Below, one piece after another: positions 1 through 64,000 of a stretch of DNA of 64,000 nt. The position numbers and the translations under genes are program-made. Within the stretch, counting starts at the first letter, position 1. Every line of letters starts with the position of its first letter. The stretch comes from an uncultured Roseobacter sp. (lineage in GTDB: Bacteria > Pseudomonadota > Alphaproteobacteria > Rhodobacterales > Rhodobacteraceae), in assembly GCF_947495275.1 (NCBI RefSeq), contig NZ_CANLYL010000004.1, forward strand, positions 186,001 through 250,000, read 5' to 3'. The notes under the pieces are model-generated. The model made no database searches. It was not told the DNA's origin and saw only the letters and a list, made by a program, of their open reading frames with translations.

Positions 1-81
1 GCGCATTGGCGAAACCACATTGCGTTTCGTGGCGTTGTGCGGATCGGATTTCAAGTGGGATATGGCAAATGGCAGCGATGA
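1..81 (+). CDS. 3' end of an unidentified gene
   Basis: Frame 1 is open from the first base and ends in TGA at 79-81. That stop overlaps the phosphatase ATG at 78 as ATGA, the same coupling seen at many junctions here. The 26 visible residues end in YGKWQR and are too few to identify the protein. The overlap suggests it is the upstream member of the operon. It could be a chance open frame. Confidence 0.45.
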   Translation, partial: AHWRNHIAFRGVVRIGFQVGYGKWQR

Positions 82-920
82 CACCGTCCTTTGATTTTGA
101 TGCCTCCTCTGCGCTGAGCATGGGGCAACGCAGCTATCAGGAAGATGCCCTCATCTGCGATTTTTCGCGCGGAGCGGAGATCGGGTTGACGGTGTTGGCG
201 GATGGCATGGGCGGGCACGCCGCGGGCGATGTGGCCAGCAAGATCGTCGTGACCGAGGTTTTCAGTGAGCTGACATTCCAACGCGGCAACGAGGCGTTCG
301 AAGAGACGGTCAGAACAAATCTCTTTGACGCGGCAATGGCGGCAAATGCCTGTCTGCGCGATCACATGGAAACGCACCCCGAGACACGGGGCATGGGGGC
401 CACACTGGTTGCGACGGTCATCATCAACAAGCGCCTGTACTGGATATCAATCGGGGATTCCCCCCTGTTTCTCTACCGGAATGGAAGCTTGAAACAGCTT
501 AACGAAGACCACTCCATGGCACCTCAGATTGATTTCATGGTCAAATCCGGCTTGATAGATCATGAAGAGGGGCGCTGCCACCCGGACCGAAACACCCTGA
601 CATCGGTGCTTTTCGGCGAGAAGGTGCCGCTTGTGGACTGCCCGCAGGAGCCAACCGATTTACAGGTGGGCGACATGCTGATCGTTGCCAGTGACGGGCT
701 GCAATTCCTGACGGATGCGGAGATCGAAGAGGTGCTGCGCTTGCATGAAGATGATCATAGCGCCAAGATCGCAGATCGACTGTTGGACCGGCTTGCGAAA
801 CTGAACGATCCGGATCTGGACAACGTGTCCTTTTCAGTTGTGAAACTCAAGGAAGCACAGAACCAAAACGTGACCGATGCCAAGCCAGCGGTACGGGAAG
901 GCATTCGCCGTGTCGGATGA
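78..920 (+). CDS. PP2C-type (PPM family) serine/threonine phosphatase
   Basis: The protein (280 aa) is a soluble metal-dependent phosphatase that should remove phosphate from Ser/Thr residues of partner proteins. PPM motifs occur in order: RSYQED (18-23), ADGMGGHAAGD (41-51), GMGATL and GDSP near the middle, ASDGL, and DNVSF near the C-terminus. The metal-binding aspartates are therefore present. Longer starts exist at 6 and 69, but ATG 78 forms an ATGA overlap with the upstream reading frame and begins just before the conserved domain. No signal peptide or membrane segment is visible. It opens a same-strand run with three GTPase-like genes. PP2C enzymes usually oppose a Hanks-type kinase; none is visible, and it could lie upstream of the window. 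Confidence 0.88.
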   Translation: MTPSFDFDASSALSMGQRSYQEDALICDFSRGAEIGLTVLADGMGGHAAGDVASKIVVTEVFSELTFQRGNEAFEETVRTNLFDAAMAANACLRDHMETHPETRGMGATLVATVIINKRLYWISIGDSPLFLYRNGSLKQLNEDHSMAPQIDFMVKSGLIDHEEGRCHPDRNTLTSVLFGEKVPLVDCPQEPTDLQVGDMLIVASDGLQFLTDAEIEEVLRLHEDDHSAKIADRLLDRLAKLNDPDLDNVSFSVVKLKEAQNQNVTDAKPAVREGIRRVG

Positions 921-2001
921 GGTCGAGCGCGTTCAGGTGATGTCAAGGTTGGAGGCTGTGTTGGCGTCCGAGACCTTGAGCGATGCCGCGAAAGCACAGG
1001 CGAAAAACCTGCTGGACCGTTTGGGGTCAGGCGTGAATGTCGTCGTTCTTGGCCCTAAGGGCGCTGGGAAATCAAGGCTTTGCGATGTGATGCTGGAGCA
1101 TGCATTGCCAGAACCCGGGCAAAAAGCCTCGGTCTACAGTTTTGACGATGTTCAGACCGATCCGGATGAGAGCGTCGCGTCGCTTTGCCTGCAATGTGAT
1201 TTTCTCAAGCTGACCACGGTGACGGATGTCACGGCACCACAGGACATGGATGATTTTGCGGCAACGGCCGCTTGGGCGATGTCACGAGCGGATATCGTTT
1301 TGTGGTGTACCTCGGAATTTGGCCCCACCGAGGCGAAAATCTGGGCGGATGCCTCGGATCACCTGAAAGACCACAGCTTCCTGGTGCTCACCAAAGCCGA
1401 CAGATTGGCCGGTCAAGGACAACTAAACCACGTGATTTCAGCGCTGCAATATATTGCAGCGGAAGAATTTCACAGCTTCTTTCCGACCTCTACATTGCAG
1501 GCACATGCGACATTGACGCAAACGGGCGGCATCCCTGATGACCAGATGGCCGCAAGTGGGATCAAAGCTCTTAAAGATACGTTGTTGCGACTGGCCATGT
1601 CTGGTCGGCGTGCGGATCTGGACAGCGCACTTTTGTTTTTGGAACGTTACGGGGCCGATACGTCTGCTCCTGAGACCGCGAAGGATGAGGCCTCTTCACC
1701 GCAAAGACAGACCTATCAGAAGGCACTGGACCTGTTACGGTCCCGCACAGCCGACATCAGTCAGGATGCGGCACCTGATACGGTCCTGAACTGCTGTGGT
1801 GCACTGGCCGAAGACCTCGCCGAACTTGCTTCAGCCGAAACACAAAGCGCGCCTGATTTTGACGCTTGGCGCAATGATCTTTACGAGGCCAGCGACAAGG
1901 TCATGCTGATGACGTTGGAAAACGATCTGCGGTCCGCCGCGGATGCCGCCACCATTATTTTGCAATTGAGCCGGGATCTGCAATCTCGCGTAAGTCATTA
2001 A
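910..2001 (+). CDS. P-loop GTPase-like protein
   Basis: From GTG 910 the protein has 363 aa; ATG 942 and ATG 877 are alternatives. GTG 910 is preferred because it overlaps the phosphatase stop. A Walker A motif GPKGAGKS lies at 48-55. A G4-like TKAD lies at 161-164, inside a block (ADIVLWC, then HSFLVLTKAD) that resembles the small GTPase at 4247. The DxxG switch is not clear, so hydrolysis may be altered. The C-terminal half (from about 190) is probably helical and without recognised motifs. No membrane segment is seen. A regulatory NTPase acting with the dynamin-like neighbour is an inference; the exact family is uncertain. Confidence 0.7.
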   Translation: MSDEVERVQVMSRLEAVLASETLSDAAKAQAKNLLDRLGSGVNVVVLGPKGAGKSRLCDVMLEHALPEPGQKASVYSFDDVQTDPDESVASLCLQCDFLKLTTVTDVTAPQDMDDFAATAAWAMSRADIVLWCTSEFGPTEAKIWADASDHLKDHSFLVLTKADRLAGQGQLNHVISALQYIAAEEFHSFFPTSTLQAHATLTQTGGIPDDQMAASGIKALKDTLLRLAMSGRRADLDSALLFLERYGADTSAPETAKDEASSPQRQTYQKALDLLRSRTADISQDAAPDTVLNCCGALAEDLAELASAETQSAPDFDAWRNDLYEASDKVMLMTLENDLRSAADAATIILQLSRDLQSRVSH

Positions 2002-2021
2002 AAGCTTAAAGATACTCAGTA

Positions 2022-2096
2022 TTTGAGCCCGCCGACGGCCACAATCACTGCACATTTGCCCCGCACATTCGGATGAGAATACATCCGGGGCTCAAA
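2022..2096. repeat. Nested inverted repeats before the dynamin-like gene
   Basis: TTTGAGCCC (2022-2030) is matched by GGGCTCAAA (2088-2096). A smaller hairpin, CGGATG (2070-2075) with CATCCG (2082-2087), abuts the right arm. Together they could fold into a two-level RNA structure in the 170-base gap between genes, or mark a regulator site. No T-tract follows, so a simple terminator is unlikely. Confidence 0.35.
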
Positions 2097-2171
2097 ACCT
2101 ATGCCATTTTTTCTGATACCCATAGAGACCGCCCAATCAGGCAGGCAGACGGCTTGCACAGGAGGGCAGCG

Positions 2172-4250
2172 ATGAACGTCCTCAATTCGGCGAGCACCCA
2201 GGCGTTCCAGGAAGCGACAAGGGCCGATCTGCTAAAGGTAGGTCTTGAGCCCCTCGAAGCGTTTGGGAAGACCGCAGCCGCGGTGCGTAAGGCGCTGAAA
2301 TCCTTGCAATCTCTGGGAGACGACAATACCGCAAAGCGTGCTGATCGTTTGCTGCGCCAACTTGATAGCTTCGAGCCAAGCGTCACAATGATCGGCCAGA
2401 TCAAATCCGGCAAAACCTCTCTGGTCAACGCCGTGGTCGGTCGGACAGATTTATTGCCAGCGGATGTAAATCCCTGGACGTCGGTCGTGACCTCTTTGCA
2501 CCTTCATCCGCAAGCTGCGGGCTTCAAGGACAGCGCGTCGTTTCAGTTTTTCGACGAAGATGAATGGGATCGCCTGATTTCCGGCGGGGGGCGCATTGGT
2601 GAGCTGGCCAGTCGCGCAGGGGCCGATGATGAACTGGAAAAGATCAAGGCGCAGGCCGCCGAAATGCGCGAGAAATCACGTGTTCGTCTGGGCCGGAAAT
2701 TTGAGATGTTGCTTGGCCAGCAGCGTGACTATGGCTATTTCGATAAGGACCTGATTGAACGATATGTCTGCCTCGGCGAAGAGCCTGACGCGGAAGATCC
2801 TGACATCTCCGAAGAACAGGGGCGTTTCGCGGATATCACCAAGTCGGCAGATTTGAACATGCAGCGCGCGTCACTGCCGATCCGTTTGTGTCTTCGCGAC
2901 ACGCCGGGTGTGAACGATACCTTCATGATGCGCGAGCAAATCACCATTCGTTCGATCCGTGACAGCCGCATCTGTGTCGTCGTTCTGTCTGCGCACCAGG
3001 CGCTCTCTTCAACAGACCTCGCCCTTATTCGTCTGATATCAAACGTCAAATCCCGCGATGTCGTGATCTTCGTCAATCGGGTGGACGAGTTGTCTGATCC
3101 CAAGAACCAGATCCCGCAGATATCCCAGAGTATCGCTGAGACGCTTGCGCGCCACAAAGGACCGGAGGATGCCGAGATTCTCTTCGGCAGTGCGATGTGG
3201 GCGGCTTGTGCTCTGGAAGGAAAACTGGACGCGCTGCCTGCGTCAAGCGCCCAGGCGTTGCTTGAGTGGTCTGAGGCCGCGGACGTCAGCGATGTCATTG
3301 ACGAGGTGGAGAGCCGCGATCCGACCAAGATGGCATGGGCCTTATCCGGCGTCCCATCGCTGCAGAGAGCTCTCGCCACACGCATCGCGGAGGGCATTGG
3401 GCAAGTCACATTGCAGCGCGTCGCATCCAGCGGGTTAAATCTGGCCAATGCTATATCCGCAGCAGAGCGGATCACGCAAACAAGCGCGAGAACCGCAGAT
3501 GGCCAGCGCCTTGAACGCGGTGACGCGATCAATCGGATGGCCGAAATTACAACCTCGCAACTCGATAAGCTTGATGACACCTATGCGGCCATCGTGGCGG
3601 AATTTTCGGAGCGGATGGATCGCGTACAAGCCAGCTTCCTGGAACGGGCGACCGCCTCACTGATCGTGCATCTTGAGAAATTCGGCGATCATGAACCATG
3701 GACCTATGATCCGGCCGGGTTGCGGATGCTTCTTGGGTCGTCTCACAAGGTTCTGGCGCGCAAAAGCAAGGCAGCCTTCGAGGCGACGACACAAGAAACC
3801 GCGTTGGAATTGAGTCAGCTTTACCAACAGGCTTTTGGTTTGCCGCCTGAACTTACGCGGATTTCACTGCCACAGGCGCCACAGGTTCCGCCACCCGTTT
3901 CGCTGGGCCGAACCATCGCGCTCGATCTCAATGGCAGCTGGTGGAAACGCTGGTGGCTGCATCGGCGCGGCTACAAAGCCTATGCATCTAACTTCTATGA
4001 GTTGATCAAGACCGAGACCAATCCCTTTGTCGACGAACTCCGCGATGATCTTGCACAGGAAGTCCGCAAGACGGCCGCAGAAGCGTTGGACACGTTTCTG
4101 GCCGAACAAAAATCGGTGTTTGATGTGTTTGACAAGCTGGCGCAATCGAGCCCGCAGGAACTTCAGGCTTACGTGGCCAAGAATGCGCCACCTGATCGTC
4201 AGGGAATGCTGACAAAAGCTATAGAAACACTGAGTGAGTATGCATCATGA
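2172..4250 (+). CDS. Dynamin-like large GTPase
   Basis: The 692-aa protein begins at ATG 2172, six bases after AGGAGG at 2160-2165; an in-frame ATG at 2073 lacks such a site. GTPase motifs are clear: G1 GQIKSGKTS (75-83), a likely G2 threonine near 103 (PWTSVVTSL), G3 DTPGVND (243-249) and G4 NRVDEL (302-307). A long helical region follows, and a Trp/Arg-rich patch (WWKRWWLHRRGY, near 595) may touch membranes. Bacterial dynamins remodel or guard membranes after GTP-dependent assembly; that role is inferred here. It is flanked by two smaller GTPase-like proteins, unlike the usual tandem of two full dynamins. It overlaps the next gene by ATGA, implying coupled translation. Confidence 0.82.
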   Translation: MNVLNSASTQAFQEATRADLLKVGLEPLEAFGKTAAAVRKALKSLQSLGDDNTAKRADRLLRQLDSFEPSVTMIGQIKSGKTSLVNAVVGRTDLLPADVNPWTSVVTSLHLHPQAAGFKDSASFQFFDEDEWDRLISGGGRIGELASRAGADDELEKIKAQAAEMREKSRVRLGRKFEMLLGQQRDYGYFDKDLIERYVCLGEEPDAEDPDISEEQGRFADITKSADLNMQRASLPIRLCLRDTPGVNDTFMMREQITIRSIRDSRICVVVLSAHQALSSTDLALIRLISNVKSRDVVIFVNRVDELSDPKNQIPQISQSIAETLARHKGPEDAEILFGSAMWAACALEGKLDALPASSAQALLEWSEAADVSDVIDEVESRDPTKMAWALSGVPSLQRALATRIAEGIGQVTLQRVASSGLNLANAISAAERITQTSARTADGQRLERGDAINRMAEITTSQLDKLDDTYAAIVAEFSERMDRVQASFLERATASLIVHLEKFGDHEPWTYDPAGLRMLLGSSHKVLARKSKAAFEATTQETALELSQLYQQAFGLPPELTRISLPQAPQVPPPVSLGRTIALDLNGSWWKRWWLHRRGYKAYASNFYELIKTETNPFVDELRDDLAQEVRKTAAEALDTFLAEQKSVFDVFDKLAQSSPQELQAYVAKNAPPDRQGMLTKAIETLSEYAS

Positions 4251-5179
4251 CGCTCGACACCCCCCCTCAAGATGAGCCTGCTTTTCTGAAAGGCGTGAAG
4301 GGGCCGCGCCGCCCGCGGATCGCCCTGATGGGAGAATTCAGCGCCGGAAAGAGTACCCTTGCCAACCTGATGATTGGGTCAGACCCCTTGCCGGTGCAGG
4401 TCATTGCCACCCAACTGCCGCCGGTGTGGATCAGCTATGGTTCGGGTCCGGCGGCCATCGTGGATCTGGAGGGAAACGAGACCCCGTGCGAGCTTGAAGC
4501 GTTGCAGGAAATATCAACCGAAGAAACGGCGTTCATCCGGGTGCAGTGTAAGGAAGAGATACTGCGGATGTGCGATATTATCGACATGCCGGGTATTTCT
4601 GATCCGAATATGGCGTCCGCCGTTTGGGAACGCATTTTGCCTTTGGCTGATGGGGTTATCTGGTGCAGCCCGGCCACCCAGGCCTGGCGTCAGAGCGAGG
4701 CGTCAGTTTGGGAAAACGTGCCAAAACATATCCAGGAGCACTCCCTTTTATTGCTGACGCGCGGAGACATGTTGGTGTCGGAAAAAGATCGCCGCAAAGT
4801 GCTCAAACGCGTGCGCTCAGAAACCGACGCGTTGTTTGCTGCATCAATGATGATCTCGTTGACCCAGGCACGCGATGCCGAAGATGATCCCGCGATTTGG
4901 GAAGAAAGTGGCGCAGAGCCATTCGTCACCGAGTTTCTGAACACAATCAACAGGATAGCAGATCAGATTGAAGATGGCAGCCCGCTGGAACCTTTCAAGA
5001 CCTTGAACTGTGAACCGCAAGCTCTGGTGGAAAATGAAGCTTCCTCTGCTTCGGTGGCCCATGAGGAAACGGGCGACAGGATTGTGCCGCGCCGCCCCAT
5101 TGCCAAATCGCGCAGGGAGCGGCCGACGCCGCGACCTCAGCCTGAGGAAGATCTGGACCTGAGCCCCAAATTCTCCTGA
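4247..5179 (+). CDS. Small dynamin-type GTPase
   Basis: The 310-aa protein starts at ATG 4247, overlapping the dynamin stop by four bases. It has G1 GEFSAGKST (29-37), a candidate G2 Thr55 (IATQLPPVW), G3 DMPGISD (113-119) and a G4-like TRGD (171-174). The block ADGVIWC then HSLLLLTRGD resembles the GTPase-like protein at 910, suggesting the two are paralogues flanking the dynamin. The C-terminal 60 residues are basic and proline-rich (RPIAKSRRERPTPRPQPEED) and probably disordered, perhaps a tether. Function within the cluster is unknown. Confidence 0.75.
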   Translation: MTLDTPPQDEPAFLKGVKGPRRPRIALMGEFSAGKSTLANLMIGSDPLPVQVIATQLPPVWISYGSGPAAIVDLEGNETPCELEALQEISTEETAFIRVQCKEEILRMCDIIDMPGISDPNMASAVWERILPLADGVIWCSPATQAWRQSEASVWENVPKHIQEHSLLLLTRGDMLVSEKDRRKVLKRVRSETDALFAASMMISLTQARDAEDDPAIWEESGAEPFVTEFLNTINRIADQIEDGSPLEPFKTLNCEPQALVENEASSASVAHEETGDRIVPRRPIAKSRRERPTPRPQPEEDLDLSPKFS

Positions 5180-5261
5180 TTTCGTTAACCGGAATCACAT
5201 TTTCTGCGGTTATGCCAAACACACTCTGAAAAGGCAGAATGCGTGTGTGTGACCGGCAAAG

Positions 5262-5654
5262 ATGAATAGTTTGTCAGTGAAAGATCGGCTGGACAGTTTC
5301 CGCAACCGGTTTGCGGGGTGCAGTGTTGTGGTCTTTGCCGATGTCTCCACCGGTATGGTGCTGTCCGCCAGTAGCCGCGAACGAACCACACAGGAAAAGC
5401 TGGATGATCTGTGTCGCCGCGCGGCCTCCCGTCTTGCCGCAGGGGCTCATGCGGGCGTGTCCAACAGGTTTTTCGGTGCTAACGGTCTTACCCCCAGCTT
5501 AATCGAATTTGACGCGGCGCAAAGGTTTTGCATCGTCAGGTCCAATCATGCGGACGAAGAGGCCTTGTGCTTTCTTCACGACGGTCCAGAACCGGTTTCC
5601 GAGATGTTGGCGGTCGCATCTGAGCTGCTTTCAGACATCGGGGCGGAGGGCTGA
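5262..5654 (+). CDS. Small protein, possibly Roadblock/LC7-like
   Basis: The 130-aa protein has an alternating strand-helix pattern (GCSVVVFADVSTGMVLSASS at 19-38, then helices and a late strand FCIVRS), which resembles Roadblock/LC7 domains. That assignment is by eye and weak. LC7 proteins often act as partners or activators of small GTPases (as MglB does for MglA), which would suit this neighbourhood. The start ATG 5262 has only a poor ribosome site. It ends four bases before the next gene. No signal peptide or membrane segment is seen. Confidence 0.5.
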   Translation: MNSLSVKDRLDSFRNRFAGCSVVVFADVSTGMVLSASSRERTTQEKLDDLCRRAASRLAAGAHAGVSNRFFGANGLTPSLIEFDAAQRFCIVRSNHADEEALCFLHDGPEPVSEMLAVASELLSDIGAEG

Positions 5655-5657
5655 ACC

Positions 5658-6446
5658 ATGCCCGATGGTCGAACGGAGGACGCGGAACGTCTTTGCAAAG
5701 TGTTGTCCAGTCTGCGCAATATCGAACATGGTTTTTCTGCGCGCGGCAGACCTCTTGCCAAGGAGGATGCTGCGCAAAGGTTAAGAGCAATCTTGCAGGA
5801 AATTGATGAAACGGTGTTGCGCCGCCACTTACGCTTCACAAATGATCGCGTCGGAGACCTGGTTCTTGATGTAGCGGAAAGACGGCTCTTTGGGGTGTCG
5901 GTTGGGAAAGATGTCCGTTTGGAGAAGGGTGACGGGATAGCAGAAACACAAATCTCCATTGACGATCCCGCGAGTGTCGCCGGGGTTCTACAAGGCTTCT
6001 GCGCTGAGGCTGATAGCGTTTACGTTCAAACAGAAATCGCGCAGAGCGCCTTGCCGGAAGGGGTGATGGGGCTGTCGGCAGCCGATTTGTCCGCCCAGCT
6101 TTTTGAAGGATCAGGCAAGGCGATGCCATCGGTGACCCTTGAGACCGCCATCGCGGACTGTCGGATTTTTGCCCTGGCGATTTTCGACAGTGACGCTGCC
6201 GAGGGCGCGGCAATAATTGGGCAGACCGCCCTTGGGATGGAACTACAGGCACTGGATACTGAGCATGGGTCTGGCAAGGTCATCGATGAACAATCGAGCC
6301 CGGACCATTGTGTCATTTGGGCGCGCGCGGACGCGCAAATGCCGGCCATCCTGAAAGTTCACCACAACGGGCGCCATCTATGGGTTGCTTTTGAGGCTGA
6401 CCAACTGGATGCCTGCATTGAATGTTGGTCGGCAATCTTCGCTTAG
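5658..6446 (+). CDS. Uncharacterised protein at the end of the GTPase cluster
   Basis: I do not recognise this 262-aa protein. It starts at ATG 5658 behind GGAGGG and lies three bases after the preceding stop, so it belongs to the same transcript. It is soluble-looking and acidic, with a helical N-terminal third and mixed alpha/beta pattern afterwards (VGDLVLDVAERRLFGV near 65-80, ILKVHHNGRHLWVAFEAD near the C-terminus). No catalytic motif stands out. It could be an effector, adaptor or regulator for the GTPases. Confidence 0.55.
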   Translation: MPDGRTEDAERLCKVLSSLRNIEHGFSARGRPLAKEDAAQRLRAILQEIDETVLRRHLRFTNDRVGDLVLDVAERRLFGVSVGKDVRLEKGDGIAETQISIDDPASVAGVLQGFCAEADSVYVQTEIAQSALPEGVMGLSAADLSAQLFEGSGKAMPSVTLETAIADCRIFALAIFDSDAAEGAAIIGQTALGMELQALDTEHGSGKVIDEQSSPDHCVIWARADAQMPAILKVHHNGRHLWVAFEADQLDACIECWSAIFA

Positions 6447-6656
6447 ACTGCGACCGGATCGCGCCGCATAAAAATTCAGCTTATCCGACCGGCCCATTCC
6501 TTTTTTGGCCGCGCGCTTTCGTCTGTTCTGACAAAATCGTGGAAATGAGTCACTTTTTGGGTGAACATGGCGTTCAATCTGTCCCGAACGCCGCAGAAAA
6601 ATCCCTGCCTCTTCGTTCTCGCCGGATTGAGAAAAGTTCAGAAACCGGAGGCTGCC
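6447..6656. other. Gene-free gap between the GTPase cluster and the ABC operon
   Basis: These 210 bases carry no convincing gene. A weak CGGCC/GGCCG dyad spans 6489-6517, with a T-run inside the loop rather than after the stem, so it is a poor terminator. The gap presumably holds the promoter of the next operon, but I could not pick out a convincing -35/-10 pair. Confidence 0.4.
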
Positions 6657-7658
6657 ATGACCGTAACCCATTCCCCTTTTCTTGCCTGCGCGCTCTCACT
6701 TTGCGCGACTGCCGGGCTCGCTGATGGGCATCTGACCCCTGTTGTGTTTGGGACCAACTGGCTGGCGCAAGCCGAACACGGCGGTTTTTACCAGTCGGTT
6801 GCGGATGGAACCTACGCCGAATGCGGTCTTGATGTAGAAATCATTACTGGCGGGCCACAGGTCAACAATCGCGCGTTGATGCTCGCAGGAAAGGTTGATT
6901 TTCACATGGGCGGTGACATGTTGCAGGCATTCAATGCCGTCAAGGAAGGTATCCCCGTCGTCTCTGTGGCCGCCATCTTCCAGAAACACCCACAGGTCAT
7001 TCTGGCCCATCCGGGTGAGGCTGAAAGCTGGGAGGAACTCAAAGACCTGACACTGCTTATCGGGGACAATGGCTTTGCGTCATTTTATCAGTGGATGATT
7101 GCCGAACATGGATTTACGGTCGCGCAGCGTCAGCCCTATACCTATAACCCGGCCCCGTTCATTGCCGATAAGAAAAAAGGTATGCAGGGTTTCCTGAGCT
7201 CTGAACCCTATGCGGTTCGTAAGGAAGCCGGTATTGAACCCAACGTGTTTCTGATCGCTGACGCAGGCTATTCGTCTTATGCCACGACCATCGAAACCAT
7301 GGCCGCCACCATTGAAAACACACCCGAGCAAGTTCAATGCTTTGTCGATGGATCTCTGACCGGATGGTACAACTACCTCTATGGCGATAGTACTGCGGCT
7401 GACCAGATGATCATTGCAGCCAACCCCGATATGTCTCAGGACAAGATCGATTTCGCCAAGAAAATGATGCTGGAACAGGGTATCGTGGACAGTGGCGCGG
7501 CCTTGGAGATGGGGATAGGCGCCATGACCGACGAAGTTGTCAGCGACTTTTATCAGAAAATGGTTGCCGCTGGTGTGCTGGAAGATGGTTTGGATTGGGA
7601 AGCGTCCTACACGCTTGAATTTACGAACAAATCTGTTGGAAAAAGCATCAAGCCCTGA
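6657..7658 (+). CDS. ABC transporter substrate-binding protein, NMT1/TauA type
   Basis: The 333-aa periplasmic protein begins at ATG 6657 behind a CGGAGG site and has a signal peptide ending near LADG (about residue 23). The NMT1/THI5-SsuA fold is suggested by FGTNWLAQAEHGGFYQSVADG and GKVDFHMGGDMLQAFNAVKEG. This family binds sulfonates, nitrate, thiamine pyrimidine precursors or aromatic amides. The ATPase and permease genes follow directly, then four enzyme genes that probably act on the imported compound. The ligand cannot be read from the sequence. Confidence 0.85.
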   Translation: MTVTHSPFLACALSLCATAGLADGHLTPVVFGTNWLAQAEHGGFYQSVADGTYAECGLDVEIITGGPQVNNRALMLAGKVDFHMGGDMLQAFNAVKEGIPVVSVAAIFQKHPQVILAHPGEAESWEELKDLTLLIGDNGFASFYQWMIAEHGFTVAQRQPYTYNPAPFIADKKKGMQGFLSSEPYAVRKEAGIEPNVFLIADAGYSSYATTIETMAATIENTPEQVQCFVDGSLTGWYNYLYGDSTAADQMIIAANPDMSQDKIDFAKKMMLEQGIVDSGAALEMGIGAMTDEVVSDFYQKMVAAGVLEDGLDWEASYTLEFTNKSVGKSIKP

Positions 7659-7716
7659 GCGGTTGGAGCTCTTTGGTGAAGCGCAGCAGAACAGGTCATC
7701 TGGCTTCGGGGGGGAA

Positions 7717-8502
7717 ATGGGAGAACGCGATGAAGTGTCCTCGCAGCAGATAGAATTGCTGCGCATGGAGCAGGTGGACAAGGTTTTCAATGGGAACATC
7801 ACCGCGCTGAAAGGCATGTCCTTGCAGGTCAGACAGGGCGACTTCCTCTCCTTATTGGGGCCGTCCGGCTGCGGCAAGTCCACCGCCTTGCGGTTGATCA
7901 GTGATTTGGTGCATCCAACAGCGGGACGGATCGTTTGGAGCGGCGAGCACAGCGCCGATGATCTTGGCGTTGTGTTTCAGGAGGCGACCTTGATGCCTTG
8001 GGCAACAGTCGCGCAAAACGTGTGGCTGCCATTTCGACTGCGTGGCAAAGTCTATGGTGAAGTCGCAAAGGAGATTGACGACGCATTAAATCTCGTCGGG
8101 TTGGACGGGTTTCAAGACAGTTATCCGAGGGAGTTGTCAGGTGGCATGAAAATGCGTGTTTCGATCGCGCGCGCCATGGTCACCCGACCCCGTTTGATCC
8201 TGATGGATGAACCTTTTGCCGCGCTGGATGAAATCACAAGGTTCAAGTTGAACAATGACTTGTTGAAGCTGAAAGACGCGTTCGAGTGCACGGTGGTATT
8301 CGTGACGCATTCGGTTTTCGAATCCGTATTCTTATCCAACAGGATCGTCATCATGGCGGCCAGACCGGGGCGCGTTGTCACTGAACTGTCCGTGGATGCA
8401 CCATACCCACGCAATGAGGATTTTCGGACGTCCACGGAATACGCCGGTTACACGCGGCAGGCTGCTGACGCCTTGCGCCTTGCCATGGGCGAGGCGGCAT
8501 GA
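7717..8502 (+). CDS. ABC transporter ATPase, TauB/SsuB type
   Basis: The 261-aa ATPase has Walker [10 protein letters not shown], signature LSGGMKMRVSIARAM, Walker B LILMDEPFAALD and a switch histidine in VTHSVFES, so it should be active. It powers the importer with the binding protein upstream and the permease downstream. The start is uncertain: ATG 7717 follows a G-run by only two bases, while GTG 7735 has better spacing to GGGAGAA and ATG 7765 is also possible. Its stop overlaps the permease ATG. Confidence 0.88.
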   Translation: MGERDEVSSQQIELLRMEQVDKVFNGNITALKGMSLQVRQGDFLSLLGPSGCGKSTALRLISDLVHPTAGRIVWSGEHSADDLGVVFQEATLMPWATVAQNVWLPFRLRGKVYGEVAKEIDDALNLVGLDGFQDSYPRELSGGMKMRVSIARAMVTRPRLILMDEPFAALDEITRFKLNNDLLKLKDAFECTVVFVTHSVFESVFLSNRIVIMAARPGRVVTELSVDAPYPRNEDFRTSTEYAGYTRQAADALRLAMGEAA

Positions 8503-9350
8503 GCGTGGTCGATCACGGTCAGATGGCGACGGACAAGGAGGAGTTGGCGCGCCTTCGACGTCAGCGACTTGAAGCAGGTGGAAAGTGGATTCTACCCGTC
8601 CTTGTGCTCCTGATCGTGTTGGGCCTTTGGGACCGTGTTGTCGTTTGGAACGAAATTCCTCATTATATCCTGCCGAGACCCAAGCTGGTTCTGGAGACCT
8701 TGATAGAGGATTGGGCAATCCTCTTTGAAGCACTTCTTGTAACGGTTCAGATCACTTTGATGGCCCTTGCCGTTGCGGTCATCGGCGGGGTGGGGCTGGC
8801 GGTGATCTTTACGCAATCACGCCTGGTTGAGATGAGTTTTTACCCCTACGCGGTTATTCTTCAGGTCACACCGATCGTTGCGATTGCACCGCTGATTTTC
8901 ATCTACGTTGACAGCCGGATCGCTGGATTGCTCATGTGCGCATGGCTGGTGGCGTTTTTTCCGGTGCTCAGCAATACGACGTTGGGCCTTAATTCGGCGG
9001 ACCACAACCTGCGGGACCTTTTTCGCATCTATGGGGCCACGCGCTGGCAAACCTTGCGCTACCTGCAACTGCCCTCGGCGCTACCCTATTTTCTGGGGGG
9101 TCTGCGGATCGCCGGGGGGCTGTCGCTGATCGGTGCAGTGGTGGCGGAATATGTCGCGGGCACTGGTGGGCTGAAATCCGGTTTGGCATTCCGCATTCTG
9201 GAGGCCGGGTATCGTCTGAACATACCGCGCATGTTTGCAGCACTCTTTCTTATCGCATTGACCGGCGTGATCATCTTTGCTGGTCTCAGTTTTCTCAGCC
9301 ATATGCTGCTGCGCAAATGGCATGAGAGCGCCCTGAAGCGAGATATCTGA
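8499..9350 (+). CDS. ABC transporter permease, TauC/SsuC type
   Basis: The 283-aa inner-membrane protein has about six hydrophobic segments and the EAA loop (DLFRIYGATRWQTLRYLQLP) that docks the ATPase. It starts at ATG 8499 overlapping the ATPase stop, and its own stop overlaps the ATG of the amidohydrolase (TGATG). It forms the channel of an importer whose cargo is likely the substrate of the enzymes that follow. Confidence 0.88.
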   Translation: MSVVDHGQMATDKEELARLRRQRLEAGGKWILPVLVLLIVLGLWDRVVVWNEIPHYILPRPKLVLETLIEDWAILFEALLVTVQITLMALAVAVIGGVGLAVIFTQSRLVEMSFYPYAVILQVTPIVAIAPLIFIYVDSRIAGLLMCAWLVAFFPVLSNTTLGLNSADHNLRDLFRIYGATRWQTLRYLQLPSALPYFLGGLRIAGGLSLIGAVVAEYVAGTGGLKSGLAFRILEAGYRLNIPRMFAALFLIALTGVIIFAGLSFLSHMLLRKWHESALKRDI

Positions 9351-10612
9351 TGGACTTTATGACGCTGCCCGACGGTCCGTTGACGCTTCAAAATCTCACA
9401 GTACCTGCCTGTCTGATCGGGATGCCGGGGGACCTTGTACCCATCGACCTCCACCTCCGGGAAGGCAAGATCAATGACCAACCGGGGCGGCCTGTTGATC
9501 TGAAAGGCGCGATGGTTTTCCCGGCCTTCACTGACATGCATACTCATCTGGACAAGGGTCACATCTGGCCCCGGGCCGCCAACCCCGACGGCAGTTTTGA
9601 GGGCGCATTGCGAACTGCGGCCAGTGATCGTCAAACCCATTGGGACGCCGATGACGTCGCTGCCCGGATGGATTTTGCATTGCGATGTGCCTACGCGCAT
9701 GGCACGCGGGCCATGCGCACACATATTGACAGCATTCCGCCGCAGGACCAGATTTCCTGGCCGGTGCTTCAGGAGGTCCGTGCGTCCTGGAAAGGGCGCA
9801 TTGATCTGCAAGCCGCCTGCCTGGTGGGATGTGAGGCGGTCGAACGGGATGGTTCCTTTGTGCAGACAGCCGATCTTGTGGCGCGGGCCGGGGGTATTCT
9901 GGGGATGGTCGCCTATCCCGTTTCCGACCTGTCAGATCGGATCAGGACCCTTCTTGATCTCGCCGGGGATCGTGGCCTGGATGTAGATTTTCATGTGGAT
10001 GAAACGCTCGATCCGACCTCGGAGGCGCTGCGCATGGTGGCACAGGCCGTACTCGAGACCGGATTTGAGAACCGCGTCGTTGTGGGCCATTTGTGCTCGT
10101 TGTCGATGCAAACTGAAGACCGCGCGGCCGAGACGATGGACCTTGTCGCAAGCGCGGGCGTGCATGTTGTGTCATTACCCATGTGCAACCTTTATCTTCA
10201 GGATCGTCAGCACGGCACGCCGCGCATGCGGGGTATTGCGCCGGTTCATGAACTGAAGGCGCGGGGCGTGAATGTTTCATTTGCATCAGACAATACGCGT
10301 GATCCTTTCTATGCCTACGGTGACCTCGACATGATCGAAGTTATGCGCGAGGCCACGCGCATCGGCCATTTGGATCACTCTGCCGAGGATTGGGTGGAAG
10401 CTTTCACCACCAATCCCGCGCGGGCTTGCGGGTTTGAGCTTCCGAGCCTGAAACCTGGCGCGCCTGCTGACCTTGTCATTTGCCGGGCGCGGTCCTGGAC
10501 CGAGCTTTTTGCCCGCCCGCAATCTGACCGTATCGTGCTGCGTGACGCCGTTCAGATCGAACGCACCTTGCCGGATTATGCGGAGCTTGACCATTTGATG
10601 AGGACACCATGA
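9350..10612 (+). CDS. Cytosine-deaminase-like amidohydrolase
   Basis: This 420-aa enzyme resembles CodA-type deaminases. Expected metal and catalytic residues are visible: HxH in DMHTHLDKG, HVDE, the histidine of VVGHLCSL, and the aspartate of ASDNTRDPF. CodA relatives deaminate cytosine, creatinine, isoguanine or related rings, so the substrate is open. It is translationally coupled to the permease before it and the FAD oxidase after it (ATGA). Context suggests the first hydrolytic step on an imported heterocycle. No signal peptide is seen, so it acts in the cytoplasm. Confidence 0.8.
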   Translation: MDFMTLPDGPLTLQNLTVPACLIGMPGDLVPIDLHLREGKINDQPGRPVDLKGAMVFPAFTDMHTHLDKGHIWPRAANPDGSFEGALRTAASDRQTHWDADDVAARMDFALRCAYAHGTRAMRTHIDSIPPQDQISWPVLQEVRASWKGRIDLQAACLVGCEAVERDGSFVQTADLVARAGGILGMVAYPVSDLSDRIRTLLDLAGDRGLDVDFHVDETLDPTSEALRMVAQAVLETGFENRVVVGHLCSLSMQTEDRAAETMDLVASAGVHVVSLPMCNLYLQDRQHGTPRMRGIAPVHELKARGVNVSFASDNTRDPFYAYGDLDMIEVMREATRIGHLDHSAEDWVEAFTTNPARACGFELPSLKPGAPADLVICRARSWTELFARPQSDRIVLRDAVQIERTLPDYAELDHLMRTP

Positions 10613-12015
10613 CAGCGAACATTGCTGCAGCCATGGCCGCGCTGGAACATCTCGAAATTGAGACCAACGCGGCCGCGCGAAAGGCGAAAAGCCGGGATTT
10701 CTTCTGGTATTCCCCTGTCTTGAAGGCCGCTCTTGATGGTGTGATGGCTGATTTCGTCGTCAGCCCCCGATCCGAGGCCGAGGTCATCGAAATTCTCAAA
10801 GCCTGCTATGAGCATGACGTCCCGGTTACGGTCAGAGGTGCGGGAACGGGCAACTATGGTCAGGCGATGCCGCTGGCTGGTGGGTGCGTCATGCATCTGC
10901 GGCACATGACGCAGGTCAAGAGCATTCAGCCCGGTCGTGTGGTGGTTGAGCCTGGGTGTTTGCTCAAAGATCTCGACGCCGCCTGCAAGGCCCATTCTGC
11001 TCAGGAAATCCGCATGTTTTCGTCCACCTGGGCCACCGCAACCATTGGCGGGTTCATCGCGGGCGGGTCCGGCGGCGTCGGTTCGTGCACGTGGGGTGGC
11101 CTGCGTGATCTGGGAAACATTATCCGGTTGCGTGTCATAACGATGGAGCAGCAACCGCGTGTTTTGGAGTTTCAGGGGGAGGATTTAGCCCGCGTCAGCC
11201 ATGCCTATGGCACCAACGGTATCATCACCGAAATCCAAATGCCTTTGGCGCCTGCCTATGAATGGGTCGAGATGTTCGTGGCCACCGACGGTTTTGCAGA
11301 GGCAGTGCAATTTGCCAACGACCTTGCCCACGAAGACGGTATCCTGCTGAAGTTGGCGACAATATTTGAAGCGCCCATTGCCAAGAACTACTTCCAGCGC
11401 GTCGCCCCGCATGTCACTGAAGCAACCCATCTGATCGCTTTGATGGTCGCGCCGCAGTCGATGGATGGGTTTGAGACTTTCCTGGAGCGCCACATCGCCA
11501 CGCGCCTGATTTACCGCAGCGATGCCTCCGATTGGGAGCGCGCGCCCGGCATGATTTTTGAATACGGTTGGAACCACACGACATTGCGCGCGATGAAGGT
11601 TGACCCGTCTATCACCTATCTGCAGGTTCGTTATGGCTTTCCTGAACACATGGAACAGATTGCGCAGTTGAGAGAGGCCCTGAGCCCGGAAGTCCTGCAA
11701 CATCTTGAGGTGATGAGAGAAAACGGCAAGGTGATGTTTGCGGGTCTCAGTCTTGTGAAATTCACCACGGTGGAACGGCTTGAGGAGATCATAAAACTGC
11801 ATGAGGATGCGGGTGCCATGGTATTCAACCCGCATCGGTATACTTTGGAGGAAGGCGGGCGGCAGACGGTGGACGAGCGGCAGTTGGCGTTCAAGCGAGA
11901 GGCCGATCCCAAAGGGCTGCTGAACCCGGGCAAGATGATCGCCTGGGAGGATGCGCAGTGGGATTTTCGTCAAATGTACAGCTACCCTGGTCTGAAGCGA
12001 GACAATGTCACATGA
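10609..12015 (+). CDS. FAD-binding oxidase (PCMH/GlcD-like)
   Basis: The 468-aa protein has a PCMH-type FAD domain near the N-terminus (TVRGAGTGNYGQAMPLAGG) and a C-terminal oxidase domain ending in a typical LLNPGKMI segment. Family members oxidise hydroxy acids or other small organic substrates and pass electrons to oxygen or a carrier. ATGA overlaps join it to the amidohydrolase and to the flavodoxin-fold reductase. The substrate is unknown. Confidence 0.78.
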   Translation: MTANIAAAMAALEHLEIETNAAARKAKSRDFFWYSPVLKAALDGVMADFVVSPRSEAEVIEILKACYEHDVPVTVRGAGTGNYGQAMPLAGGCVMHLRHMTQVKSIQPGRVVVEPGCLLKDLDAACKAHSAQEIRMFSSTWATATIGGFIAGGSGGVGSCTWGGLRDLGNIIRLRVITMEQQPRVLEFQGEDLARVSHAYGTNGIITEIQMPLAPAYEWVEMFVATDGFAEAVQFANDLAHEDGILLKLATIFEAPIAKNYFQRVAPHVTEATHLIALMVAPQSMDGFETFLERHIATRLIYRSDASDWERAPGMIFEYGWNHTTLRAMKVDPSITYLQVRYGFPEHMEQIAQLREALSPEVLQHLEVMRENGKVMFAGLSLVKFTTVERLEEIIKLHEDAGAMVFNPHRYTLEEGGRQTVDERQLAFKREADPKGLLNPGKMIAWEDAQWDFRQMYSYPGLKRDNVT

Positions 12016-12644
12016 CCCGGGCGCTCGTGATTTACTGCCACCCCAGGGAAGGCAGCTACACATCTGCTGTGCGTGATGTCGTGCTGGAGCGGCTCGCGTT
12101 CTCCGGCGCTGAGGTGCGGTTGCGGGATCTCTATGGTGCAGATTTTGCGCCTGTGTTGACCGCAGGTGAATTTGAGACCTATGCCGATGCCGCCACAAAT
12201 CGTGCGCCCGTCGAAAGAGACGTGGACGATGTCTTGTGGTGCGATACGTTGATCTTTGTCTACCCGACCTGGTGGTATGGCATGCCGGCGATGCTGAAAG
12301 GCTGGCTGGACCGCGTATTGTTGCCGGACGTCGCGTTCAAACTGCCGAATTCGCAAAGCCAGAAAATTCGACCCGGGTTGACCCATATCACCCGGCTAGG
12401 GGTCTTTACGACATGTGGCGCAAGCTGGTGGGTGACCCATCTCATCGGGTCACCGGGCCGGCGGACGCTGTTACGCGGTGTCCGGGCCATTTGCGCGCGC
12501 CGCTGCAAGACGACATTTGCCGCGCATTACCGGATGGACGCTTCGACCAATGCAACGCGCAGCACTCATTTGAGAGAGGTGGCCCGGAAGATGGATAGAT
12601 TTATGGGCACAGGCCAGTCTGAGCCCAGAGAGGCAGAGATATGA
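12012..12644 (+). CDS. NAD(P)H-dependent flavodoxin-fold oxidoreductase
   Basis: The 210-aa protein starts at ATG 12012, overlapping the preceding stop as ATGA. YPTWWYGMPAMLKGWLDRVL is the hallmark segment of the NQO/KefF-like flavodoxin-fold family, which uses FMN or FAD to reduce quinones or similar acceptors. It may recycle electrons for the FAD oxidase or reduce a pathway intermediate. It overlaps the creatininase gene by four bases. Confidence 0.78.
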   Translation: MTRALVIYCHPREGSYTSAVRDVVLERLAFSGAEVRLRDLYGADFAPVLTAGEFETYADAATNRAPVERDVDDVLWCDTLIFVYPTWWYGMPAMLKGWLDRVLLPDVAFKLPNSQSQKIRPGLTHITRLGVFTTCGASWWVTHLIGSPGRRTLLRGVRAICARRCKTTFAAHYRMDASTNATRSTHLREVARKMDRFMGTGQSEPREAEI

Positions 12645-13414
12645 CGGCAACTTGGGATTGGGGCGATTTTCGGGCCCCGGCATTCGAAAGCATCGACCCA
12701 ATGAAGACCATTGCCGTCCTGCCCACGGCGGCAATTGAACAGCATGGTCCGCACCTTCCGGTTGGAACCGATGCGATAATCGCGCGCGGCATGCTGGAAG
12801 AGGTGCGCTGTCAGTTGCCGGACCATATGGATGTGCGCATCCTGCCTCTTCAATCCGTTGGTAAATCGAACGAACACCAGTGGGCGGCGGGCACGTTGAC
12901 CCTGACTGCGGCGACAGCCTTGAACGCCTGGACAGACATCGGCCTTTCCGTGGCCCGCGCCGGGGTTCGCAAGCTTGCAGTGATCAATTCGCACGGCGGC
13001 AATCTTGATCTGATCTCCATTCTCTCACGTGAGTTGCGGGTTCAGGCGAATATGCTTGCCGTGAAATGTCAATGGGGGTCCTTTGGGGTGCCCGATGGCG
13101 TTTTTTCGGATCGAGAGAACCGCTTTGGTATTCATGGTGGGGATCTGGAGACGTCATTGATGCTGCATTTCCGGCCAGATACCGTGGATATGGATGCCGC
13201 CCGGGATTTCGGTTCCTCCGCAGAGCACGGCGTGTTGCAACCCATTGGTCCGATTTCGTACGGGTGGATTGCGCGCGATCTGAACCCCGCGGGCGTGGTG
13301 GGAGAGGCCCATCTAGCCACCGCCGAAAAAGGATCTGCAACGGCGCGGCATCAGGCGGCGGGGTTTGTTGATCTGCTGAAATCAATCGAGCAGGCCGCGC
13401 TGCCAGAAACATGA
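12641..13414 (+). CDS. Creatininase-family amidohydrolase
   Basis: The 257-aa enzyme carries the family signature EQHGPHLPVGTD, the NSHGGN loop and a later HGGDLETS segment, giving the usual Glu/His/Asp metal site. Relatives open cyclic amides (creatinine), remove formyl groups (ArfB) or process mycofactocin (MftE). The operon has no mycofactocin genes, so ring opening of a catabolic intermediate is more likely. It ends the operon, 36 bases before the convergent glpR stop. Confidence 0.82.
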   Translation: MTATWDWGDFRAPAFESIDPMKTIAVLPTAAIEQHGPHLPVGTDAIIARGMLEEVRCQLPDHMDVRILPLQSVGKSNEHQWAAGTLTLTAATALNAWTDIGLSVARAGVRKLAVINSHGGNLDLISILSRELRVQANMLAVKCQWGSFGVPDGVFSDRENRFGIHGGDLETSLMLHFRPDTVDMDAARDFGSSAEHGVLQPIGPISYGWIARDLNPAGVVGEAHLATAEKGSATARHQAAGFVDLLKSIEQAALPET

Positions 13415-13450
13415 ACCTGTCACGGAACCGGCGCGGTGGTTCACTGACGA

Positions 13451-14212
13451 TCAGGATGTGACGAAAACGCTGGTGTTCCAGTCCCGGCATCGGATCGCCA
13501 GATCGCCGGGCAGGGGGCGGTCGGTGAAAACAGACGACAGGGCCCGCATGGACGCAATGCGCGCCGGAGCTGAGCGTCCGAATTTGGAATGATCGGCGAC
13601 CAGGAAGCACTTGCGCGATTGTGCAATGATCGTTTGGCTGACGCCCACTTCCTGAACGTCGAAATCCAGTAAATCCCCGTCTTCGTCCATCGCGGAGCAG
13701 CCGATGACAGCAATGTCGAATTTGAATTGTCGAATTGTATCAATGGTAATGTTGCCGACGAGGCCCCCGTCGGCCCGTCGCAACGCGCCACCCGTGACGA
13801 TGATCTGGCAATCCGGATTGTCGACCAGGATGTTGGCGATGTTCATGTTGTTCGTGACGACCATGAGGTCGCGATGATGCAGCAATTCGCGCGCAACGGC
13901 TTCGGTACTGGTGCCGATGTTGAGAAAAACAGAGCACCCCTCGGGGATGTGCTGCGCACAGGTCCGCGCCATCTCAAGTTTGGCCGCTTCATTCAGGTTG
14001 CGCCGTTCTTCGTATTCAATGTTTATGGTGCCGGAGGGGAGTATTGCCCCGCCGTGCACACGTTCAAGTTTGTTCGCTTCGGCAAGTTCGGTCAGATCGC
14101 GGCGTATGGTTTGCAGGGTCACACCGAAATGCTCGGCCAGGCCTTCGACCGTCACCTTGCCTTCTTTTTGGGCGATTTTTAGAATGTCAGGATGGCGAAA
14201 AGTCTGCGACAT
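13451..14212 (-). CDS. glpR: DeoR-family repressor of glycerol use
   Basis: The 253-aa protein has an N-terminal DeoR winged helix-turn-helix (VEGLAEHFGVTLQTIRRDL, about 23-41) and the following VHGGAIL segment, then a sugar-phosphate-sensing domain. It is divergent from glpD with a 295-base gap containing GlpR-like sites, which supports GlpR. GlpR normally represses glycerol genes until glycerol 3-phosphate accumulates. No kinase or enzyme domain is present. Confidence 0.85.
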   Translation of the reverse strand: MSQTFRHPDILKIAQKEGKVTVEGLAEHFGVTLQTIRRDLTELAEANKLERVHGGAILPSGTINIEYEERRNLNEAAKLEMARTCAQHIPEGCSVFLNIGTSTEAVARELLHHRDLMVVTNNMNIANILVDNPDCQIIVTGGALRRADGGLVGNITIDTIRQFKFDIAVIGCSAMDEDGDLLDFDVQEVGVSQTIIAQSRKCFLVADHSKFGRSAPARIASMRALSSVFTDRPLPGDLAIRCRDWNTSVFVTS

Positions 14213-14390
14213 GGCTGTCCTCCTGATCCTGACTATGGGAAAACATCTTGAAATTGCAACGTATTTTGCGAACGTCGGTGCTGGTCCACAGAGCAGCTAC
14301 AATCTCAGGTCTCTTATAGTTCTTCGCGAAATGCGGGAAATGATGTTTAACTTCAACCTGTTGGTGAGTTACAGTCTTTGGGTTGGAGAG

Positions 14391-14425
14391 GTTCGTTTTA
14401 TTGATTTCGATCAAAAACGAACATA
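14391..14425. promoter_or_regulatory. Candidate GlpR operator region
   Basis: GTTCGTTTT (14391-14399) is the perfect inverted partner of AAAACGAAC (14414-14422). CGAACATA at 14418-14425 is the reverse of TATGTTCG, the half-site of the known E. coli GlpR operator. A further AAACGAAA follows at about 14425-14432. It lies between divergent glpR and glpD, fitting autoregulation plus control of the glp operon. Confidence 0.55.
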
Positions 14426-14449
14426 AACGAAAAATATCGCTTGATCGCC

Positions 14450-14467
14450 GGTAACGGCTGCGTTACC
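14450..14467. repeat. Inverted repeat in the glpD leader
   Basis: GGTAAC (14450-14455) and GTTACC (14462-14467) are perfect inverted arms with a 6-base spacer, about 40 bases before the glpD GTG. It could be a second regulator site or a small leader hairpin. Confidence 0.35.
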
Positions 14468-14507
14468 TCTTTGATCGGAATTCGCACGCGATGATTGGGA
14501 GGGTCTT

Positions 14508-16112
14508 GTGTCGAAGCAAAAGTCGCATCAGCAGACCTATGATCTCCTTGTTATTGGTGGTGGCATCAACGGATGCGGTATCGCACGGGATGCGGCGGGG
14601 CGTGGCATGAGCGTGGCGCTTGCCGAGATGAATGATCTCGCTTCTGCGACCTCATCGGCCTCGACAAAGCTGTTTCATGGTGGCCTGCGTTATCTGGAGT
14701 ATTTCGAGATCAACCTCGTGCGTCATGCCCTGGCTGAACGGGAGATCCTGCTGAAAGCCATGCCGCATATCAGTTGGCCGATGCGATTTATCCTGCCCTA
14801 CCATCGGGATATGCGGTTCGAGGGCACAACACCTACTTCGCGGATTCTCAACATTGTCATGCCGTGGATGAAAGGGCGCCGTCCGGCGTGGCTGATCCGG
14901 TTCGGTTTGATGCTTTACGACAATCTGGGGGGGCGGAAAATTCTGCCCGCAACCAAGACACTGGACCTGAGAAGCAGTGTTGAAGGGAAGCCGTTAGAGG
15001 ACCGTTTCGAGAAGGCATTCGAATACTCGGATTGCTGGATCGAGGATTCGCGCCTGGTGGTGCTCAATGCCCGCGACGCAGAGGCGCGCGGGGCCGATAT
15101 CTTGGTGCGCACCAAAGTGATCAGCGCGGCCCGCGTTGACGATCATTGGGAGGTGACCGTCGAAGAGGGTGCCACCGCCAAGCAAAAAGTGCTGAAAGCG
15201 CGGATGCTGGTGAATGCCGGAGGGCCCTGGGTTGGGGATATCATCCAGCAAAAAGTACGAATCAATTCCACGGAAGGGGTGCGTCTGGTCCGCGGCAGCC
15301 ACATCATTACGCGCAGGCTTTACGATCACGAGAAATGCTACTTCTTTCAGGGCACCGATGGCCGGATCATATTTGCGATTCCTTACGAGACAGATTTTAC
15401 CTTGATCGGCACGACCGACGCGGAACACGAAAATCCTGATCAGAAGCCTGAATGTACCCCTGACGAACGCGATTATCTTTTGACTTTCGTCAACCAGTAT
15501 CTGAAAGCCGATATCACGGCCGAGGATGTTGTCTGGAGCTACTCAGGAGTCCGGCCGCTTTATGATGATGGGGCCAGCAGTGCCACAGCGGCAACGCGGG
15601 ACTACACGCTTAACGTTGATAGCTCCGGTGGCGCGCCCATTTTGAATGTCTTTGGTGGCAAGATCACAACCTACCGGAAACTTGCCGAAGACGCGATGGA
15701 CAAGATCAAACCATTTTTCCCGGGCACATCTGATCACTGGACAGCGGGTGTTGCCCTGCCGGGCGGGGATTTCGCGGTTGATGGCTTCGATGCTTTGGTC
15801 GCGCGCCTGTCTGGGGACTACCCGTTTCTGTCGGAATTCTGGGTAAGGCGTTTGGTGCGAGCTTACGGAACGGAGAGCTGGGACGTTCTAGGCAGCGCAG
15901 ACAAAGAAGCGGATTTAGGTCAGAACTTCGGAGCGAGCCTGACCGAGCGGGAAATCAACTGGCTGATGACGCGAGAATATGCACGATCAGCCGAAGACGT
16001 GGTCTGGCGTCGCAACAAGCTGGGATTGCGGCTCGAGAATGAAGAAATTGCTGTCTTGGACAAATTCATGCGGGCAAAGCTGGCCGCGGGACAGTCCAAT
16101 GCGGCGGAATAA
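14508..16112 (+). CDS. glpD: Aerobic glycerol-3-phosphate dehydrogenase
   Basis: The 534-aa FAD enzyme oxidises glycerol 3-phosphate to dihydroxyacetone phosphate at the inner membrane, passing electrons to quinone. It begins at GTG 14508 behind GGGAGGG. The FAD-binding segment VIGGGINGCGIARDAAGRG lies near 16-34, followed by the STKLFHGGLRYLEYF block typical of GlpD. It is the first gene of the glycerol operon and lies 14 bases before glpS, so catabolism and uptake are made together. Length matches family members (about 500-560 aa). Confidence 0.95.
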   Translation: MSKQKSHQQTYDLLVIGGGINGCGIARDAAGRGMSVALAEMNDLASATSSASTKLFHGGLRYLEYFEINLVRHALAEREILLKAMPHISWPMRFILPYHRDMRFEGTTPTSRILNIVMPWMKGRRPAWLIRFGLMLYDNLGGRKILPATKTLDLRSSVEGKPLEDRFEKAFEYSDCWIEDSRLVVLNARDAEARGADILVRTKVISAARVDDHWEVTVEEGATAKQKVLKARMLVNAGGPWVGDIIQQKVRINSTEGVRLVRGSHIITRRLYDHEKCYFFQGTDGRIIFAIPYETDFTLIGTTDAEHENPDQKPECTPDERDYLLTFVNQYLKADITAEDVVWSYSGVRPLYDDGASSATAATRDYTLNVDSSGGAPILNVFGGKITTYRKLAEDAMDKIKPFFPGTSDHWTAGVALPGGDFAVDGFDALVARLSGDYPFLSEFWVRRLVRAYGTESWDVLGSADKEADLGQNFGASLTEREINWLMTREYARSAEDVVWRRNKLGLRLENEEIAVLDKFMRAKLAAGQSNAAE

Positions 16113-16126
16113 ACTGGGGGGCGGAC

Positions 16127-17215
16127 ATGACCTTGATCCTTGAAGGGGTGTCTAAGACCGTTGGCGGGGCGACCCACATTCATCCAACGGATATCGAACT
16201 GCAAAAAGGCACGATGAATGTGCTTTTGGGACCAACCTTGTCGGGCAAGACGTCGCTGATGCGCTTGATGGCGGGACTGGATGTGCCAGCGACCGGTCGC
16301 GTGATCTGGAACGGTGAGGATGTGACAGGCATGCGGGTGCAGGATCGCAAGGTTGCGATGGTGTATCAGCAGTTCATCAATTACCCGTCGATGACCGTCT
16401 ATGATAACATTGCCTCACCGATGCGGTTGCTGGGTCAGTCGCGCGCGGAGATCGACAAGCAGGTGCGTGAGACCGCCGAATTGATGAAGCTGGAAGGGAT
16501 GCTGGACCGCAAGCCGCTGGAGCTTTCGGGCGGGCAGCAGCAACGCTGTGCGCTGGCGCGGGCGCTGGTGAAAAACGCCGGTCTGGTGCTGCTGGACGAA
16601 CCGCTTGCCAACCTCGACTACAAGCTCCGCGAAGAACTTCGGGCTGAAATTCCGAAGATATTCGAAAAATCAGGCTCGATTTTTGTCTATGCCACGACTG
16701 AGCCGGAAGAGGCGCTTTTGCTTGGCGGCAACACCGCAGCACTTTGGGAAGGTAAAGTCACGCAATTCGGCCTGACGCCGTCAGTTTATCGCAAGCCGGT
16801 CAACGCGACCACGGCGCGTGTATTTTCCGACCCGCCAATGAATTTCCTCAAGATTTCCAAGAAGGGCAACATGCTGTCCTTTGGAGATCAGCAGAGCATT
16901 CCTGCAGTGGCCGCAGCCGCGCAACTGGCCGACGGCACATACACAGCGGGTTTCCGACCGAACCATCTGGAGCTTTCGCCACATGTGGCGGGGACGATGG
17001 CATTCAACACGACGCTTTCGGTCACTGAAATCACCGGGTCGGAGACGTTCGTACATTTGGAACACCACGGGGAACGGTGGGTCGGACTTGTCCATGGCGT
17101 GCAAAGCCTCACGCCGGGGCAGGCATTGCAGGTCTATCTCGATCCCGCGCATGTCTACATTTTTGCGCAGGACGGCGAACTTGTCGTCCCGGCACCCTAT
17201 GCGGAGGCGGCGTAA
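16127..17215 (+). CDS. glpS: Glycerol ABC transporter ATPase GlpS
   Basis: The 362-aa protein matches the first ATPase of the rhizobial GlpSTPQUV system by order and type. Walker A (GPTLSGKTS), signature (LSGGQQQRCALARAL) and Walker B (LVLLDEPLANLD) are intact. The position of the switch histidine reads YATTEPEEA, so the usual VTHDQ histidine is missing. A C-terminal TOBE-like regulatory region follows. Partner GlpT has the opposite defect, so the pair probably forms one working and one degenerate ATP site. Its TAA stop overlaps the glpT ATG. Confidence 0.87.
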   Translation: MTLILEGVSKTVGGATHIHPTDIELQKGTMNVLLGPTLSGKTSLMRLMAGLDVPATGRVIWNGEDVTGMRVQDRKVAMVYQQFINYPSMTVYDNIASPMRLLGQSRAEIDKQVRETAELMKLEGMLDRKPLELSGGQQQRCALARALVKNAGLVLLDEPLANLDYKLREELRAEIPKIFEKSGSIFVYATTEPEEALLLGGNTAALWEGKVTQFGLTPSVYRKPVNATTARVFSDPPMNFLKISKKGNMLSFGDQQSIPAVAAAAQLADGTYTAGFRPNHLELSPHVAGTMAFNTTLSVTEITGSETFVHLEHHGERWVGLVHGVQSLTPGQALQVYLDPAHVYIFAQDGELVVPAPYAEAA

Positions 17216-18300
17216 TGGCCAAGATCACTCTGGACAATCTTGCGCATTCCTATTTGCCCAAACCGGGTGGCGAAGATGACTATGCGCTCAAAGAGTTGAA
17301 CCACGACTGGGTTGATGGCGAGGCCTACGCGCTTTTGGGGGCGTCTGGTTGCGGTAAATCCACCTTGCTGAACATCATATCCGGGCTGCTGCACCCCAGC
17401 CAGGGTCGCATTCTGTTTAACGATCAAGATGTGACGCAAGCGCCTACGGCAGAGCGCAACATCGCGCAGGTGTTCCAGTTTCCTGTGGTCTACGACACCA
17501 TGACGGTACGGGACAATCTCGCGTTTCCGCTGCGCAACCGTGGGGCGGAACCTGCTTATGTGGCTGAACGCGTCAATCAGATCGCCAAGATGATCGGCAT
17601 GGAAGCAGAGCTCAACCGCAAGGCACGCGGGTTGACGGCGGACGCCAAGCAGAAGATTTCCCTGGGGCGGGGCATGGTGCGCGAGGACGTGAATGCGCTG
17701 CTCTTTGACGAACCGTTGACGGTTATCGACCCGCATATGAAATGGGAACTCAGAACACAGCTGAAATCCCTGCATCACGAGTTTGGCCACACGATGATTT
17801 ACGTCACGCACGACCAGACCGAGGCGCTGACTTTCGCGGATAAGGTTGTGGTCATGTACGATGGGCGGGTGGTACAGATCGGCACCCCGCAGGAATTGTT
17901 CGAGCGGCCCGCGCATACGTTTGTCGGCTATTTTATCGGCTCACCCGGTATGAACCTCTTTGATGCGGAAATTGACGGCGCCGTTGCCCGGATCGCTGGG
18001 GTCAAGGTGCCGCTGGGGGCGGGCTACGCACCCCAGGACGGCAAGCTCCAGCTTGGCGTGCGACCGGAATTTGTCAATCTTTCAAAGGGCGAGGCCGGTG
18101 TGCCCGCGCGCATCACGCGGGTTGAAGATGTGGGACGACACAAGATCGTCAGGCTCGACGTTGCCGGCCGCGAGATCAGCGCCATTGCCGGGGAAAACGA
18201 CATTATCTCGACCGATGCTCAGAAAATCACCTTCGATCCGCAAGGCATCAATGTTTACGCTGATGACTGGCGCATTTCACCGACAGGGGAGGCCGCCTGA
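17215..18300 (+). CDS. glpT: Glycerol ABC transporter ATPase GlpT
   Basis: From ATG 17215 (TAATG overlap with glpS) the protein has 361 aa; an upstream in-frame start would lie inside glpS. Walker A is GASGCGKST, Walker B ALLFDEPLTVID, and the switch histidine is present in YVTHDQTEA. The signature motif is degenerate: LTADAKQKISLGRG instead of LSGGQxQR. This complements the defect in GlpS. A C-terminal domain of about 120 residues resembles that of maltose-type ATPases. The stop overlaps the glpP ATG. Confidence 0.87.
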   Translation: MAKITLDNLAHSYLPKPGGEDDYALKELNHDWVDGEAYALLGASGCGKSTLLNIISGLLHPSQGRILFNDQDVTQAPTAERNIAQVFQFPVVYDTMTVRDNLAFPLRNRGAEPAYVAERVNQIAKMIGMEAELNRKARGLTADAKQKISLGRGMVREDVNALLFDEPLTVIDPHMKWELRTQLKSLHHEFGHTMIYVTHDQTEALTFADKVVVMYDGRVVQIGTPQELFERPAHTFVGYFIGSPGMNLFDAEIDGAVARIAGVKVPLGAGYAPQDGKLQLGVRPEFVNLSKGEAGVPARITRVEDVGRHKIVRLDVAGREISAIAGENDIISTDAQKITFDPQGINVYADDWRISPTGEAA

Positions 18301-19172
18301 TGAACAAGACAGTCAACCAAAAAGCATGGTTTCTGGTGCTGCCGGTTTTGGTTCTGGTCGCGTTTTCCGCGGTCGTGCCGCTGATGACCGTCGTCAACTA
18401 TTCGGTGCAGGATACCTTCGGGAACAACCAGTTCTTCTGGGCCGGTTTGGAGTGGTTCAAGGAGATGCTCGAAGAGGAGCGCATGTGGGATGCGCTTTGG
18501 CGGCAGATGACATTTTCCGCGATCATTCTGGCCATTGAAGTCCCCTTGGGCATCTATGTGGCGCTGAACATGCCCAAACGCGGATTCTGGGCGTCGTTCT
18601 GCCTTGTGCTCATGTCCCTGCCGCTGCTGATCCCTTGGAACGTCGTCGGCACGATCTGGCAAATCTTTGGCCGCGTGGACATTGGCCTGCTTGGCTACAC
18701 GCTTGATAAGATGGGAATTTCCTACAATTACACCCAGGACATTCTGGCCGCCTGGATCACCGTGATCGTCATGGATGTCTGGCACTGGACGTCGCTGGTG
18801 GCGCTTCTGGCCTACGCGGGTCTGCAATCCATTCCGGACGCCTATTATCAGGCCGCCAAGATCGATCAGGCGAGTCGCTGGGCTGTTTTCCGCTATATCG
18901 AATTGCCGAAGATGGCGGGCGTGCTGATGATCGCGATCCTGCTTCGGTTCATGGACAGTTTCATGATCTACACCGAGCCTTTCGTGGTCACTGGCGGCGG
19001 GCCGGGCAATGCCACGACCTTCCTCTCCATCGACCTTGTGAAAATGGCGCTGGGGCAGTTTGACCTTGGACCGGCGGCGGCATTCTCGATCATGTATTTC
19101 CTCGTCATCCTTTTGATCTCATGGGTCTTTTACACAGTGATGACGAACCTCGACAAAAGGGACGGTGTGTGA
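18300..19172 (+). CDS. glpP: Glycerol ABC transporter permease GlpP
   Basis: The 290-aa protein has six hydrophobic segments of the MalF/UgpA permease type and a coupling loop around AAKIDQASRWAVFRYIELP. It is joined to glpT and glpQ by TGATG overlaps. Together with GlpQ it forms the transmembrane path for glycerol import; the assignment rests on operon order and family resemblance. Confidence 0.88.
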   Translation: MNKTVNQKAWFLVLPVLVLVAFSAVVPLMTVVNYSVQDTFGNNQFFWAGLEWFKEMLEEERMWDALWRQMTFSAIILAIEVPLGIYVALNMPKRGFWASFCLVLMSLPLLIPWNVVGTIWQIFGRVDIGLLGYTLDKMGISYNYTQDILAAWITVIVMDVWHWTSLVALLAYAGLQSIPDAYYQAAKIDQASRWAVFRYIELPKMAGVLMIAILLRFMDSFMIYTEPFVVTGGGPGNATTFLSIDLVKMALGQFDLGPAAAFSIMYFLVILLISWVFYTVMTNLDKRDGV

Positions 19173-20065
19173 TGTCTGATACCACCATTCAAGCACCCGG
19201 TGCCGGAACGCTTTCCGGCAAAGCGGCCCAAAGCGAGGTCAAACTTGGCCGTCGCAAGAGCCCCCGTGTAAACCGATCGGCCATTGTCATGGGGCTCTAT
19301 CTTCTGTTCCTGCTCCTGCCGATTTACTGGCTGATCAACATGAGCCTCAAGACGAACACGGAGATTTTGGGCGAATTCACACTGTTCCCCCGAAACCTGA
19401 CGCTGGCGAACTACGTGAAAATCCTGACCGATGAGAGCTGGTATATCGGCTATATTAACTCGCTGATCTACGTGGTCATGAACACGGCGATCAGCCTTGT
19501 TGTAGCACTGCCTGCGGCCTATGCGTTCAGCCGCTATTCCTTCATGGGCGACAAACACCTGTTCTTCTGGCTGCTGACCAACCGAATGGCGCCACCTGCG
19601 GTCTTTGCCCTGCCGTTCTTTCAGCTTTATTCGTCGGTGGGTCTCTTCGACACGCATATCGCGGTGGCATTGGCGCATTGCCTCTTCAACGTGCCGTTGG
19701 CGGTCTGGATCCTCGAAGGCTTCATGCGCGGCGTGCCCAAGGAAATTGATGAAACCGCCTATCTCGACGGCTACTCCTTCCCGCGTTTTTTCATCCGCAT
19801 CTTTACGCCGCTTATTGCGAGCGGGATTGGTGTGGCGGCGTTCTTCTGCTTCATGTTCTCATGGGTGGAACTGCTGCTGAGCCGGACCCTGACCACCGTG
19901 GATGCCAAACCCATCGCCGCGATCATGACCCGGACCCAAGGCGCGGCAGGCATCGACTGGGGCGTGCTGGCGGCAGCGGGCGTGCTGACCATCGTGCCGG
20001 GGGCTTTGGTGATCTATTTTGTACGCAACTACATCGCCAAGGGCTTCGCCCTGGGGAGGGTGTGA
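19172..20065 (+). CDS. glpQ: Glycerol ABC transporter permease GlpQ
   Basis: The 297-aa MalG-type permease starts at ATG 19172 overlapping the glpP stop; the longer frame from 19121 lies inside glpP. A hydrophilic N-terminal 35 residues precede six membrane segments, and the coupling loop is DETAYLDGYSFPRFFIRIFTP. It pairs with GlpP. Its stop overlaps the start of a small gene not usually found in this operon. Confidence 0.88.
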   Translation: MSDTTIQAPGAGTLSGKAAQSEVKLGRRKSPRVNRSAIVMGLYLLFLLLPIYWLINMSLKTNTEILGEFTLFPRNLTLANYVKILTDESWYIGYINSLIYVVMNTAISLVVALPAAYAFSRYSFMGDKHLFFWLLTNRMAPPAVFALPFFQLYSSVGLFDTHIAVALAHCLFNVPLAVWILEGFMRGVPKEIDETAYLDGYSFPRFFIRIFTPLIASGIGVAAFFCFMFSWVELLLSRTLTTVDAKPIAAIMTRTQGAAGIDWGVLAAAGVLTIVPGALVIYFVRNYIAKGFALGRV

Positions 20066-20418
20066 TGAGCGCTGAAGCGACAGCCACGATTCAGCCATAT
20101 ATCCCGTTGATCTCTGCGATCAGTGGCGGCGTTGTTGGTGGAGTGGTGACCGTATTTGGTCAGATTTTCGTACACAAATACAAAGAGCGTGAACGAAAGA
20201 AGTTGGAAAGCGTGCAAAAGAAAATGCTCGACAAAATGCTTCGTGATCCGACTTACGAATGGCGAAGTTTAAGCACGCTCAGAGGCACGGTAGGCGCAGA
20301 TTTGGAAACGGCGAAGCGCTTGCTCATAGACATTGGTGCCAGAGGTCGAATGGGAAATCCAAAGCAATGGGCACTTATGGAATTAAAACCTCTGCCGAAA
20401 GATGGAGACAATGAATAA
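20065..20418 (+). CDS. Small one-pass membrane protein inserted in the glp operon
   Basis: The 117-aa protein starts at ATG 20065 (TGATG overlap with glpQ) and ends at the first base of the next ATG, so it is fully embedded in the operon. It has one probable membrane helix (about 13-36, ISGGVVGGVVTVFGQIF), a basic coiled segment (KYKERERKKLESVQKKML) and a C-terminal module (YEWRSLSTLRGTVGADLETA, then RLLIDIGARGR) that looks like a small winged helix. I know no such member of the rhizobial glpSTPQUV operon. It is a hypothetical protein that might tether or sense something for the transporter, or it may be a recent insertion. Confidence 0.7.
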   Translation: MSAEATATIQPYIPLISAISGGVVGGVVTVFGQIFVHKYKERERKKLESVQKKMLDKMLRDPTYEWRSLSTLRGTVGADLETAKRLLIDIGARGRMGNPKQWALMELKPLPKDGDNE

Positions 20419-20690
20419 TGGCCTGGATGGCATGGACCGTACCGACGGCAATTTTCTTCGGGGTGATCGCGTGCCTGCTGATCACCTTCACGATACTTGC
20501 AATCAAATACCCGGAGACACCCCGCGTGGGCATTCTTCGGATCGAAACCACGCGCGGTGATCGTTTGTTCATCACGCTGTTGGGCTCAGCCTTCATCAAT
20601 CTGATCTGGCTGGGTCTTGAGGTCGCACCACAGCCATATGCGCTGTTGGCGTGTCTGGTCTATGCCGTGGCGGTGTTCCGCTGGGTTTAG
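20418..20690 (+). CDS. glpU: Small integral membrane protein GlpU (DUF2160 type)
   Basis: The 90-aa protein has two or three hydrophobic segments (residues about 8-28, 50-65 and 70-88) and resembles the DUF2160 small membrane proteins found in glycerol ABC operons. In Rhizobium leguminosarum the equivalent gene is glpU, of unknown role in the transporter. It overlaps the preceding gene by one base and is followed by a 77-base gap before glpV. Confidence 0.75.
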   Translation: MAWMAWTVPTAIFFGVIACLLITFTILAIKYPETPRVGILRIETTRGDRLFITLLGSAFINLIWLGLEVAPQPYALLACLVYAVAVFRWV

Positions 20691-20767
20691 ACCAGAAAGA
20701 ACGGCACGTCCGGAAACGTCCGGGCGGTCTGATAAAAACAGTTCAATAACGTCTTGGGAGGACAATC

Positions 20768-22489
20768 ATGAACTTATCTTTGAAATCAACCACAGCTGTG
20801 GGCGCGATGGTCGCGTGCATGGCCCTGCCGGCCTGGGCCGACATGGAAGCAGCAAAGGCGTTTCTCGACAACGAGATTGCCGGGCTCTCCGTGCTCGACC
20901 GCGCCGCTCAGGAAGCGGAGATGCAATTCTTCGTGGATGCGGCCAAGCCGTTCGAGGGCATGGAAATCAAGGTCGTCTCCGAGACGATCACAACGCATGA
21001 GTACGAATCTCAGGTGCTGGCCCCGGCTTTCACCGCGATCACCGGCATCAAGGTCACCCATGACCTGATTGGCGAAGGTGATGTGGTCGAAAAGCTGCAA
21101 ACACAGATGCAGTCGGGTGAGAACATCTATGACGCCTATGTCAACGACAGCGACCTGATCGGTACGCACTGGCGCTACCAGCAGGTGCGTAACCTGACCG
21201 ACTGGATGGCGGGCGAGGGCGCAGACGTGACCCTGTCCACACTAGACGTCGATGACTTCATCGGCACATCCTTTACCACCGGCCCGGATGGCAAGCTCTA
21301 CCAGCTGCCCACACAGCAGTTCGCGAACCTCTATTGGTTCCGCTATGACTGGTTCAACGACGACAAGAACAAGGCTGATTTCAAAGAGAAATATGGCTAT
21401 GATCTGGGCGTTCCGGTGAATTGGTCGGCCTATGAGGACATTGCCGAATTCTTCACCGGCCGTGACCTGAGCCACATGGGTGTCGATGGCGAAGTCTTTG
21501 GCAACATGGACTACGGTAAGAAAGATCCCTCATTGGGCTGGCGCTACACCGACGCGTGGATGTCCATGGCGGGCATGGGCGACGTTGGCGAGCCAAACGG
21601 TCTGCCAGTCGATGAATGGGGTATCCGTGTGAACGAGAACTCCCAGCCCACAGGGTCCTGTGTGGCACGTGGTGGTGCGACGAACTCGCCTGCGGCTGTC
21701 TACGCGGTGACCAAGGCGATCGAATGGCTGCAGAAGTATTCACCGCCTGCGGCTGCTGGCATGACCTTCGGCGAAGCCGGACCAATCCCGGCGCAGGGCA
21801 ACGTGGCCCAGCAGATGTTCTGGTATACGGCCTTTACCGCCGCAACCGTTCTGCCGGATTTGCCTGTGATGAACGAAGATGGCACGCCCAAGTGGCGCAT
21901 GGCCCCTTCGCCCCATGGCGCATACTGGAAAGAGGGTCAGAAGATCGGCTATCAGGACGCAGGCAGCTGGACGCTGATGGAATCAACGCCTGTGGACCGC
22001 GCCAAGGCCGCGTGGCTCTATGCGCAGTTCGTGGTGTCCAAGACGGTGGACCTGAAGAAATCTGACGTTGGTCTGACCTTCATTCGCGAATCCACAATTG
22101 ACGCGGATCACTTCACGCAACGTGCCGACAAGTTGGGCGGTCTGGTGGAATTCTACCGCTCGCCTGCGCGGGTGGCATGGTCCCCAACCGGCACCAACGT
22201 TCCGGATTATCCGAAGCTGGCGCAGCTGTGGTGGCAGAACATCGGCGACGCAATGTCCGGTGCGAAAACACCTCAGGAAGCGCTGGATGCACTTTGCGCC
22301 GATCAGGAAAAAGTACTTGAGCGTCTGGAACGCGCAGGTGTTCAGGGTGATCTGGGTCCCGTGATGAACGAGGAAATGAGTGCGGATCACTGGTTCGGCC
22401 AGCCCGGTGCGCCTTATGCCAAGCTCGAGAACGAAGACGAAGAGCCACAGACCGTCAGCTACGACGAGCTGATCAAGTCCTGGCAGTAA
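20768..22489 (+). CDS. glpV: Glycerol ABC transporter substrate-binding protein
   Basis: The 573-aa protein starts behind GGGAGGA and has a signal peptide cleaved after LPAWA (about 25). It is the large solute-binding subunit expected after glpU and should capture glycerol in the periplasm. Its size exceeds most binding proteins but suits this family. The separate strong ribosome site and the 77-base gap fit higher synthesis than the membrane parts. A strong intrinsic terminator follows at 22504-22534. Confidence 0.9.
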   Translation: MNLSLKSTTAVGAMVACMALPAWADMEAAKAFLDNEIAGLSVLDRAAQEAEMQFFVDAAKPFEGMEIKVVSETITTHEYESQVLAPAFTAITGIKVTHDLIGEGDVVEKLQTQMQSGENIYDAYVNDSDLIGTHWRYQQVRNLTDWMAGEGADVTLSTLDVDDFIGTSFTTGPDGKLYQLPTQQFANLYWFRYDWFNDDKNKADFKEKYGYDLGVPVNWSAYEDIAEFFTGRDLSHMGVDGEVFGNMDYGKKDPSLGWRYTDAWMSMAGMGDVGEPNGLPVDEWGIRVNENSQPTGSCVARGGATNSPAAVYAVTKAIEWLQKYSPPAAAGMTFGEAGPIPAQGNVAQQMFWYTAFTAATVLPDLPVMNEDGTPKWRMAPSPHGAYWKEGQKIGYQDAGSWTLMESTPVDRAKAAWLYAQFVVSKTVDLKKSDVGLTFIRESTIDADHFTQRADKLGGLVEFYRSPARVAWSPTGTNVPDYPKLAQLWWQNIGDAMSGAKTPQEALDALCADQEKVLERLERAGVQGDLGPVMNEEMSADHWFGQPGAPYAKLENEDEEPQTVSYDELIKSWQ

Positions 22490-22503
22490 CTCTTTGACTT
22501 TTG

Positions 22504-22534
22504 GCCGGGGCGCTCGCTTGCGCCCCGGCTTTTT
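22504..22534 (+). terminator. Rho-independent terminator after glpV
   Basis: GCCGGGGCGC (22504-22513) pairs perfectly with GCGCCCCGGC (22520-22529) around a 6-base loop, followed by five T (22530-22534). It lies 14 bases after the glpV stop and 47 bases before glpK, so glpK may depend on read-through or its own promoter. Confidence 0.88.
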
Positions 22535-22581
22535 CATGGGCAAAATCGCCCAGCAGAATTCAGTGATATCCGGGGGGAACC

Positions 22582-24069
22582 ATGACCCATATTCTTGCGA
22601 TTGATCAGGGAACCACATCTTCGCGCGCGATCGTTTTCGACGCCAATATGAAGATCAAATCCAGCGCGCAGGAAGAATTTCCGCAGCACTTTCCAGACAG
22701 CGGTTGGGTCGAGCATGATCCAGATGATTTGTGGTCAACCACGGCTGGAACATGTCGGGCTGCCGTCGAAAAGGCAGGGCTTGGACCGGATGATATCGCG
22801 GCAATCGGCATCACCAACCAGCGTGAAACCGTGGTCGTTTGGGAAAAGGAAACGGGCAAACCGATCCACAACGCGATTGTCTGGCAGGATCGCCGCACGG
22901 CGGATTATTGTCGTGAATTGCGCGAGGCCGGGCATGACAAGATGATCACGGCAAAAACGGGGCTTCTGGCGGACCCGTATTTCTCCGGCACAAAGCTGAA
23001 ATGGATTTTAGACCATGTGGACGGCGCGCGCGACCGGGCGCGGGCGGGGGAGCTGCTCTTTGGCACCGTTGACAGTTTCCTGATCTGGAAGCTCACGGGG
23101 GGTGCTGCGCATGTGACCGATGCCACCAATGCCGCGCGCACGCTACTTTATGACATTCACAAGGGGCGCTGGAGCACGTCGATCTGTGATCTTTTTGATA
23201 TCCCTATGCAGATGCTGCCCGAGGTCAAGGATTGTGCCGCGGATTTCGGCACGACGCGGCCTGATCTCTTTGGCCGTCCGATCCCCATTCTGGGCGTTGC
23301 CGGAGATCAGCAGGCCGCCACCATCGGGCAGGCGTGTTTCGAGCCCGGCATGTTGAAATCCACCTATGGCACCGGCTGTTTTGCCTTGTTGAACACGGGC
23401 GAAACGGCCGTGGCGTCCAAGAACCGTTTGCTGACAACCATTGCGTATCAATTCGATGGCAAACCGACCTATGCGCTCGAAGGGTCGATTTTTGTTGCCG
23501 GGGCAGTTGTGCAATGGCTGCGCGACGGTTTGAAAATCATCCGTGACGCCGCCGAAACCCAACCTCTGGCTGAAAAGGCGGACCCCAATCAGAATGTTGT
23601 GCTGGTGCCTGCTTTCGTGGGCCTCGGTGCGCCCTATTGGAACGCAGAATGTCGAGGTGCTGTCTTTGGCCTGACACGCAATTCGGGGCCGGAAGAATAC
23701 GCAAAAGCCGCGTTGGAAAGCGTCGGCTACCAAACCCGCGACTTGCTGGAGGCGATGCAAGCCGACTGGCAAGGCGAAGGGGCAGGGGCCACGTTACGGG
23801 TCGATGGGGGGATGTCAGCCTCTGATTGGGCGATGCAATTTCTGTCCGACATCATTGGCGCGCCGGTGGATCGCCCGGAAGTGCTGGAAACAACGGCGCT
23901 TGGCGCTGCATGGCTGGCCGGTCAACGTGCGGGCCTCTATCCGGATATGGAAGGATTCGCGAAGAACTGGGCATTGGAACGTCAGTTTGCGCCTCAAATG
24001 GGCGAAGCGGTGCGTGCCGAAAAATACGGTGCCTGGAAACGCGCGGTCGACGCGACCATGCGTTTTTGA
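22582..24069 (+). CDS. glpK: Glycerol kinase
   Basis: The 495-aa FGGY-family kinase phosphorylates glycerol to glycerol 3-phosphate. [13 protein letters not shown] (about 7-19) is the phosphate-binding segment, and [19 protein letters not shown] and [12 protein letters not shown] are typical GlpK blocks. It starts at ATG 22582 behind GGGGGG. It follows the glp transporter terminator and supplies GlpD's substrate. Its TGA stop overlaps the TTG start of the next gene. Confidence 0.96.
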
Positions 24070-25217
24070 AACTCCCGGCCTTCAGCTTTCTGACCGCGGG
24101 TCGCGTCATTTTTGGCCGGAGCACCTGTGATCAGGTCACCAGCGAACTGCGTGCATGTGGCAGGCGGATCATGCTGGTGCGGGGGCGATCTGTCGCTTGG
24201 GCCGATCAGTTGGAGGCCGATCTGAACGGATCGGGTGCGCTCTGCGCGACGGCGATCAGCGCAGGTGAGCCGACAATTGACGACGTGCAACAGGCTTTGG
24301 TGATGGGCCGCGCGGCAAAGGTTGACGCAGTGGTTGCCGTCGGAGGCGGCGCGGTTATCGATCTTGGCAAGGCGATTGCTGCGCTTTTGCCAGCTAGCGG
24401 AACAATTTTGGACCATCTCGAAGGGGTCGGAGGGGCCAAACCGCTTGAGCATGATCCGCTGCCCTTCGTGGCGATGCCAACCACATCCGGCACGGGCGCG
24501 GAAGTCACCAAGAACGCCGTTATCACCGTGCCGGATGCCGGTCGCAAGGTGAGCCTGCGCGATGATCGCATGCTTCCGGATGTCGCCATCATTGACCCGG
24601 CGCTGACGGATAATCTGCCTCGTGCGCAGACATTAGCATCGGGGCTGGACGCGCTGACACAGGTGATAGAACCCTATCTTTCCACACGTGCAAACCCGCT
24701 GACAGATGCGCTTTGCCGGGACGCCATTCCACGCGGTGCCTACGCCCTTGCGCGGTTGGCGGCCGGGGACGACGCCCAGGCCCGCGACGAGATGGCATTC
24801 GTGAGCCTCGCCGGTGGTCTGGCGCTTGCAAACGCTGGTCTTGGCGCTGTGCACGGTCTGGCCGGGGTGTTGGGCGGGCGTCTCGGCGCGCCTCATGGTC
24901 TGGTTTGCGGTCGCCTCCTGGGGCCGGTGCTGTCAGCCAATGCTGAGCATCTGGTGCAGGAGGGCAAGGAAACCACACGGTTTGACGAGGTCGCAGATTG
25001 GCTTGGTTCCGCATTTGGGATTGATCGTTCGGATGTGTTCCATGGATTGCCGGATTTGCTGGACCAATGGCGGGTCCCCCGGCTTGACCAATGGATCGCC
25101 GGAGACGTTGATTTGGATGCCATAGCCGAGGAGGCCGCCAAAGCCTCTTCGATGAAATCCAACCCCTGCGCGCTGTCCTCAAGCCATCTGGTGGGTGCCA
25201 TGCGGCAGACCCTCTGA
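24066..25217 (+). CDS. Iron-type alcohol dehydrogenase
   Basis: From TTG 24066, which overlaps the glpK stop as TTGA, the protein has 383 aa and aligns with the family N-terminus ([12 protein letters not shown]). Upstream in-frame ATGs lie inside glpK and add 80 residues unlike the family. The NAD(P) loop [11 protein letters not shown] lies at 93-103. Metal ligands expected by family position are Asp195, His263 and His277, but the second ligand is Gln199 (DALTQVIE) instead of histidine. Likely role is interconversion of an alcohol and aldehyde or ketone linked to glycerol metabolism; the substrate is unknown. Confidence 0.82.
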
Positions 25218-25220
25218 AGC

Positions 25221-26432
25221 CTACACAGAAGACAGACCTGCATTGGTATTCAGAAAATATTGCGAAAAGATCGGGCCGCTTGCCGCACCGATCGCCCGCG
25301 CGTTAAACCCGATATCGCCAGCTTCGATACGCGGCGTCAGCAGGCCCCGCGTGTCTTGCGTGACCAGATAACGCCGGACCCTTTCGACAAGCTCCGCCCG
25401 CACCGAATCCGGAAAGGCCCCATCTATCAGGATGGCCTCGAAATCAATGACCGAACATATCGACAAGGCGGCTTTGGCCAGTTCCTGTGCCGTCTCGCCG
25501 ATCCAGGGGTCCACATACCGCGTCAGATCGTTCCAGTCCTGCGGCATCTGCCATAGCCGCTTGGGGTCCAACCCAACCTCGACCAGACGCCCTTCGAGCA
25601 AATGCAGGGAGGCCACATCGATCAGCTGGCGGCTTTCGCCGAGCGGCCCAGTGCTGCGCAAAGACCCCAGAGCGCCCGCATTGCCCTGATTGCCTTCGAA
25701 AACCGTGTGATTCAAAACCACGCCACCACCGATGAAAGAGCCGATGTAGAAATACGCATAGTCGCGATACTCCTTGCCGAGCCCGTAAAGGTGTTCGGCG
25801 CGGCAGGCGGCGGTTGCGTCGTTGCAGACAAAAATCGGCAGGGTACTGAATTTGGCCACCTCCTCAGCGAACCGAGTGTCCTTCCAGGAACTGAAGTCTT
25901 CTACAGCCGGACCAGAGAGATCATGCCATTTCCAGAGCTCAAAAGGGGAAGCAACGCCAATGCCGCAAATGCGGGACTGTTGCGCGGCACTCATTTCCTC
26001 CATCAATTGATCGATCCCGTCTTCGAGAAATCCAAAAACGGTTTCCGGTAGCGGATAAGGGTAGGAGAGATGCACCTGTTTGATCACGTCTCCCTTGAAA
26101 TTCAGGAGGAGCAATTCAGCACTGCGCCGTCCGATTTTCAGCCCAAAGGCAAACACACCCTCCGGTGACAAATCCATTGGAATGGAGGGTTTCCCCACCT
26201 TGCCACGCTGAGGTGCGCCGCGTGCCAGCAGGCCGTCTTTTTCCAGTTTTCGCAGAATTACAGAAACCGTTTGAGGAGACAGCCCGGCCATTCGCGCAAG
26301 GTCACTTCCGGGCATCGGACCATGCCGCATGAACATGGAAAGAAGCAGGCGCTCGTTGTAGTTGCGCACCCCGCGCTGATTCACGCCGCTGCTTAATCCT
26401 TTGACCTTGTTGCCGTCCATAAGGTCGTCCAC
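25221..26432 (-). CDS. frcR: ROK-family transcriptional regulator of the fructose operon
   Basis: The 403-aa protein starts at GTG 26432 with AAGGA nine bases upstream; ATG 26420 is an alternative. An N-terminal MarR-like helix-turn-helix (GSDLARMAGLSPQTVSVILRKL, in two parts) precedes a ROK domain. The kinase-type DxGxT loop is replaced by LKIGRRS and the usual CxCGxxGCxE zinc motif is absent, so it is a pure regulator. It is divergent from frcB, as frcR is in Sinorhizobium. Its stop lies three bases from the convergent alcohol dehydrogenase stop. Confidence 0.8.
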   Translation of the reverse strand: MDDLMDGNKVKGLSSGVNQRGVRNYNERLLLSMFMRHGPMPGSDLARMAGLSPQTVSVILRKLEKDGLLARGAPQRGKVGKPSIPMDLSPEGVFAFGLKIGRRSAELLLLNFKGDVIKQVHLSYPYPLPETVFGFLEDGIDQLMEEMSAAQQSRICGIGVASPFELWKWHDLSGPAVEDFSSWKDTRFAEEVAKFSTLPIFVCNDATAACRAEHLYGLGKEYRDYAYFYIGSFIGGGVVLNHTVFEGNQGNAGALGSLRSTGPLGESRQLIDVASLHLLEGRLVEVGLDPKRLWQMPQDWNDLTRYVDPWIGETAQELAKAALSICSVIDFEAILIDGAFPDSVRAELVERVRRYLVTQDTRGLLTPRIEAGDIGFNARAIGAASGPIFSQYFLNTNAGLSSV

Positions 26433-26469
26433 GCCTTTATTTCCTTAGGTAATATCAACTTTTCGAATT

Positions 26470-26498
26470 AATAAATCAAGTTTATTTATTTATTGACA
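26470..26498 (+). promoter_or_regulatory. Candidate FrcR site and -35 element before frcB
   Basis: AATAAA (26470-26475) and TTTATT (26481-26486) form an inverted repeat with a 5-base spacer in a strongly A/T-rich patch. TTGACA follows at 26493-26498 and matches a -35 box, though no good -10 is seen 17 bases on. GACAC (26495-26499) also mirrors GTGTC (26515-26519). The position between divergent frcR and frcB fits ROK control. Confidence 0.4.
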
Positions 26499-26610
26499 CT
26501 TGATCTGAAATGATGTGTCTTAACCAGAACCTGTTGGGGAGGATTCCGCAGGGGAGGCGCGCTGCCTGCGTCTTGAACAAAGCAATTGAAATTTTCCTTG
26601 GGAGGGAAAC

Positions 26611-27639
26611 ATGAAAAAACTACTCGCCAGCACGATCCTTGGTCTGAGCGCATTGGGCGCGACAAGTGGCGTGGCGCTCGCGGATGGTCACAGTATCACT
26701 GCCTGCCTGATTACCAAGACAGATACCAACCCGTTCTTTGTTAAGATGAAGGAAGGTGCGGAGGCCAAGGCGGCCGAGCTTGGCATGACGCTGAAGGCAT
26801 TCGCCGGTAAGGTCGATGGTGACCATGAAACCCAGGTTCAGGCGATCGAAACCTGCATTCTGGATGGCGCCAAAGGTATTCTGATCACGGCGTCAGACAC
26901 TTCCTCGATCGTTTCCGCTGTCACGCAAGCGCGCGATGCGGGCCTGCTGGTGATTGCTCTTGATACACCGCTGGAACCGATTGATGCGGCAGATGCGACT
27001 TTTGCGACCGACAACTACAAAGCAGGTGTGCTGATCGGCGAATGGGCCCGTTCGCAATTGGGCGATGCTGCGGATAGCGCAAAGATCGCCACGCTGGATC
27101 TGAACGTGAGCCAGCCCACAGTTGATGTGCTGCGCAACCAGGGCTTTCTGGACGGATTTGGTATTGATCTCGCGGATCCCAACGTGATCGGTGACGAGGA
27201 TGACGCCCGTATCGTCGGGAGCGATGTGACCGATGGTAACGAAGAAGGTGGGCGTCGCGCGATGGAGAATCTGCTCGCCAAGGATCCGACAATCAACGTC
27301 GTTCACACGATCAACGAACCGGCCGCAGCGGGTGCCTATGAGGCGCTGAAGGCGATTGGCCGCGAAAAGGAAGTGCTGATCGTTTCTGTCGACGGCGGCT
27401 GCCCCGGTGTCCAGAATGTGGCTGATGGGGTGATCGGTGCGACATCGCAACAATATCCGCTGCTGATGGCGTCGCTGGGGGTCGAGGCGATCAAGAAATG
27501 GGCGGACGAGGGCGTGAAGCCTGAGCCAACACCGGGCAAAGCGTTCTTTGACACGGGCGTTGCCCTTGTAACGGATGCACCGGCGGAGGGCGTCGAGTCG
27601 ATTTCCGTCTCCGAAGGCAAAGATCTCTGCTGGGGTTAA
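26611..27639 (+). CDS. frcB: Fructose ABC transporter substrate-binding protein
   Basis: The 342-aa periplasmic protein starts behind GGGAGGG and has a signal peptide ending near VALADG (about 25). It belongs to the ribose/FrcB type 1 sugar-binding family ([50 protein letters not shown]). FrcB of Sinorhizobium binds fructose, and the following genes match FrcC, FrcA and FrcK. Two strong hairpins follow its stop and probably raise its level relative to the membrane parts. Confidence 0.9.
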
Positions 27640-27651
27640 TCCTTGTAGACC

Positions 27652-27703
27652 GCAGCGCGCAGCACTGCGCGCTGCAACTGACCGAGACATTTTTGTCTCG
27701 GTC
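27652..27703 (+). repeat. Tandem hairpins between frcB and frcC
   Basis: Hairpin one pairs GCAGCGCGCAG (27652-27662) with CTGCGCGCTGC (27665-27675). Hairpin two pairs GACCGAGACA (27680-27689) with TGTCTCGGTC (27694-27703) around TTTT. Neither is followed by a proper T-tract. Such structures after binding-protein genes commonly protect the upstream mRNA or reduce downstream transcription. Confidence 0.8.
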
Positions 27704-27761
27704 TGCCAAACTGCAAAAAACGAGTTGATGGATATCACCCGTTGAACGGGAGGGGGATTTC

Positions 27762-28835
27762 GTGTCTGACGCATCCGGAAAAGCACAAGAATTTGAGACC
27801 GAACTGAAAAAGCAGCCAGAGGCCGTAGCAGAGTTCGAGGATACACATCGTGGTGTCGTCGGAACCATCCAGCATTTGCTGCATGTCAACCCGTCGCTGG
27901 TGCCCCTGATCGTGCTTGTGGCCTCGATCGTTATTTTCGGGCTGCTGCTGGGCACTAAATTCTTTTCGCCCTTCGCGCTCACGCTGATTTTGCAGCAAGT
28001 ACAGATTGTCGGGATCGTTGCCGCCGCGCAAAGCCTCGTAATTCTCACTGCAGGTATCGACCTCAGCGTCGGGGCGATCATGGTGATGTCTTCCGTGGTT
28101 ATGGGTCAGTTCACCTTTCGCTACGGTATTCCGGTGGAAATTTCGGTGGCCTGCGGGCTGCTTTGCGGTACTCTCATCGGCTTTATCAACGGTTGGCTGG
28201 TGGCCCGGGTCAAGCTGCCGCCTTTCATCGTGACGCTGGGTATGTGGCAGATCGTTCTGGCGACGAATTTCCTCTATTCCGCCAATGAAACCATCCGCTC
28301 GCAGGATATCGAGGCGCAGGCTCCGCTGCTGCAATTCTTCGGCAATACCATCCAATTGGGCGGGGCGCGGCTGACCTTTGGCGTGGTCTTCATGCTGCTG
28401 TTGGTTTTTGTGCTGGCCTATGCCCTCAAACACACCGCTTGGGGGCGGCATGTCTATGCCGTGGGTGACGATCCCGAGGCGGCGGAACTGTCGGGCGTGG
28501 ATGTCAAGAAAACGCTGATCTCCGTCTATATGCTGGCAGGTCTCATCTGTGCTTTCGCGGGCTGGGCGCTGGTGGGCCGCATTGGCTCGGTTTCTCCGAC
28601 CTCCGGCCAGCTTGCCAATATCGAGAGCATCACAGCGGTGGTGATCGGTGGTATTTCCCTGTTTGGCGGGCGCGGTTCAATCATGGGCACGCTCTTTGGG
28701 GCGTTGATTGTCGGGGTGTTCACCTTGGGTCTGCGCCTGATGGGCGCGGATGCGCAATGGACGTATCTGCTGATCGGCGCGCTGATTATCGGTGCTGTCG
28801 GTGTGGATCAATGGATCAGAAAGGTATCGGTCTGA
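27762..28835 (+). CDS. frcC: Fructose ABC transporter permease
   Basis: The 357-aa permease starts at GTG 27762 behind GGGAGGGGG. A hydrophilic N-terminus of about 45 residues precedes a ribose-type permease core of roughly ten hydrophobic segments, with conserved LTAGIDLSVGAIM and GGRGSIMGTLFGALIVG blocks. It forms the fructose channel, probably as a homodimer. Its TGA overlaps the frcA ATG. Confidence 0.9.
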   Translation: MSDASGKAQEFETELKKQPEAVAEFEDTHRGVVGTIQHLLHVNPSLVPLIVLVASIVIFGLLLGTKFFSPFALTLILQQVQIVGIVAAAQSLVILTAGIDLSVGAIMVMSSVVMGQFTFRYGIPVEISVACGLLCGTLIGFINGWLVARVKLPPFIVTLGMWQIVLATNFLYSANETIRSQDIEAQAPLLQFFGNTIQLGGARLTFGVVFMLLLVFVLAYALKHTAWGRHVYAVGDDPEAAELSGVDVKKTLISVYMLAGLICAFAGWALVGRIGSVSPTSGQLANIESITAVVIGGISLFGGRGSIMGTLFGALIVGVFTLGLRLMGADAQWTYLLIGALIIGAVGVDQWIRKVSV

Positions 28836-29611
28836 TGGAACCTATTCTCAAAGGACGCAACCTCGTAAAACGTTACGGCAAGGTTACTGCGCTGGATCAT
28901 TGCGATTTCGACCTGATGCCCGGCGAAATTCTTGCGGTGATCGGGGACAATGGTGCCGGAAAATCTTCCCTGATCAAGGCCGTCTCGGGTGCCGTGATCC
29001 CGGATGAGGGAGAGGTCTGGTTGGAGGGCAGGCAGGTTAACTTTACCTCCCCCATTGATGCGCGTAACGAGGGGATAGAAACCGTTTATCAGACACTGGC
29101 CATGTCGCCCGCCTTGTCGATTGCCGACAACATGTTCATGGGCCGCGAAATCCGCAAATCGGGGTTTCGGGGCAAGTGGTTGCGTCAACTGGATCGGGCC
29201 GAGATGGAGCGCATCGCCCGCGACAAGCTCACCGAGCTTGGTCTGATGACCATTCAGAACATCAATCAGGCGGTGGAGACCCTCTCGGGCGGGCAGCGTC
29301 AGGGTGTGGCCGTCGCAAGGGCTGCCGCCTTCGGTTCCAAAGTGATCATCCTGGACGAGCCGACAGCGGCCTTGGGTGTCAAGGAATCCCGCCGTGTGCT
29401 GGAACTCATACTGGATGTGAAATCACGTGGCATTCCGATCATTCTGATCAGCCACAACATGCCGCATGTTTTCGAGGTGGCCGACCGCATTCATGTGCAC
29501 CGGTTGGGCAAGCGCCTTTGCGTGATCGATCCCAAAGATTATACCATGTCTGACGCTGTTGCCTTCATGACGGGGGCCAAGGAGCCACCAATGGAAAACG
29601 TAGCTGCATGA
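28835..29611 (+). CDS. frcA: Fructose ABC transporter ATPase
   Basis: From ATG 28835 the protein has 258 aa; an upstream in-frame start would lie inside frcC. Walker A GDNGAGKSS, signature LSGGQRQGVAVARA, Walker [13 protein letters not shown] and switch histidine in LISHNM are all present. Unlike RbsA, it has a single ATPase domain, as in Sinorhizobium FrcA. It overlaps frcK by four bases. Confidence 0.9.
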   Translation: MEPILKGRNLVKRYGKVTALDHCDFDLMPGEILAVIGDNGAGKSSLIKAVSGAVIPDEGEVWLEGRQVNFTSPIDARNEGIETVYQTLAMSPALSIADNMFMGREIRKSGFRGKWLRQLDRAEMERIARDKLTELGLMTIQNINQAVETLSGGQRQGVAVARAAAFGSKVIILDEPTAALGVKESRRVLELILDVKSRGIPIILISHNMPHVFEVADRIHVHRLGKRLCVIDPKDYTMSDAVAFMTGAKEPPMENVAA

Positions 29612-30252
29612 CGCGCACTTTGACTTCGATTGCGGCGTTGTCGGAGGAGATTGTCGCGGCACCGCGTAAATCGACGCGGCGATTGGTGGCGTTGGCGGGA
29701 GCACCGGGCAGCGGTAAATCCACGCTGGCCGAGCGCCTCGCGCAAGACCTGACCGCACGAGGGTCCGCAGCCCAGGTGGTGCCAATGGACGGTTTTCACC
29801 TCGACAACCGCCTTCTGACACCGATGGGACTGCTAGACCGCAAAGGTGCGCCGGAGACTTTTGATGCGGGTGGGCTGGCGCGTCTGGTTGCAGCACTTGG
29901 GGGTCAATCATCGGTCTACTACCCGCTGTTTGACCGCGCGCGCGATATTGCGATTGCAGGCGCGGGAACGCTGCAAGAAGACTGCGACACGGTGATCGTC
30001 GAAGGCAACTACCTTTTGTTTGATGCCCCTGGCTGGCGGAGTTTGTCCGATTACTGGGATGTCCGGGTTCAACTGTCTGTGCCAATGCATGTCTTGCGCG
30101 CACGCCTCATTGATCGATGGCTGGTAGAGGGTTTGCCAAAGCCCGAAGCGACCAAGCGTGCCGAAGGAAATGATCTGAAGAACGCCGGGCGCCTTGAGGA
30201 TAATTCGCTGCCCAGCGACTTGGTCTTTCTGAATGACGGCGATTTGACCTGA
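29608..30252 (+). CDS. frcK: FrcK-like P-loop kinase
   Basis: The 214-aa cytoplasmic protein belongs to the uridine kinase/pantothenate kinase-like P-loop group, with Walker A GAPGSGKST (about 31-39), VPMDGFHLDN and VIVEGNYLL. It is the last gene of the frc operon, overlapping frcA as ATGA. In Sinorhizobium FrcK is linked to fructose uptake but its exact substrate is not settled. A sugar or nucleoside kinase role is inferred. It lacks the PfkB motifs of the true fructokinase at 42408. Confidence 0.8.
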   Translation: MTRTLTSIAALSEEIVAAPRKSTRRLVALAGAPGSGKSTLAERLAQDLTARGSAAQVVPMDGFHLDNRLLTPMGLLDRKGAPETFDAGGLARLVAALGGQSSVYYPLFDRARDIAIAGAGTLQEDCDTVIVEGNYLLFDAPGWRSLSDYWDVRVQLSVPMHVLRARLIDRWLVEGLPKPEATKRAEGNDLKNAGRLEDNSLPSDLVFLNDGDLT

Positions 30253-30386
30253 CCTCGAAAGGGCTTGGCGCGACCGGTGAAAGCGTGCTTGTCTGGTGAC
30301 ACAATCCGCCAGGACCACAAGTTGAGTTAAATCGAAAAATGATGAAGCCGATGCGCGGATTGTAGGCTGCGGCGAAATCTACCATT

Positions 30387-30445
30387 GCAGTTTCCGTTCA
30401 AATGTGGTCGTTAGCGCTAACAAGTCCCGGATTGCGGGAAACTGC
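30387..30445. promoter_or_regulatory. Operator-like palindrome nested in a larger inverted repeat before gap
   Basis: GTTAGCGCTAAC (30410-30421) is a perfect 12-base palindrome with a central CG, typical of LacI-family operators. It sits at the centre of a wider dyad, GCAGTTTCC (30387-30395) with GGAAACTGC (30437-30445); the two symmetry centres differ by half a base. It lies about 55 bases before the gap start. A near copy occurs at 42344-42355. Confidence 0.6.
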
Positions 30446-30474
30446 GCAGAATGAATGTTTTCAGGAGGACGAAT

Positions 30475-31482
30475 ATGTCTCACTCAGTGGCGATAAATGG
30501 ATTTGGACGTATCGGCAGAGGTGTGCTGCGCGCGCTGGTCGAAAACCGGGTTTCGGATATGGAAGTTGTTGCGATCAATGATCTCTCCACCCCCGAAACT
30601 CTTGCGCATCTGCTGAAGTATGACAGTGTTCATGGGCGCTTGCAGGCCGATGTGGAAGTCAAGGGCGACGCCCTCGTGGTGAACGGCCATTCGATCAAGG
30701 TTACCGCGATCCGCAGCCCGGCTGAACTGCCGTGGGACGGCGTTGACGTGGCGATGGAATGCACAGGGCTTTTTACAGCCCGTGAGAAGGCCGCTCAGCA
30801 TATTGAAAACGGATCGAAACGCGTGCTGATTTCGGCACCCGGGGCAGGGGCCGACCGGACGGTGGTTTACGGCGTGAACCACAAGGACATGACCAAGGAT
30901 GACATCGTCATTTCCAATGCCTCCTGCACGACAAACTGCCTGGCGCCGGTGGCCTACGTGCTGGACAAGGAATTCGGCATCAAGACCGGTTACATGACGA
31001 CCATTCACGCTTATACGGGCGATCAACCTTCTCACGATGCGCCGCATAAAGATCTTTACCGGGGACGGGCGGCCGCTCTTTCGATGGTGCCGACATCGAC
31101 AGGTGCCGCCAAGGCGATTTCGCTGGTGCTGCCGCATCTTGAGGGGCGTCTTGAAGGCTCTGCGGTGCGGGTGCCGACGCCGAATGTCTCGCTCGTTGAT
31201 CTGGCTTTTGTGCCCGAAAAGCCTGCGACCAAGGAGGCGATCAATGCGGCCATGAAAGCTGCCGCAGAGGGCGAGCTAAAGGGCGTTTTGTCTTACGAGA
31301 CTGACCCGACCGTGTCGATTGACTATAACCATGACCCGCATTCCTCCAGCTTTGCCGCGCCTCAGACAAGTGTGACCCAGGACGGTCTGGTTCGGGTCGT
31401 CAGCTGGTATGACAACGAATGGGGGTTTGCAAACCGCATGGTCGATACCGGTCGCCGTCTGGCCGAGCTTTCGAAAACCTGA
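30475..31482 (+). CDS. gap: Glyceraldehyde-3-phosphate dehydrogenase
   Basis: The 335-aa enzyme starts at ATG 30475 behind AGGAGG. GFGRIGRG near the N-terminus binds NAD, SNASCTTNCLAP carries the catalytic cysteine, and WYDNEWGFANRM is the C-terminal signature. It oxidises glyceraldehyde 3-phosphate to 1,3-bisphosphoglycerate. Its place before edd-eda means the triose released by KDPG aldolase is handled by a co-expressed enzyme. An operator-like palindrome precedes it. Confidence 0.95.
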   Translation: MSHSVAINGFGRIGRGVLRALVENRVSDMEVVAINDLSTPETLAHLLKYDSVHGRLQADVEVKGDALVVNGHSIKVTAIRSPAELPWDGVDVAMECTGLFTAREKAAQHIENGSKRVLISAPGAGADRTVVYGVNHKDMTKDDIVISNASCTTNCLAPVAYVLDKEFGIKTGYMTTIHAYTGDQPSHDAPHKDLYRGRAAALSMVPTSTGAAKAISLVLPHLEGRLEGSAVRVPTPNVSLVDLAFVPEKPATKEAINAAMKAAAEGELKGVLSYETDPTVSIDYNHDPHSSSFAAPQTSVTQDGLVRVVSWYDNEWGFANRMVDTGRRLAELSKT

Positions 31483-31533
31483 CGTTCCCATCTGGCACCA
31501 GCAACTGAGCTTTCAGGCTCGGAAGGAACCAAG

Positions 31534-33357
31534 ATGACTTTGAATGACACCATTGCCCGCGTCACTGATCGCATTATCAAGCGCAGCGAAGGGCCGAGGA
31601 ACGACTACCTCGGTCGCATGGCGGCGGCGCGGTCAAAAGGGCCGGCGCGGGCTCATTTGAGCTGTAGCGGGCAGGCGCATGCTTACGCTGGCGCCGGACC
31701 GGATCAATCCGCCATGGTCAACGAGAGCGCTGGCAATCTGGGCATCGTGACGACATACAACGACATGCTGTCGGCGCATCAGCCATTTGAACGCTACCCG
31801 GAACTGATCCGCACCGCGGCGCGGGAGGCCGGTGCCACAGCCCAGGTGGCGGGCGGTGTTCCGGCAATGTGTGACGGCGTCACACAAGGCGAGCCGGGCA
31901 TGGAGCTTAGCCTTTTTTCCCGTGACCTGATCGCCATGGCCACGGGTATTGCCATGAGCCACAATACCTTTGATGCAGCGGTCTATCTGGGTGTTTGCGA
32001 CAAGATCGTGCCCGGGTTGGTGATTGCGGCACAGACCTTCGGGCATATCCCAACTGTTTTCCTGCCTGCGGGGCCGATGACATCGGGCCTTTCCAACGAT
32101 GAAAAGTCGCTTGTGCGCCAGAAATTCGCCGCCGGAGAGGTTGGGCGCGACGCCTTGATGCAGGCCGAAATGGCCGCCTACCATGGGCCCGGCACCTGCA
32201 CGTTTTACGGCACGGCGAATACCAATCAGATGCTGATGGAATTCATGGGGCTGCATCTGCCAGGCACCAGTTTCGTGACCCCCAACACCGAATTGCGCGA
32301 TGCGCTGACCAAAGCCGGTGCCTTGCGCGCCTTGTCTTACTCCGACCTTGGCGAGACCTATTTGCCGGTTTGCGATGTGTTGGATGAGAAGGCTTTTGTG
32401 AACGGAATCGTGGGCCTGAACGCCACGGGCGGTTCCACCAATCTGCTGATCCATCTGGTGGCGATGGCGCGTGCCGGTGGCATCATTCTGGACTGGCAGG
32501 ATTTCTCGGACATCTCCGAGGTGACGCCACTGCTTGCGCGCATTTATCCAAACGGTCTGGCTGATGTGAACCATTTCCACGCAGCGGGCGGCCTGGGTTA
32601 TCTGATCGGGCAGCTGCTTGGGGCGGGTCTTTTGCATCCCGATACCAAAACCGTCGGCGGCGGCGGTCTGGAGGTCTATACACGCGAACCCAAGCTGAAA
32701 GATGGCGCGGTGGTTTGGGAGCCGGGTACACAAGAAAGCCTGAACCTCAAGATCGTACGCCCGGCAACGGATCCGTTTCAGGCAACCGGTGGGCTCAAGC
32801 GGCTCAGCGGGTCGTTGGGCAATGCGGTGATGAAGGTGTCGGCGGTGAAACCCGAACACCAGATTGTCGAGGCGCCGGTGCGTGTTTTCCATGATCAGGA
32901 AGAGGTCAAAGCCGCCTGCAAGGCGCGCGAAATCAACGAAGACACGGTTGTAGTGGTCCGCTTTCAGGGCCCGAAAGCCAACGGCATGCCGGAACTGCAC
33001 AGCCTCACGCCGCTGCTGAAAAACCTGCAGGCGCGCGGCATCAATGTCGCGCTGGTCACCGACGGCAGAATGTCCGGGGCTTCCGGTTCTGTTCCCGCAG
33101 CGATCCATGTCAGCCCCGAAGCTCTCGACGGTGGCGCGATTTCGAAATTGCAGGATGGCGATATTCTGCGTGTCGATGCGGTGACCGGAGATCTGGAAAT
33201 TGTCACACCGGGCGTGCTTAATCGCGAACCGGTGCGCGCCAACCTTGGCGCAAATGAATTCGGGCTGGGGCGGGAGCTTTTTGCGCAATTCAGACGGACT
33301 GTCAGCACAGCAGACACAGGTGCTACCGTATTTTTCCAGGAAGGAATATTCCAATGA
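31534..33357 (+). CDS. edd: Phosphogluconate dehydratase
   Basis: The 607-aa IlvD/Edd-family enzyme dehydrates 6-phosphogluconate to KDPG. Candidate iron-sulfur cysteines occur in MCDGVTQGEPGME, GVCDKIVPG and GTCTFYGTANTNQM. It starts behind AAGGAA, 51 bases after gap, and overlaps eda as ATGA. Length is normal. No zwf or pgl lies in the window, so the upper steps are encoded elsewhere. Confidence 0.95.
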   Translation: MTLNDTIARVTDRIIKRSEGPRNDYLGRMAAARSKGPARAHLSCSGQAHAYAGAGPDQSAMVNESAGNLGIVTTYNDMLSAHQPFERYPELIRTAAREAGATAQVAGGVPAMCDGVTQGEPGMELSLFSRDLIAMATGIAMSHNTFDAAVYLGVCDKIVPGLVIAAQTFGHIPTVFLPAGPMTSGLSNDEKSLVRQKFAAGEVGRDALMQAEMAAYHGPGTCTFYGTANTNQMLMEFMGLHLPGTSFVTPNTELRDALTKAGALRALSYSDLGETYLPVCDVLDEKAFVNGIVGLNATGGSTNLLIHLVAMARAGGIILDWQDFSDISEVTPLLARIYPNGLADVNHFHAAGGLGYLIGQLLGAGLLHPDTKTVGGGGLEVYTREPKLKDGAVVWEPGTQESLNLKIVRPATDPFQATGGLKRLSGSLGNAVMKVSAVKPEHQIVEAPVRVFHDQEEVKAACKAREINEDTVVVVRFQGPKANGMPELHSLTPLLKNLQARGINVALVTDGRMSGASGSVPAAIHVSPEALDGGAISKLQDGDILRVDAVTGDLEIVTPGVLNREPVRANLGANEFGLGRELFAQFRRTVSTADTGATVFFQEGIFQ

Positions 33358-33995
33358 CACCGCAGGATGCCAGCAGACGTGCCAGAGAGATATGCGGGCT
33401 TGCCCCGATCGTTCCGGTGCTGGTCGTCAATGATGTCACCCATGCCCGACCTCTGGCCGAAGCGCTGGTGGCAGGCGGGTTGCCCGCGCTTGAGGTAACG
33501 TTGCGCACGCCAGTCGCGCTGGACGTCATCGCGGAAATGGCCAAGGTGACAGGTGGCGTCGTTGGTGCAGGCACGCTCGTGACGGTACAGGATGTGAAAA
33601 ACGCCAAGGCGGCTGGCGCGACGTTTGGCGTCTCACCCGGTGCCACGGATGCTTTGATCGACGCATGCGAGGCAGAGGAGTTGCCTTTGCTGGCGGGCGC
33701 TGCCACGGCATCTGAAGCGATGCGACTTTATGAGCGCGGCTACGACATGTTGAAATTTTTCCCCGCAGAGGCATCGGGCGGCGCTCCAGCGCTCAAGGCG
33801 ATTGGCGGACCCTTGCCACAGATTTCGTTCTGCCCGACAGGGGGAGTGAGCCCGCAAAACGCGGCGAGCTACCTGTCCTTGCCAAACGTGATTTGTGCGG
33901 GCGGCAGCTGGGTGGCACCTTCGGCCATGGTCGCTTCGGGCGATTGGTCCGGCATCGAAAAACTGGCGCGGGCGGCGAGCGTTCTGGAGAGGTAG
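33354..33995 (+). CDS. eda: KDPG aldolase
   Basis: The 213-aa enzyme cleaves 2-keto-3-deoxy-6-phosphogluconate to pyruvate and glyceraldehyde 3-phosphate. The catalytic glutamate lies in LPALEVTLRTP and the Schiff-base lysine in YDMLKFFPAEASGG. It overlaps edd by four bases. The trimeric class I aldolase length is typical. Confidence 0.95.
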   Translation: MTPQDASRRAREICGLAPIVPVLVVNDVTHARPLAEALVAGGLPALEVTLRTPVALDVIAEMAKVTGGVVGAGTLVTVQDVKNAKAAGATFGVSPGATDALIDACEAEELPLLAGAATASEAMRLYERGYDMLKFFPAEASGGAPALKAIGGPLPQISFCPTGGVSPQNAASYLSLPNVICAGGSWVAPSAMVASGDWSGIEKLARAASVLER

Positions 33996-34078
33996 GGCGG
34001 CCTTCGGGCAAATTGTCTTTGGTGTTGAAATCCAGAACGTATCTGGCGAAGGTCCGCAAAACGGCGGAGGCTGGCTAC

Positions 34079-34813
34079 GTGCAGGACGACATCGGCAAGA
34101 TCACACTGGAAAGACCTGACCTGCTGGTCCTGGATTGTGACGGCGTCGTCATTGACAGCGAAGTCATCAGCGCGCGTACGCTGATTGGTCTGCTGTCGCA
34201 ATGGGATATCCGGATTGATATGGAATTTGTGCGCCAGCACTTTTTGGGACGGTCTTTCCCGACAGTTGCAGGCTGTGTTTATGATCTTTTTCAGGTTCGT
34301 TTGCCAAATGATTTTGAAGCGGATTATCGCCAGCGCCTGTTCGAAGCTTTTGAAACCGAACTACAGCTTGTGGATGGTATTGAAGACCTGCTCGACGCGC
34401 TCGCAATTCCCTATTGCGTTGCAACCTCGAGCAGTCCGCTCAGGGTCACCCGGTCATTGGACCTGACGGGTGTGTTGCATCGATTTGAAGGGCGCATTTT
34501 CACGGCGTCTCAAGTGGCGAATGGCAAGCCTGCGCCGGATATCTTCCTTCACGTGGCCAAAACCCTGAATGTTCAACCGGGCAAATGCCTGGTGATCGAA
34601 GATAGCGGTGTTGGTTTGCAGGCTGCTTTGTCGGCAGGCATGCAAGCCGTGTGGTTTACAGGCGGCTCTCATATGCGCAAAATGGACGTTACTGAGATCG
34701 AGGTGGCAGGATTTCCGCAAGGGCCGCACCTCACGATAGATCACTTCGAAGCTTTGTTCGAGCATGTGCCGAGCATGAGGCGCGGGCCGGACGGAGAAAA
34801 CCATGGCTGCTAA
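34079..34813 (+). CDS. HAD-family phosphatase
   Basis: GTG 34079 is chosen because GGAGG (34066-34070) sits eight bases upstream and the HAD domain starts soon after. The frame upstream reaches 33893 but overlaps eda and has no family resemblance. The 244-aa protein has motif I LDCDGVVIDSE, motif II ATSSSP, a lysine in NGKPAPDIF and acidic motif IV VIEDSGVG. Subfamily IA enzymes act on small phosphate esters; resemblance to YieH-like 6-phosphogluconate phosphatases and the edd-eda context make a sugar-acid or polyol phosphate plausible. It overlaps the next gene by 11 bases. Confidence 0.82.
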   Translation: MQDDIGKITLERPDLLVLDCDGVVIDSEVISARTLIGLLSQWDIRIDMEFVRQHFLGRSFPTVAGCVYDLFQVRLPNDFEADYRQRLFEAFETELQLVDGIEDLLDALAIPYCVATSSSPLRVTRSLDLTGVLHRFEGRIFTASQVANGKPAPDIFLHVAKTLNVQPGKCLVIEDSGVGLQAALSAGMQAVWFTGGSHMRKMDVTEIEVAGFPQGPHLTIDHFEALFEHVPSMRRGPDGENHGC

Positions 34814-35753
34814 ATCAGGTTCAGATGAACTGGCGATTGATCTCGCGGCGCGTGCCGGCTGGATGTATTATCTGGGGGGCATGACGCAGGATCATATTGC
34901 GCGCGAGTTGGGCATTTCGCGTCAGCGCGCCCAGCGTCTGGTGGCGCGGGCCGTGGCCGACGGGCTGATTGGCGTGCGCCTCAACCATCCGATTTCCGCC
35001 TGTCTGGAACTGGAACGCGCGCTCAAATCGCGTTTCGGGCTGACACTCGCGCGGGTCGCCCCTTCTTTGCCGGAAGGAATGGACCCGGTGAAATCCGTGG
35101 CACCGATTGCCGCCAAGGAGATAGAACGGGTTCTAAGTAACAGCGATGAACTCGTCGTTTCGCTCGGGACCGGGCGCACCTTGCGCCAGGTGGTTGACGA
35201 AATGCCCGTGCTTGACTTCCCAAAGCACAAGCTCGTTTCGTTGATTGGAAATGCCGCGCAGGATGGCTCCGCCACCGTCTACCAGGTCATCATGCGCTTG
35301 GCTGATCGGGTGGGTGCACGCCATTTCCCGCTTGCCTTGCCACTGCACGCGCGAGACGAGGCGGACCGCGATTTCCATCTGGGATTGCGCCACGTACAGA
35401 CGGCACTGAAATTGGCACGGGAATGCGACATAGCCTTTGTGGGCATCGGCGATGTGTCGGAAACAGCGCCGATGATCATTGATGGTTTTGTCGACAAACC
35501 TGGCATAGACGCGCTGCTGGCACGCGGTGCTGTTGGTGAAATCGTTGGATGGGCCTTTGACGGCGACGGCAAGTATTTGCAGGGCGGCTCAAATGCGCTG
35601 ATCAACGGCGTGAGGGCGGGGACGGCCGGAACACCGGTGGTGTGCATCGCCGCCGGAGAGAGCAAATTCAAAGCGCTTGGTGCTGCGCTGAAGGGGCAGC
35701 TTATTTCCGGTCTGATTACCGACGAAACCTGCGCGCGCTATCTACTGGCATAA
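34803..35753 (+). CDS. SorC/DeoR-type sugar-binding transcriptional regulator
   Basis: The 316-aa protein has an N-terminal helix-turn-helix (MTQDHIARELGISRQRAQRL, near 28-47) and a C-terminal sugar-phosphate-binding domain of the SorC type (VVSLGTGRTLRQVVDE). It lies directly upstream of the sorbitol/mannitol transporter and probably controls it in response to a polyol or its phosphate. The ATG lies inside the end of the HAD gene, so the two may be co-transcribed. It may correspond to SmoC of Rhodobacter. Confidence 0.85.
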   Translation: MAAKSGSDELAIDLAARAGWMYYLGGMTQDHIARELGISRQRAQRLVARAVADGLIGVRLNHPISACLELERALKSRFGLTLARVAPSLPEGMDPVKSVAPIAAKEIERVLSNSDELVVSLGTGRTLRQVVDEMPVLDFPKHKLVSLIGNAAQDGSATVYQVIMRLADRVGARHFPLALPLHARDEADRDFHLGLRHVQTALKLARECDIAFVGIGDVSETAPMIIDGFVDKPGIDALLARGAVGEIVGWAFDGDGKYLQGGSNALINGVRAGTAGTPVVCIAAGESKFKALGAALKGQLISGLITDETCARYLLA

Positions 35754-35788
35754 TTCAACCGAAAATAGGTGTCGCGTGAAGAATTTGG

Positions 35789-35818
35789 TTGACTTCTGCG
35801 CACATAAATATGAATAAT
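35789..35818 (+). promoter_or_regulatory. Candidate smoE promoter
   Basis: TTGACT (35789-35794) and AATAAT (35813-35818) are separated by 18 bases, a reasonable sigma70-type pair in an A/T-rich stretch about 50 bases before the smoE start. The predicted start point near 35825 lies just before the inverted repeat at 35830. Confidence 0.45.
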
Positions 35819-35829
35819 TGTCACTACAT

Positions 35830-35843
35830 TGAGCAAAAGCTCA
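35830..35843. promoter_or_regulatory. Candidate operator before smoE
   Basis: TGAGC (35830-35834) and GCTCA (35839-35843) form a perfect inverted repeat with a 4-base A spacer, just downstream of the candidate promoter. It could be the site of the SorC-type regulator encoded immediately upstream. Confidence 0.4.
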
Positions 35844-35865
35844 TTTGACGTTTTGGGAGGAACTA

Positions 35866-37170
35866 ATGATCTACACAGTAAGTCGCCTTATGGGCGCTTG
35901 CGCTGTCGCAGCGCTGTCCACTGCGGCCGCCGCAGAGACGCTCACAATCGCCACAGTTAACAACGGCGACATGATCCGGATGCAAGGGTACACGGATGAT
36001 TTCACCGAAAAGACCGGCCACACGGTCGAATGGGTGACACTCGAAGAAAACGTTCTGCGTCAACGGGTAACAACCGATATTTCAACCAAAGGCGGCGCCT
36101 TCGACATCATGACGATCGGGATGTATGAGACACCGATCTGGGGCGCGAACGGCTGGCTGGTGCCACTGGATGGCCTTTCCGCAGAATACAACGTTGATGA
36201 CATTCTGCCCGCCATGCGCGGTGGCCTGTCTCACGATGGTACGCTTTACGCGGCACCGTTCTACGGCGAATCATCCATGGTCATGTATCGCACCGACCTG
36301 ATGGAAGCGGCCGGTATGGAAATGCCAAAAGCACCAACATGGGACTTCATCCGCGAAGCTGCGGCTGCGATGACGGACCGTGACAACGAGATCAACGGCA
36401 TCTGCCTGCGTGGTAAGGCCGGTTGGGGCGAAGGCGGTGCCTTCATCACCGTGACAGCAAACTCCTTTGGTGCACGTTGGTTCGACGAAGACTGGAACGC
36501 GCAGTTCGATCAGCCGGAATGGGCCAATGCGCTGAAGTTCTTCGTGGGCATGATGGAAGAATCCGGCCCTCCCGGATATGCGACCAACGGTTTCAATGAA
36601 AACCTGTCGCTCTTCCAGCAAGGCAAATGCGGCATGTGGATCGACGCAACCGTGGCTGCGTCCTTCGTGACAAACCCCGACGATTCGACCGTGGCCGACA
36701 AAGTGGGCTTTGCTCTCGCACCCGATACCGGACTGGGCAAGCGTTCGAACTGGCTGTGGGCATGGGCTCTTGCCATTCCTGCCGGCACGCAGAAAGCTGA
36801 TGCCGCGAAGGAATTCATCGAATGGGCAACGTCCACTGGCTACATTGAGCTGGTCGCTGCAAACGAAGGTTGGGCCAATGTGCCTCCGGGTGCCCGGCAA
36901 TCCCTGTATGACAACCCGGAATACCAGAAAGTGCCCTTCGCGCAGATGACTTTGGATTCCATCAATGCAGCGAACCCGAATGAACCTACTGTCAAACCAG
37001 TGCCATACGTCGGTGTCCAGTTTGTCGCAATTCCCGAGTTCGCCGGCATTGCAACTGAAGTCAGCCAGGAGTTTTCCGCAGTCTATGCAGGCCAGCAGTC
37101 TGTAGAGGAAGCGCTGGAAAAAGCGCAGGCTCTGACTAACGACGCTATGGAAGCTGCTGGCTACCGGTAA
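35866..37170 (+). CDS. smoE: Sorbitol/mannitol ABC transporter substrate-binding protein
   Basis: The 434-aa protein starts at ATG 35866 behind GGGAGG and has a signal peptide ending near STAAAAE (about 25). It is an extracellular solute-binding protein family 1 member. Permeases, ATPase, sorbitol dehydrogenase and mannitol dehydrogenase genes follow in the order of the Rhodobacter polyol operon, which supports SmoE. It should bind sorbitol, mannitol or related polyols. A strong hairpin follows its stop. Confidence 0.9.
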   Translation: MIYTVSRLMGACAVAALSTAAAAETLTIATVNNGDMIRMQGYTDDFTEKTGHTVEWVTLEENVLRQRVTTDISTKGGAFDIMTIGMYETPIWGANGWLVPLDGLSAEYNVDDILPAMRGGLSHDGTLYAAPFYGESSMVMYRTDLMEAAGMEMPKAPTWDFIREAAAAMTDRDNEINGICLRGKAGWGEGGAFITVTANSFGARWFDEDWNAQFDQPEWANALKFFVGMMEESGPPGYATNGFNENLSLFQQGKCGMWIDATVAASFVTNPDDSTVADKVGFALAPDTGLGKRSNWLWAWALAIPAGTQKADAAKEFIEWATSTGYIELVAANEGWANVPPGARQSLYDNPEYQKVPFAQMTLDSINAANPNEPTVKPVPYVGVQFVAIPEFAGIATEVSQEFSAVYAGQQSVEEALEKAQALTNDAMEAAGYR

Positions 37171-37189
37171 GGCCCGCTTCTAACGAATT

Positions 37190-37213
37190 CGGAGGGCGGT
37201 GCGCCGCCCTCCG
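37190..37213 (+). repeat. Hairpin between smoE and smoF
   Basis: CGGAGGGCGG (37190-37199) pairs perfectly with CCGCCCTCCG (37204-37213) around a TGCG loop, 19 bases after the smoE stop. No T-tract follows, so it more likely stabilises smoE mRNA or attenuates read-through than terminates fully. Confidence 0.75.
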
Positions 37214-37287
37214 GACGCTTACCACCCGTTCCCTTCGACTGATTGTTTCCAGGCGACCATCGCGGCCGTCAACAGAGGAGATGTGTT

Positions 37288-38154
37288 ATGGCGACCCAAC
37301 AATCCCGATCAGCAGCCAGATTGATGATGGCACCGGCGGTGATCCTTCTCTTGGGCTGGATGCTTGTGCCACTGACGATGACGCTTTGGTTCTCGTTCCG
37401 TAAATATTTGCCCCTGCGCGGTGGCGATTTGGGCTGGGCCGGTTTCGATAACTACACACGGTTCATTGGGTCCAGTTCTTTCTGGCCAAGTGTGCAGGCT
37501 ACTCTGGTGATCGTGGGCGGCGTGCTCATCATCACGGTTGTCCTCGGGATCATACTGGCGTTGCTGCTTGACCAGCCCATGTGGGGCCAGGGCATCGTCA
37601 GAATTCTTGTGATTGCCCCCTTCTTTGTTATGCCAACCGTGTCGGCGCTGGTCTGGAAAAACATGTTCATGGATCCGGTGAACGGGCTCTTTGCCTATGT
37701 CTGGAAATTCTTCGGAGCGGCTCCGGTTGAATGGCTGAGCCAGGCGTCGATGCAGTCGATCATCATGATTGTCAGCTGGCAGTGGTTGCCTTTCGCCACC
37801 CTGATCCTGCTGACCGCCGTTCAATCCCTCGACAGTGAGCAGCTGGAAGCCGCCGAAATGGACGGCGCATCGTTCCTGAGCCGGTTCTGGTATCTCATCC
37901 TGCCGCATCTGGCGCGCGCGATCACCATTGTCGTGTTGATCCAGACGATCTTCCTTCTGTCGATCTTCGCGGAAATCTTTGTCACCACCGGCGGTGCATT
38001 CGGCACCAAGACACTCTCCTATCTGATCTTCCAGCGCGTGTTGGAAAGCCAGAATGTCGGGTTAGGGTCTGCGGGCGGTGTCTACGCCATCATTCTTGCC
38101 AATATCGTTGCCATCTTCCTGATGCGCATCGTCGGCAAAAACCTGGACGCGTGA
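37288..38154 (+). CDS. smoF: Polyol ABC transporter permease SmoF
   Basis: From ATG 37288, behind GAGGAG, the protein has 288 aa and six hydrophobic segments of the MalF/UgpA type. The coupling loop is AAEMDGASFLSRFWYLILP. A longer frame from 37243 lacks a ribosome site. It pairs with SmoG as the membrane channel for polyols. Confidence 0.9.
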   Translation: MATQQSRSAARLMMAPAVILLLGWMLVPLTMTLWFSFRKYLPLRGGDLGWAGFDNYTRFIGSSSFWPSVQATLVIVGGVLIITVVLGIILALLLDQPMWGQGIVRILVIAPFFVMPTVSALVWKNMFMDPVNGLFAYVWKFFGAAPVEWLSQASMQSIIMIVSWQWLPFATLILLTAVQSLDSEQLEAAEMDGASFLSRFWYLILPHLARAITIVVLIQTIFLLSIFAEIFVTTGGAFGTKTLSYLIFQRVLESQNVGLGSAGGVYAIILANIVAIFLMRIVGKNLDA

Positions 38155-38164
38155 GGAGCAAATC

Positions 38165-38995
38165 ATGGCACGTGCTGTTACAAACAATCGCAAAGCTCTG
38201 AACACTGCAATCGCCTGGTCCATCGGTCTGCTGATCTTCTTTCCGATCCTGTGGACAATCCTGACCAGCTTCAAAACCGAAGCCCAGGCCATCAGCAACC
38301 CGCCGGTCTTCCTGTTCTTTGACTGGACGCTTGAGAATTACGCCGTGGTGCAGGAACGCTCAAACTACATGCGCTTCTTGTGGAATTCGGTCTTCATCGC
38401 GGGGGGCTCAACGGTGCTCGGTCTGATCATCGCTGTTCCGGCGGCCTGGTCGATGGCCTTTGTACCCTCCAAACGGACCAAGGACATCCTGCTCTGGATG
38501 CTCTCCACCAAGATGTTGCCGGCGGTCGGTGTGCTTTATCCGATCTACCTGCTCTTCATCAAACTTGGTCTTCTGGACACACGCATTGGTCTGACCATTG
38601 TATTGATGCTGATCAACCTGCCGATCATCGTCTGGATGCTTTACACCTATTTCAAGGAAATCCCTGGTGAAATCCTCGAAGCGGCCCGGATGGATGGCGC
38701 GTCTTTGTCCAAAGAGATCATTTATGTTCTGACGCCGATGGCGATCCCGGGCATTGCATCAACCTTGCTGCTGAACTTCATCCTTGCCTGGAACGAAGCC
38801 TTCTGGACGCTCAACCTGACGGCTGCAAAAGCAGCTCCGCTGACGGCCTTCATTGCGAGCTATTCGAGCCCGGAGGGCCTGTTTTACGCGAAACTCTCGG
38901 CGGCCTCGACAATGGCCATCGCACCTATCCTCATCATGGGCTGGTTCAGCCAGAAACAACTCGTCCGCGGCCTGACGTTCGGCGCGGTGAAGTAA
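38165..38995 (+). CDS. smoG: Polyol ABC transporter permease SmoG
   Basis: The 276-aa MalG-type permease starts behind GAGGAG, ten bases after smoF. It has six hydrophobic segments and the coupling loop AARMDGASLSKEIIYVLTP. It is the second membrane subunit of the sorbitol/mannitol importer. Confidence 0.9.
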   Translation: MARAVTNNRKALNTAIAWSIGLLIFFPILWTILTSFKTEAQAISNPPVFLFFDWTLENYAVVQERSNYMRFLWNSVFIAGGSTVLGLIIAVPAAWSMAFVPSKRTKDILLWMLSTKMLPAVGVLYPIYLLFIKLGLLDTRIGLTIVLMLINLPIIVWMLYTYFKEIPGEILEAARMDGASLSKEIIYVLTPMAIPGIASTLLLNFILAWNEAFWTLNLTAAKAAPLTAFIASYSSPEGLFYAKLSAASTMAIAPILIMGWFSQKQLVRGLTFGAVK

Positions 38996-39007
38996 AGGAA
39001 CAAGATC

Positions 39008-40006
39008 ATGGGAAGCATTAAACTTAGCAAAGTCTCCAAAAGCTTCGGTGATGTGGAAGTCATTCCGCCGCTGGATCTTGAAATCAACGATGGTGAGTTC
39101 GTGGTTTTTGTCGGCCCCTCGGGCTGCGGGAAATCCACATTGCTGCGGCTGATCGCAGGGCTGGAAGACCTCACCTCCGGCGCCATCGAAATCGACGGCA
39201 CAGATGCCACCAACGCCACGCCTGCCAAACGCGGGTTGGCGATGGTGTTCCAGTCCTATGCGCTTTACCCGCATATGTCGGTACGCAAGAACATCAACTT
39301 CCCGCTGAAGATGGCCGGGATGGATCAGGCAGAAGCCGACAAGCGCATCAATGCCGCGGCCAAGGTCCTCAACCTGACGGATTATCTCGACCGGCGTCCG
39401 GGTCAGTTGTCGGGCGGGCAGAGGCAGCGGGTGGCCATTGGCCGTGCGATTGTGCGTGAACCTTCGGCATTCCTCTTTGACGAACCGCTGTCGAACCTTG
39501 ATGCGGCTTTGCGGGTCAACATGCGGCTGGAAATCTGTGACCTTCACAAGACCCTGACGACGACCATGATCTACGTGACCCACGACCAGGTTGAAGCCAT
39601 GACAATGGCCGACAAGATCGTGGTGCTGCATGATGGCTACATCGAACAGGTGGGCAGCCCGCTGGAGCTTTATGAGCGACCCGTCAACAAGTTCGTCGCG
39701 GGTTTCATTGGCAGCCCGAAGATGAATTTCGTCAGCGGTGCATCGGCGCAAAAACGCAATGCGGACAGCATCGGCATCCGGCCCGAACATCTTGATGTTT
39801 CGGCCGAGAGTGGCGAATGGAGCGGGACCGTCGGCGTGTCCGAACATCTTGGCTCTGACACGTTTCTGCATGTCAAGCTGGACGACGGCAGCATGATCAA
39901 CGTGCGCGCCAGCGGCGACCTGAAAGTGGAATACGGCGAGAAAATCTTCCTCAATCCGCAGGAAGACCGTGTGCACAAGTTTGACGCGCAGGGCCTGTCA
40001 ATTTGA
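39008..40006 (+). CDS. smoK: Polyol ABC transporter ATPase SmoK
   Basis: The 332-aa MalK-type ATPase has Walker [10 protein letters not shown], signature [15 protein letters not shown], Walker [13 protein letters not shown] and switch histidine in VTHDQVEA, so both sites of a homodimer should work. A C-terminal TOBE-like domain follows. Its TGA overlaps the TTG start of smoS. Confidence 0.92.
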
Positions 40007-40776
40007 AACGCCTTGCCGACAAGGTTGCATTGATCACAGGCGCTGGTCGGGGGATAGGGGCGGCTTTTGCCCGTGCCTATACCCTCGAAGGCGCGAATGT
40101 GGCAGTGGCGGATATCGACCTTCTGTCGGCTCAAACGATTGCGGATGGCTTGGGCAATGACGCCTTTGCCTGCCATGTCGATGTAACGGATCAGACGTCA
40201 ATCGATGCCTGCGTCCAGGCGGTGATAGATCACTTTGGCCGTATCGACATTCTGATAAACAATGCGGCGGTGTTCGATCTGGCACCTATCGTCGACATCA
40301 GCCGTGACAGCTACGATCGTGTGTTTGGTATCAACGTCTCTGGTTGTCTTTTCATGATGCAGGCGGTTGCTCATCGGATGATCGACCAAGGCAAGGGCGG
40401 CAAGATCATCAACATGGCCAGTCAGGCGGGCCGACGTGGAGAACCTCTCGTGGCTGTTTATTGCGCCAGCAAAGCGGCGGTCATCAGCCTGACGCAGTCG
40501 GCCGGATTGAACCTGATCAAACACGGCATCAACGTGAATGCGATTTCCCCGGGCGTGGTTGATGGTGCCCATTGGGATGAAGTCGATGCGAAGTTTGCGG
40601 CTTATGAAAATCTTCAACCGGGGCAAAAGAAACGCCTGGTGGCGGGGGATGTCCCTTTCGGACGCATGGGAAAGGCCGACGATCTGACGGGTATGGCGGT
40701 TTTTCTGGCCTCAGATGAGGCCGAATACATCGTTGCACAAACCTACAACGTAGATGGCGGGAACTGGATGAGCTGA
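40003..40776 (+). CDS. smoS: Sorbitol dehydrogenase (short-chain family)
   Basis: The 257-aa SDR enzyme starts at TTG 40003, overlapping the smoK stop as TTGA; the protein begins with the standard [16 protein letters not shown] segment so no other start fits. The NAD loop [19 protein letters not shown] serine and the YCASK catalytic pair are present. SmoS oxidises D-sorbitol to fructose (and galactitol in Rhodobacter). It lies two bases before mtlK. Confidence 0.9.
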
Positions 40777-40777
40777 C

Positions 40778-42298
40778 ATGATCAAGCTGAACGAAAACGC
40801 GCTGACCTCTCTTGGCCCGACTGTTGCGGTGCCCCGATACGACCGATCGCTTCTGAAGCCCGGCATCCTCCATATCGGTGTTGGCAACTTCCACCGCGCG
40901 CATCAGGCGTTCTATCTGGATGCCCTGCACAACACCGGCGCCGACCCCAGCTGGGGCATATGCGGCGCAGGCGTACGTGCTCCGGATGCCCGCATGCGCG
41001 CCGATCTTGCAGAGCAGGACTGGCTTTACACTGTCGTCGAAGTTGAGAGCGAAGATCTTCAGGCGCAAATTGTGGGCAGCATGATCGATTTTGTGGAGGT
41101 CGAACCCACAGCCAATTTGCCACTTTTGAGCCAGATGGCAGATCCCGTAACCCGCATTGTCTCTCTGACCGTCACCGAAGGGGGATATTTCGTTGACAGC
41201 GCAACCGGGGAATTCGACCTTACCCACCCGCTTGTCGCGGCAGACATTGCCACGCCGGGATCGGCGAATACCGTCTTCGGCGCTCTTGTTACCGCTCTGG
41301 CAGCCCGGAAATCTGCCAGTGACGCGCCGTTTACCGTGATGTCATGTGACAATCTGCCCGGGAATGGCGATGCCGCCCGCGCTGCTGTCATGGGAATGGC
41401 AGGGGCGATGGATGGTGACTTGGCGGCATGGATCTCCGATCATGTGAGTTTCCCCAACGCGATGGTTGACCGGATTACACCTGCCACGGGTGACAGGGAG
41501 CGGGCATCCTTGGCTGAGAACTTCGGGATCACCGATAACTTCCCCGTTTTTTGTGAGCCCTTTCGGCAATGGGTTCTGGAAGATGATTTTGTAAATGGCC
41601 GCCCGGAGCTGGAAGCTGTTGGCGTGACCTTCACCAAAGACATCCACGATTTCGAGAAGATGAAGATACGCATTCTGAACGGGGGGCATGCAATTCTGGC
41701 CTATCCGGCGGCTCTGATGGGTGTGGAATTTGCCCATGATGCGTTGAGAAATACCATCATACGGGCCTTTCTACGCAAAGTGCTGACGGAGGATGTCTTG
41801 CATCTCGTGGCGGATGTGCCTGGATTTACTGCACATGAATACCTTGACCTCATTTGCAAGCGCGTGGAAAACACTGGTGTCGCAGATCAGATCTCACGCT
41901 TGTGTCTGGATGGATCAAACCGGCAACCCAAGTTCACCATTCCTTCCATCCGCGATGATCTGGCGCAGGGGCACATGCCCATCGGGTTGGCGTTAAGTGC
42001 TGCCCTTTGGTGCCGTTACTGCGCCGGTCGCACGGACGCCGGTCAGGAAATTCCACCAAATGACCCGAGCTGGGACAATCTGCATAGTGTGGCGGTTGCC
42101 GCACAGACCGACCCTCATCTTTGGTTGCAACAAAGCGAAATCTATGGGGATGTGGGGGCAAACGCCGATTTCGCCGAATTGTTTGCCTCTTGCCTGAAAT
42201 CTCTCCAGACGAACGGAACCGAAGACACGTTGCGTATGTATCTGAACGGAGACACATTCTCCGCCGTTGCAACATTGCCGTCGCGCCTGAGCAGTTAG
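40778..42298 (+). CDS. mtlK: Mannitol 2-dehydrogenase
   Basis: The 506-aa long-chain polyol dehydrogenase oxidises mannitol to fructose with NAD. GVGNFHRAHQAFY near residue 30 is the family's nucleotide-binding segment, and KIRILNGGHAILAY carries the catalytic lysine and nearby polar residues. It ends the smo operon; a hairpin and an operator-like site separate it from the fructokinase gene. Confidence 0.93.
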   Translation: MIKLNENALTSLGPTVAVPRYDRSLLKPGILHIGVGNFHRAHQAFYLDALHNTGADPSWGICGAGVRAPDARMRADLAEQDWLYTVVEVESEDLQAQIVGSMIDFVEVEPTANLPLLSQMADPVTRIVSLTVTEGGYFVDSATGEFDLTHPLVAADIATPGSANTVFGALVTALAARKSASDAPFTVMSCDNLPGNGDAARAAVMGMAGAMDGDLAAWISDHVSFPNAMVDRITPATGDRERASLAENFGITDNFPVFCEPFRQWVLEDDFVNGRPELEAVGVTFTKDIHDFEKMKIRILNGGHAILAYPAALMGVEFAHDALRNTIIRAFLRKVLTEDVLHLVADVPGFTAHEYLDLICKRVENTGVADQISRLCLDGSNRQPKFTIPSIRDDLAQGHMPIGLALSAALWCRYCAGRTDAGQEIPPNDPSWDNLHSVAVAAQTDPHLWLQQSEIYGDVGANADFAELFASCLKSLQTNGTEDTLRMYLNGDTFSAVATLPSRLSS

Positions 42299-42319
42299 GT
42301 CCCGATCGTCGCAGATCGA

Positions 42320-42344
42320 CATAGCCATTGACTCAATGGCTATG
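42320..42344 (+). repeat. Perfect hairpin after mtlK
   Basis: CATAGCCATTG (42320-42330) pairs perfectly with CAATGGCTATG (42334-42344) around ACT. It lies 21 bases after the mtlK stop and its last base is the first base of the operator-like site. The T-rich tail of a terminator is missing. It may end the smo transcript partly or act as a regulator site. Confidence 0.6.
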
Positions 42345-42355
42345 TTAGCGGTAAC
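42344..42355. promoter_or_regulatory. Operator-like site before the fructokinase gene
   Basis: GTTAGCGGTAAC differs at one base from the perfect palindrome GTTAGCGCTAAC before gap. It lies 52 bases before the fructokinase ATG, similar to the 53 bases before gap. A shared LacI-type regulator is inferred. Confidence 0.55.
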
Positions 42356-42407
42356 GGGCGAGCCGAGAGCTTACGATAGGCGCAGCAAGAAAGACAGGAG
42401 ACAGTAA

Positions 42408-43334
42408 ATGATACTGTGTTGTGGCGAGGCCTTGATTGATATGATCCCGAGCCTTTCCGGGGAAGGTCATAACAGTTTTGTGCCGCATTCGGGGGGCGCT
42501 GTGTTCAATACGGCAATCGCGCTGGGACGTCTGGGCGCGAAGACCGGATTTGTGACCGGGCTGTCGCGTGATCTATTTGGTGTACAACTGTCGCAATCCC
42601 TCGTTGACAGCAAAGTTGACTGCAGTCTGGTGGTAAAGTCGGATTTGCCGACGACGCTTGCATTTGTTCAGTTGCAGGACGGTCACGCCACCTACACCTT
42701 TTATGATGAAAATACCGCCGGTCGCAGTTTGACGCCTGATCAATTGCCGGAGCTGCCTGACACGGTTTCGGCCCTTTACTTCGGGGGCATCAGCCTGATC
42801 AGCGAGCCTTGCGCGGATTTTTATGCGGCTCTTGCGCTGCGTGAAGCGGGGCTCCGTCTGATCATGATTGATCCAAACATCAGAGCCGCATTTATCAAGG
42901 ACGAAGCGCGGTATCGGGCAAGATTGGATCAGATGATTGCTGTCGCCGATATCGTCAAGGTATCCGATGAGGACCTCGACTGGATTGTCCCGGGAAGCCA
43001 GAGCATGACGGAAAAAGCCACCGGGATTTGCAGCAAGGGTGTGCACGCCGTCATTATCACCAAAGGCGGGGATGGTGCCACCGCGCTGTTCGCGGATGGT
43101 CGGCAGATTGATGTCGCGGCACAACCTGTCGAAATTGTCGATACCGTGGGGGCAGGGGATACCTTTAATGCCGGTGTGCTGGCAAATCTGGCCGATAACG
43201 GGCTACTGAAAAAGTCCGAATTATCCCGGATTGGCGCACCTGAAATGCATAGTGCCTTGAGTTTTGGCGCAAAAGTCGCGGCGGTAACGGTCGCGCGTGC
43301 AGGGGCCAACCCTCCATGGTCGCATGAACTTTGA
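42408..43334 (+). CDS. mtlZ: Fructokinase (PfkB family)
   Basis: The 308-aa kinase has the PfkB signatures GGAVFNTAIALGRLGA (near 30) and DTVGAGDTFNAGVL (near 245, catalytic Asp in GAGD). It should phosphorylate fructose made by SmoS and MtlK or imported by FrcBCA, giving fructose 6-phosphate. It matches mtlZ of the Rhodobacter polyol operon, but here it has its own upstream regulatory site. The start ATG follows AGGAGA. Confidence 0.88.
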   Translation: MILCCGEALIDMIPSLSGEGHNSFVPHSGGAVFNTAIALGRLGAKTGFVTGLSRDLFGVQLSQSLVDSKVDCSLVVKSDLPTTLAFVQLQDGHATYTFYDENTAGRSLTPDQLPELPDTVSALYFGGISLISEPCADFYAALALREAGLRLIMIDPNIRAAFIKDEARYRARLDQMIAVADIVKVSDEDLDWIVPGSQSMTEKATGICSKGVHAVIITKGGDGATALFADGRQIDVAAQPVEIVDTVGAGDTFNAGVLANLADNGLLKKSELSRIGAPEMHSALSFGAKVAAVTVARAGANPPWSHEL

Positions 43335-43438
43335 GGATGCGGTGTATCTTTGGCTCAAAAACGGTTAGTGCCGCTGTAAAGCATCCTTCAAAATGGGCTT
43401 TGCCGGTCCGCAACAAGTAAAGAGAACGATTGTCCGCT

Positions 43439-45853
43439 ATGAGTAACCTTTCTGTTTCCTCGCAAGAATTTCGCGCTGAAATTCTACGCCACCTCAAACA
43501 TTCTTTGGGCAAGGACGAAAGCCACGCGTCCTTGTATGACTGGCGCATGTCCTTGTCGCTGGCGCTGCGCGACCTTGTGGTTGATCCGTGGTTTGAAAGC
43601 ACGCGCAAAACCTATGAGGCCCGCGGTAAACGGGTTTATTACCTGTCGATGGAATTCCTGATTGGGCGTCTGATCGAGGATGTCGCGGTCAATCTGGGCA
43701 TGGAAAAGGTTGCCGAAGAGGCGTTGACGGCCTTGGGCCAGGACTACAGCGCCGTTGTCGCCAATGAGCCGGATGCGGCTTTAGGCAATGGGGGGCTTGG
43801 GCGTCTGGCGGCCTGTTTCATGGATTCACTGTCAACGTTGGGCATCCCCGCCTATGGCTACGGTATCCGCTATGAACACGGGCTTTTCGAGCAGCATTTT
43901 GAGGATGGCGCTCAGATGGAAACCGCGGAAACCTGGCTGGCCCAACGCCACGCCTGGGAATTCGAGCGTCCGGAAGTCAGCTATCCGATTGATTTCGGGG
44001 GACATGTGGCCGACGAGGACGGCAAATCCGTCTGGCACCCGGCAGAGACTGTCATGGCCTCTGCCTATGATACGCCCGTCGTTGGCTGGCAGGCACAATG
44101 GGCCAATACCCTGCGACTTTGGGCGGCAAAGCCCACCACCGCCTTCGATCTGGAGAGCTTCAATCGCGGTGATTATATGGCCGCTAGCGCGCCAGAGGCT
44201 TTGGCACGCACGATCAGCCGGGTGCTTTATCCGGATGACACGACCGATATTGGCAAGGAACTGCGCCTCAAACAGGAGTATTTCTTTACCTCGGCCTCCA
44301 TTCAGGACCTGCTGCGCCGGTTCCTGAGCGAAGACGGTGACCTGCGCCAGCTTCCCGAACATGTGGCCATCCAGTTGAACGACACACATCCGGCCATTGC
44401 GGGACCGGAACTGGTGCGTTTGCTCATGGATGAGCACGGGTTTGAAGTGGGGCAGGCGATCACCACGGCGCGGGGCTGTCTGGCCTATACCAATCACACG
44501 CTTTTGCCCGAAGCGCTGGAACGCTGGCCTGAAGATCTCTTTATTCGGGTTTTGCCCCGTCACCACCGCATCATCCAACTGATTGAAGCGGCCCACCTTG
44601 CGGCCACCGGCAGCGACGTGCGGATCATCGAGCATGGTGAGGTCAAAATGGGCGAGCTGGCCTTCATCATGGCTCATCACGTCAATGGGGTCTCGGCGCT
44701 GCATTCCGAATTGGTCAAGCAGACGGTTTTCGCCGATCTTCATGGCGACTACCCCGGCCGGATCATCAATCAGACTAATGGGATCACACCGCGGCGCTGG
44801 CTTTATACCTGCAACCCGCCACTGCGCAATCTGATCAACGAGACCATTGGCACCGGTTGGCCGGACGACCTGCAACAACTTGAAGGCTTGAGCGCACATG
44901 CCAATGACGCGGGCTTTCTGGATCGGTTCCAGAGCGCCAAGGATGCCAATAAAGCCCGCCTTTCCAACTGGTTGAAGGTGCGCGACGGGGTGAATCTGGA
45001 CCCTGCGGCGATGTTTGACGTGCAGATCAAGCGCATTCACGAATACAAACGCCAGTTGATGAACCTGCTCGAAACCGTGGCGCTGTGGAACGACATTCGC
45101 GACAATCCGAATGCCGACTGGACGCCGCGCGTCAAGATTTTTGGCGGCAAGGCGGCGCCGGGCTATGTGGTTGCCAAAGAAATCATTCACCTGATCAACG
45201 ATGCGGCAAAAGTCATCAACGCGGACCCTGCCACCAAAGATTATCTGCAGATTGTCTATCCGGAAAATTACAACGTCTCGATGGCGGAAATCCTGATCCC
45301 GGCGACGGACCTGTCGGAACAAATTTCAACCGCTGGCAAGGAAGCCTCCGGCACCGGCAACATGAAATTCGCACTGAACGGCGCGCCCACCATCGGCACT
45401 CTGGACGGCGCGAATGTTGAGATTCGTGAGTGTGTGGGAGCGGAAAATTTCTTTCTCTTTGGCCTGACAGCGGCAGAGGTCGCGGCGCGACGAGCAGTGC
45501 CTGAATACGCCCGCCGCGCCGTTGAGGCGAGCCCGCGACTGGCGCGTGTTCTGACCCAGATCGAAACCGGTGTGTTTTCACCCTCCGACAAAGGGCGATA
45601 CGCAGGATTGGTGCAAGGGCTTGTAAATCATGACTATTTCCTCGTGACCTGCGATTTTGACAGCTATTTCGAAGCGCAGCGTACCGTGGACATGGCATTT
45701 GCCGACAAAACGGCATGGACGCGGATGGCCGCTCTGAACACTGCGCGTGTGGGCTGGTTTTCCTCGGACCGGACCATCAGCGGCTATGCCCGCGACATCT
45801 GGAAAGCCCCCAGCCTGATCGCGCCGCGCGGGTCGCGCCAGGACGTGGCCTAG
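43439..45853 (+). CDS. glgP: Glycogen phosphorylase
   Basis: The 804-aa GT35 enzyme releases glucose 1-phosphate from glycogen. The PLP lysine lies in ASGTGNMKFALNG, and LGNGGLGRLAACFMDSL and IQLNDTHPAI are conserved. ATG 43439 is used; TTG 43430 in the same frame is better spaced from AAAGAG and adds three residues. It is the first gene of a seven-gene glycogen cluster on one strand. Confidence 0.95.
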   Translation: MSNLSVSSQEFRAEILRHLKHSLGKDESHASLYDWRMSLSLALRDLVVDPWFESTRKTYEARGKRVYYLSMEFLIGRLIEDVAVNLGMEKVAEEALTALGQDYSAVVANEPDAALGNGGLGRLAACFMDSLSTLGIPAYGYGIRYEHGLFEQHFEDGAQMETAETWLAQRHAWEFERPEVSYPIDFGGHVADEDGKSVWHPAETVMASAYDTPVVGWQAQWANTLRLWAAKPTTAFDLESFNRGDYMAASAPEALARTISRVLYPDDTTDIGKELRLKQEYFFTSASIQDLLRRFLSEDGDLRQLPEHVAIQLNDTHPAIAGPELVRLLMDEHGFEVGQAITTARGCLAYTNHTLLPEALERWPEDLFIRVLPRHHRIIQLIEAAHLAATGSDVRIIEHGEVKMGELAFIMAHHVNGVSALHSELVKQTVFADLHGDYPGRIINQTNGITPRRWLYTCNPPLRNLINETIGTGWPDDLQQLEGLSAHANDAGFLDRFQSAKDANKARLSNWLKVRDGVNLDPAAMFDVQIKRIHEYKRQLMNLLETVALWNDIRDNPNADWTPRVKIFGGKAAPGYVVAKEIIHLINDAAKVINADPATKDYLQIVYPENYNVSMAEILIPATDLSEQISTAGKEASGTGNMKFALNGAPTIGTLDGANVEIRECVGAENFFLFGLTAAEVAARRAVPEYARRAVEASPRLARVLTQIETGVFSPSDKGRYAGLVQGLVNHDYFLVTCDFDSYFEAQRTVDMAFADKTAWTRMAALNTARVGWFSSDRTISGYARDIWKAPSLIAPRGSRQDVA

Positions 45854-45866
45854 AAAGGAAACTGAC

Positions 45867-48065
45867 GTGTCACTCGCCCCACAAGATGCCAAGGATATCG
45901 TTGAAGGCTGCCACGGTGATCCGTTCTCCGTTCTCGGGCTGCATGAGGTTGCGGGCAAGCTGACGGTACGGGCTTTTGTTCCCGGTGCGCAGAGCATTGA
46001 TGCGGTTGATCCCAAAACCGGCCGCAAAATTGCGGCGCTGAAACCGGTTGCCGGCGCGGATGGTCTGTTTGAAGGGGTGGCTGCGCGGCGCAAGAAACGC
46101 TTTGACTATCACCTGCGTGTCTCGCGGGACGGGCATGAGTGGGTGGCGGATGATCCCTATCGTTTCGGCCCGGTCATGGGCGCCTGGGACGAGTATCTGA
46201 TCGGCGAAGGCACCCATCAGCAGCTTTGGCATGTTCTGGGCGCACATGTCATGAAGCACGAAGGCGTGCAAGGGACACATTTCGCGGTCTGGGCGCCCAA
46301 TGCGGCGCGTGTCTCAATCGTGGGTGATTTCAACACCTGGGACGGTCGGCGGCATCTTTTGCGCAGACGCGGTCAGACCGGCGTCTGGGAAACTTTCGTG
46401 CCTGCGATTGGTGAAGGGGATGTTTACAAATTCGAGGTGCTGGACGGCAATCGCCACCTTTTGCCGCAAAAAGCCGACCCGGTTGGTTTTGGCGCGGAAC
46501 ACCCGCCGCGTACAGGGTCGGTTGTGCGCGACATCTCAGACCCTAAATGGCAGGACAAAGGGTGGATGTCGAAACGCGTTGCCGCGCAGCGTTTTGACCA
46601 ACCGATATCCATCTATGAGGTGCATCTGGGGTCGTGGCGTCGGGTGCCTGAAGAGGGCAACCGCCCGCTGAGCTATGCCGAACACGCGGAACAGCTTGTG
46701 TCTTACGCCAAGGACATGGGTTTCACGCACATCGAACTGATGCCGATTTCCGAGTTTCCTTTTGACGGCTCCTGGGGGTATCAGCCGGTCGGGCTTTTTG
46801 CACCCACGATCCGGCATGGCACCCCCGAAGAATTCCGCGCTTTCGTTGAAGCGGCCCATAAGGCGGATATCGGTATCCTGCTGGACTGGGTGCCGGGGCA
46901 CTTCCCGGAAGACGCACATGGTCTGGCCAAATTCGACGGCACAGCGCTGTACGAACATGCCGACCCGAAGGAGGGGTTTCACCCGGACTGGAACACGATG
47001 GTGTTCAACTACGGGCGGGCAGAGGTCTCCAACTATCTGATCGCAAACGCTCTTTACTGGTTACAGGAACATCACATTGACGGGCTGCGTGTCGATGCCG
47101 TGGCCTCGATGCTTTATCGCGATTACAGCCGCAAGGACGGCGAATGGATCCCCAACAAGGACGGCGGTCGCGAAAATCTGGAAGCGATTGCCTTCCTCCA
47201 GAACATGAACACAACGGCCTATGGCGCGGTTGAGGGCATCATGACGGTGGCGGAGGAATCCACCGCATTCCCGGGTGTCAGCGCGCCCACCGATGCGGGC
47301 GGGCTGGGGTTCGGTTTCAAGTGGAACATGGGCTGGATGAACGACACTCTCAGCTACATGGCCGAGGATCCGGTACACCGCAAATACCATCACTCCAAGA
47401 TGACCTTTGGACTGCACTACGCGTTTTCGGAAAACTTTATCCTGCCGCTTAGCCACGACGAAGTGGTGCATGGCAAAGGCTCGATGCTGGACAAGATGCC
47501 CGGGCAGGGCGCGGATAAATTCGCCAATCTGCGCGCCTACTACGGTTTCATGTGGGGGCATCCGGGCAAGAAGTTGCTCTTTATGGGCTGTGAATTTGCG
47601 CAAGGTCTGGAATGGAACCACGACAGCAGCCTCGACTGGCACCTGCTCGACATTGACCTGCACAGTGGCATGCAGGCGCTGGTACGCGATCTCAACAAGC
47701 TTTATCGAGACCAGCCGGCGCTCTATCAACTGGACACAAAACCGGAGGGTTTTGAATGGGTTGAAGAGAACAATGGCGATGAAAGTATCCTCGTTTGGGT
47801 GCGCCGCGGGGTCGAGGGAACCAACCCGGTTCTGGTGGTGTCGAACTTCACCCCCGTCGAGCGGTCAAAGCGTCGCATCGGTGTCCCGGAACAAGGACGC
47901 TGGGTTGAGCGTTTAAACACAAATTCTGAATTCTACGGTGGGGATGGCCGGGGAAACATGGGGGGCGTTCACAGCGAACACATCGCTGCGTCTGGGAGGG
48001 CGCATTCGATTGAGATCACGCTGCCCCCTTTGACAACACTGTTTTTCGAGTTGGAGCGTGACTGA
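45867..48065 (+). CDS. glgB: 1,4-alpha-glucan branching enzyme
   Basis: The 732-aa GH13 enzyme starts at GTG 45867 behind AAAGGAA, 13 bases after glgP. N-terminal carbohydrate-binding modules lead into the catalytic barrel, with the nucleophile in GLRVDAVASMLY, the acid in MTVAEEST and the third acid in LSHDEVVHGKGS. It introduces alpha-1,6 branches into glycogen. Confidence 0.96.
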   Translation: MSLAPQDAKDIVEGCHGDPFSVLGLHEVAGKLTVRAFVPGAQSIDAVDPKTGRKIAALKPVAGADGLFEGVAARRKKRFDYHLRVSRDGHEWVADDPYRFGPVMGAWDEYLIGEGTHQQLWHVLGAHVMKHEGVQGTHFAVWAPNAARVSIVGDFNTWDGRRHLLRRRGQTGVWETFVPAIGEGDVYKFEVLDGNRHLLPQKADPVGFGAEHPPRTGSVVRDISDPKWQDKGWMSKRVAAQRFDQPISIYEVHLGSWRRVPEEGNRPLSYAEHAEQLVSYAKDMGFTHIELMPISEFPFDGSWGYQPVGLFAPTIRHGTPEEFRAFVEAAHKADIGILLDWVPGHFPEDAHGLAKFDGTALYEHADPKEGFHPDWNTMVFNYGRAEVSNYLIANALYWLQEHHIDGLRVDAVASMLYRDYSRKDGEWIPNKDGGRENLEAIAFLQNMNTTAYGAVEGIMTVAEESTAFPGVSAPTDAGGLGFGFKWNMGWMNDTLSYMAEDPVHRKYHHSKMTFGLHYAFSENFILPLSHDEVVHGKGSMLDKMPGQGADKFANLRAYYGFMWGHPGKKLLFMGCEFAQGLEWNHDSSLDWHLLDIDLHSGMQALVRDLNKLYRDQPALYQLDTKPEGFEWVEENNGDESILVWVRRGVEGTNPVLVVSNFTPVERSKRRIGVPEQGRWVERLNTNSEFYGGDGRGNMGGVHSEHIAASGRAHSIEITLPPLTTLFFELERD

Positions 48066-48106
48066 CGGACCGATTTGAGAACAAGAAGATTTAGGGAGGA
48101 AGACCG

Positions 48107-49366
48107 ATGGACAGAGAAACGCAGAGGCTGGCACAGCAAACCATGGCGTTCGTATTGGCCGGGGGCCGCGGCAGCAGGCTTTATGACCTGACCGATAGAC
48201 GCGCGAAACCGGCGATGTATTTTGGTGGCAAAAGCAGGATCATCGACTTTCCCCTCTCCAACGCGGTCAATTCGGGTATCCGGCGCATTGGGGTTGCGAC
48301 GCAATACAAAGCACACTCCCTGATCCGGCATTTGCAACGCGGGTGGAGCTTTTTTCGCGCGGAACGTAACGAGTCGCTCGATATTCTTCCGGCCTCACAG
48401 CAATTGGACAATGAGAACTGGTACAAGGGAACGGCAGACGCGGTTGCCCAAAACAGGGATATCATTGAAGGATACGGGCCCAAATATATCGTGATCCTGG
48501 CCGGTGATCACATCTACAAACAGGATTATTCGTTGATGATCCGCCACCATGTGGAAAGCGGCGCGGACGTAACGGTGGGCTGTATCGAGGTGCCGCGCAT
48601 GGAGGCCACCGGCTTTGGCGTGATGAAAGTCGATACCGAAGATCGCATTCTGGATTTCGTTGAAAAGCCCGCCGACCCGCCCGCCATGCCGGGCCATCCG
48701 GATCAAGCGCTGGCCAGCATGGGTATCTATGTGTTTGCCACGGATTACCTGTTCAAGCTGCTGGATGAATGCGCGCAAAACGAAGGATACAATCACGATT
48801 TTGGAGGGGATGTCATCCCGCAGATCGTTCGGGACGGCAAGGCCATCGCGCATCCGTTCAGCCGCTCCTGTGTGCGCTCCGGGATTGAAGAGAAAGCCTA
48901 TTGGCGTGATGTGGGGACGGTCGATGCTTTCTGGCAGGCCAACATCGACCTGACCGACTTCAAACCCGAGCTTGATCTTTACGACAACGAGTGGCCGATC
49001 TGGACATACTCGGAACTCACGGCGCCTGCGAAGTTCATCCATAACGAAGAGGGGCGCCGGGGTCACGCGGTCTCCTCTATGGTATCGGGGGGGTGCATCA
49101 TTTCTGGCTCCAGCCTTGAGCGTTGCCTGCTTTTCACAGGTGTGCGCACACATTCCTTCTCGCAACTGACGGGTGTTGTCGCCCTGCCGTATGTGGAAAT
49201 CAATAGGAACGCGCGGTTGACCAATGTCGTGATTGATCGCGGCGTTACGATCCCGCAAGGGTTGGTCGTGGGCGAGGATCCAGAGGAAGATGCCCGCCGT
49301 TTCCGGCGCTCCGAAAATGGCGTCTGCCTCATCACCAAACCCATGATCGACAAACTGGACCTCTGA
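48107..49366 (+). CDS. glgC: Glucose-1-phosphate adenylyltransferase
   Basis: The 419-aa enzyme makes ADP-glucose, the committed step of glycogen synthesis. [20 protein letters not shown] is the N-terminal nucleotide-binding and activator region; FVEKP and the C-terminal beta-helix are present. It starts behind GGGAGGA. Alphaproteobacterial enzymes are often activated by fructose 6-phosphate and pyruvate, both linked to the pathways encoded nearby. Confidence 0.96.
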
Positions 49367-49367
49367 C

Positions 49368-50822
49368 GTGAAAATACTCTTTGTGGCTTCTGAATGCGCC
49401 CCCTTCGTCAAGACGGGTGGGTTGGCGGATGTGATCGGTGCCGTGCCGAAATCACTGTCAGAACTGGGTGCGGATGCTCGGGTCATGCTGCCTGCCTATC
49501 CAGCGCTGAGCGCATTGGCGCGCAACGGCAAAGAGGTTTGGAACAGCGGTGATCTGCACGGGGGGCCCGCGCGTCTGGTGGCCGTCTCGTCAGAAGGTAT
49601 CGACCTGTTTCTGCTGGATGCGCCGCACTTATTCGAGCGGTCGGGCAATATTTATCTGGGCGCAGATGGTCGGGACTGGCCGGACAATGCGCAGCGTTTC
49701 GGCGCACTTTCTTACGTGGCCGCAGAGGTTGCGACCCTGGGCGTGGATGGCTGGCGTCCGGACATCGTGCATGCGCATGACTGGCAGGCCGGGCTGGTGC
49801 CAGCCTATCTGCGGCAACGGCCCGAAAAGACACCGCCCTGCGTGCTGACCATTCACAACATCGCCTTTCAGGGGCTCTTTGATCCGTCTTTGATGACGAC
49901 ACTGGGGCTTTCCTCTGACCTCTACACCTCTGAAGGCATGGAATATTTCGGCCGGTTGGGATTTCTAAAAGCCGGGATCGCCTTTTGCGACAAGATCACC
50001 ACCGTCAGTCCTACCTATGCACGTGAACTGATGTTGCCGGAATTCGGCATGGGGCTTGAAGGATTGTTGCGCGCACGCAGCGCCGACCTGTCCGGCATCC
50101 TCAACGGCATCGATCTGGACGTGTGGAACCCGGAAGACGACCCGCATCTTGTGTCGGCCTATTCTGTGCGTCGTCTGAAAGGCAAATCCGCCAACCGGGC
50201 GGAAGTTGTCCGACGGTTTGGCCTTGACGAAGACGCAGGTGGCCCGCTTTTCTGTGTGATCAGCCGTCTGACCACGCAAAAGGGGCTAGACCTGCTTCTC
50301 GAAGCGCTGCCAACGCTTGTGGCGCGCGGGGGAAAACTTGCCGTTCTGGGTAGTGGCGACAAAGATTTGGAAGCCGGTTTCGTCGCCGCCGCCCATACCC
50401 ATGGCGGGTCTGTCGGCGTCATCATCGGGTATGATGAACCGCTGTCCCATCTCATGCAGGCGGGCAGTGACGCCATTCTGATCCCATCGAGGTTCGAGCC
50501 TTGTGGACTCACGCAGCTTTACGGGTTGCGCTACGGCACTCTGCCCGTCGTTGCCCGTACGGGCGGGCTGGCGGATACGGTGATCGATGCGAACGAAGCC
50601 GCTCTGACGGCCAATTGCGCCACAGGTGTACAGTTCGCGCCCGTGACCAAAGCAGCGCTGGACCAGGCAATCCTGCGCACCTGCGATCTCTATGATGACC
50701 CAAAAACCTGGGCCGGGATGATGCGCCGTGCCATGCGCCATCCGGTGGGCTGGGATGTCTCCGCACAAACCTACCACGACGTCTACAGCGACCTTCTGGA
50801 CACGCACGCATTGCAGGGATGA
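49368..50822 (+). CDS. glgA: Glycogen synthase (ADP-glucose)
   Basis: The 484-aa GT5 enzyme starts at GTG 49368, one base after the glgC stop. The N-terminal KTGGLADVIGAVPKSL binds ADP-glucose and the C-terminal PSRFEPCGLTQLYGLRYG holds the catalytic glutamate region. It extends alpha-1,4 chains. It overlaps glgX as ATGA. Confidence 0.96.
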   Translation: MKILFVASECAPFVKTGGLADVIGAVPKSLSELGADARVMLPAYPALSALARNGKEVWNSGDLHGGPARLVAVSSEGIDLFLLDAPHLFERSGNIYLGADGRDWPDNAQRFGALSYVAAEVATLGVDGWRPDIVHAHDWQAGLVPAYLRQRPEKTPPCVLTIHNIAFQGLFDPSLMTTLGLSSDLYTSEGMEYFGRLGFLKAGIAFCDKITTVSPTYARELMLPEFGMGLEGLLRARSADLSGILNGIDLDVWNPEDDPHLVSAYSVRRLKGKSANRAEVVRRFGLDEDAGGPLFCVISRLTTQKGLDLLLEALPTLVARGGKLAVLGSGDKDLEAGFVAAAHTHGGSVGVIIGYDEPLSHLMQAGSDAILIPSRFEPCGLTQLYGLRYGTLPVVARTGGLADTVIDANEAALTANCATGVQFAPVTKAALDQAILRTCDLYDDPKTWAGMMRRAMRHPVGWDVSAQTYHDVYSDLLDTHALQG

Positions 50823-52914
50823 CAGGGATGGTGCCGCAGATCACTTCCGGCAGCCCGGTCAGGTTGGGTGCGCAGCTCACTGAAGGTGGCGCCAATTTCG
50901 CCGTTTTTTCTGCCAATGCGACCAGGATTGAGCTCTGTCTCTTTTCGCCAGATGGCGCGACAGAGACGGCGCGCCTGACCCTGCCCGAACGCACAGGTGA
51001 CATCTGGCATGGGCATGTGCAGGGGCTTTCGGCTGGCACGCTTTATGGCTACCGCGCACATGGCACCTATGCGCCGGAGCAGGGGCACCGTTTCAATCCG
51101 CACAAGCTGCTTTTGGACCCCTACACGCGCGAGATGCGAGGCAACTGGATCAGCCATGCGGCAACACTCGGCTATGATGTGACATCCAGCGCTGCCGACC
51201 TGTCCTTCGACAGACGGGACTCGGCCAGATATGTCCCGAAATCCGTCGTTTCTGACCCGCAGGATTTCCAAAAGATCACCGAACAACTTGCGCTCAAGTG
51301 GGAAGATACGCTGATCTATGAGGCCCACGTCAAAGGGCTGACGCAACAGCATCCGGACGTGACGGCAGCGCTGCGCGGTACCTACGATGGGTTGGCCTCC
51401 GATGCGGTGATCGATCATTTGCACAGGCTGGGTATAACCGCCATCGAATTGCTGCCCGTACACGCCTTTATCAATGATGGGTTTTTACTTAAAAAAGGCC
51501 TCGTAAACTACTGGGGTTACAATACAACCGGGTTTTTCGCGCCTGAGCCGCGATACTTCGGCCCTGAGGGCCTGCTGGGCTTTCGCAAGATGGTTCAACG
51601 CTTCCACGACGCCGGGATCGAGGTCATTCTGGATGTGGTGTATAACCATACCGCCGAAGGCGACCATCGCGGGCCAACGCTGAGTTTTCGCGGCCTGGAT
51701 AATGCCTCTTATTACCGGCTGCTGAGTGGGCAGGCTCGTTACTACGTCAACGATACCGGCACCGGCAATACTGTGAACCTCTCCAACCCTCACGTGCTGC
51801 GTCTGGTCATGGACTCGCTGCGTTTCTGGGTGGACTGCATGGGTATCGACGGGTTTCGCTTCGATCTGGCCACGACCTTGGGACGTGAAGATCACGGATT
51901 TGACCCGCATGGCGGCTTTTTCGACGCGTTGCGACAGGATCCTGTTCTGGCAGGTGTGAAACTGATTGCAGAGCCGTGGGATATCGGTCCTGGCGGTTAC
52001 CGGCTGGGGCAGTTCACACCGGAATTTGGCGAATGGAATGACGCCTATCGCGACACGGTGCGGCGCTTCTGGAAGGGGGATGCCCATAGCGCGCAGGAAT
52101 TGGGCGCGCGATTGCTGGGGTCTGCTGGCGAATTTGACCGCGGCGGGCGAAGGGCTTGGTCGTCGGTCAATTTTCTGGCGGCCCATGACGGGTTTACGCT
52201 GGCCGACATCACGCAATACACGCGGCGCCACAATGAGGCCAATCAGGAAAACAACCAGGACGGCCACAATGCCAATCACTCTGATAATTTCGGCGTAGAG
52301 GGCCCATCGTCTGATCCGGAAATCGAAGCTTCGCGCAAAAGACGGCGTCGCAATATGCTGGCAACGCTTTTCCTGTCGCAGGGCACGCCAATGCTGTTGG
52401 CTGGCGATGAAATGGGCAACTCGCAGAACGGCAACAATAACGCCTATTGTCAGGACAACGAAATTGCCTGGCTTGACTGGGCTGCCGCCGACCCGGAGAT
52501 GACGGCATTCGTGACGAAACTTTCTGCATTTCGCAAAAAACATCCCGCCTTACGACAGTCGCGGTTCTTGCATAGCGGATTGCGCCCATCGGATGGGTTG
52601 CCGGATGTGGAATGGACGGGGTTCGACGGCCATCCGCTCAACTGGCGGGATCCGGGTTTGTCGAACCTGTGCATGATGTTGCGCTGCTCAGCCGAGGCAG
52701 CACTTCATGCTGACGCCGACGATCCGGTTTTTGTCATTTTCAATCGTGATGGAAAGCCTGCGGATGTCTGCATTCCATACCCGCCGACTGGACGGCATTG
52801 GGTCTTTGGTCTGGACACAAGCGGTAAAGCTGCCCCGGAACAGCCTGTCCGGTCTGGGACGGTTACGGTTGACGGTCCGGCCGTCGTCGCGCTGGTCCTG
52901 ATGGGGCCGGGGTG

Positions 52915-52915
<1 letters not shown>
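50819..52915 (+). CDS. glgX: Glycogen debranching enzyme
   Basis: The 698-aa GH13 isoamylase-type enzyme has an N-terminal CBM48-like module, then GFRFDLATTLGRE (nucleophile), LIAEPWDIGPGGY (acid) and AAHDGFTLADI. It hydrolyses alpha-1,6 branches of phosphorylase-limited glycogen. The start ATG 50819 overlaps the glgA stop; the end overlaps malQ. Confidence 0.95.
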
Positions 52916-56567
<3,652 letters not shown>

Positions 56568-56622
56568 CCGTTGAAAGGGCTTTGATCGCGTGCTGAAAGA
56601 GGGTTTGGAGGGTATGAACGTG

Positions 56623-57930
56623 ATGCGGAGGCTTGGGGTATTCGGGGCGATAACCTTTGCGTCTGTTGCCCTCGCTGATGGGATCGAACCCGTGTCTGAT
56701 GCGGATTATGCGCCTTTGGACATGGCGCAACTGCGGTTGGGGCAGATGCTGTTTTACGATCCGATCCTGTCGGGGAACCGCAATATTTCCTGTGCCACCT
56801 GTCATCATCCCAAGTTTGCCACTGCCGATGGTGTCGCGCTGTCCTTGGGGGAAGGGGCGATTGGTCTTGGGCCAGACCGGCATGTGACCGGCGAAAATAC
56901 ACCTGAACAACGCATTCCGCGCAATGCACCCGCGCTTTTCAACTTAGGAGCACATGAGTTCACCCGTCTGTTTCACGATGGCCGGATCGAAGTAGATCCT
57001 GCCAAAACAGGTGGGTTGCGCACGCCGATGGGGGCAGAAATGACCCAGGGGTTCGCCAATCTGCTGTCGGCTCAAACCATGTTCCCGGTGCTCAGTGCCG
57101 ATGAAATGGCCGGGCATTATAGCGAGAACGAGGTAAGCCAGGCCGTGCGGCAGGGACGTATCACCGGACCTGATGGCGCCTGGGCGAAGCTCAGTGCCCG
57201 CGTTGCCGAAACTGCCGGGTACGCGCCCCTGATCGCAGAGGCCTTTCCGCAAGGCAACACGCTGAGCTTCACAGACATCTCGGATGCGATTGCGACCTTC
57301 GTCGCCTTTGAATGGCGATCAGATTCCAGCCCCTATGATGCGTATTTGCGTGGCACCGCCACCTTACCGGAGACCGCTCTTGAAGGCATGGGCCTTTTCA
57401 ACGGCTCCGCGGGATGCAGCGAATGCCATGCAGGTAAGTTTCAAACAGATCACGGTTATCATGCGATGGGTGTGCCGCAATTTGGTCCCGGAAAAGCGGC
57501 ACGTTTCGAAGATCATGCGCGGGACGTGGGTCGTATGCGGGTGACGGGTCGTACTGAGGATGCCTATGCGTTCCGGACACCATCCTTGCGCAACGTGGCC
57601 GAGACTGGTCCTTACGGGCACACCGGCAGCCATGCCGATCTGGCGGCCTTCATCGCAGATCATGCACGCCCGCGTGAGGCGTTTGACGCCTTTGATCGTC
57701 GTTCGGTGTTTCTTCCGCCGCTTGAGGGTACGGACGATTGGCGCCATCTGGATGACCCGGCTGAGCAGGCATCTCTCAGGGCATCGATATCTGGTCCCGA
57801 TGTGACTTTGGATGCAACCGAGATCGCCGCTATTATGGCGTTTCTCGAAACGCTCAGCGATCCCGTTGCCTTGAAAGGGCGGCTTGGGGTGCCGGATAGC
57901 GTTCCCAGCGGATTGCCGGTGGATCGCTAA
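56623..57930 (+). CDS. Di-haem cytochrome c peroxidase/MauG-like protein
   Basis: From ATG 56623 the protein has 435 aa with a signal peptide (MRRLGVFGAITFASVALADG). GGAGG at 56607-56611 fits GTG 56620 or ATG 56623 better than ATG 56614. Two haem c sites, CATCHH near the N-terminus and CSECHAG in the middle, and the block TPSLRNVAETGPYGHTGSH place it in the CcpA/MauG family. It is periplasmic and either reduces peroxide or oxidises a partner protein. Its stop codon overlaps the stop of the convergent FG-GAP gene. Confidence 0.85.
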   Translation: MRRLGVFGAITFASVALADGIEPVSDADYAPLDMAQLRLGQMLFYDPILSGNRNISCATCHHPKFATADGVALSLGEGAIGLGPDRHVTGENTPEQRIPRNAPALFNLGAHEFTRLFHDGRIEVDPAKTGGLRTPMGAEMTQGFANLLSAQTMFPVLSADEMAGHYSENEVSQAVRQGRITGPDGAWAKLSARVAETAGYAPLIAEAFPQGNTLSFTDISDAIATFVAFEWRSDSSPYDAYLRGTATLPETALEGMGLFNGSAGCSECHAGKFQTDHGYHAMGVPQFGPGKAARFEDHARDVGRMRVTGRTEDAYAFRTPSLRNVAETGPYGHTGSHADLAAFIADHARPREAFDAFDRRSVFLPPLEGTDDWRHLDDPAEQASLRASISGPDVTLDATEIAAIMAFLETLSDPVALKGRLGVPDSVPSGLPVDR

Positions 57931-59399
57931 GGTTTCAGCTGGATGCGCCTGTTGGCTGGCTGCCCAGGGTGACGTGTCACTTGACCGTTCGGCCATGTAA
58001 TCCGTATATCGGCGACCGTCGCAGAGCCGAGGCCAAAGTGCATGGGCCCCGCTTGTCCGCCTGCATGCCCGCCGCCCACGGTGATTTCCTGGGTCTGGGT
58101 TGTGCCGTTTGCGGTGACTTCGACAAGGGCACCCACCGCACGTGTGTTGACGCCCGGCATCCTGAGCTCAACCGACAGGTAGTTGCCGACGTTTTCCGTG
58201 ACATTTCGGTAAAGTTCAACGGGTGCGCGGCGGTTCATCACCACAAGATCGAGCCGCCCGTCCAGATCCAGATCTGCAAGGGCGGCCCCCCGGGAGCGGT
58301 CCACGGTCGCCACGCCGCCGGCAATCGAGCCTTCTGTAAAAGTACCGTCGGCTTGCTGGATCAGTAGGGAATTCGGGTCCTCCATGGCAAGTCCCGGCAT
58401 CTGATCGACGTTGCCTTTTGCGATAAAGAGGTCGGGTCGTCCATCGTTGTTGACGTCTGCAAATTCGGCGTGCCATCCGGTCGAGGGGCGGCCATCGTCA
58501 CCCAGATGCGGCCGTTGGGCATAGGTTCCCAATCCGAAAGGTGCCCGCGTATAATGGCCGTCTTCGCCTGCGATCTGCATGAGTTGATCCCCCATGGAGG
58601 TCAGCATGACCTCCGCCCGTCCATCTCCGGTGATGTCCCGGCTGGCAATTCCCATGCCCCAGAGCCTGATGGTTTCCCAACCGTCGTCCGGGCCCAGAAA
58701 ACGATTGCGCCCGATGTCATACATCTGTTCGGAACCCGCTCGAACGTAATAGTGGCGGTCATTGGAAATGCGCAGACGTTTCTGGCCGCTTGCGTCCCGG
58801 GCAAAGAGCATCGATAGCGCACAATATCCCGGTGTCAGGGTCGTTTTGACGAATTCCGTTCCGCGCCACCTGTGCAGGCTGTTGTCGTCACAGGCCTCAA
58901 ATGGACCGTCGGGGTCGGCACGATCGACGTAATTCCCGATGGCCAATACCGGTCCTGTGTCTTCCCATGTGGCCGAAAACGCCGTTGACCATGCGTCACC
59001 GCCGTCGAACCCCCAAAGAATGTTGGCATTGTCGAAACCACATGACCCATTGCCCAAAAGCAATTGGTTTTCACCAACGCGCAGCACCATCAAATCAAGG
59101 TGGCCGTCGTCATTGATATCCAGAGGGTATGCACCTGTTGCGCCGGTGATCTTTGGAAAAGGGGCGGCGCTGAAGGCCATATCCCCACGGTTGACCATCA
59201 AGCTCGCGGGTGATGTGCCACCTGCCGCCAGCAGATCGGGCAGAGTGTCGCCATTGCAATCGAAAACGGCGACGCCGCCGCCCACGAAATGCTCCCAGCC
59301 CCCGGTGTAACTATGCGGTGGCAGATTGCCGGAGAGGTCTTCGAAAACCACCTCTGCGCTGGCGGTTTGAGCCATCAGACAAAAAAGGAATGCCCTCAT
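57927..59399 (-). CDS. Secreted FG-GAP/ASPIC-UnbV (CRTAC1-like) protein
   Basis: From ATG 59399 the protein has 490 aa with a short signal peptide (MRAFLFCLMAQTASA); the longer frame lies inside xylR. Repeated calcium-type loops (DCNGDTLPDL, DINDDGHLDL, DVNNDGRPDLF, DLDLDGRLDLV) indicate a beta-propeller. The C-terminal region (GNYLSVELRMPGVNTRAVGALVEV, in two parts) matches the ASPIC/UnbV domain. The function of bacterial members is largely unknown; they may bind partners or ions outside the inner membrane. The start overlaps the xylR stop as ATGA, so both are probably on one transcript, and it ends against the MauG-like gene. Confidence 0.85.
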   Translation of the reverse strand: MRAFLFCLMAQTASAEVVFEDLSGNLPPHSYTGGWEHFVGGGVAVFDCNGDTLPDLLAAGGTSPASLMVNRGDMAFSAAPFPKITGATGAYPLDINDDGHLDLMVLRVGENQLLLGNGSCGFDNANILWGFDGGDAWSTAFSATWEDTGPVLAIGNYVDRADPDGPFEACDDNSLHRWRGTEFVKTTLTPGYCALSMLFARDASGQKRLRISNDRHYYVRAGSEQMYDIGRNRFLGPDDGWETIRLWGMGIASRDITGDGRAEVMLTSMGDQLMQIAGEDGHYTRAPFGLGTYAQRPHLGDDGRPSTGWHAEFADVNNDGRPDLFIAKGNVDQMPGLAMEDPNSLLIQQADGTFTEGSIAGGVATVDRSRGAALADLDLDGRLDLVVMNRRAPVELYRNVTENVGNYLSVELRMPGVNTRAVGALVEVTANGTTQTQEITVGGGHAGGQAGPMHFGLGSATVADIRITWPNGQVTRHPGQPANRRIQLKP

Positions 59400-60655
59400 C
59401 CTCTGCGCTCCGCCATGGCGTCTGCGATCTCTGACAGGGCAAGGGCGGCCGCACCATGTGCCCACATCAAATCCCCCCAGGCATGGGTTTCCACCTTCTG
59501 GGGGGCGGCATCGCGGTTCAGCGAGAGGGCATGCATTTCGCGCAGCACATCGTCCGCATAGAGATAGTCGTATTGCATGCGCTCGCCCGAAAGGATGATA
59601 AGCGGAGGATCAAAGAGGTTGACCACATTGGCCAGCCCAAGGGCCAAAAATCGGCCCGCGCGTCGAAAGATGACACGGGCCGCCTCGTTTCCCGCTTTGG
59701 CCTGTTCATAAAGCTGTTGCAGCATCACCTCTGGCGTGGCGGTATCAAAGTGACTTGAATCCAGCGCTGTCGAGGCCTCTCTGACCAGGGCATAGTCGGC
59801 GATATAGGCCTCAAGGCACCCGCGCTGCCCGCATTGGCACAACGCGCCATCCATCTGTACTTTGGTATGGCCCAACTCCATCCCCAGTGATCCGGCGCCA
59901 CGGTAAAGCCGGTGGTTGATGACCAGCCCCATGCCGACACCCTGTTCGATGGTAACTACCGCGAAATCGGCCATGGCGCGCCCCTTGCCAAACCAAAGTT
60001 CCGCCAGCGTGACAAGGTTGGCATCATTGTCGACGGCCACAGGCACACCAAAGGCATCCTCGGCAAAACGCCTGAGCGGCAGGTCAACCTCTGTCAGGAT
60101 CGGAGACCACACCATATGACCGGCGGCATGATCGATCATGCCGGGCATGCCAAGCCCGATACAGGCAATGTCCGATCGCTCAAGGTTTGCCTGCTTCAAC
60201 AAGGCGTCGAGAACCTGACCGGTTTCCAGAAGCATCTGCGACACGGACCGTCTGCGCGGGGTGCAGGTCAGGCTGGCTTGGGCAAGCGGCTGACCGGCTG
60301 CATCAACCAGAAGTGCCGTATGGTTCGCGCGTGACAGTTTGATCCCGACGACATATCCTGCATCGGGCTGGACGGAAAGGGCGACGGGCGGGCGTCCGCG
60401 CGAGGTCGTGCGGGTTGTATCGCTTTGCTCCTGAAGCATGCCAAGGTCCAGAAGCTCTCCGACCAGCGCGGTGATCGACGCAGGGCTGACGCTCAACCGT
60501 TTTGCCAGATCAATCCGTGATATCCGCCCTGCAGAACGCACCGTTTCGAAGACGCGTGACCTCAGGCTACTGCCGGTGTTTTCCGTCTCGGGGCGAATCG
60601 GTCCACAGCCTGTTGGGTTCTCAGGCAGGGGGGATTGGGATATTTCCACATTCAT
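59396..60655 (-). CDS. xylR: ROK-family repressor of xylose genes
   Basis: The 419-aa protein has an N-terminal helix-turn-helix (RIDLAKRLSVSPASITALVG) and a ROK domain with the zinc motif CQCGQRGCLE and the preceding GMELGHTKV. It is divergent from xylF, as expected for alphaproteobacterial XylR, which releases DNA when xylose binds. It starts at ATG 60655 and overlaps the FG-GAP gene by four bases. Family XylR proteins have no sugar kinase activity. Confidence 0.85.
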   Translation of the reverse strand: MNVEISQSPLPENPTGCGPIRPETENTGSSLRSRVFETVRSAGRISRIDLAKRLSVSPASITALVGELLDLGMLQEQSDTTRTTSRGRPPVALSVQPDAGYVVGIKLSRANHTALLVDAAGQPLAQASLTCTPRRRSVSQMLLETGQVLDALLKQANLERSDIACIGLGMPGMIDHAAGHMVWSPILTEVDLPLRRFAEDAFGVPVAVDNDANLVTLAELWFGKGRAMADFAVVTIEQGVGMGLVINHRLYRGAGSLGMELGHTKVQMDGALCQCGQRGCLEAYIADYALVREASTALDSSHFDTATPEVMLQQLYEQAKAGNEAARVIFRRAGRFLALGLANVVNLFDPPLIILSGERMQYDYLYADDVLREMHALSLNRDAAPQKVETHAWGDLMWAHGAAALALSEIADAMAERRG

Positions 60656-60680
60656 TTATTCAGGTCTCAAAATATTAATA

Positions 60681-60725
60681 GGGTGTTTTTTGATGATATT
60701 GACAGAAATTCATCAAAAAACACCC
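60681..60725. promoter_or_regulatory. Long inverted repeat between xylR and xylF
   Basis: A 16-base arm (60681-60696, GGGTGTTTTTTGATGA) is perfectly repeated in reverse at 60710-60725 (TCATCAAAAAACACCC) around 13 bases. It lies 26 bases from the xylR start. It could be an XylR operator with two bound half-sites or a leader hairpin of xylR mRNA. Confidence 0.65.
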
Positions 60726-60750
60726 ATCAGGTCGATATTTTTGCGTCTCA

Positions 60751-60789
60751 TCCATAAATTTATTTTGACAGCTGAATTAAAACAGTCAA
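60751..60789 (+). promoter_or_regulatory. Candidate xylF promoter and regulator site
   Basis: ATAAATTTAT (60754-60763) is a perfect A/T palindrome, followed at once by TTGACA (60765-60770), a good -35 box. TTGAC (60765-60769) mirrors GTCAA (60785-60789) with a 15-base gap. No clear -10 is seen. The layout resembles the frcB upstream region. Confidence 0.4.
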
Positions 60790-60857
60790 TCCTTTTAAAC
60801 ATGCCAATCTGGAATCGGCATCAACAGTCAACAGAACTGTCCCATTGGGAGGATACA

Positions 60858-61886
60858 ATGAAGAAGATCACTTTTTTGGGCGTCGCTATGTCGGCGGCCC
60901 TTTCGACAGCTGCATATGCCGACGGTCATGCCCTGAAGGTGGGGGTCAGCTGGTCCAACTTTCAGGAAGAACGCTGGAAAACAGATGAAGCGGCGATCAA
61001 AGCTGCCCTGAGTGCTGCGGGCGCGACCTATATGTCCGCAGATGCGCAGGCTTCAGCAGCCAAGCAGCTTACAGATGTGGAAGCGTTGATCGCACAGGGT
61101 GCTGACGCGCTGATTATTCTGTCAGTGGACAAGGATGCCGTCGGTCCCGCGGTCGATAAAGCGGATGCCGAAGGTATTCCGGTTGTCGGCTATGACCGTC
61201 TGATCGAAGACCCACGCGCGTTCTACCTGACATTCGACAACAAGGGTGTTGGCCGGATCATCGCCGAGACCGTCGTTGCAAAACAGCCCAGCGGAAACTT
61301 TGCGATCATCAAGGGTGACAAAGGCGATCCCAATGCTGGCTTCCTGCTCGAAGGGATGATGGAAGTGATCGGCGACAAGGTCGAATCCGGTGAAATCAAG
61401 ATCGTCGGCGAGGCCTTCACAGACGGCTGGAAGCCTGACAATGCTCAGAAGAACATGGAACAGATTCTGACCGCGAACGACAACCAGGTTGATGCGGTTC
61501 TGTCCCAGAACGACGGCATGGCAGGTGGCGCGATTGCAGCTCTCACAGCCCAGGGTCTCAGCATTCCGGTTGGCGGCCAGGACGGTGACCACGCCGCGCT
61601 GAACCGCGTAGCCCGTGGCGAGCAAACTGTATCGGTCTGGAAGAACTCCCGTGCCTTGGGGGCGGCGGCTGCGAACATCGCGCTTGAGCTTGCCGATGGA
61701 ACGGCGCTGGCGGACGTGAAGGATGCTGTCAAATGGTCTGGCGGTGAAAAAGGCGTAGAGATGAATGCCATCTTCCTGTCGCCGACACCGATCACCAAAG
61801 ACAACCTGAGCAAGGCCATTGATGCAGGCCACATTGATCAGGAAAAAGCCTGTGCGGGCGCCATCGACGGCGTTGCCGGCTGCTGA
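60858..61886 (+). CDS. xylF: Xylose ABC transporter substrate-binding protein
   Basis: From ATG 60858 behind GGGAGG, the protein has 342 aa with a signal peptide ending near AAYADG (about 22). GVSWSNFQEERWKTDEAAI and ADALIILSVDKDAVGPAV are typical of XylF. It captures D-xylose in the periplasm. A longer frame upstream crosses the regulatory region and is not used. A GC-rich hairpin follows the stop. Confidence 0.92.
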   Translation: MKKITFLGVAMSAALSTAAYADGHALKVGVSWSNFQEERWKTDEAAIKAALSAAGATYMSADAQASAAKQLTDVEALIAQGADALIILSVDKDAVGPAVDKADAEGIPVVGYDRLIEDPRAFYLTFDNKGVGRIIAETVVAKQPSGNFAIIKGDKGDPNAGFLLEGMMEVIGDKVESGEIKIVGEAFTDGWKPDNAQKNMEQILTANDNQVDAVLSQNDGMAGGAIAALTAQGLSIPVGGQDGDHAALNRVARGEQTVSVWKNSRALGAAAANIALELADGTALADVKDAVKWSGGEKGVEMNAIFLSPTPITKDNLSKAIDAGHIDQEKACAGAIDGVAGC

Positions 61887-61901
61887 TCTGCATTGAACTG
61901 A

Positions 61902-61927
61902 CCGGGCGCGTTTGACTGCGCGCCCGG
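61902..61927 (+). repeat. Hairpin between xylF and xylH
   Basis: CCGGGCGCG (61902-61910) pairs with CGCGCCCGG (61919-61927) around an 8-base loop, 15 bases after the xylF stop. There is no T-tract. It resembles the hairpins after frcB and smoE in position. Confidence 0.75.
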
Positions 61928-62018
61928 CACCAGAATTTCTGTAACAGCATGACATCCGATCACTGCGCCGACGCCGGCGCGGCAGGGATACGTGCATTCC
62001 GCGAGGGGGCTCAGCCAC

Positions 62019-63341
62019 ATGACTGATCAAACAACCCAACCACCTGCTTCATCGCCCGCAAGGGAAAGCGCCGTTGCCCGGTTCTTTCGTGAGACGGAAC
62101 TGGACACGCGCCTTCTGGGCATGTTGGGAGCGCTGGCCCTGATCTGGATCGGCTTCCACCTTTACGGTCAGATGTTTCGCGGCGGCGGTTTCTTTCTGAC
62201 ACCCCGCAACCTGTGGAACCTCTCGGTGCAGACAGCCTCCATCGGGATCATGGCAACGGGCATGGTGCTGGTGATCATCACGCGCCACATTGATCTCTCG
62301 GTTGGCTCCGTCCTTGGCTTTTGCGCAATCATCATGGGCGTTGTGCAGGTCAATATCCTGCCGCAATATCTGGGCCTCGGGCATCCGCTGATCTGGGTCA
62401 TCGCCATTTTGGTCGGTATTACTTGCGGTACTTTTATCGGTGCGTTTCACGGTGCGCTGATCGCTTATGGAAAAATTCCAGCCTTCATCGTGACCCTTGG
62501 CGGCTTGCTGGTCTGGCGTGGGGCGGCATTCCTGGTGGCGCGTGGTGAGACCATCTCGCCTGTCGATCCGACATTTGCCTTGCTGGGCGGTGGGCCCTAC
62601 GGCGCAATCGGCGCAACCGGAAGCTGGGTGGTTGGATTGCTGGGCTGCGCGGCCGTCCTGGCGCTGGTCATTCTGGGCCGTCGCAAACGCCGCGTCTTTC
62701 ACATCGCGCAACGTCCGGTCTGGGCCGAGAGCTTCATTGCCATTGTGGGCTGTGGCGCGGTGATTGCGGCGGTGCTGCTGGTCAATGCCTACCCCTGGCC
62801 GCGCGGTATCGTGCGCCGTTACGCTGAGGCCGAAGGGATCGAAATTCCTGACGGCGGCCTTTTCATCTCGCACGGCTTTGCCATACCGGTTCTGATCCTC
62901 GTGGCGGTAGCGATCTTCATGACGATCCTGATGTCACGCTCCCGCTTTGGCCGCTACGTCTATGCCATCGGCGGCAACCCCGAAGCAGCGGAACTGGCCG
63001 GTATCAACACACGCTGGATGACCGTCAAGATCTTTGCCCTGATGGGCGGTCTGGCGGGGCTCTCCGCAGTTGTGGCCTCTGCGCGTCTGGGCTCGGCCAC
63101 CAACGCGCTTGGCACATTGGACGAACTCTATGTCATCGCGGCAGCCGTGATCGGCGGCACATCTCTCGCAGGAGGGGTCGGCACGATTTATGGTGCCATC
63201 CTGGGCGCGCTGGTGATGCAATCGCTACAAACCGGCATGGTGCTGATCGGCTTTGACGCCGCAATGCAGCAGATCGTCGTGGGATCGGTCCTTGTTCTGG
63301 CCGTCTACCTCGACATTCTTTATCGCCGTAAATCAAAGTAA
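62019..63341 (+). CDS. xylH: Xylose ABC transporter permease
   Basis: From ATG 62019 behind GAGGGGG the protein has 440 aa; GTG 61992 is a weaker alternative. A cytoplasmic N-terminus precedes ten or more membrane segments of the ribose/xylose permease type, with [12 protein letters not shown] and [20 protein letters not shown] blocks. A hydrophilic insertion near residue 225 is typical of the longer XylH proteins. Confidence 0.92.
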
Positions 63342-63352
63342 GGGGACAGATC

Positions 63353-64000
63353 ATGACACAACAACGTACAGACACCCCGCTTGTCCAGCTCAAGGATATC
63401 TCTATTTCATTCGGGGGTATCCGCGCCGTGGACCACGTGAGCCTCGATCTCTATCCCGGCGAAGTTGTGGGCCTTCTGGGGCACAATGGGGCGGGCAAAT
63501 CGACGCTGATCAAGATTCTCGCCGGGGCTTATCAAAAGGACGGTGGCGAGATCTGGATCAACGGCGAAAAGGCCGAGATCAACAGCCCGCGCGACGCCCG
63601 TGACTATAACATCGAGACGATCTACCAGACACTGGCGCTGGCGGATAATCTTGATGCCGCATCCAACCTCTTTCTGGGACGCGAACTGACCACGGGCGCG
63701 GGTTTCGTCGATGACGCCAAGATGGAGAGCGAGACCGCCAAGATCATGGCGCGGCTCAATCCCAACTTCAAAAAGCTCAAGGAGCCGGTCAGCGCCTTGT
63801 CGGGCGGTCAGCGTCAGTCTGTCGCGATTGCCCGCGCGGTCTATTTCAACGCCAAGATCCTGATTATGGACGAACCCACCGCCGCGTTGGGCGTGCATGA
63901 AACCCAGATGGTTGCGGAGCTGATTCAGGAGTTGAAAAAGCAGGGGTTGGGGATTTTCCTGATCTCTCACGATACCCGCGAAATGCTCGAACTCTGTGAC
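63353..64000 (+). CDS. xylG: Xylose ABC transporter ATPase, 5' part
   Basis: The frame opens at ATG 63353, 11 bases after xylH, behind AGGGGA, and is still open at the window end after 216 codons. Walker [10 protein letters not shown], signature [15 protein letters not shown], Walker [13 protein letters not shown] and switch histidine LISHDTRE are visible. It resembles FrcA closely, so it is probably a single-domain ATPase of about 260 aa lacking only its last 40-50 residues here. Confidence 0.9.

What the first reader, a model, noticed from the sequence alone, without database searches (positions are those of the whole stretch)
78..6446. Candidate undescribed phosphatase-GTPase-dynamin system
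Six consecutive same-strand genes encode a PP2C phosphatase, a GTPase-like P-loop protein, a dynamin-like GTPase, a second small GTPase, a possible Roadblock/LC7-like protein and an unknown protein. Motifs for the phosphatase, the dynamin and the second GTPase are explicit, and most junctions overlap or lie within a few bases. PP2C suggests phosphorylation control, and an LC7-like partner suggests GTPase activation or scaffolding. Together they could form a membrane-remodelling or stress/defence machine. I know no named system with this composition.
Basis: partly seen in the sequence, partly recalled or inferred. Interest (0 to 1): 0.72.

Follow-up and report, generated by a model that had tools for sequence, protein, structure and literature searches.

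The report
Kinase-controlled dynamin pair with hidden roadblocks
Marine Roseobacter-group bacteria carry a conserved eight-gene set that joins a dynamin-like membrane GTPase and its partner to a protein kinase switch and to a regulator of a kind that governs GTPases in myxobacteria and in our own lysosomes; it looks like a new, testable kind of bacterial membrane machine, but its task is unknown.

Summary
The finding is real but larger than reported. The six window genes are the downstream part of an eight-gene block: Hanks kinase – FHA – PP2C – degenerate GTPase (G1) – dynamin-like protein – small dynamin-type GTPase (G2) – LC7-like protein – unknown. Of 82 related loci read, 63 hold exactly this order; 11 of the other 19 run into a contig end. 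Neighbouring genes mostly differ, and all components co-vary with the dynamin (r 0.79–0.91; no housekeeping control). Dynamin and G2 best match the two chains of the Campylobacter Cj-DLP1/Cj-DLP2 complex. G1 is a G2 paralogue without switch II (DxxG 2 of 83, against 82 of 83 in G2). The small protein has a Roadblock/LC7 fold although 0 of 68 members hit the Pfam family; the unknown protein may be longin/roadblock-like, weakly. The block is seen only in one family (Rhodobacteraceae in the broad sense), is often absent, occurs on plasmids and is not T6SS-linked. Most likely it is a phosphorylation-switched, roadblock-regulated dynamin pair that remodels membrane. The process is unknown; I found no paper on it in ten searches whose lists were mostly capped.

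The parts
1..94 (+). 3' end of the FHA-domain protein, which starts upstream of the window (L002:18952, about -1048). Before it, wholly outside the window, lies the Hanks-type Ser/Thr kinase (L002:17153-18859, about -2847 to -1141, start by comparison with homologues); its own copy has a hydrophobic C-terminal stretch that 14 of 73 homologues share
   Evidence: Pfam FHA over cut-off in 3 of 4 homologues; a Leisingera plasmid record names its homologue FHA; kinase: Pkinase 2.9e-28, HRDxxPDN in 72 of 73 homologues, alignment of 23, hydrophobicity scan
78..920 (+). PP2C-type phosphatase
   Evidence: PP2C_2 6.1e-12; Stp1/IreP-type model 6.7e-44, below its cut-off
877..2001 (+). G1: degenerate GTPase, paralogue of G2, P-loop mostly kept and switch II lost
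   Evidence: hhalign to G2 prob 99.8, E 2.1e-29; P-loop 71 of 83, DxxG 2 of 83, 9 rows gapped there; best PDB match 5owv chain C 1.2e-8
2002..2171 (+). intergenic gap with DNA conserved among Roseobacter relatives (possible internal promoter or regulator site)
2172..4250 (+). dynamin-like protein (DLP1-type); conserved WWxxWW motif in the C-terminal half; listed ORF starts at 2073
   Evidence: Dynamin_N 1.5e-12; 5owv chain A 1e-10, 2j68 5.2e-9; G1, G3, G4 motifs 84 of 84 each, WWxxWW 82 of 84
4247..5179 (+). G2: dynamin-type partner GTPase, G domain plus low-conservation tail, too short for a long helical trunk
   Evidence: Dynamin_N 5.2e-12; 5owv chain C 4.7e-19; P-loop and DxxG 82 of 83 each
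5180..5261 (+). second recurrent gap with DNA conserved among Roseobacter relatives
5262..5654 (+). Roadblock/LC7-fold protein
   Evidence: AlphaFold2 pLDDT 78.9, pTM 0.73; 77 Foldseek matches at E 0.001 or less, the 50 shown are Roadblock/LC7-type entries, best 7.2e-6
5658..6446 (+). unknown protein, possibly two longin/roadblock-like domains
   Evidence: AlphaFold2 pLDDT 87.4, pTM 0.67; Foldseek Mon1-Ccz1 3e-3 and local MglB/Lamtor matches E 0.03-0.1, mixed with unrelated folds, none at 0.001 or less

Best explanation
The eight genes encode one phosphorylation-switched, roadblock-regulated dynamin machine. The dynamin-like protein and G2 are a heterotypic pair like Cj-DLP1/Cj-DLP2: they assemble with GTP on the cytoplasmic face of a membrane, possibly anchored through the conserved WWxxWW segment, and tether or remodel it. 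G1, a G2 paralogue that mostly keeps the P-loop but has lost switch II, is a non-cycling partner that may cap or hold the dynamin inactive. The LC7 protein, perhaps with the longin-like protein, is a regulator (GAP, GEF or scaffold) of G2 or G1, as MglB is to MglA and Ragulator to the Rags. The Hanks kinase, PP2C phosphatase and FHA adaptor set when it assembles: the kinase phosphorylates a threonine on an assembly component, FHA docks there, PP2C resets. Shown: gene content, order, co-inheritance, motif states, LC7 fold, Cj-DLP homology. Inferred: all interactions, membrane action, direction of regulation. The process served is unknown; envelope or membrane maintenance under stress is my first guess.
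For: Exact eight-gene order in 63 of 82 loci; LC7 found in 79 and unknown in 78 of 82; mostly different neighbours; co-variation with dynamin r 0.79-0.91 over 69 loci, 0 of 500 permutations reach it for each component. Dynamin best matches 5owv chain A and G2 best matches chain C; a dynamin is directly followed by a GTPase gene in 67 of 81 loci. DxxG 82 of 83 in G2, 84 of 84 in dynamin, 2 of 83 in G1. LC7 fold. Kinase motifs in 72 of 73 and PP2C motif in 78 of 79. Subtypes in other genera keep dynamin-GTPase plus LC7-unknown with other modules.
Against: No experiment or expression data. G2 (median 310 aa) lacks the length of Cj-DLP2 (614 aa in 5owv chain C), so the Cj tetramer geometry cannot be copied. 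The unknown protein's fold match is weak and its list also holds unrelated folds (factor B protease, PCNA, phytochromes); LC7 and unknown profiles do not match each other. No phospho-target is known. Only 14 of 73 kinases have a clear hydrophobic C-terminal stretch, so a membrane-anchored kinase is not a conserved feature. In 14 of 81 loci no dynamin is directly followed by a called GTPase gene. Co-variation may reflect shared descent alone; no housekeeping gene was compared. The 82 loci were picked by the dynamin's own peptides and cut at the best 80, and the profiles used to read them were built partly from the same genomes.
Confidence: 0.55

Rival explanations
1. Anti-phage defence: a dynamin pair that damages or seals membranes on infection, held in check by the kinase/phosphatase module, akin to Eleos (LeoA/LeoBC) or kinase-based systems.
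For: Patchy carriage, 77 of 295 family genomes; plasmid copies; different neighbours; PADLOC matches: dynamin to LeoA 3.1e-9 and LeoBC 4.6e-6, kinase to PD-T4-6 models (best 1.9e-39) and mad6 3.3e-36, the kinase matches being of the kind any Hanks kinase may give (NCBIfam MAD6 121 bits against a cut-off of 460); fast-changing LC7 and unknown proteins, mean identity 33% and 22% against 51%.
Against: No NCBIfam defence model passed. Among 95 flanking proteins no PADLOC family matched more than 3 at 1e-20; 22 of the 25 families shown are PD-T4-6 models, and the three kinase-like members are this block's own kinases that my gene finder had left outside. No control set was scanned.
Confidence: 0.2
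2. A signalling switch without membrane remodelling: the GTPases are read-outs for the phospho-module, in the manner of actinobacterial conservons or MglA/MglB polarity control.
For: LC7 fold next to GTPases as in conservons; motif-poor G1; kinase-FHA-PP2C triad.
Against: The central protein is a full-length dynamin-like protein with strict motifs and a conserved WWxxWW segment, not a Ras-like GTPase.
Confidence: 0.18
3. A control module for another machine (T6SS-like threonine phosphorylation pathway) encoded elsewhere.
For: Kinase-FHA-PP2C resembles PpkA-Fha-PppA (recalled).
Against: T6SS_VasE family (PF05936; TssK by recall) absent from the own genome; present in 10 of 30 carriers and 3 of 14 genomes without the dynamin, chosen from the lists.
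Confidence: 0.05

Closest known systems
Campylobacter jejuni Cj-DLP1/Cj-DLP2 pair (5OWV; PMC6104087, passages read)
   Same: Side-by-side genes; dynamin profile hits chain A first, G2 and G1 profiles hit chain C first
   Different: G2 is about half the length of Cj-DLP2; [quoted passage not shown]
Actinobacterial conservons / AGPS (PMC13343842, abstract read)
   Same: Operon joining a kinase, an MglB-type roadblock protein, a protein of unknown function and a GTPase
   Different: Histidine kinase-like CvnA and Ras-like CvnD there; Hanks kinase, PP2C, FHA and dynamin pair here
MglA/MglB (M. xanthus) and Ragulator
   Same: LC7 fold of the small protein
   Different: Partner would be a dynamin-type GTPase; no member hits Pfam's roadblock family
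T6SS threonine phosphorylation pathway PpkA-PppA-Fha (recalled)
   Same: Kinase, PP2C and FHA together
   Different: No T6SS_VasE gene in the own genome and no association in the 44 genomes tested
Eleos / LeoABC (E. coli; PADLOC)
   Same: Dynamin-like proteins encoded together; weak LeoA and LeoBC model matches
   Different: Best match only 3.1e-9; kinase, FHA, PP2C and LC7 are not known to me as parts of it (recalled; LeoA paper PMC4159319 seen as a listing only)

Membership tests
Bacterial dynamin-like pair | Dynamin GTPase motifs G1, G3, G4 in the large protein | tested here: met
   84 of 84 for each motif; Dynamin_N over cut-off
Bacterial dynamin-like pair | Second DLP encoded side by side | tested here: met
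   67 of 81 loci directly adjacent; G2 Dynamin_N over cut-off, 5owv_C 4.7e-19
Bacterial dynamin-like pair | Both partners carry a long helical trunk (as in Cj-DLP2) | tested here: not met
   By length only: G2 median 310 aa, conserved part ends near residue 230, against 614 aa in 5owv_C
Bacterial dynamin-like pair | Membrane binding and GTP-driven assembly | not testable with these tools
   needs biochemistry
Roadblock/LC7 fold (small protein) | alpha-beta-beta-alpha-beta-beta-beta-alpha fold matching solved LC7 proteins | tested here: met
Roadblock/LC7 family by sequence | Match to the Pfam roadblock model | tested here: not met
   0 of 68 members at E 0.1
Longin/roadblock fold (unknown protein) | Confident structural match | tested here: inconclusive
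   best Foldseek E 3e-3 with TM about 0.2, none at 0.001 or less, mixed list
T6SS phosphorylation pathway | T6SS present in the same genome | tested here: not met
   PF05936 absent in G000; 10 of 30 carriers have it
Eleos (LeoA/LeoBC) | PADLOC component models matched strongly | tested here: not met
   LeoA 3.1e-9 and LeoBC 4.6e-6 to the dynamin, LeoA 6.7e-6 and LeoBC 9.1e-4 to G2; no system-level caller was run
Conservon (AGPS) | CvnA-type histidine kinase-like protein | tested here: not met
   kinase is Hanks type
Conservon (AGPS) | Ras-like CvnD GTPase | tested here: not met
   GTPases are dynamin type

The most novel reading that the evidence does not exclude
A bacterial counterpart of eukaryotic membrane-traffic control: a dynamin pair and a degenerate GTPase whose assembly is governed by an LC7/longin regulator and by threonine phosphorylation read by FHA. 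It would be the founding member of a Rhodobacteraceae family of modular dynamin systems in which the dynamin-GTPase and LC7-longin core is kept and the control module is swapped (kinase-FHA-PP2C; the same with solute-binding proteins; DSP phosphatase with ABC/AAA-like ATPase, globin-reductase and GFA protein).
Probability: 0.35. Interest if true: 0.85.

Novelty: new variant of a known kind. Interest (0 to 1): 0.62.

Why it matters
Bacterial dynamins are known mostly as bare pairs with few known regulators (recalled). Here one comes with a full phosphorylation circuit and with an LC7-fold protein that the sequence models tried do not see, in an ecologically important marine group with cultured strains. 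It makes testable whether roadblock proteins regulate dynamins in bacteria and how Hanks kinases might control membrane remodelling. The LC7 result also suggests that roadblock regulators are under-counted in bacterial genomes.

Tried and rejected
T6SS link: rejected. Phage origin: no match in 50,697 phage records. Defence island: not supported. Of 313 eligible flanking proteins I drew 140 at random and gave 95 of those 140, dropping 45 by hand without a fixed rule (some were plainly block genes); at 1e-20 no PADLOC family matched more than 3 of 95 (27 families, 25 shown). A later check showed that three of the 95 are this block's own kinases and one its own unknown protein. The same check shows that my gene finder sometimes cut the block short, so the neighbour counts (37 distinct of 45 upstream, 36 of 45 downstream) include some false neighbours.

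Sequence link between LC7 and unknown proteins: none (hhalign probability 0.8%). Between this LC7 and the 118-aa family next to other dynamin pairs: none (0.6%), although that family looks roadblock-like by eye. PDB sequence search for LC7 and unknown: nothing meaningful. The kinase as a conserved membrane receptor: rejected; 14 of 73 have a clear hydrophobic C-terminal stretch (nine Roseobacter loci and five others). Long open frames for some dynamins looked like fusions, but the extra parts that I read (L086) look like GC-rich over-extension, so I do not claim fusions. An FHA motif pattern that I counted (4 of 77) was badly written and is discarded; FHA rests. The weak unknown-protein match in another family (G350, 1.1e-5) has no dynamin in that genome and none of the other block genes in the 20 kb around it; treated as chance. 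Of the dynamin matches I fetched 80 stretches, not all.
Full report
WHAT IS THERE. The six genes are real and on one strand. The window begins inside an operon-like block. Taking the upstream contig adds a Hanks kinase (Pkinase 2.9e-28) and an FHA protein, whose stop overlaps the PP2C start. The FHA domain is not detected by Pfam in the own copy, given cut at the window edge, but passes the cut-off in 3 of 4 homologues, and a Leisingera record names its homologue so. The block is therefore kinase–FHA–PP2C–G1–dynamin–G2–LC7–unknown, from about -2847 to 6446 in window coordinates. The dynamin most likely starts at 2172.

CONSERVATION. The dynamin is found in 77 of 295 genomes sampled from the family, nearly one per genus. 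I read 80 stretches around such matches plus the own locus. In 47 of these 81 a kinase, FHA or PP2C gene lies within five genes before the dynamin and a GTPase, LC7 or unknown gene within three after it. A second, named set (80 genome loci, plus 2 plasmid loci) shows the exact eight-gene order in 63 of 82; 11 of the other 19 run into a contig end within 250 bases of the block. The two sets overlap: at least 22 of the 80 named loci lie on contigs of the same length as contigs of the first set, and the profiles were built from the first set. The named set was found by the dynamin's own conserved peptides and cut at the best 80 of 499 relatives, so it favours near relatives; the other 419 I did not see. 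G266, of the own genus, shares a contig length with a record titled Roseobacter (L124), so the window is probably from a Roseobacter; the best dynamin match is R. insulae (79%). Immediate neighbours mostly differ: 37 distinct of 45 upstream, 36 of 45 downstream, some of these being errors of my gene finder. Across 69 loci with all eight families, every component's distance matrix follows that of the dynamin (r 0.79 to 0.91; 0 of 500 permutations reach it). This shows co-inheritance, not interaction, and no housekeeping gene was compared. Mean pairwise identity is highest for PP2C and dynamin (51%) and lowest for LC7 (33%) and unknown (22%), with G1 at 32%.

RANGE. In 385 genomes of the class, the own one included, the dynamin profile at 1e-40 hits 2, both in this family, and the unknown-protein profile hits 3, one of them a weak stray; few of those 385 are of the family. 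In 398 genomes of the phylum the G2 profile at 1e-25 hits 9, of which 8 (own included) are in the family; the ninth, in another family of the class, has a dynamin–G2 pair without the rest. So the pair is wider, and the block is so far seen only in this family. The dynamin is on 18 plasmid records (12 Leisingera, 5 Ruegeria, 1 Rhodobacter); of the two that I opened, the Leisingera one has the block and the Ruegeria one a subtype. No phage record matches.

THE GTPASES. Profiles against solved structures: the dynamin best matches 5owv chain A (1e-10) and then BDLP 2j68 (5.2e-9); G2 best matches 5owv chain C (4.7e-19); G1 also best matches chain C (1.2e-8), ahead of many other P-loop proteins. 5owv is the Cj-DLP1/Cj-DLP2 tetramer (PMC6104087, passages read; that the entry is this paper's structure is recalled). 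G1 and G2 are paralogues (hhalign 99.8%, 2.1e-29). Motif states: dynamin G1, G3 and G4 84 of 84 each; G2 P-loop and G3 82 of 83 each, G4 69 of 83; G1 P-loop 71 of 83, G3 2 of 83 (9 rows gapped there), G4 46 of 83. G1 is thus a degenerate GTPase. The dynamin's C-terminal half holds WWxxWW in 82 of 84; a membrane role for it is my inference.

THE TWO SMALL PROTEINS. LC7: the AlphaFold2 model (pLDDT 78.9, pTM 0.73) has the order alpha-beta-beta-alpha-beta-beta-beta-alpha. Foldseek finds 77 matches at 0.001 or less; the 50 shown are Roadblock/LC7, MglB, MP1-p14, Ragulator/LAMTOR and Asgard roadblock entries (for 5x6u, 5x6v and 8fw5 by recall of what the complex holds), best 7.2e-6. No member of 68 hits the Pfam roadblock family. 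Unknown: model pLDDT 87.4, pTM 0.67; its C-terminal half has the same order of elements. Foldseek gives Mon1–Ccz1 (3e-3, TM about 0.2) and local MglB and Lamtor matches (E 0.03 to 0.1), but also factor B protease, PCNA and phytochrome entries in the same range, and nothing at 0.001 or less. I treat it as possibly longin/roadblock-like, unproven.

SUBTYPES. Other loci in the family keep dynamin–GTPase, often with LC7–unknown, but change the rest: (a) Ruegeria type with two dynamin–GTPase pairs, kinase–FHA–PP2C and two solute-binding-type proteins; (b) DSP-type phosphatase, LC7, unknown, ABC/AAA-like ATPase (weak Pfam match), dynamin, GTPase, ferredoxin/flavin/globin reductase and GFA protein, not all present or on one strand at each of the four loci; (c) dynamin–GTPase, single or in tandem, with a different small protein of about 118 aa. 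This modularity suggests that the dynamin–GTPase and LC7–unknown core is the machine and the rest is control.

MECHANISM. See Best explanation. Shown: composition, order, co-inheritance, motif states, LC7 fold, homology to a membrane-tethering pair. Inferred: that dynamin and G2 bind each other, that LC7 and unknown regulate G2 or G1, that the phospho-module acts on this assembly, that the target is a membrane.

AGAINST. No experiment; G2 is too short for the Cj-DLP2 trunk; the unknown's fold is weak; only 14 of 73 kinases have a clear hydrophobic C-terminal stretch; the process served is unknown. Defence (about 0.2) and pure signalling (about 0.18) remain open. The kinase does match PADLOC's PD-T4-6 models (1.9e-39) and mad6 (3.3e-36), and the dynamin LeoA (3.1e-9); I read these as generic, since NCBIfam's MAD6 model is missed by far (121 bits against 460). 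T6SS control is disfavoured.

LITERATURE. Ten searches of the held library were used. I saw listings and the starts of abstracts only, and most lists were capped (for example 12 of 308 and 12 of 9,178). Read further: passages of PMC6104087 and the abstract of PMC13343842. I saw no paper describing this gene set; the library lacks most subscription papers, and one paper that I wanted was not held.

Noticed in passing
upstream of the window, about -8558 to -3097 (L002:11442-16903): IclR-type regulator and four enzymes directly upstream that read like the beta-hydroxyaspartate cycle cluster (bhcR, bhcABCD); names are recalled, not tested.
   Followed up: no
window 2002-2171 and 5180-5261, and the same gaps in L117-L127: Both recurrent gaps inside the block hold DNA conserved among Roseobacter relatives (around CACAATC and GTTAACC), a possible internal promoter or regulator site. 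CACAATC is in 11 of 68 G1-dynamin gaps and GTTAAC in 10 of 65 G2-LC7 gaps, over ten times as dense as elsewhere in the loci, so it is no family-wide motif.
   Followed up: partly
L088, L092, L105, L108: A different dynamin locus type with DSP-type phosphatase, LC7, unknown, ABC/AAA-like ATPase, ferredoxin-flavin-globin reductase and GFA protein, not all at every locus: possibly a redox- or NO-linked version.
   Followed up: partly
L041, L042, L043, L047, L049, L050: In these six loci (L042 lies on a contig of the same length as that of Silicimonas algicola, L134) the block sits directly before genes that read like mreB, mreC, mrdA and rodA (cell shape); names by eye, and it may be only a shared insertion place.
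   Followed up: no
L093, L094, L198: The kinase-FHA-PP2C module is followed by one or two solute-binding-type proteins (two in L198 and L093, one before the stretch ends in L094): possible sensors.
   Followed up: no
L215:5733-6119 and L059, L062, L086, L091, L098, L099, L103, L110, L113: A second small family of about 118 aa beside dynamin-GTPase genes looks roadblock-like by eye but has no Pfam match (two members tried) and no profile match to this LC7.
   Followed up: partly
L034 and L035 (G266); L066 and L067 (G128): Some genomes carry two separate copies of the block on different contigs; in three of these four loci one or two of the small block genes were not called.
   Followed up: no
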